Shown here: in pieces, positions 1-64,000 of the stretch
Layout of the letters: every line of letters starts with the position of its first letter
Position numbering within the stretch: position 1 is the first letter of the stretch
Translations under genes and position numbers: made by a program
Assembly (NCBI GenBank): GCA_949318235.1
Contig: OX439133.1
Coordinates: 25,967,229 to 26,031,228 of the forward strand
Source of the DNA: Ecdyonurus torrentis
Lineage: Eukaryota > Arthropoda > Insecta > Ephemeroptera > Heptageniidae
Direction: 5' to 3'
DNA: 64,000 bases
The notes under the pieces: generated by a model
Databases searched by the model: none
Told to the model about the DNA's origin: nothing
What the model saw: the letters and a program-made list of their open reading frames with translations, nothing else

Positions 1-306
1 TGAATATGGGCTTTGAAGAGGTATATCGTTATATTTCCAATGTTTAGTAACTTTATTTAAAAAAGAAATATGTTTTTTAACCCAAGGCCTTAAACCATAA
101 CTATCAAAATATTCACCTTCACCGCAATGATTAACATAAATGGCAAACCAATGAACACCTGGCTTAGAACTCACGTCATTATTAACAATTAAAGAAAACG
201 AACTATGTACGTTTAGAGGCAGCTGATCAGCAGCATAAACACCGATAAAATTGTTTTTTGTAAATCTATCTTTTCTTAAGAGCTTTTCAAGTTGAAGTGT
301 GTTCAT
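1..306 (-). CDS. Adenovirus-type cysteine protease (PRO), C-terminal part outside window
   Basis: The first 102 residues of a protein read from ATG at 306 down to the window edge. They match the N-terminal half of Polinton/adenovirus maturation proteases (adenain, C5 family), which cut capsid precursor proteins inside the particle. The probable catalytic His is residue 52 in a PGVHW context and the probable catalytic acid is Asp68 in YFDSYG; the nucleophilic Cys should lie beyond the left edge. It sits 4 bases downstream of the 149-residue gene and follows the capsid gene, so it belongs to the morphogenesis block. The visible part has no stops. Confidence 0.85.
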   Translation of the reverse strand, partial: MNTLQLEKLLRKDRFTKNNFIGVYAADQLPLNVHSSFSLIVNNDVSSKPGVHWFAIYVNHCGEGEYFDSYGLRPWVKKHISFLNKVTKHWKYNDIPLQSPYS

Positions 307-310
307 TTTA

Positions 311-760
311 TTAGCGTAATAACCAGGATCTTAAGGATTTTACGTTCTTGATACTAAAGCATTCGTCACCTTTAGATCTCGAATTGTAAAGACGTAATGA
401 CTCTAAAGAAGGACAACCCAAGACTGATAAATCTAACACAGGCCAGTATATGGCAGATTGTAGATACTTAACTTTAGACACCCCTTTCGTGAAGATGACT
501 TTGAATTTTTCAAGCTTCTCTTTTAAAATTTTATTACTATCTTCAAACTCTAAATCACCATGAAACCAATTGAGACCGTGATGATTCAACTCTAACCACT
601 TGTTTTGCCTGATACTTTCATTGTCTGGGTTATTAAATTTTGGCGGTTTAAATGTTAAACACTCGGTAATGTCGTTTTTAACGTCATGAATTGTAACTTG
701 CTTCACTATTTCTTCGCGATTCTTAGCAAAGACAAATTGAACATCTACGATTGCAATCAT
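311..760 (-). CDS. Polinton-associated 149-residue protein of unknown function
   Basis: A complete frame between the major capsid gene and the protease, and almost abutting the latter. It starts with a beta-strand-like segment (IVDVQFVF), then has an HHGLNW motif at about residues 60-65, a TKGVSKVKYL segment around 91-100 and a GCPSLESL motif around 115-122. I recall this order of motifs (acidic first strand, HHGLxW, KG, GCPSL, a late Cys and NV) as a recurrent uncharacterised ORF of insect mobile elements; an RNase H-like fold is possible, but I cannot prove it from sequence. A TATA-like sequence lies 36-45 bases upstream of the ATG. Expression is likely and function unknown. Confidence 0.7.
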   Translation of the reverse strand: MIAIVDVQFVFAKNREEIVKQVTIHDVKNDITECLTFKPPKFNNPDNESIRQNKWLELNHHGLNWFHGDLEFEDSNKILKEKLEKFKVIFTKGVSKVKYLQSAIYWPVLDLSVLGCPSLESLRLYNSRSKGDECFSIKNVKSLRSWLLR

Positions 761-795
761 CTTGACGAGTGATGAAAAAAATTATGAGTATGCTA

Positions 796-805
796 CTTTT
801 ATATA
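796..805 (-). promoter_or_regulatory. TATA-like element upstream of the 149-residue gene
   Basis: The minus strand reads TATATAAAAG, 36 bases upstream of the ATG at 760 and just past the stop codon of the capsid gene. Its placement between two tightly packed genes suggests that the downstream gene has its own promoter. This is inferred from sequence only. Confidence 0.5.
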
Positions 806-807
806 AA

Positions 808-2127
808 TCAACCTGAATAATCGATAAGTACATTGCGATATTGATCAATTTCCATTATATTTTTAAATTCTGCATATACGATGCAACTTATTGTTTCTGG
901 TAGAGCATGTTTGAATTTTACTTCTAATCGAACTGTTCCTTGCTTATTAAGTGACCAGTGGTTCCCTCCCGCGGACAAATCGGCAGTAAGATCAAATGCA
1001 TGCAGAAAGAAACCATATGGATAGTCAGTGCGACATATGCAATTTCCGTCATCGTTATAATTAATATTTGTACCATGAAAGAGAGATTGATAAGATGAGA
1101 TGTATGTGGAGTATGTGTCTTTATCAAAATTAGGCTGTAACGGTTTGCTAGGTACCTGCCTTCCATCCAAATATAAACATAAAAAGTTCATATCAAAATG
1201 CTGGAAATTAAAAGGATTTTTTTTCAAATCTCCATTGAGGGCTGCATTAGATACAAAGCCAACAATGATGCGTGTTGGTAACTGACCCATGTACAAATTG
1301 TCAATACTTTTGCTTAAAATATCTTTGGAGATGGTAATGGATTTTAGATCCACTCTAGATAATGGATATTTGGCTGTTGCTCGTTCTAAAGCTTTTGTAT
1401 GTGCAATTAAGACAGTAGGACTAATCGACATTTTTCTAACCAGCAAAGTAGCATCTGATATATTGACCTTGTAATTGTTTCCGCTTAACGATTGAATGTT
1501 AAAATTGGTTTTAGAACGATTTAGTTTGACACGCATTTCCACACCATTTAACAAATATTTTTCAATGCAAAAAATGTCACAATGCAATCTACCAATCATA
1601 TCAACAGTATAGCTATTTTCTATATATTTCGTGCGTGCTTTAAACCCATTGTTATGAGTGTCAATGTTTTCATCAAAGTATTTAGCTGTATCATTATACC
1701 ATAAAGAGGAAGTAAGATGAGAATCTTTAGCAGTAGAATTATAATTTAATAAAGTTTCTAGATAGCTTCTATACGGATAAAGATGATCTGGCTGTGATAT
1801 CATTTTTTGATTTAAAAATACATCTACCTGATTGAATAATGAATGGAGCCAATTATTAATAGGAGCAACTTTTGCTTCAGCTGCAAGAGGAGTCCCATCT
1901 GAATTTGTAATCTTAGCTGAGATGCAGAGAAGAGTATTTGACAAGTCAACATATTCGTCTCCAAACCCACTAACTATAAATTCAATGGGAGAATCATCAA
2001 TAAGCGAAGCAATAGGCTTATATGTTACCCAGTCACCTTTCTCAATACTAGTCTGTGTAGGTGGAATGGAAAATATATCTAATTCACTCTTGGTGCATTC
2101 ACATGATTGATTATGTATGAAAGACAT
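808..2127 (-). CDS. Hexon-like major capsid protein (PY), double jelly-roll
   Basis: 439 residues, complete and free of stops. The sequence matches the Polinton major capsid protein, often labelled in insect and nematode genomes as an F54H12.2-like protein. These are double jelly-roll proteins predicted to form hexon-like trimers of an icosahedral shell. Family-like stretches are the N-terminal DIFSIPPTQTSI, the conserved NNWLHSLFNQVDVFLN around 105-120, and YPYRSYLETLLNY around 135-147. Length fits the family. It follows the pVI-like gene and precedes the 149-residue gene and the protease, forming a capsid block. A TATAAA on the minus strand at 2181-2186 lies just past the stop of the preceding gene. 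Confidence 0.92.
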   Translation of the reverse strand: MSFIHNQSCECTKSELDIFSIPPTQTSIEKGDWVTYKPIASLIDDSPIEFIVSGFGDEYVDLSNTLLCISAKITNSDGTPLAAEAKVAPINNWLHSLFNQVDVFLNQKMISQPDHLYPYRSYLETLLNYNSTAKDSHLTSSLWYNDTAKYFDENIDTHNNGFKARTKYIENSYTVDMIGRLHCDIFCIEKYLLNGVEMRVKLNRSKTNFNIQSLSGNNYKVNISDATLLVRKMSISPTVLIAHTKALERATAKYPLSRVDLKSITISKDILSKSIDNLYMGQLPTRIIVGFVSNAALNGDLKKNPFNFQHFDMNFLCLYLDGRQVPSKPLQPNFDKDTYSTYISSYQSLFHGTNINYNDDGNCICRTDYPYGFFLHAFDLTADLSAGGNHWSLNKQGTVRLEVKFKHALPETISCIVYAEFKNIMEIDQYRNVLIDYSG

Positions 2128-2180
2128 TTAAGCAATCAAAAATGTGTGATACTTTATGCAAATATACTAAATACTCAAAA

Positions 2181-2186
2181 TTTATA
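2181..2186 (-). promoter_or_regulatory. TATA-like element upstream of the major capsid gene
   Basis: The minus strand reads TATAAA 54 bases upstream of the capsid ATG at 2127, in the short gap after the pVI-like gene stop at 2193. It has the same arrangement as the element at 796-805. Confidence 0.4.
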
Positions 2187-2192
2187 TTGCTT

Positions 2193-2672
2193 TTACGAAA
2201 ATATATCACGTAATTTTTGTTTGTTTGTTTTCTTTACCTTAAGCTTGGTTTTCCTAAGAGGAGGTCTCTTCTTCTTGTTGTTGGCCTTGCTCGTTCCTGC
2301 TCTCGAATGCAAGTGAGCTTTTTTTCTCAGACGAGCTCTTTTATAAGAGCCAACTGTCATATTTTTTATTTTGTTGCTCAATTGAGAACTCAAGTTTTTG
2401 CCTGCCTCTCTAGCTCGTTTTCGGAAACTTTCTTTAGGAATGGCATTTTCAACGGCTATATCATTCAAAACATTCGCGCCTGTTTTGAGAATTTCTGTAC
2501 CCACATGTTTTGCCCCACTTGTTAATAACGGCCGAATGCTTTTCCAAACAGAAGACATGAAGCTGCCTATACCATGACCTTTTTGATAAGATGCTCCCTC
2601 ATATACTTGGCCAACACCAGACCCAGCTTGATTTACATAATACGAAACATATGGATTTGAATGATGCTTGAT
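2193..2672 (-). CDS. pVI-like basic minor capsid protein, conserved start codon apparently lost
   Basis: The minus-strand frame is open from just below the TAA at 2673-2675 down to 2193 (159 codons plus stop), but its first ATG is at 2558. The upstream 38 codons are clearly coding: they include YYVNQAGSGVGQVYEGASYQ followed by a glycine-rich GHGIGSF, the conserved N-terminus of Polinton pVI/pX-type proteins. The first codon after the stop is ATC at 2672, so an ATG-to-ATC change may have removed the start. From ATG 2558 the product would be 121 residues. The C-terminal half is strongly basic (KKKRPPLRKTKLKVKK), as expected of a DNA-binding or membrane-active core protein. It sits between the penton and hexon genes. 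Confidence 0.8.
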   Translation of the reverse strand: MKHHSNPYVSYYVNQAGSGVGQVYEGASYQKGHGIGSFMSSVWKSIRPLLTSGAKHVGTEILKTGANVLNDIAVENAIPKESFRKRAREAGKNLSSQLSNKIKNMTVGSYKRARLRKKAHLHSRAGTSKANNKKKRPPLRKTKLKVKKTNKQKLRDIFS

Positions 2673-2684
2673 TTAAAATAATAC

Positions 2685-3470
2685 TTACGAGCACTTACGA
2701 AAATGAAGCTTGCAACAGCTCGTTCCAAACAAGAATGGCGCTGGAGACCCTGTGTCAGTTCTTAAATCTATTTCTATCGTTTCAAATTCCTTTCGCAATA
2801 CGTTAACATAATGCGGAGAATCAAAGTAAGAGACCATTTGAGTGCCAAAAACATAATCAGATTTGTCTATGTGAATAATACGTAAAAGTTGAGCAGATGT
2901 ATTGCCAACGAATTGAGGTTCAGTGACGTCACAATACAAATACAATTGATTTGGTATGCCCAATGTGATTGCTGGTTGTCTTTCAGCAACTTGCTCTAGC
3001 ATGAGATTGACATTCATACTAAACCCAAGTTGAAGAGCAAGATTTGGGGACAACATGACTTCCTTAATTTCAAACGAATCAATCATTGAATTATTCTTTT
3101 TCTGACTCGCAGGGATGTTTTTTCTGAGTGGCTGTGTTTTAATTCTTGAATCTTCAATACTGAGTGATAAAAAAAAGCAGATTTCTGGATGATTATTAAT
3201 TTTTTCAACGACATCTACCGCAGAATAATATCCGAGAGGTAGTCTATATTTTTTTAAATTATTTTTACTCCCACCATAATAAATAATATTATTGCTTGAG
3301 TTAATATTTAAAAACGTCCGCGGGTAATGAAACTCGACAACAGCGCATTCCCATTCATCGCCTAAAGATATTCTCTGAGGTAATTGAGTTGTAAAATTTG
3401 TAGTCTTATTGTCTGGAAAAAAGGCCATCGAGCTATTGCTAGGCAGAGTAAGATAGAAATTATCTTTCAT
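2685..3470 (-). CDS. Penton-like minor capsid protein (PX), single jelly-roll
   Basis: 261 residues from the ATG at 3470; the frame continues upstream into the integrase gene, but the start at 3470 matches the family, with MKDNFYLTLPSNSSM at the N-terminus. The protein matches the Polinton minor capsid protein, a single jelly-roll penton thought to form the fivefold vertices. The segment FTTQLPQRISLGDEWECAVV near residues 25-45 and the C-terminal LHFRK are typical. Its ATG overlaps the integrase stop as ATGA at 3467-3470, a virus-like coupling. No stops or frameshifts. Confidence 0.9.
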   Translation of the reverse strand: MKDNFYLTLPSNSSMAFFPDNKTTNFTTQLPQRISLGDEWECAVVEFHYPRTFLNINSSNNIIYYGGSKNNLKKYRLPLGYYSAVDVVEKINNHPEICFFLSLSIEDSRIKTQPLRKNIPASQKKNNSMIDSFEIKEVMLSPNLALQLGFSMNVNLMLEQVAERQPAITLGIPNQLYLYCDVTEPQFVGNTSAQLLRIIHIDKSDYVFGTQMVSYFDSPHYVNVLRKEFETIEIDLRTDTGSPAPFLFGTSCCKLHFRKCS

Positions 3471-4537
3471 AATGTTACGATATCTGAATGACTCACCCAA
3501 GAGTTAAAAGAACTAGGATAACCTTTCCAACTCACGAAATATTTGCGACTGTTCCCTTTGCCTCTTGTACTTATTATTTTATCTAATTTGAATACGCTCT
3601 CTTGGTTGATGCTAACTTTAGTTAATTCTGCTTCATAAAACGTACCTGCGATTGGTTGATTAGCTAAATCCTTTATTTGATAAACGACAGGATTTCTAAA
3701 GAGTATTTTATGAATGATAAATATCTCTTCTGAAAAATTAGTTGCATATCCTTTCTCAAAGACGTTTTTCTCTCTCGAGATTCGAACATGATCTCCGATA
3801 TTGTATTTATGTTTATTGCTAGGCCAGAAGTCATGATTTTTATATAAAGTTTTCCACACTTGCAACACATTATTCTCGTTTACTTTTGAAGGTTCCATTT
3901 TTATAGAAGAATGTACCGAGTTGTTATAACTTTTTATAATGGAAGGTAAAGCATCGACGTAGCGCTCGGTGTTCTTAAACGTGAGATATTTTGACATTTT
4001 TGATTTTATCGTAAGGTTTAATCTCTCTACTATAGAAGCTTTGACATCAGGGTTGTTGGTTGTATAAAACTTAACGTTATGTAAACGAAGGAAATCTTGA
4101 AGTTGTGAGTTTATAAACTCTTTGCCTTTATCTGTGTTTAACGCTCTAGGCTTTCGATTGCTATCTTTGAATATTTTTTTAAACGCGTCCAATATCTCTG
4201 CACTCTTTTTACTGTATAAAGGAATAGCCCATGCAAATTTAGAAAACGTATCAATCACCATTAAGATATAACAAAAACCGTCATTTTTAGATTTTTTTGA
4301 TTTCATGTCCACTAAATCAGCTTGCCAGATATCATCAATGTTATCAACATAAAATCTATTTCGCTCAAACCGTTTACGTTTTCTTTTATGTAGAGTGTAC
4401 GTGTCTTGACTTGTTAGCCATTGTTCAATACGATCGAGTGAATATTTACGATTAGAAGCATTGTAGAGTTTTTTTGCGCTTGAATAGCTCGCAGGTTGAT
4501 TAGTATCATAATAAAGTGTTGTTAGTTCTCTATTCAT
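3467..4537 (-). CDS. Polinton integrase (rve core plus C-terminal chromodomain)
   Basis: 356 residues. The integrase of the retroviral/DDE superfamily cuts and joins element ends to host DNA. A short N-terminal region is followed by the rve core at about 65-225 with the triad intact: Asp74 (WQADLVDM), Asp136 (LNTDKGKEF) and Glu171 (IVERLN), with 34 residues between the last two. Residues 240-310 look like an SH3-like C-terminal domain. Residues 316-356 form a chromodomain (KYFVSWKGYPSSFNSWV), which could steer integration towards modified histone tails. Length and domain order fit the family. The stop overlaps the penton start. No disabling change is seen. Confidence 0.93.
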   Translation of the reverse strand: MNRELTTLYYDTNQPASYSSAKKLYNASNRKYSLDRIEQWLTSQDTYTLHKRKRKRFERNRFYVDNIDDIWQADLVDMKSKKSKNDGFCYILMVIDTFSKFAWAIPLYSKKSAEILDAFKKIFKDSNRKPRALNTDKGKEFINSQLQDFLRLHNVKFYTTNNPDVKASIVERLNLTIKSKMSKYLTFKNTERYVDALPSIIKSYNNSVHSSIKMEPSKVNENNVLQVWKTLYKNHDFWPSNKHKYNIGDHVRISREKNVFEKGYATNFSEEIFIIHKILFRNPVVYQIKDLANQPIAGTFYEAELTKVSINQESVFKLDKIISTRGKGNSRKYFVSWKGYPSSFNSWVSHSDIVTL

Positions 4538-4583
4538 GAGTGTTGCTGTCTATTGCTAGCGAAATGTTTAAATGATTTAATAT

Positions 4584-5285
4584 TTATGACGGAAATGAAT
4601 ACCAGTCTGTTTCACGCTTATTAACGAATTTTTCTAATTTTAATTTCTTTGCACGTTTTCGCGGAAGCGATGCGTCACTTGTTGAGGCTTTATGTGTAAT
4701 GATTTTTCGTATCTCGTCATTGCCTATAAATTCTAATGGGACATTGATCGTTGACAAAAATGTTGTGAATTCATTTAATCCGATGACGGGAACAGAGGAT
4801 TTCCTATTTCTTACAACACTGTTAAATAAGTCGATAATGTTTGACCTTGGAATCAACACATGATCAATGCTAACTTGTCCTTTAGAATCAATTGCGAAAG
4901 ATGGAGATTTTTGAATAAAATTATACAAGCTCATAGCCTTTGATTTCAATAACTTGGGCATAGAGCTTTCAATTTGCATAGAATAATCATGTGCATCTTT
5001 CATAACGTCATTATTGTCTTTGTTCATTGGATTAGGTAATTGTTCTTCTAAAATTGGTATTTTTAAAGGCTGACGCTGCTCTTCTGATTTTTTAAATAAT
5101 TTAATTAATAATTGTGACACCTGTTTCCATTTAAGCTCATCATTTAACATCTCATCTCCCAATACAGCATGCAAATTACCAGTAATATCATCAACTGAAT
5201 GCAGAGGTGCTTTGTTATGTATATCTTCGTTAAATCTGTTAGCAGCATCAGCCGGAACCAATAACATTTTTTGTGCGTATTTCAT
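4584..5285 (-). CDS. Polinton conserved protein of unknown function (233 residues)
   Basis: A complete frame between the 109-residue gene (2-base gap) and the integrase. The start MKYAQKMLLVP resembles a conserved N-terminus of a recurrent Polinton protein of unknown role. Two charged helix-rich regions (about 45-75 and 105-130) surround a linker; the centre has SFAIDSKGQVSIDHVLIPRS, and the C-terminus is basic with a nuclear-signal-like PRKRAKKLKLEK, ending in DTDWYSFPS-like aromatic residues (actual ending TDWYSFPS). I cannot assign a function. Its conserved place in the late block suggests a structural or assembly role; this is inference. Confidence 0.7.
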   Translation of the reverse strand: MKYAQKMLLVPADAANRFNEDIHNKAPLHSVDDITGNLHAVLGDEMLNDELKWKQVSQLLIKLFKKSEEQRQPLKIPILEEQLPNPMNKDNNDVMKDAHDYSMQIESSMPKLLKSKAMSLYNFIQKSPSFAIDSKGQVSIDHVLIPRSNIIDLFNSVVRNRKSSVPVIGLNEFTTFLSTINVPLEFIGNDEIRKIITHKASTSDASLPRKRAKKLKLEKFVNKRETDWYSFPS

Positions 5286-5287
5286 TC

Positions 5288-5617
5288 TTACAAAAACTTG
5301 TGCAATAAGGTGCTCACAATAGGTGCTAATAATGGCAACAAAAACCCACCAGACTGTTTAATTAATTTCTTTTTAACGCGCCAAGACTCACGATAGTTAC
5401 ACAATCTTCTGAGGATCTTACGATGTCGACGTAACTTTTGTTTCTGAGCAGAAGTCAGCTTCACATTGCCTTTTAAAGTATTCAAGGAACATTCACAAAT
5501 CGAAATAATTTCATTTTTATCTAATATATCTATTAAATGGCGTCTTGCTGATGGATTAACACGCGCCAAAATACTCAAAATTTTAGCGTTGTTCTTTACG
5601 CAATGCGACATTTTCAA
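5288..5617 (-). CDS. Small basic Polinton protein with hydrophobic C-terminal peptide
   Basis: 109 residues between the ATPase and the 233-residue protein. Residues 55-86 are rich in Lys and Arg. Residues 86-109 (IKQSGGFLLPLLAPIVSTLL) form a glycine-then-leucine/proline-rich hydrophobic tail that could insert in membranes. A small protein with a basic body and a GGFLxPLL tail recurs next to the ATPase in Polintons; a membrane-lytic or minor virion role has been suggested for such peptides, but this is inference here. Start could be M1 or M3. No defects. Confidence 0.7.
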   Translation of the reverse strand: MKMSHCVKNNAKILSILARVNPSARRHLIDILDKNEIISICECSLNTLKGNVKLTSAQKQKLRRHRKILRRLCNYRESWRVKKKLIKQSGGFLLPLLAPIVSTLLHKFL

Positions 5618-5668
5618 AGACTAAGCAAATCAAGATTGTGCATTCTATTATATTCAAAATCTTACTGA

Positions 5669-6310
5669 CTAATTTTTGTGCTGATAAATCGCTAAATTTT
5701 CGGAAGGAAATATATTTGATCTGAATCTCAAACTATCGTCTGTGTTTTGTTTGAGGTCAAGCAACAAATAACTGTGTGGCTTGGCTGTTGCATCAAAATA
5801 TGCTTCTTGCAAGAAAAGAGGACATTTTGGATACACTTGGCGTGAAAGATAGAAAAATTGTGACATATCGCGGGGCTGTTTAAAGCAGACGATATAAGAT
5901 GCATTGAGAGAAATGTCTCGAGCTCCTTTTCCTTGAAAAAACAAATTTTGTGATATAAATATGACACTTATATTTTTATGATGCGAAAATTTGGTAAATA
6001 TGTCAACAACGGATGAATCAGCTTCACGCATGAGATCGTCTATGATTATGAGACGTGGTAACGGCTCTCCCTTTTCATTTGGAACAATCGAGTCTATTTT
6101 TGGAAGGCCCTCATGAAATTTACATGCATCATGTTTTGCTAATCTGTTGTACAAAGGTTGCCATACTGCATAACACCATATGATTTCCTTAAATTTTGTA
6201 TCACACATATGTTCAACATTATTAAGAAATTTCTCAACAAAAAAACTCTTACCTGAACTACTTGGTCCACAGATTAAAGCGGAGAAGGGATGTTGCCAGC
6301 GAAAATCCAT
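5669..6310 (-). CDS. Genome-packaging ATPase (FtsK/HerA, A32-like)
   Basis: 213 residues. A P-loop ATPase that drives DNA into the capsid in Polintons and related viruses. Walker A is GPSSSGKS at residues 15-22; Walker B is RLIIIDDLM at 86-94 with Asp91-Asp92; a sensor-type SQN lies at 120-122, followed by Arg131 as a candidate arginine finger. Length and motif spacing fit the compact Polinton form. It starts 21 bases after the stop of the PPP1R15-like gene. All catalytic motifs are intact. Confidence 0.92.
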   Translation of the reverse strand: MDFRWQHPFSALICGPSSSGKSFFVEKFLNNVEHMCDTKFKEIIWCYAVWQPLYNRLAKHDACKFHEGLPKIDSIVPNEKGEPLPRLIIIDDLMREADSSVVDIFTKFSHHKNISVIFISQNLFFQGKGARDISLNASYIVCFKQPRDMSQFFYLSRQVYPKCPLFLQEAYFDATAKPHSYLLLDLKQNTDDSLRFRSNIFPSENLAIYQHKN

Positions 6311-6331
6311 TGATCGAAAGAAAAATTTAAA

Positions 6332-6643
6332 TTAAATATTTGATTGTTTAGTTTTTGTTAAATTCATTTGGCTAAATTTGTAAGCCAATATTTTTGAATT
6401 CAAAACTCCATGCAAAATTTTTTCACTAGATTTTATTCTATCTTTAAAGCGAATTTCGTCTGCTCTAATGCTATGCCAATTTGACTTTCGATATTCAAGA
6501 ACGTCTTTGCTGTCGTTTAATTTTTGTACAGTAACGCTACCAAATGAAACACTTTTCTTCGTCTTCTTCTTCTTCTTCTTTTCTATCTGCTGCTGCTGCG
6601 TCAGTGAGGAAGACTTTGAACAATGACTATTCATATCTGACAC
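6332..6643 (-). CDS. PPP1R15/GADD34-like protein: putative PP1 adaptor for eIF2alpha dephosphorylation
   Basis: 103 residues between polymerase and ATPase genes. After a Gln/Lys-rich start, residues 30-34 (KSVSF) form an RVxF-type PP1-docking motif, followed by a hydrophobic VTV at 37-39 where a PhiPhi-type motif is expected, then Arg52 and a segment with Trp56, Asp62, Arg65-Phe66 and Arg69-Ile70. The spacing W-x5-D-x2-RF-x2-RI is that of the conserved C-terminal PP1/actin/eIF2alpha-binding region of PPP1R15 (GADD34/CReP), also used by small proteins of some large DNA viruses. Such proteins recruit PP1 to remove phosphate from eIF2alpha and keep translation running under stress. The role is inferred by motif; the frame is complete and a TATA-like sequence lies 39-47 bases upstream. 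Alternative: an unrelated basic protein with a chance match. Confidence 0.68.
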   Translation of the reverse strand: MSDMNSHCSKSSSLTQQQQIEKKKKKKTKKSVSFGSVTVQKLNDSKDVLEYRKSNWHSIRADEIRFKDRIKSSEKILHGVLNSKILAYKFSQMNLTKTKQSNI

Positions 6644-6681
6644 TTAAGAAGAACTAACTTTAAAAAAAATATTATTCAAAG

Positions 6682-6690
6682 ATATATATT
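6682..6690 (-). promoter_or_regulatory. TATA-like element upstream of the PPP1R15-like gene
   Basis: The minus strand reads ATATATATC here, 39-47 bases upstream of the ATG at 6643, in the 239-base gap after the polymerase stop at 6883. AT-rich background makes this weak alone, but the spacing resembles the elements at 796-805 and 2181-2186. Confidence 0.3.
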
Positions 6691-6882
6691 TAAACTTTTA
6701 TTTTGATCCGAAAGAGGGAGTTAACAACAAATAAAATTAAAATATTTTTAAACCAATCACCTTTTTTTATTATTTTTGAAACAAACATATTGTACACCAA
6801 AATTCAAATGAAATTAAGATAGTTTATAAAATACATGTATTTACAAGGAAATGAATACTTTGAGTTTTTTTTCTTCCCATTT

Positions 6883-9800
6883 TTACAATCTTGTTTTTTT
6901 AACATAACCAAAAGGTACTGTACAATAATCATCAATAACTCTTCGTTTTCTAACGACAAGTTGATGAATTTTAGACTCTTCATGTGTTATTATAGTATGA
7001 TCCTTAAGTCGGCATATTTTATGTGAATCATGTAACACAGTAGGAGGAGCATTGTTAAGAACTTTTAGTTTGAGAGAGTCAAAATTTACAAGTTTTGAAT
7101 TCTTGTAATTTAATGTGAGACCCTTAACTTTGCATACAGTTTTAATATTATTCAAATCACCTCCTACAGCTATTTTATAACTATAGTTTTTAGGTCCACA
7201 GCTTACAAATTCAACTATGAATGATCCCTCTCCATAACATACAACTTCATCAGTCAGCTGACCCAAATAATCTCCATTTGGAGGTACGTACATGTCAGGT
7301 TTCCCCCACCACATTACTGCATCTGTGTCATAATACAAGACACGATCCCCGAGCTTATCTAATACGTCATACAGACGCATTCTTGCAAAAGTTGTAGTAT
7401 AAGCTGCAATCGCAATATTAACAGTTGGAGTCGGGACATACACTTCCTCAACATACTTCCATTGAACTACTAATACATTTTCAGAAGCTTGCTCTATATA
7501 AAATATTTCAATGGATGGATCAAGTAACATTTTAAACAATTCATTTTCATCTTGAATAAATACAGTTTGATTTTTTGAATTTTTTTTCGCCAAATTTTCC
7601 CCATAAGCCACATAAAAGTAATTTTGCGAGTGCTCTTAAACTAGGATTTAACTCGATTAATTCAAGATCAAGATCAATACCTTCATTAATTTTATAATTC
7701 ATTATGTATTCTAGTTTTTCTTCATTAGTCATATCTGGCTTAGGAAATCCAGAAGCCATTTGTTTAATTTTTAAGAAAGTATTCACAAAAGTAGGAAAAA
7801 TTCCCCCCTCTCCAGTAGCTGGATCATATTGAGTAATTTCATATTCTAAAACCTCATAACATTCTAACACTCTATACCCTTTTGAAATTGCAAGATTTAC
7901 CTCATCAATCACATAAGTACCTATGATTGCACGTTCCGATTCCGAATGTTCACAATCATGCTGATATTCCAATTCAGCACAAGAGCGGCAGAGGGGAAAC
8001 ATTAGACGTCCATTAACACGGAAGGGGAGAACGGGATGAAAAAGATCCTGAGGCGGTAATATCCGAAGTTTGACGAACCCATTCAGCTTCTCGAATCCTT
8101 CGCATTCGTCATTGCCAACACGTACGGAAATAGGATGTCCGATTGGATATTTGTCGTACTAAATAAAAATGAAAAGAGATTAATATTTTATCATATTTTG
8201 AAAAACTTATACATTTTTGTTATTCATTATTTACCTTATTAACAGTTCCATATAAAGATGTGAAATCTTTATAAAATATTTTTTCCTCGTTATCTACATC
8301 AGCAAGATGATATAATTTAGAGCAGTTGACACGCCCACCATAGAAGCTGTCTCTGATGTTGAGTGGTTCTTGAAGAACCATAGGATGAGTTTCAACATAG
8401 GCAGCCATCTCTTTATCATGTTTCTTCATGGTTCGAAATACACATTCATGCATTTCAATGAGCTAAAACATACAAAAAATACACAAATAAATATTAGTAT
8501 ATAATAATTAATGAACATACTATTAACATACTATAAATTTTTACATACCTCAAAGCCTCTCTCTATAATTCTTTGATTAAGAAGCAGTGTTCGCTTTTGT
8601 CTCTCATTCAACGTATCTCGAGGGTCGTCAGCTATTGGAACATCACGACCTCCAGGTAAACAGGTGTGACCATGATACCAGCAGCCAGCATATTGAAATA
8701 CCATCTTCTTTTTATCTCCTTCGTAATATCCATCAACCTGCAACATCAATGTAAAAAATATAATGAGTCAGCTTTGTTTTTATTTATATTATGAGGAAAC
8801 GTTATTCAATTATATAAAATGTGTTAAATATTTACCTTTCCACAGCCTGGAAGATGTTTTTCCTTGTCTCTTCCAGCATGTTGAATCTTGATTCCTCTTT
8901 TCTTCTCTTCATAAATCAGCCATTGTATTGCTCCTCGTGATTGATTGTTACAAAACCTATACCCATTTTTTGGCATGATGCCAATCATATTTGTCTGCAT
9001 ATAATTTTGTCTAAACACAGCCATTGCTGCACTAGATATTGTCATACTGTCTAAGAAAGGTTCAATTGTGTTTTCTCTTAAAAAATCACTTCTGAATTTT
9101 AAGCAAGCTAATCTCAGTACAGTGACATCCATTTTACAATACTTAACAATTTCTACCTGCATGTCAAAAACTTCTTTGTTTTTAATTCTCTCATTGTACC
9201 ATTTAAAAAATTCCTCTCTTTCTTTCTCTTTCATCGTGTCACAACCATAATATTTAGCTGCTGGATATATTCCAACATAATGTTTATTTTTCTTTGTATT
9301 GAAAAAGTGAGGAAAATAAGATTTTGATAATTCAGGTGGAAGGCCAAAAGCTTTTGTCATAGCTGACAATGGCATTACAAAGTAAGAGAGTGAGTCAATA
9401 AAATGAACATTAGTTTCTGGAATTTTTAAACTTAAAATCGAATTACCTTGCATAATAACTTCCGGACATATGTTATTATTTACTAAGTGCTTTAACACAA
9501 AATGACCATCATAACCTTTTTGATTATGTGCAATGACGCGCATGTACTTAAAATTATGTTGATAATCTTTAGAAAGCAATAATTCGACAAGCTCATTCAC
9601 AGGATTTTCTGTAAATATTCTCTCTCTTTCTCCGCATGCCTCACATTTTTCGGTACAATCATCATTATAAATACATTTGTAACATGCAGTTTGTACAACA
9701 CACAAGTTAGGTTCATGTTCATATGCTTTTTCATTATAAACTTTGTCTTGTGTACATTCAAGGTCATAAAATACATATAAGAATTTTGTATCAGATGAAA

Positions 9801-9912
9801 ATTTTGACTCATAAGGCTGCATGAAACATTGATGATCATAGGGTTGATAACCTTTACATATTTTACAATAGGTTTCACCACATACAGTAGAGAGCAGATA
9901 AAATGTTAACAA
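6883..9912 (-). pseudogene. Protein-primed DNA polymerase B (PolB), N-terminally truncated, with introns and one frameshift
   Basis: Exons (minus): about 9912-8836, 8737-8549, 8462-8235 and 8158-6883. All three introns (98, 86 and 76 bases) have GT-AG ends and are phase 0. Exon 1 has a CxxC...HxC zinc-like start, then exonuclease motifs ExoI (YDLECTQD), ExoII (AHNQKGYDGHFVL) and ExoIII (KYCKMDVTVL). Exon 3 carries palm motif A (DFTSLY, then Gly instead of the usual Pro). Exon 4 carries a motif B region (LCGLWGKFG, where Asn-Ser is usual) and motif C YYDTDAVMW intact. A run of eight T at 7580-7587 (A on the coding strand) shifts the frame; one base fewer would keep it. The usual N-terminal few hundred residues are absent beyond 9912. 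The role would be element replication. Either a decaying copy, or a homopolymer sequencing error in an otherwise spliced gene. Confidence 0.88.
7580..7587 (-). other. Homopolymer frameshift in polB
   Basis: Eight T on the plus strand. The coding frame before the run (entering from 8158) and the frame after it (to 6883) are each well conserved but differ by one position. Homopolymer length is a common sequencing-error site, so the break may not be real. Confidence 0.7.
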
Positions 9913-9945
9913 AGGAAATATAGCTCCACAAAATTACAATAGCAA

Positions 9946-10406
9946 GGTGTGTCTACTTCTGCATTCTCCGCCTTCTCAGGCTAGTTGTCATTGCAGTGGT
10001 CAACGACATAAATATAAGCACACCTCCTTGACTATGCACATCTTCTCTCTCTCTCTCTTGATTTTGAACTAATTATACCTTCCTATTTCAATATTATTTA
10101 TGTGTATAAATTTTATTATAAGTATGATTATAATTCTTTTACTTGGGTTATACTTCATAAAAGGTATTCTAATTTTTTTATCTGGGGCGCAAACAAAAAT
10201 TCTATATGTTTTTTCACTTGGGGTACATGAAGAACAAAATTTAATTGATTGAATATTTTTCATTAGTAATACGGTATTATATTTTACTTGGGTGATGCTT
10301 TGAAAAATTTTCATCTGGGATCCTACGGTCTTATATTTTTTATAGTATAGGTCTCCTTCATTCTTTTTTTTTTATTTTATTAATTTTTTATTTATCTAGA
10401 CACACC
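9946..10406. repeat. Possible small inverted-repeat element at the Polinton right edge
   Basis: GGTGTGTCTA at 9946-9955 and its exact inverse TAGACACACC at 10397-10406 bracket about 460 bases with no gene. I see no convincing target duplication, so this could be the remains of a small transposon or chance. The stretch also holds a (CT)n run at 10040-10060. Confidence 0.3.
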
Positions 10407-10429
10407 GGTAGTTTACAGTAACATAACCT

Positions 10430-10690
10430 AGAGTCAGCGCCATGTTGGATCACTCAATATCGTGGATGATGATGGAAAATAATTCAATTCCTCAGATTAA
10501 AAACACGATGTAATATTTTTGATACCATTCATAAAGCAAAAAAATCTTGACATGGTACCTCAAGTATGTGATAAACATAAAAATTTCAAATAAAAAGTTA
10601 CAGATTTTCTAATAAAATTGCCTTGAATATTGTTTGTATTATGCTGAACAATGTTATTTACTACTCCAGTATGGCGTTCGGGCGCATTGA
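10430..10690 (+). mobile_element. Degraded copy of the GGGTGTATGC inverted-repeat MITE (family M)
   Basis: The stretch from GCGCCATGTTGGATCACTCAA to ACTCCAGTATGGCGTTCGGG matches the body of the family that recurs in the introns to the right (for example 27421-27719), but both terminal repeats are missing. Confidence 0.65.
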
Positions 10691-10699
10691 ATAGGACAG

Positions 10700-11150
10700 T
10701 GTATTTTATAGCTATCCATATGTTTCTATAAATTAGTATTTTTTTAAGGCAATGTATTGTTTTCTATTTAAAAATAATATATTAAAATTATCTTATGTAA
10801 TTTTTTATTAAAGCAATAAGTTAAATTTTGTTTGATCATTTGCATAAGCTCATTATAATTTCAAAAATTTAAATTTACTCTTGTTTTTTCCTGCCTTTAA
10901 TATTTTATGTTATATATTTAAATATTATATTTATTTTTATTAGCCTAAATATTGAACTAGTATTTAATATTTTTTTTAAAAAATTAACCTACATAATTCT
11001 ATATAATAAATTTTGTTTACTTAAACCTAAATAATTTATTCTAATAGATATTTTTTTTTTGTTATTTTATTATTGTTTTCTTATAATAAAAAGGAAATGC
11101 TTAAGATACTATAAATAAAAACACAAAACATAAAATTCAGGTGTCAAAAA
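10700..11150. other. AT-rich intergenic DNA
   Basis: Very AT-rich sequence with short homopolymers. I see no gene, repeat or regulatory feature I can support. Confidence 0.5.
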
Positions 11151-11157
11151 AGCAATA

Positions 11158-11163
11158 TTTTTA
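11158..11163 (-). terminator. Poly(A) signal of the 108-residue gene
   Basis: AATAAA on the minus strand, 18 bases past the stop codon at 11181. Its position fits a short 3-prime UTR. Confidence 0.65.
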
Positions 11164-11180
11164 TTCAAATATTACATATT

Positions 11181-11507
11181 TTAATTATCAGCTGCACTGA
11201 ACGTAATTTTGGTTGAATTGCCTTGCTGGCCGTGAGATGTGAGGGTAAGACGTGTGCCTCCGTTGTTGTATTCAGCACACTGCTGGGGGGTTGTAGAATC
11301 TACGACGTACTTGGGCAAAAAAGTCATGAAGAGAGGGGATTGGGGATTTTCACGTAGGAAAACAATGATTGAGGGGTTCTTGTATTGTCTCGGCTGAAGA
11401 TAAATCATCTTGGTGATCAGGAGAGGGACACCAACAGGCGTGTTTTTCAACGCACGGGGGGTAGCTTCCTCCATTTGCGGGGCTTGCAAGTTCTGGAAGT
11501 GGGCCAT
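11181..11507 (-). CDS. Small spliced gene of unknown function (108 residues)
   Basis: The coding exon is preceded by a 5-prime noncoding exon ending at 12190. The intron runs 12189-11511 with GTAAGT donor and a pyrimidine-rich TTTGTTTAAG acceptor, so translation should start at ATG 11507 (MAHFQNLQ...). The protein begins with a Pro-rich patch, has LLITKMIYLQPRQYKNPSII and FMTFLPKYVV in the middle and a polar Gly/Thr/Ser-rich end. No signal peptide, membrane segment or known domain is recognised. Base composition is more GC-rich than its surroundings, as expected of real coding DNA. An AATAAA lies just past the stop. The gene stands head to head with the one at 12474. It could belong to a mobile element, since it lies next to the Polinton, but I have no direct sign of that. 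Confidence 0.72.
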   Translation of the reverse strand: MAHFQNLQAPQMEEATPRALKNTPVGVPLLITKMIYLQPRQYKNPSIIVFLRENPQSPLFMTFLPKYVVDSTTPQQCAEYNNGGTRLTLTSHGQQGNSTKITFSAADN

Positions 11508-11559
11508 AACCTTAAACAAAAGAAAAAAAATGACGTTAATATTTTTGTATCAAAAAATA

Positions 11560-11960
11560 AAAATTTAAATATATACAGTATTATAATAACTAGGTATAAA
11601 TTAAAAACTAGTTATAGCTAATATATCTTATAAAAAACTCAATATGCATTTTTTATATAAATATATACTCAAAAATTTGAAAGAAACATTTTTTATTTCA
11701 AGTTGTCAAATAAATAAATTTCGCATTACTATATTGTTTTAAAACTATTTTTTTATAACATAAAATTTTCACATAATAACTAGGTACAAATTAAAAACTA
11801 GTTATAACTAATATATCTTATAAAAAAGTCATTATGCATTTTTAATATAAATATATACTCAAAAATTTAAAATAAACATTTTTTATTTCAAGTTGTGAAA
11901 TAAAGAAATTTCGCATTACTATATTGCTTTAAAACTATTTTTTATAACTTAAAATTTTCA
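11560..11960. repeat. Tandem duplication of about 185 bases in the intron
   Basis: The stretch 11588-11770 (AACTAGGTATAAATTAAAAACTAG onwards) is repeated with few changes at 11778-11955. It lies in the intron of the 108-residue gene. Confidence 0.7.
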
Positions 11961-12031
11961 TATGTGCAAGTACACAACAAAATTAAAAATTGGAATTAAC
12001 TGAAAATTTTATTATACAACACTGCAGAAAA

Positions 12032-12186
<155 letters not shown>

Positions 12187-12189
12187 TAC

Positions 12190-12310
12190 GATTTATTTGA
12201 TGCAAATTTCTGCTTCAAGACGAAACACAACAACGTAACACAAAATCACAGCTGATTGCTAGCAAAAAGTTAAAGAGCACTTGTTTTTCTGTGAAGAGCT
12301 GCTGATTGAT
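12190..12310 (-). promoter_or_regulatory. Noncoding first exon of the 108-residue gene
   Basis: The exon ends at 12190 before GTAAGT. The start near 12310 is inferred from the TATA box at 12337-12344. It has no ATG-led frame that continues into exon 2, so it should be 5-prime UTR. Confidence 0.55.
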
Positions 12311-12336
12311 AATTAGGGAAGGCGGGGGATGATGAG

Positions 12337-12344
12337 TTTTTATA
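12337..12344 (-). promoter_or_regulatory. TATA box of the 108-residue gene
   Basis: The minus strand reads TATAAAAA, a consensus TATA box placed about 30 bases upstream of the inferred transcription start and about 150 bases upstream of the splice donor. It lies in the 130-base space between this gene and the divergent gene at 12474. Confidence 0.65.
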
Positions 12345-12473
12345 CTTACATTGCAGTCAGGTATACCACACTTACCTGGAAGGGTTGTCACCAATTTTTT
12401 TCATGTGCTTTTTTTAGTATTTTAACAATTACGATCCGAAGTGAAATAAAAAATAATTGCTCTAATATAAACA

Positions 12474-12952
12474 ATGGATAGTGAAAATAATTTCAGCAAA
12501 CCATGTAACATCGTGAATATGATAAACAGCCGTCAAACTGGTCTGTGTGCTATTAAAAAGGTAGATAATCAAAATTTTATTTAATCACTTACTCATATAT
12601 AATAATAAAAATATTATATAATAGAAAAATAAAAATATAATTTACTTAAGATTTTTAAAGTTATTCATTTACTGTATACGTTTGCCCTAGAAAATATTTT
12701 TAGATTTTAAAAATATATATTTTCTTACAGCAAACGTCATCATTGCATACTTTTTGCAATCAAGAAGGCATGAATAATGAGTGGCTTGAAACAAAAATCA
12801 CTTGGACCAGTCGTGCTAACCAATCTTCAAAGCCCAAGGAAACTACCGTCAAGAAAATTTGTGGTCCAGACAGTGAGAAATATGCTAGTTTTTTTACATC
12901 CCCTGTTGTTCATGAATCCAATTTTTTGTATCTTGGAGATATTTGGCATTAA
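12474..12952 (+). CDS. Small two-exon gene of unknown function (102 residues)
   Basis: Exon 1 12474-12560 (29 codons) and exon 2 12731-12952; the intron has GTAGAT donor and TTCTTACAG acceptor, phase 0. An in-frame TAA lies two codons upstream of the ATG, which fixes the start if this is the first coding exon. The product is polar, with three Trp and an ending FLYLGDIWH; no signal peptide, membrane segment or known domain is recognised. An AATAAA follows at about 12970. It is transcribed away from the 108-residue gene, so the two may share a bidirectional promoter. It could also be the end of a longer gene or a fragment. Confidence 0.55.
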
Positions 12953-13100
12953 ACAATCATAATTAATGAATAAATGCATGTTCATGACGTATTATATGAT
13001 TCATGTTTCATTTATATTTACATATACCTCCTAATTTTTATTATAAAAATTACATAACTATATAAAAATATGATATACTATATTATAATAATAGTATAAA

Positions 13101-13402
13101 ATTTCTAATGTTGGTAGCTTTGTTTTTAATTACTCATTTAGGGGTCAATATTTTAAAAAAAAAATCTTTGTTGTATTGGTTATAGTATTGAATGTAATGA
13201 TTCATTCAATACTATATACCAAAACACAAGTTCATACATGTTCGTATTACCTTTGTCATTTCTAATGTTGTAGCTTTGCTTTTAATTACTCATTTAGGGG
13301 TCAATATTTTAAAAAAAAAATCTTTGTTGTATTGGTTATAGTATTGAATGTAATGATTCATTCAATACTATATACCAAAACACAAGTTCATACATGTTCG
13401 TA
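13101..13402. repeat. Direct tandem duplication of about 145 bases with internal inverted repeat
   Basis: The block at about 13104-13245 is repeated at about 13259-13402 with few changes. Each copy contains GTATTGAATG...CATTCAATAC, a hairpin. No gene. Confidence 0.8.
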
Positions 13403-13904
13403 TCACCTTTGTCCTCCATAGCTATGAAAAAACGCATGTGAACAAGTTCAAACACGCTCGTGTGCAGGGATATCTCACCTTTTTTAATCCTTCGTGTAAT
13501 AGGATTAAAGTCAATGAAGCGTAATTTCCTACCTTTTTTTATTTTATATATAATGACGTATAATATTATACGCAAAATATTTATTTTTATTTATGCTGGT
13601 TACTTGAAATCAACCTGTATCACATTTTTATACACCCCCCCTTTTTTTTTTCAATTATCAATTTGCATTGCATTTTATTTATTGCATAGTATAATATGCG
13701 TCAAAACATTTATTTAGCCTTGCGTACGTGTGCAAAGTTTTTAATTGATAAGATCTTTTCCTTTAATTCATGAAAAAAACACTCGCAGAAGAGTGCAATT
13801 AAAATGACAACATGTCAAAAAAAATTTGACAGGTCCATTAATGCACCTGTCAATCATTCTCTTAATGACGGCCGCCATCTTGGTCTATCATACCATTATT
13901 ACTA

Positions 13905-13947
<43 letters not shown>

Positions 13948-14598
13948 ATGAGAAAGTTCAGAAAGTCGTGTAAAATTGTGTAAAAACTTTTAAAGCAGGC
14001 AACCTGATTTATAAATTTTGTTGTAAATACTGGATATTATGACGTCATGAATACCTAAAGTAGCCTATACTTTACAATTTTTTAAACTCAAATTGTAATA
14101 GAGTGCAGTTCCTTTATTAAAAAAAAAGACTTTCTATTGGCTTATGGCCATTCAATGCAATCAGATGGAGATTTCAATTGACGCAAATCTATATGTATAT
14201 AAATACATGTAATTTAAATGTGATAAAGTGATTGTGATGAATGTACTGATAATTTGTAAAATTAATATATATTTTGATAAACTTGATATTTTGAAAACTG
14301 ATATTTATATCATATATGTATTGTGGATATAATTAAAATTATGAAACACTCTGACAAGTGATTATTGTTAAAAAAACAAAGGACCATGTAAGTGGGTATG
14401 TACCTTTTTTGGCCTCTTAATAAAAATCAAATATTATTATTATTATTCCCATATGCCAATAGAAATTCATTTTTTTTTAGTAAAATAGTCGTACAATAAG
14501 TAATAATAGGGACAGAGGACAGATCTATTTGTTTTGAGTGCTGGATCCCTGTAACCAATTATGTACATTAATTGAAGTAATTGTTATAATATGAAACA
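13403..14598. other. Intergenic/intronic DNA with (TA)n and a retroelement tail
   Basis: No coding exon is recognised. There is a (TA)n run at 13909-13945. At about 14385-14448 GTACCTTTTTTGGCCTCTT...AATAAA followed by a (TTA)n tail looks like the 3-prime end of a 5-prime-truncated non-LTR retrotransposon on the plus strand. I searched for a signal-peptide exon of the gene at 14600 and found none. Confidence 0.5.
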
Positions 14599-14599
14599 G

Positions 14600-50581
<35,982 letters not shown>

Positions 50582-50630
50582 TTTACTGCGCATACGCACA
50601 TAGACATAATTAAATATAATATAATCTATA

Positions 50631-50947
50631 GGGTGGTTTCATTCATGTTAAAGTCGACGCCATAAGTGAGTACTTAATAACATTGACCGGTATAGGAAAA
50701 TTACTCATTTTGTCAGTTCAAAAATACTTCGCAATTTTTTTTTAAGAGCATTGATGCTGTTAACAGGTTGAATTAGTTTTTCAAGTATGCAAGAAAAATA
50801 ATAATAATAAACAAAAAAATAGCTAATTTTTCAAAGAAAATAGTCCTATACTGAGCAACGTTATTCATTACTTATTATTCATTATTTCTTTGGTTAAGAA
50901 GAACATCGAAATTAAAGCATTCAGAATGACGTCATGCGCACACACCC
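50631..50947 (+). mobile_element. Family M MITE copy in or just after the ModSP 3-prime UTR
   Basis: GGGTGGTTTCATTC to GCACACACCC, same subtype as 24150. If the AATAAA at 51030 is used, this element is part of the mRNA. Confidence 0.8.
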
Positions 50948-51461
50948 TATATACATGTATTATGTCTATATGCATATCCGCATAATATACTGCGCATTTC
51001 TCTGGTGTTGGAAATTATTATTTACAAAAAATAAAGTGTAATATAATAATTGTAGTTTTTATTATTATTATTAATACTTATTTTTTAATGTCAGCAATTA
51101 AATAGTATGTTAAAGTAGTTATAGTATAACAGTTATTAACAGTAACGACAGTAAAATACACAGTTACAGTTAGTAACCAGTACTGTACAGTGTACAGTGT
51201 ATTGAAAGTATATACTTTGTTAGTGCTACAGTTAGTTATAAAACATATAGTTATTATTATTTGTGTTATTTTTATTATAAAAAATACTTGGAAACTTGAA
51301 ACTGATTTTAATTTACGTCATTATATTTCTATTTATCTATTAATTCATAGCTTTATTTTTTTTATTTTCTATTATTAAGTATTCCACATATTATATGCTC
51401 AAATTTTCCTGATTTTTATAGAGAGGTAAAGAAGAATATTTTAAATTTGTGATTATATAGC

Positions 51462-51659
51462 GTGTATGCATTCATGTTAAAAGCGATGCCAATCATGCCA
51501 TGTTGGATCATGTAGAACATGGGTTTAAAAATACTTAGCAATACTTTTGAAAGCATTGCAGATTATCTGTTTAAAAAATTCTTGCAAAATTTCTGTAAAA
51601 AGTATGTCCAATATTTATTTCTCATTTAAATTTCGCCGGAATCGGTGGAGTAGTTTACT

Positions 51660-51695
<36 letters not shown>

Positions 51696-51903
51696 TTCCC
51701 CATAAGCTTTCCCGCGTTATCCTGCGCGCTAAACCTGTAAGCTCCATTATCATCTCAAGTAAAAAACATAATACCAAAAATAATAAAATAAAAAAGAAAA
51801 AAAAAAAAAAGAAAAGAGGACTGTCCTACACTAACAATGTTGCTCATCGCTCTAGTATGGCGTCGAAGCGCATATTAAATATGACGTCATGCGGATACAC
51901 GTA
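51462..51903 (+). mobile_element. Family M MITE carrying a nested family C copy
   Basis: Left part GTGTATGCATTCATG... and right part ...GACGTCATGCGGATACAC belong to family M; 51560-51747 between them matches family C (GTCCAATATTTATTTCTC... to AAACCTGTAAGCTCC). Confidence 0.7.
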
Positions 51904-52301
51904 GAGTTGCATAAAAAATTTGCTTGCTTTATAAGAAGTAAAAAAAAGTTATAATAATAAAAATTATATATATTTATTTGTTTATTTAAAATTGTGTTTT
52001 TATTTTTTCAATACATTTTATAAAAAATTTCTGAATTAATTTAATTTTTACAAAATTAAAAACATTTTTTAATAAATATAACCAAATTACAATCATATAG
52101 TTCCGATTTCAATCATTGGTATAACTCTTTGGGAAGCTTCTTAGCAGTTGTCTTGAATTTAGAAATTAACGGGGTATATAATATGTTGAATAATTGAAAA
52201 AGTAATTAAAAATTTACAAGAAATGTTTTCTTATATCATATGAACAGAACGAAATATTTGTAATCGGAGTAGAGAGACAAATTATAGATTCAAAATTAAG
52301 G

Positions 52302-53030
52302 GGGTAGGTGACCAACTGATATCTCGCAAACTAGACGGTTGCGAATTATAATATTATAACACAACGTAAAGAAGAATGGTACATAAAAGTTTAGTTACTT
52401 CAAATATGTAAAAACACGATCAAATATTTAAGATATTTCACTAAGATAGCATGTACTCGTATATGTGGATATTCAAATTTTAGCGGCCAATTTTAGTCAA
52501 ATTAGAAACTTTTTAAGGGAGTAGGGGACCGACGTCGGCCATTAGACTCAAACTTTTCTCGTCAACAAAATCTGAAATTTTGCACAATGATACTTCATCT
52601 TGAGACAATTTCAAATATATAAAAAATTTGAGGAGTTACCGTGCAAATTAATTTTATGTGATTTTTTGAAATTTTAAGCCCATAAAGCCCTATGTTAATT
52701 TCAATAATTTTTTCTTTTTTTCGGGACGGTCAAACATCATGAAATTTTTATCAAGGCTAGGTGTGACCTTTAGCTACACAATGATATTAAATTTAGACCC
52801 CAAACACTTCTAGTTTTTTAGATATAAGGTCGGTACTCTACTCCCTTAAAAATTAAAAATATTATTAAAAAAAAAATTGGAACAAAAAAGTATAGTTTAA
52901 ATGTACTCGATTTAATTTGAAAATTATAGTGTTTGTTTTGTTGGAAATAAATAATGTACAAAAAATTAAATTGTGAAGATATAGTTCTTCTTTTAACAAA
53001 TTCCGGTCCAAGTCGGTCACCTTCTATGTT
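52302..53030 (+). mobile_element. Family B repeat carrying a nested family A MITE
   Basis: The B copy starts GGGGGTAGGTGACC after TTAA and resumes beyond 52850, ending near AGTCGGTCACCTTC. It is interrupted at 52517-52845 by a family A element with TTAA at 52513-52516 and 52846-52849. Confidence 0.75.
52517..52845 (-). mobile_element. Family A MITE nested in family B
   Basis: GGGAGTAGGGGACCGACG to CTCTACTCCC, TTAA on both sides. Confidence 0.8.
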
Positions 53031-53149
53031 TAAATAATGATATTGTGCTAACTGACAAAATTCAAATTTTCATGATTGATTTGTAGGTAGAGATTAACGC
53101 GGAGTTGATTTAAAAAATCATTTCCATTGTATATAGACTGATTTTTGTT

Positions 53150-53608
53150 ATACGCGTGACGTCATATTTAATGCGCTTGGATGCCATAGCTATAATAATA
53201 ATAATAATAAACTTTATTAAGGTGTTGTCAGGGCTTGACAGCCCCTATTTTACAAAACCTTGACCAGATATTTAGTTTATACAGTGGCTTATTAACAAAC
53301 GATAATACTCATGGAGTAAATGAATATACTCCAAGCAATTATACTCTGAACGCTCAAGCAATTAGTTTTTTTTTTTTTTTTTTTTTTTTGTTGCTATTTT
53401 CTTTGGGAAATTGGTTAATTTGTGGTTATTATTGTTTATCTCATCGCACATAAGAGACTTATCTAAACCTATCAATTAACAGCAAACAGCATTAATACTC
53501 TCAAAATTATTTCTTCTTGTTTTTAAACTGCAAAATGAGTAATTTACGTATGCCAGCCCATTTGAGCCAAATTTATTAACATGAAGTCATGAATGCATAT
53601 AGACCTTA
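53150..53608 (-). mobile_element. Family M MITE interrupted by a retroelement tail
   Basis: Family M flanks at 53158-53200 and 53390-53608. Between them 53196-53390 reads on the minus strand as GGGGCTGTCAAGCCCTGACA, then AATAAAGTT and a (TTA)n tail, typical of a 5-prime-truncated LINE 3-prime end; poly(T) marks the other side. Confidence 0.6.
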
Positions 53609-54342
53609 TATGTAGGGAGGGCTTTTAAAATTGAAATATATAAGTTATAATCTATAATAGTTGTATGTTGTATTATAATTCATCAATATAATAAAATATA
53701 ATCTTTAAATAAAATTTTTCAAAAAAGACATTATAAATAGTACAAATATTCATTAAATTCATAAATTCTGATAATCAAATTAAAAAAGAATAGAATTTAA
53801 ATCAAAAACTCAATTCAAGCTAAATGTGTGCAGCTGTTTTTTAAGATTTTTTTTTATTGAATAAGATATTTATATAAAAGCTAAACTACAATTAAATTAA
53901 GTTATGAATTAAATTAAATTTATTTTAGAAGTATTATTATTTTTTTAATTCATTTATTTTAAAAAATTAAATATTTTTTAATTATTATTTTTATTTAATA
54001 ATTATTTTTTAATATTATTTTTATATAAATATAACCACAATGCTAAATTTTATACATTATCAATCAATACTAATTAAATATTAAGTGGGAATTTTTGACC
54101 CCTTGTGGGAAAAATGGAATTTGAGCGAAAAAGTGGAAATTTTTTGGGAATTCCTAAAAAGCGTTAAATCCTTTAAAATGGCTTGAAAAGTGGTATAAAA
54201 CTAGGGAAACTTTTGAAGGGTACAAAAATTTTCGGCACGCTACGCTCGCAATTCTCTATTGGGTGTCAAATTTCCTTCATGGAATTTTGATCGAAAGTAA
54301 CTCTTCAAGGGGTCAAATTTCTCAGCCTCAGAGGGAAACCTT

Positions 54343-54369
54343 CCCCCCCGCCCCCCCCCCCCCCCCCCC
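54343..54369. repeat. Long C homopolymer
   Basis: A C run broken by a single G. A similar G run follows a poly(A) at 59404-59439. Confidence 0.9.
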
Positions 54370-54595
54370 GGTGATCACTTCACTTGGTGTGGCTAACGGA
54401 GACCCGAGCTCAAAATGGGAATTTGTATACCTATAGAAAAGGGAAAAAATTTCGCACCGGGTTGGCAACACTGATTAATAGTCGAATAGGATCAGAATTG
54501 GATGCATGTTGTACTCTTCAAATTAAGATGGTTGGTATATTATGTGGAATTTTAATTTTTAAAAATTCATTGTTGATACTAAAGGGTGAATTCTC

Positions 54596-54780
54596 ATGAC
54601 GTCATATTTAATGCGCTTGAACGTCATTCTGGAGCAACGAATAACATTAACGCTGTTCGTAAACCCTGTTCTCTGCACCAAAAATTACGTTCGCCTTTGG
54701 TTATTCAAATGGAATGCGCATTTTTTGGTGCAATAAGAGAAAAGGGTTTACGAACAGCATTATTGTTCAGCATAATATAT
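54596..54780 (-). mobile_element. Family M fragment with an inserted hairpin
   Basis: GACGTCATATTTAATGCGC...AATAACATTAAC is followed by GCTGTTCGTAAACCCTGTTC (54651 on) and its inverse ending at 54755, about 105 bases in all, and then the family M text resumes. Confidence 0.65.
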
Positions 54781-54781
54781 A

Positions 54782-55085
54782 GGGTGTATGCGGATGACGT
54801 CATATTTATTGCGCTTGGAGGCCATACTGGAGTAATGAATAACATTACTCAGCATAGGACAAACTTCATTTAAGCCAATTTTCTTTGGGAAATCGGTTCA
54901 TTTTTTTGTTATTGTTATTTTTCTCACATACTTGAGATACTAATTCAACATATTTACAGCATCAATGCTCTCAAAAATATTGCCTAGTGGTACTGGCAAA
55001 ATGATTTATTTTCCTATGCCATATGCCACCCATGTTATTGAGTTATCCAACATGGCGTCGACTTTAACATGAATGCATACAACCC
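54782..55085 (-). mobile_element. Family M MITE copy, inverted
   Basis: GGGTGTATGCGGATGACGTC to AACATGAATGCATACAACCC; complete with both ends. Confidence 0.82.
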
Positions 55086-55547
55086 TATGCATGAAGAAAA
55101 ATATTTAAATAGTTGTGAAAAATTGAAGTAGAGACAATTATTGTTTAAAATTAAATAATTGTTATTGAATTATTTGAAAAAGTTCAAACTTTTTATTTAT
55201 TTTTATTTCTTTTTTATTTTGAGTTAGAAGATGAGTAATTAATTAAAATTAACGACTATAGTTAAATAAATAAATACCTGTATCATAGCAAGACAATTAT
55301 AAAATATCGTAATTAAGTCGGTCTTGATTAGATAGCCATGACTAATAAAAATACATCAATATAGCATTATATTTCTATCATATTCAAAATATATTTTAGA
55401 ATCTTCAACTTATTCTTTTTCAAATTGAAAATTAAAGAAGAAAATACTAAAATTATTTAATTCTGGAAAAGAAAATCATTATCAATTTAATTTTTTTTTT
55501 AGAATAGTCAAGTTTTAGGGCCTTGTTTTTATAATTAAGAAACTTCA

Positions 55548-55582
<35 letters not shown>

Positions 55583-55805
55583 GTTTACATATCAGGTAAT
55601 AAAGCGAATACAACAATAATATACACTTTTTTATTGTGTTATCGTGCCACACACCAATTCATATAGTCCTATCAGTCAAGACCAAGACAGTTAGATAGTC
55701 TTATGTTAGTAGCCTTATTGTTGCAAATTATTAAATTGTTGGAATAATTATTTTGTGGTGCAAAATTACAACAACAAATAAATGAATATTTGAATGCGCC
55801 CTAAG

Positions 55806-55990
55806 TATTTTTCACATGTAACGTAAATTTGACGTGTGTTGACAAATAAACAAAGCTACAATAATGTAAACAAATGAAGCCATTCACATGTAATTTTGAA
55901 AAAACAATCTGAACGTTTCCATTTGTTTACTTTGTTCCAACTTTGTTTATTCATCAAAGGGTGTCAAATTTACACGTCATGTGAATGATA
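55806..55990. repeat. Imperfect palindromic repeat
   Basis: TCACATGTAACGTAAATTTGACGTGT...TAAACAAAG and CTTTGTTTATTCA...GTCAAATTTACACGTCATGTGA are inverted around a 60-base centre, probably a MITE. Confidence 0.65.
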
Positions 55991-56262
55991 CTTTTACGAT
56001 AAAATAAATGAAATAATTATTACTTTTATCCGCAACAAAAAAATGTTACTAATTAATTTAAAAAAATATTGTTATTTTTAACAGTAAATTAAGTCCAGAA
56101 ATGCCTATTTTATAATAATTAAACAAAAAAATAAACCACAGAGTGTATTATACTGCGCACGCTGTTGCTAAAAGTCAAGTTCTCAGGGTCAGTAAAGAAA
56201 AAAAAAGTGAGTTGATGAGAAATATGACGACATAGTAAAATATTGTATAATATACATAACAT

Positions 56263-56296
56263 TCAGTGTTGTGAAGAGAGCGGACGAGAACAGATG
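56263..56296 (+). promoter_or_regulatory. Initiator plus DPE core promoter of the second ModSP-like gene
   Basis: TTCAGTG gives an arthropod initiator with A+1 at 56265; AGATG at 56292-56296 falls exactly at +28 to +32, the place of the downstream promoter element. No TATA box. The ATG follows at 56359, giving a 94-base 5-prime UTR. Confidence 0.5.
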
Positions 56297-56358
56297 ATAA
56301 AAATTGACGCTCTCATTTTTTTGTTTTAGTATTTTTTTTTATTTTATAATAAACCATA

Positions 56359-56431
56359 ATGTTAAATCAAAACATCCTTATTTTAACACTGTTCTCATTT
56401 TTAATTTTATTAGTCCATCTTTCAATATCTG
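56359..56431 (+). CDS. ModSP-like gene 2 exon 1: signal peptide
   Basis: ATG at 56359, 24 residues dominated by Leu, Ile and Phe, donor GTAAGT, phase 1. Directs the product to secretion. Confidence 0.85.
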
Positions 56432-59404
56432 GTAAGTGATTTATTGATTTCTTTTTTATCGTTATTTTTTTTTATAGGGAATGGTGATAATTTTTTTTTT
56501 TTTTGCTTCTAAATAATTTTTTTAATAGTTTCATTTAAAATTTACAAAATGTTTTTGTATCGATATTTTTTTAGCTAGTAAGTTTTATTAATTCTCTTAG
56601 TTACAATAGTTAATTAAGTATAAACGATGAAAGCAGAAACTTTTAACTATATCAATTATAAAGAAAATGTATTTGTTTTTAATAGTTTTTTTAAACCATG
56701 TTATCTGTTGATATAATACTATGACTATGTTTCTTGCACCCAATAAATTATATTCCTTGAATTTTTTTTTGTTGCAAATTGATTTAATTGATACACATTG
56801 TGTAATTACACACTATAATCATAAAACAAATATATTATTATTAACATAATATTTAACTTTATAAAAATTACTAATAAAATTATGTAAATTTTTAATAATT
56901 TAAAAAATGTTAGTAGAATAATAAATTATGATATTAAATAAATATTACAAAAATTAAATTAATGTTAAATTGTAAATACTGTAGTGGTAATTCCATGTAC
57001 TTATTTAAATTCAACTTTTATTATAATTCAATAGGATATTTCCCTTCCTGTTGAATTTTTTTTTTAGAACTATGCAAATTAAGTTGCAATAGTTGCATAT
57101 AACATTACTCATTAGAACGATACGTTGTAATTTAAATAATAATTATAACCAAATAAATATAAAAAATCCAAGAAACATATTATACTTATAAAATATATAA
57201 TATTATATATTTACTTATATTATTGAAATTTAATTATTAATTAAAAGTAATAATTTTTCTTGCTTCTAACACTTTTCAAGATGTATTACTTTTTTAATTA
57301 CTATCATCTTACTAAAATATTAATGTAAATTTCAATTCTCTATAAAACAGATATTTTTTTTTTATTATTAATGAACGTTCACTTAAAATAAAATCGTATG
57401 TAATTATGCTTAACATCGCTTTTCATTAGTTTTTCCAATTTCTGTTTCGATTCATAATTAAGAAAAAAAATACTTCTATGAATTTGTACATAATTTTCTT
57501 TAGTTATATCGTTAGTAATTAGTATGTAATGTATGTAAAAAAAATTAAATACTTATTATTTAGAGGCCACATTAAGTTTTGGTCACGTATACATTAATGC
57601 GTAACTGCAAATAGAATTGACTGCTTGGAAATCCCAAATTTACAGTTATCAAATTAAAATATAAATTATATGCGCAATTGCAAAATTAATTCTATTGTCG
57701 TGTGCTAAATTATCTTCTAGTTACATTAACATCGTAATCACTAAATAAAATATTAAATTGATACTAATGTAATTTATTTTATTTTTAATTGTTTATTATT
57801 CGATTATATATATATTTTTTCTTCTTCATAAAATTGTTGTTTAGAATGTATTCACAAATCAATACACAAAAAGAAAAGTATAAAGAATGTTTCTACAACA
57901 TTCACTGAATTTGAACAGCTTTTTTTTTTTTTTTTTTTTTTTTTTGGTATTAAAATTTGTCTGCAGTGAGAGTAACTCAAAATTATTACGATCGGCCCGT
58001 GTGTGCTTTTCCATTGATTGAGAAGTCCTTACCTGACGATAAGACAATGTCTTGACTCATGGGATTGGGGTTTGTGTATATATCACTATAATATAACAAA
58101 ATATAGGGAGCAAAAATTGTATATTTTACTATATCGTGTATGGAAGTTGGATAACTATGTAATTTAAAACATACATTGCACGGTTTTTCTTTAAAAAAAG
58201 TAATAATAATAAAGAAAATCAATGAAGAAATTCTACTATATACGACCTACGAAAAGTATTAATTTGTTTACACTAAATTTTTAATATTTGCTTAGAAACA
58301 GCAGCAAACAAACCTCACGAGCGTTTAAATTACCTACCTGACCTTCACCTCTGAGAAAAACTAAAACTTGCTGCTGCTGACGTTTAAGATTCGCTCTCAA
58401 ATTTATTCAAGGGAACTTTGTTTCTTATATTCAACCTTACTTTTTGTGCTATAGCAGTCGTTCAGCCTTAGGGAATTTAATATTATAAGTACAGTACATG
58501 CAAAATATCTGCAACCGTAGTTACTGAGTAATAAACTAATTATCCGGAGATTTTTTTATACATTTTTTACTCTATGACGATTTTTTTTATGTTCGTTGTA
58601 AACAAATTATTAGTATCAATTTATAGCTCTATTTAACATATAACTAGTAAAATTATTTAATTTATATTTTTTATTTTAAATTGTATTTTTATTATTTATT
58701 TAAATATTATAAAAATACTTACAATAAATTTATATTAAATTTTAAAAAAATATTTTAAAACTAAATTTAAATTTTTTGTATTTTTTAAATTTATTATTTT
58801 TATTATTGTTAATTTTATTATGTTTTTGTTTTTTTAGTTTTAAATATTCATTCAAATTTTTGCTTGTTGATATTTTTATAAGATATTAATTGAATATTAA
58901 AATTTTTATTTATTTATTAATATGAGTGGCATTAAACTTTTAGGTATTTAATCATATCTGATTTGAAGATGATTTTAATTGCTGATGAATTAAGAGAGTA
59001 TGAGTTCAAAATTGTGAAATATCCGTGTTTGTGAAATCAAATACAATACACCATCACCAAAGTAAATTGATAGGTTATTACAACTGGATGCATCCCTTTT
59101 CTCGGATTCTAAAATTAAGTTATAGAAATAAAATGTAACACGTATTAACTTCATTAATAAAATTGATCACCTGTAAAATTTTGGTGTTTATCTGGGAGAA
59201 ATTGTTTCAGAAAAAGGTTGTAAAAATCTCTGATCTTATTTTGGCCAGGATAATAAGTATTTTTTCCAATAAACAAACTTTTACATCAACCATTATTTAA
59301 GGTGGGAAATCAAGTACTGCGGGATTTGACTAAAAAAATTGTAAAAACAGAAAAATATATAATTTTGCACAGTGATACATTAGGATGGTATCTTCAAAAA
59401 TGCA

Positions 59405-59436
<32 letters not shown>

Positions 59437-59880
59437 GGGGTCACCATGCTAGATTTCAAATTAAGATTTTTTGAAGTTTTAGTCCCATAAGAGTCAATGT
59501 TAATTTCAGTAATTATTTTCTCTCTTATCTGATGGTCAAGGGTTCTGAAAATTTTATCATAGGTAGCTGTTTTAATTAGCTTTCAAATGCATCATAAAGT
59601 TTCAAAGTTTTCCTTTTAAAATTTGAGATATAAGCCATCTATATATACAATCCTTAAAAAAGGACTTTATTTATTAAAAATAAAATGCAAACTTAACGTA
59701 TACTCGCTTATTCGGGTATTTCCCAACTATACATATTGTAATGTATATTATGCCGAGTATACAAGTTTAGTTTATTGCCTTGTATATGATGTTGTAAATT
59801 ATAATTAACACATCATTCTTATATTTTGACATTTTTCCTGCTATGAGAGTGTGCTTCTTAACAATTACTTTGCATGTTGA

Positions 59881-59917
<37 letters not shown>

Positions 59918-62405
59918 TTAGGAATAAAAAAAAAAAGACAATTATTATTATTACATAGATTTTTTTTTTCTACTTTTGTTTTCATACCTTATAGCTTACG
60001 TCCTTGCATCACAACACGTTTTTCTTTACGCTTTTTTAATCTCACATATAACATAATAATATTACGATGCGGTCTATATTCAGGATACAGTATATAATAA
60101 TGATTTAAAACATTATGGTGTACGTGCAAATATCTTCAACTGCTAAGAATCTGTAGTAAAAAAAGCAATTAAATAATAATAAATATTGTAATTTATTTTA
60201 CAGTATATGTTGTTGTTTTTGACCATTATTTCTGCTATTTTTTACTTTAAATTTTTATTATCAAATAATCAAATGATAAAATAGACTAAGGTAATTTGCA
60301 ATATTGAATAGTATATAGGATTCAGAGAAATAAATATAGTAACATTTTCGCACAGCTGGGTATTGTAAATTTTAATAAGACTATACCTTATATATAAAAG
60401 TTGTACATAAATATTTTAGTAAAATAATTAAAGGAAGTTTGACAAAAAAAAGAAAAAAAAGTTAATTATTATATGCGTTTATTTCGGAGATACAGAAAAA
60501 AAATGTTTGCGAAAAACATGCGGTATACGTATGTGTCAAACTGTACAAAAGTATCTTGATTTGGTAATAAAAAAAAAGTGAAATAATTCAACAATGCCTT
60601 GCATTACAATAAAGAAATTAAAATAATATAGGGATCGCAATGTAGAAACCAAAATATGAATGAAACCTATGAAGAAATATGTGTTAGATAAATGTTTATA
60701 AAAAGAGTCATAGATATATAAGGGAAAAAAAAAAAAAAAAAAAAAAAAAAACACGAATTGAAATTGGGAAATAAAATCCCATTACCTAATTTTTTTATTA
60801 TTATTTTTACATTTATGATGAAACCTAATTGTACCATTATAAAAATATTAATTACTATTATTTTGAGTGTTTTAATTATATATACTTTACAGAGAGTCTT
60901 AAACATTTAAATATTTTGATTTTTTTTTTTTTTTTTTTTTTTTTTTAGTTGATGAACGCTACAAAATCAGTGTTATTTAATCCAGTACCTGATTGACTAT
61001 AAAATATAAATATAAAATGATTACAGAAGCTGCCACGCCAAGTAAAGAGAACAAAATCACATTGATATACAAAGAACCAGAACAACTTAGGAGATTTAGA
61101 AGACAAATTGCAACCAATACAGGATGCCTGTAAGTATTGTTTATTTTTTAATGCACGATTTGTGTAAGATTTGTGGAAAATAGTATTTTGCAGCTTCACG
61201 TTTTGTTTTTGTTTTTTATTACGAACTTGTATTTTTTTTTTACTTAAAGTTTTTATGACAAAGTTTTTTTTAACCTGTAACTTTCTCTCTCTCTTCTTTA
61301 CACTTTTATTTGCTTAATACTATATTTCTAATTGTATACCTTTCAAGTTTTCTTTTCTTTTTACAAAATCTGCATGCAGTATAACGAAAAAAGTTGTAAG
61401 TCCTCTTACTGGAAAGGATTTGTCCTACTGGCCTACCCCGAAAGGGATTATGGCGTCATGATACTTACTTTTTTCTTTCTGATTTTTTTTTCTTTTTTAA
61501 TATTGTACACGAAACTAGTTATTAACAAAAAATCTATGTGGGGGCTGCTGTGAGCTTGTCAAGTTAGCCGCCACTAAATTTATGATAATATTTCTAAATA
61601 ATTTCATTATTTACGTACATTTCAGTGCTGGTGAGTTCACTTGCTACTCCGGTGATTGTGTCCCCATGGCGTCATTATGTGATGGAAATCAAGATTGCTC
61701 CGATAGAAGTGATGAGAGTTATGCACAATGTAGACAGGCACAGTGAGTAGACTACTTTATAGCAACCTTTATCTTTTCTGCAATTTATAATCATGTTCTT
61801 TATATGTATTTCAATAGTAACCAGTAATTCCTTCATTTCATTTATTCAACCGTTCCAAAATACACTATTTTTCTGATGGAGCATTATGTATTAAACAGAA
61901 CATCATTGATAGGTTCTATTATATTAATAAATAATTATAATTATAAAAAAGTATAATTATAATACATTTTATTTGTTAAAAATAATATATTATATATATA
62001 TATATTACTTTAAATTTAATATATTAATTATATATAACTTGTATTATAAGCAAAATTTAAAAGAAGTTTTGTTTTAAAATAGTTTTAAAATAATTCTTGG
62101 ACTTCAAACACATAAAACTATGTGTTGTATTTATAAATTAAATTTCTCCGAAATCGGTGGAGTAGTTTTCACAAAAATCGCAAAAAAAAAAAAGAAGTTA
62201 TTTTCCGCATAAGCGTAATGCTAAATATGGGGACCCTTAGCTTTCCCCGCGTTGAAAAGACGATATACATTTGACAAGGCAAGATCAAAATGGGCTATAA
62301 TATTTATTATTTCTATAAGAACCTCTTGGATCAGTAAGTTTTCCATTTATTTCCTTTCTTTGTTTCATTATCATCGCAGTCTAAAGCTAAAGTATGAAAA
62401 ACGTG

Positions 62406-62443
<38 letters not shown>

Positions 62444-62602
62444 AAGGAGACAAAGAAATGGATTTCGAAATATTTTTTTTGCAGCCCATTTCATTCGAAT
62501 ATAAAAGTTATTCATCGTAATAAATGCTAAAATAATGTGATATTATATTATATCACGATACCTTTTTCCTGTTTTCCTAGCTGTTATATATACAGACAAC
62601 CC

Positions 62603-62650
<48 letters not shown>

Positions 62651-62862
62651 CTCAATACACAATGTGATTAAAATATAAAATATGTAAGCAGATGCCCCGG
62701 CAACTCATTCCGTTGTGCATACGGAGGCTGTATCGAGAGATCACGTATTTGTGATGGTTATTCTGATTGCTGGGATGATTCTGATGAACTACTGGGTAAT
62801 GTGAAGAAATGTACCAATCTACCTCGAGCTACTTGTCCTGTTTGCAAGCAGACCTGTGAGGC
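56359..62862 (+). CDS. Second modular serine protease-like gene, 5-prime part (signal peptide, linker, LDLa x2); 3-prime part outside window
   Basis: Exons 56359-56431, 61027-61129, 61626-61742 and 62692-62862 join in frame (154 codons so far). The first encodes a classic signal peptide (ILILTLFSFLILLVHLS). The second encodes a charged linker rich in Lys, Glu and Arg that ends with the first LDLa Cys. The third and fourth encode LDLa repeats with ECSDRSDES-like calcium boxes (actual DCSDRSDES and DCWDDSDEL). The last exon also holds a Cys-rich tail, TCPVCKQTCEA. Same orientation and exon phases as the gene at 14600-50581, so it is probably a tandem paralogue, but no protease domain is visible and it could be another LDLa protein. 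Confidence 0.82.
56432..61026 (+). other. First intron of gene 2
   Basis: Very AT-rich, with a family D fragment at 57995-58075, a diverged family A-like stretch at 59300-59640 interrupted by A-then-G homopolymers, and several poly(A/T) runs. No exon or RNA gene is recognised. Confidence 0.5.
61027..61129 (+). CDS. ModSP-like gene 2 exon 2: charged linker
   Basis: Acceptor GATTACAG, donor GTAAGT, phase 1 to 2. About 33 residues, including EQLRRFRRQIA. Confidence 0.8.
61626..61742 (+). CDS. ModSP-like gene 2 exon 3: LDLa repeat
   Basis: Acceptor CATTTCAG, donor GTGAGT, phase 2 at both ends. GEFTCYSGDCVPMASLC then DCSDRSDES. Confidence 0.87.
62070..62250. mobile_element. Family C repeat
   Basis: AAACACATAAAACTATG... 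through TCTCCGAAATCGGTGGAGTAG to GGGGACCCTTAGCTTTCCCC; ends degraded. Confidence 0.65.
62603..62646. repeat. (CT)n microsatellite
   Basis: About 22 CT repeats just upstream of the exon at 62692; they may serve as part of its pyrimidine tract region. Confidence 0.9.
62692..62862 (+). CDS. ModSP-like gene 2 exon 4: LDLa repeat and Cys-rich tail
   Basis: Acceptor GTAAGCAG, donor GTAAGT, phase 2 at both ends. NSFRCAYGGCIERSRICDG then DCWDDSDEL, followed by TCPVCKQTC. Confidence 0.87.
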
Positions 62863-63065
62863 GTAAGTACAATTAAACAAAATTAAAATTATTAATTTAA
62901 ACGATATTGTTATCATACAGAGCATTATGGAAAAACATAATAAATATATTAATTAAAAATTACGATGAGGACTAAAAAAAAATACTTACTTTATTCAATT
63001 ATCTAAATTATTTAAATTTAAAATTAGCATCTAGTTTATATCTTTTGCATTGTATTATACCTTAA

Positions 63066-63397
63066 GGGAGTACGGTACCGACCTTATATCTGAAAAACTA
63101 GAAATGTTTTGGGTCTAAATTTGGTGTCCTTGTGTATAGCTAAGGGTCACACGTAGCCGTGATAAAAATTTCATGATGTTTGACTATCCTGAAAAAAAGA
63201 AAAAAAAATTATTAAAATTAACATTGGGCTTTATGGACTTAACATTTAAAAAAATAATATAAAATTAATTTGCAAGGTGACCCACCAAAATTTTTATATA
63301 TTTGAAATTGTCTCAAGCTGAAGTATCATTGTGCAAAATTTCAGATTTTTTGACGAGAAAAGTTTGAGTCTAATGGCCGATATCGGTCCCTACTCCC
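63066..63397 (+). mobile_element. Family A MITE copy
   Basis: 332 bases between TTAA at 63062-63065 and 63398-63401, with GGGAGTACGG and CCCTACTCCC-like ends. Confidence 0.82.
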
Positions 63398-64000
63398 TTA
63401 ATCTATTTTTGGATATACAATTTTGTATGGGCTTTGCCTTTTTTTGATCTCCTGTTGAGCAACTCTTTTGACTATGTGCAATGTTTGTATTGTATTTTAT
63501 TTGCTCAATAAAATCTTTATTGTTATATTGTAAATTAGTATACGATATGAGGTAAAATAAATAAAAATAATAATAAATGTCAGGGCTGCAAATAAAGGTG
63601 CATTCACGCACATACTGAAATTTGTTACAACTTTGCGCAGTAAACTGTAAAATAGCATTGTTTTATATTGGAAAATATTTTTACTGCGTAAGGTTACAAC
63701 AAATTTAAGAATATGTGAATACACCTTAAATTATTGCAAACATCTAGTTAAACCTTAGTTGTATTTTTTAAATTGTTGCAACAATCAAAATAACAACTTA
63801 AATACAGTTTAAATTGTTATAGTGTTGCAATTTATGGGAATTAAAGCCATAGACCACATATAACATATGTGCTTTTTAATGAATAAACACGAAATGGGAT
63901 CTTCAAAAACTGTTGACAATTTTTACCAGAATGTTAATGTAGCCCCACGAGAGAACGTGAAAATACTGTAAAGTATGCAATTTGTGTGACTATTCATGTT

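Follow-up and report, generated by a model that had tools for sequence, protein, structure and literature searches.

A PPP1R15-like gene between polB and ATPase in Polintons of Ecdyonurus torrentis

In a Polinton of Ecdyonurus torrentis we found a small intact gene whose product, the adapter, is to judge from its sequence homologous to PPP1R15, the host protein that turns protein synthesis back on after stress, and probably works alike. We think it likely that the adapter recruits PP1 to phosphorylated eIF2alpha. The gene and its motifs occupy the following positions of the window, by which we mean the whole analysed stretch of 64,000 nucleotides.

6332..6634, minus strand: PPP1R15-like PP1 adapter gene, 100 aa from the ATG (103 codons from the GTG at 6643)
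6542..6556, minus strand: RVxF-type PP1 docking motif K30-S-V-S-F34, whose K, V and F are the same in all 11 aligned copies
6527..6535, minus strand: V37-T38-V39, putatively the phi-phi-like strand by position, read from the sequence and from the second short strand of a single-sequence model
6434..6490, minus strand: R52-I70, counterpart of the start of the PPP1R15 eIF2alpha/actin-binding helix, with R52, W56, D62, R65, F66, R69 and I70 (with the motif defined as PMC5346070 quotes it)
6401..6415, minus strand: L77-H-G-V-L81, aligned with the LSAVL motif of DP71L, the DP71L alignment being gap-free in this stretch

In the window translation, the adapter ORF (6332-6643) forms one long open frame, as the first-pass annotation had claimed; it lies on the minus strand, a strand that the annotation had not named, and the one plus-strand frame translated over these positions contains several stops. 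The ATG at 6634 is a likelier start than the GTG, since the same ATG occurs in L025 (L numbers denote loci) and MN stands at that alignment column in L015-L019. The residues named in the annotation, K30, V32, F34, V37-T38-V39, R52, W56, D62, R65, F66, R69 and I70, are all where it placed them. A core pattern written after the family was seen (basic-V-x-F ... R ... D-x-x-R-F-x-x-[RKLV]-[IVC]) occurred in none of 200,000 shuffles of the adapter protein and in one of the window's 181 stop-to-stop segments of at least 60 aa, namely the adapter itself. The motif arrangement is not due to chance.

The place claimed for the gene was also right: polB (6883-9912) and the ATPase (5669-6310) flank it, in an element with these features:

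5669..6310, minus strand: packaging ATPase (A32-like), Pox_A32 E 1.5e-4 and 21.8 bits, just below the cut-off of 22.8; 538 homologues
6883..9912, minus strand: polB, broken into ORFs 6883-7611, 7547-8002 and 8824-9912; DNA_pol_B_2 1.1e-24
3467..4537, minus strand: integrase with rve (4.3e-15) and chromodomain, frame intact
2685..3500, minus strand: putative minor capsid protein, 72-95% identical in L015-L019 and L025
808..2127, minus strand: putative major capsid protein, 83-96% identical over whatever parts are present in L016, L018, L019 and L025
1..306, minus strand: N-terminal portion of a cysteine-protease-like gene cut off by the window edge, with 70% identity over 102 aa to L030:7696-8229
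13822..13945, plus strand: probably the right-hand terminal inverted repeat of the element in the window, partly AT repeat, with a 97.6% inverted match of 124 bp to L029:6079-6201

The two capsid labels are our assumption, guided by position; in Pfam and PHROGs the minor ORF matched no family and the major ORF no capsid entry. The relative of the protease-like gene, L030:7696-8229, weakly resembles Peptidase_C48/C5, below the cut-offs. The few ATPase homologues that bear a species name come from Aquatica, Athalia, Neodiprion and Temnothorax. An AT repeat borders the terminal repeat of the window copy and blurs any target-site duplication there; a sister copy of about 15.8 kb (L030+L019+L031) has terminal inverted repeats of 553 bp at 99.6% identity, with AACATC on both outer sides. 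A 149-aa Polinton protein at 311-760, with a 67% identical copy in L030, was also seen in the window. Outside the Polinton, an inverted repeat that is almost perfect, its arms being 93-100% complementary, takes up positions 15482-20873, about 5.4 kb altogether.

Where the annotation described an intact Polinton gene, the adapter frame is indeed intact, but the element copy itself is damaged: the polB frames are broken, and nothing matches the first 480 or so polB residues of the relatives. The missing N-terminal part would be expected at 9912-13822, a stretch that does not match the relatives and in which that part seems lost or replaced; probable terminal repeats remain on both sides. In L015-L019, each gene from the 156-aa neighbor of the putative capsid gene to polB has a full or cut-length open frame (the L016 stretch begins inside polB, and the L017 stretch ends inside the 156-aa ORF). 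Even in these loci polB consists of two or three ORFs. The polB ORFs lie about 0.86 kb apart at L018:6382-7245, and the gap recurs at the same place in L015-L017 and L019; with GT at the first break in L018, it is possibly an intron.

We located the adapter gene at 19 places in the 503-Mb genome from which the window comes. Eight of these are Polintons of the window's own clade as judged from tblastn context (the window, L012, L015-L019 and L025), and in all eight the gene lies between polB and ATPase. The annotation had proposed looking for the same gene in other Polintons, and it was thus recovered at the same site in eight loci of this clade, within this genome. Nine further places, in eight loci (L009 twice, L010, L011 and L020-L024), belong to a second, polB-like element in which the adapter stands beside a BIR gene, and the remaining two (L013 and L014) lie near IAP genes. 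ATPase identity reached at least 72% in eight loci (eight rows, plus a 52% row inside L025), each of which carries the adapter. Altogether, the genome holds 53 ATPase matches, of which 35 are stop-free over the matched part and several score equally, pointing to many, partly recent, Polinton insertions. The other 44 ATPase rows had no adapter match within 300 kb when coordinates were compared by eye; with ATPases only 37-59% identical there, a diverged adapter would escape the search.

For comparison among copies, we aligned 11 of the 19 places. Left out were L009 (twice), L010, L011 and L012, which contain stops, L016 and L018, which encode the same proteins as L015 and L017, and L022, where the frame is open but the start is missing. 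Ten residues are invariant in all 11 rows: K30, V32, F34, Y51, R52, D62, R65, F66, L81 and K84; M4 is invariant too, owing to how the rows were cut. Trp56 varies more, being W in three rows (the window, L025 and L014), F in four, Y in one and S in three. The expectation that relatives would keep the F, W and RF residues therefore holds for V-x-F and RF, in 11 of 11 rows, but for the tryptophan in three only.

The divergence between copies suggests a gene under constraint. Between L015 and L017, the adapter has a dS of 0.137 and a dN of 0.039, giving a dN/dS of 0.28. Between the window and L015, its dN is 0.66 at a dS of 1.54, near saturation, whereas dN for this pair is 0.09 in the ATPase and about 0.15 in the integrase. 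The adapter thus seems constrained, yet several times faster-evolving than its neighbors, and such speed would resemble that of genes facing the host. Since its dS between L015 and L017 exceeds that of the ATPase (0.016) and of the integrase (0.069), some sequence exchange among copies may contribute to it as well. Changes were too few for a selection estimate between the window and L025 (one silent and three replacement changes), and for the pairs L017-L019, L020-L021, L020-L023, L020-L024 and L021-L023.

These data bear on whether the frame is a gene at all. A frame that stayed open by chance in a decaying element could be suspected in a copy whose polB is broken and partly missing, all the more as six of the 19 matched stretches contain a stop, although that in L013 is the gene's own terminal stop. 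Yet the other 13 stretches are stop-free, the frame is open in six of the seven other Polinton loci, and it stays open, with its invariant columns, between distinct elements that share only 31-41% adapter identity. Together with the dN/dS for L015 and L017, this makes a chance frame scarcely credible.

The second element extends the gene beyond Polintons of this clade. Its L020 copy, of about 12.3 kb (L020:1919-9901 with L033:1-4303; G000:C1), has Polinton-like ends with AGTAG, inverted repeats of 324 bp that are 87% identical, and a 6-bp duplication, AATACT, flanking it on either side; further copies are L010, L011 and L021-L024, and a decayed one is L009. Besides the adapter, it carries a polB-like ORF, an ORF of 253 aa and a gene for a 245-aa protein in which a BIR domain is recognized (E 9.1e-16); this last gene is present in all eight loci of the element. 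No capsid, ATPase or integrase ORF was recognized in the L020 copy. The view that the element's 840-aa protein is unrelated to polB was dropped after we read YGDTD and N-x-x-F-G-K-type motifs in it by eye, which we take to be polB motifs. We label it only polB-like, because its blastp match to Polinton polB is at best 0.006, in Pfam and PHROGs only an endonuclease-VII part is named (besides one weak FliS match in Pfam), and PDB gave no match. By eye, the window's 149-aa protein resembles the part of the 245-aa protein that precedes the BIR domain; tblastn with the 245-aa protein did not match the window at E of at most 1e-3. In the two IAP-linked loci, the adapters (L013 4776-4982 and L014 4582-4869) lie 1.4 and 2.8 kb from three-BIR genes. 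The L013 three-BIR gene includes a RING, and an IS1595-like transposase ORF stands 0.1 kb from the adapter; a BIR-like ORF was seen at L014:2216-3307 and another, by eye, in L036.

The relationship to PPP1R15 emerged from the family more clearly than from the single protein. Alone, the window protein matched PF10488 (PP1c_bdg) with an E of 0.0063 and 16.7 bits, under the cut-off of 26.1, this being its sole Pfam match at E of at most 1. Among the 11 aligned members, PF10488 was seen in five at E of at most 10 (best E 0.0046), and four other families matched one to three members each (best E 0.026). Similarly, a PDB search with the window protein alone placed DP71L on top at a non-significant E of 0.026, with unrelated chains close behind (0.041-0.074). 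With the 11-member profile, the three best of 177,635 PDB sequences were DP71L of ASFV (5.5e-7) and PPP1R15B (0.0016 and 0.0021); PPP1R15A chains in the same search had E values of 0.23 and 0.25, behind two unrelated chains (0.16 and 0.21).

The host's own PPP1R15 exon provided a further comparison. It lies at L026 (G000:C17:3329911-3330084; PF10488 32.6 bits, over the cut-off) and begins VHF, directly behind a splice-acceptor-like TTGCAG; taken from VHF on, it lacks the basic residue and hence does not match our core pattern. A genome-wide PF10488 search returned this exon alone and none of the 19 adapter copies. The profile of our alignment gave the exon 38.7 bits, whereas none of 20,000 shuffles exceeded 13.8 bits (the search returned scores for 18,981 of the 20,001 sequences), and the window protein, in phmmer, gave 21.2 bits compared with 10.5. 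Among sub-group profiles, the Polinton-only one scored 31.9 bits, that of the two IAP-linked copies, L013 with L014, 29.5 bits and that of the second element 8.9 bits. The profile check that the annotation had called for thus failed for the single protein, which is below the Pfam cut-off, and succeeded for the family profile, in its best three PDB matches and on the host exon. The spacing, described there as exactly that of the PPP1R15 C-terminal domain, agrees with the published eIF2alpha-binding consensus at eight of its ten specified positions and departs from it at S54 and E63. That strict consensus (Rojas et al. 2015, in the form quoted in an excerpt of PMC5346070) is matched by the host exon and by none of the 11 members. 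With the Pfam score and the strict motif as they are, we do not file the adapter as a strict PF10488 member, the cut-off being a threshold and not a biological feature.

A skeptical reading would make the adapter a general RVxF protein, for example a factor of DNA packaging or of the virion with a PP1 motif, that came to resemble PPP1R15 by convergence. According to a passage of PMC7615683, the RVxF motif is common to most PP1 non-catalytic subunits; the N-terminus of the adapter is, moreover, basic and lysine-rich, and the single-protein scores are marginal. However, the family profile puts PPP1R15-type chains first in PDB and covers residues 1-67 of the 72-residue host exon, past the motif, and the gene also occurs in an element with no recognized capsid ORF. 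We consider convergence very improbable.

Homologues outside this genome did not appear in our searches. None was found at E of at most 10 in a set of 5.8 billion proteins, reached by shared 5-residue words only (59 candidates for the window protein alone, 1494 for the 11-row alignment). PHROGs had no match for the window adapter protein, and viral_contigs none for the adapter alignment, the ATPase, the ATPase alignment, the integrase or two neighbors of L014/L013.

We then mapped the adapter onto human PPP1R15A, in which, as described in sections of PMC8500838, R587, D588, R591 and R594 contact eIF2alpha, F592 and R595 contact actin, and W582 lies on PP1 and is called invariant and important for dephosphorylation. 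Setting W582 on W56 pairs R587 with A61, D588 with D62, R591 with R65, F592 with F66, R594 with D68 and R595 with R69, so that four of these six helix contacts are kept and two eIF2alpha contacts are changed (the map covers these six; R612 is a further actin contact). In DP71L, passages of PMC5346070 report V16 and F18 of the motif as critical for PP1 and the LSAVL stretch as needed. An AlphaFold single-sequence model of the adapter (mean pLDDT 80.7, pTM 0.42) predicts one short strand at the docking motif and another just behind it, followed by a single helix that runs to the end, with block-mean pLDDT of 93-98 over most of the helix; as a monomer, the model is silent on partners.

The changed contacts raise the question of substrate. 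A true PPP1R15-derived adapter might have been retargeted, docking PP1 and either directing it to another substrate or sequestering it. This would suit the loss of Trp56 in eight of 11 rows, the replacement of the R587 and R594 counterparts by A61 and D68, and the speed of the protein, whose window-L015 dN was given above. On the other hand, all 11 rows keep D62, R65, F66 and L81, which correspond to residues that known members use for eIF2alpha, actin or activity, and the window protein itself retains Trp56. Overall, we regard retargeting as unlikely, albeit the most serious of the alternatives.

We therefore return to recruitment of PP1 to phosphorylated eIF2alpha as the preferred reading. 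In this mechanism, the K-x-V-x-F motif and the following strand would dock on host PP1c, and the long helix, with the face formed by R52, D62, R65, F66 and R69 and steadied by G-actin, would hold the beta-barrel of eIF2alpha. PP1 would then remove the phosphate on Ser51 of eIF2alpha, and translation could go on despite active host eIF2alpha kinases during expression of the element's genes for capsid and replication. This would benefit the element, which may behave as a virus. The BIR gene beside the adapter in the second element is in line with a gene set directed against host responses.

Polintons are thought to be integrated viruses, and to our knowledge an extracellular stage has hardly been seen. 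Part of PMC7805220 states that no such stage had been detected. A gene whose viral relatives undo host translation shut-off would provide indirect evidence for this stage and a handle for testing it. More tentatively, insect Polintons and a polB-like element that looks capsid-less may carry and exchange anti-host genes, namely a PPP1R15-like switch that sustains translation, joined in the second element by a BIR/IAP-type gene against apoptosis, a proposal that we see as almost evenly poised, leaning slightly against. If it is true, these elements pass through a productive phase during which they are selected against by eIF2alpha kinases and by apoptosis; commonly classed as transposons, they would then be living as viruses in present-day insects. 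The diverged natural variants, with and without the "invariant" tryptophan, can also show what the eIF2alpha holophosphatase needs.

We found no Polinton with PPP1R15 or GADD34 in the open-licence literature, which is weak evidence of novelty; the portions of that literature pairing Polintons with eIF2 had giant viruses and a sea anemone as their topics. The closest known protein is the short form of ASFV DP71L, which the adapter resembles as a small stand-alone protein with RVxF, an RF helix and an LSAVL-type end. The adapter differs from it in several ways: the F of RVxF and the Trp stand four residues further apart, the family has an invariant YR in place of the ER of DP71L, the Trp is not preceded by G-P, the N-terminus is longer, and the carrier is a Polinton. 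With PPP1R15A/GADD34, PPP1R15B/CReP and the host exon, it shares a PP1 motif, behind it R...W...D..RF..RI, and then a tail that contains leucine. In the host PPP1R15 core, unlike in the adapter, G precedes the Trp and R takes the place of E63, and mammalian PPP1R15 has a long N-terminal part with a membrane domain, and repeats in PPP1R15A (from a section of PMC4394352).

Capture of PPP1R15 by insect DNA elements has precedents in large DNA viruses, among them coGV, which we take to be a granulovirus. Its gp036 is named a PPP1R15 homologue in an excerpt of PMC4394352, and DP71L, ICP34.5 and avipox homologues appear as viral PPP1R15-type proteins in parts of PMC5346070 and PMC8301327, the latter reporting that canarypox protein 231 rescues yeast from PKR toxicity. 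PPP1R15A homologues are described as common to entomopoxviruses and baculoviruses, with a lepidopteran origin given, in passages of PMC4411684 and PMC5704228. The adapter is likened to these by description. The carrier here is a Polinton, and capture of PPP1R15, so far a matter of large DNA viruses, thereby reaches an element of about 16 kb. In other respects the element is like Polinton/Maverick, with terminal inverted repeats, AGT/ACT ends, a 6-bp target-site duplication, polB, integrase, ATPase, and protease-like and putative capsid genes; to these this clade adds a PPP1R15-like gene between polB and ATPase.
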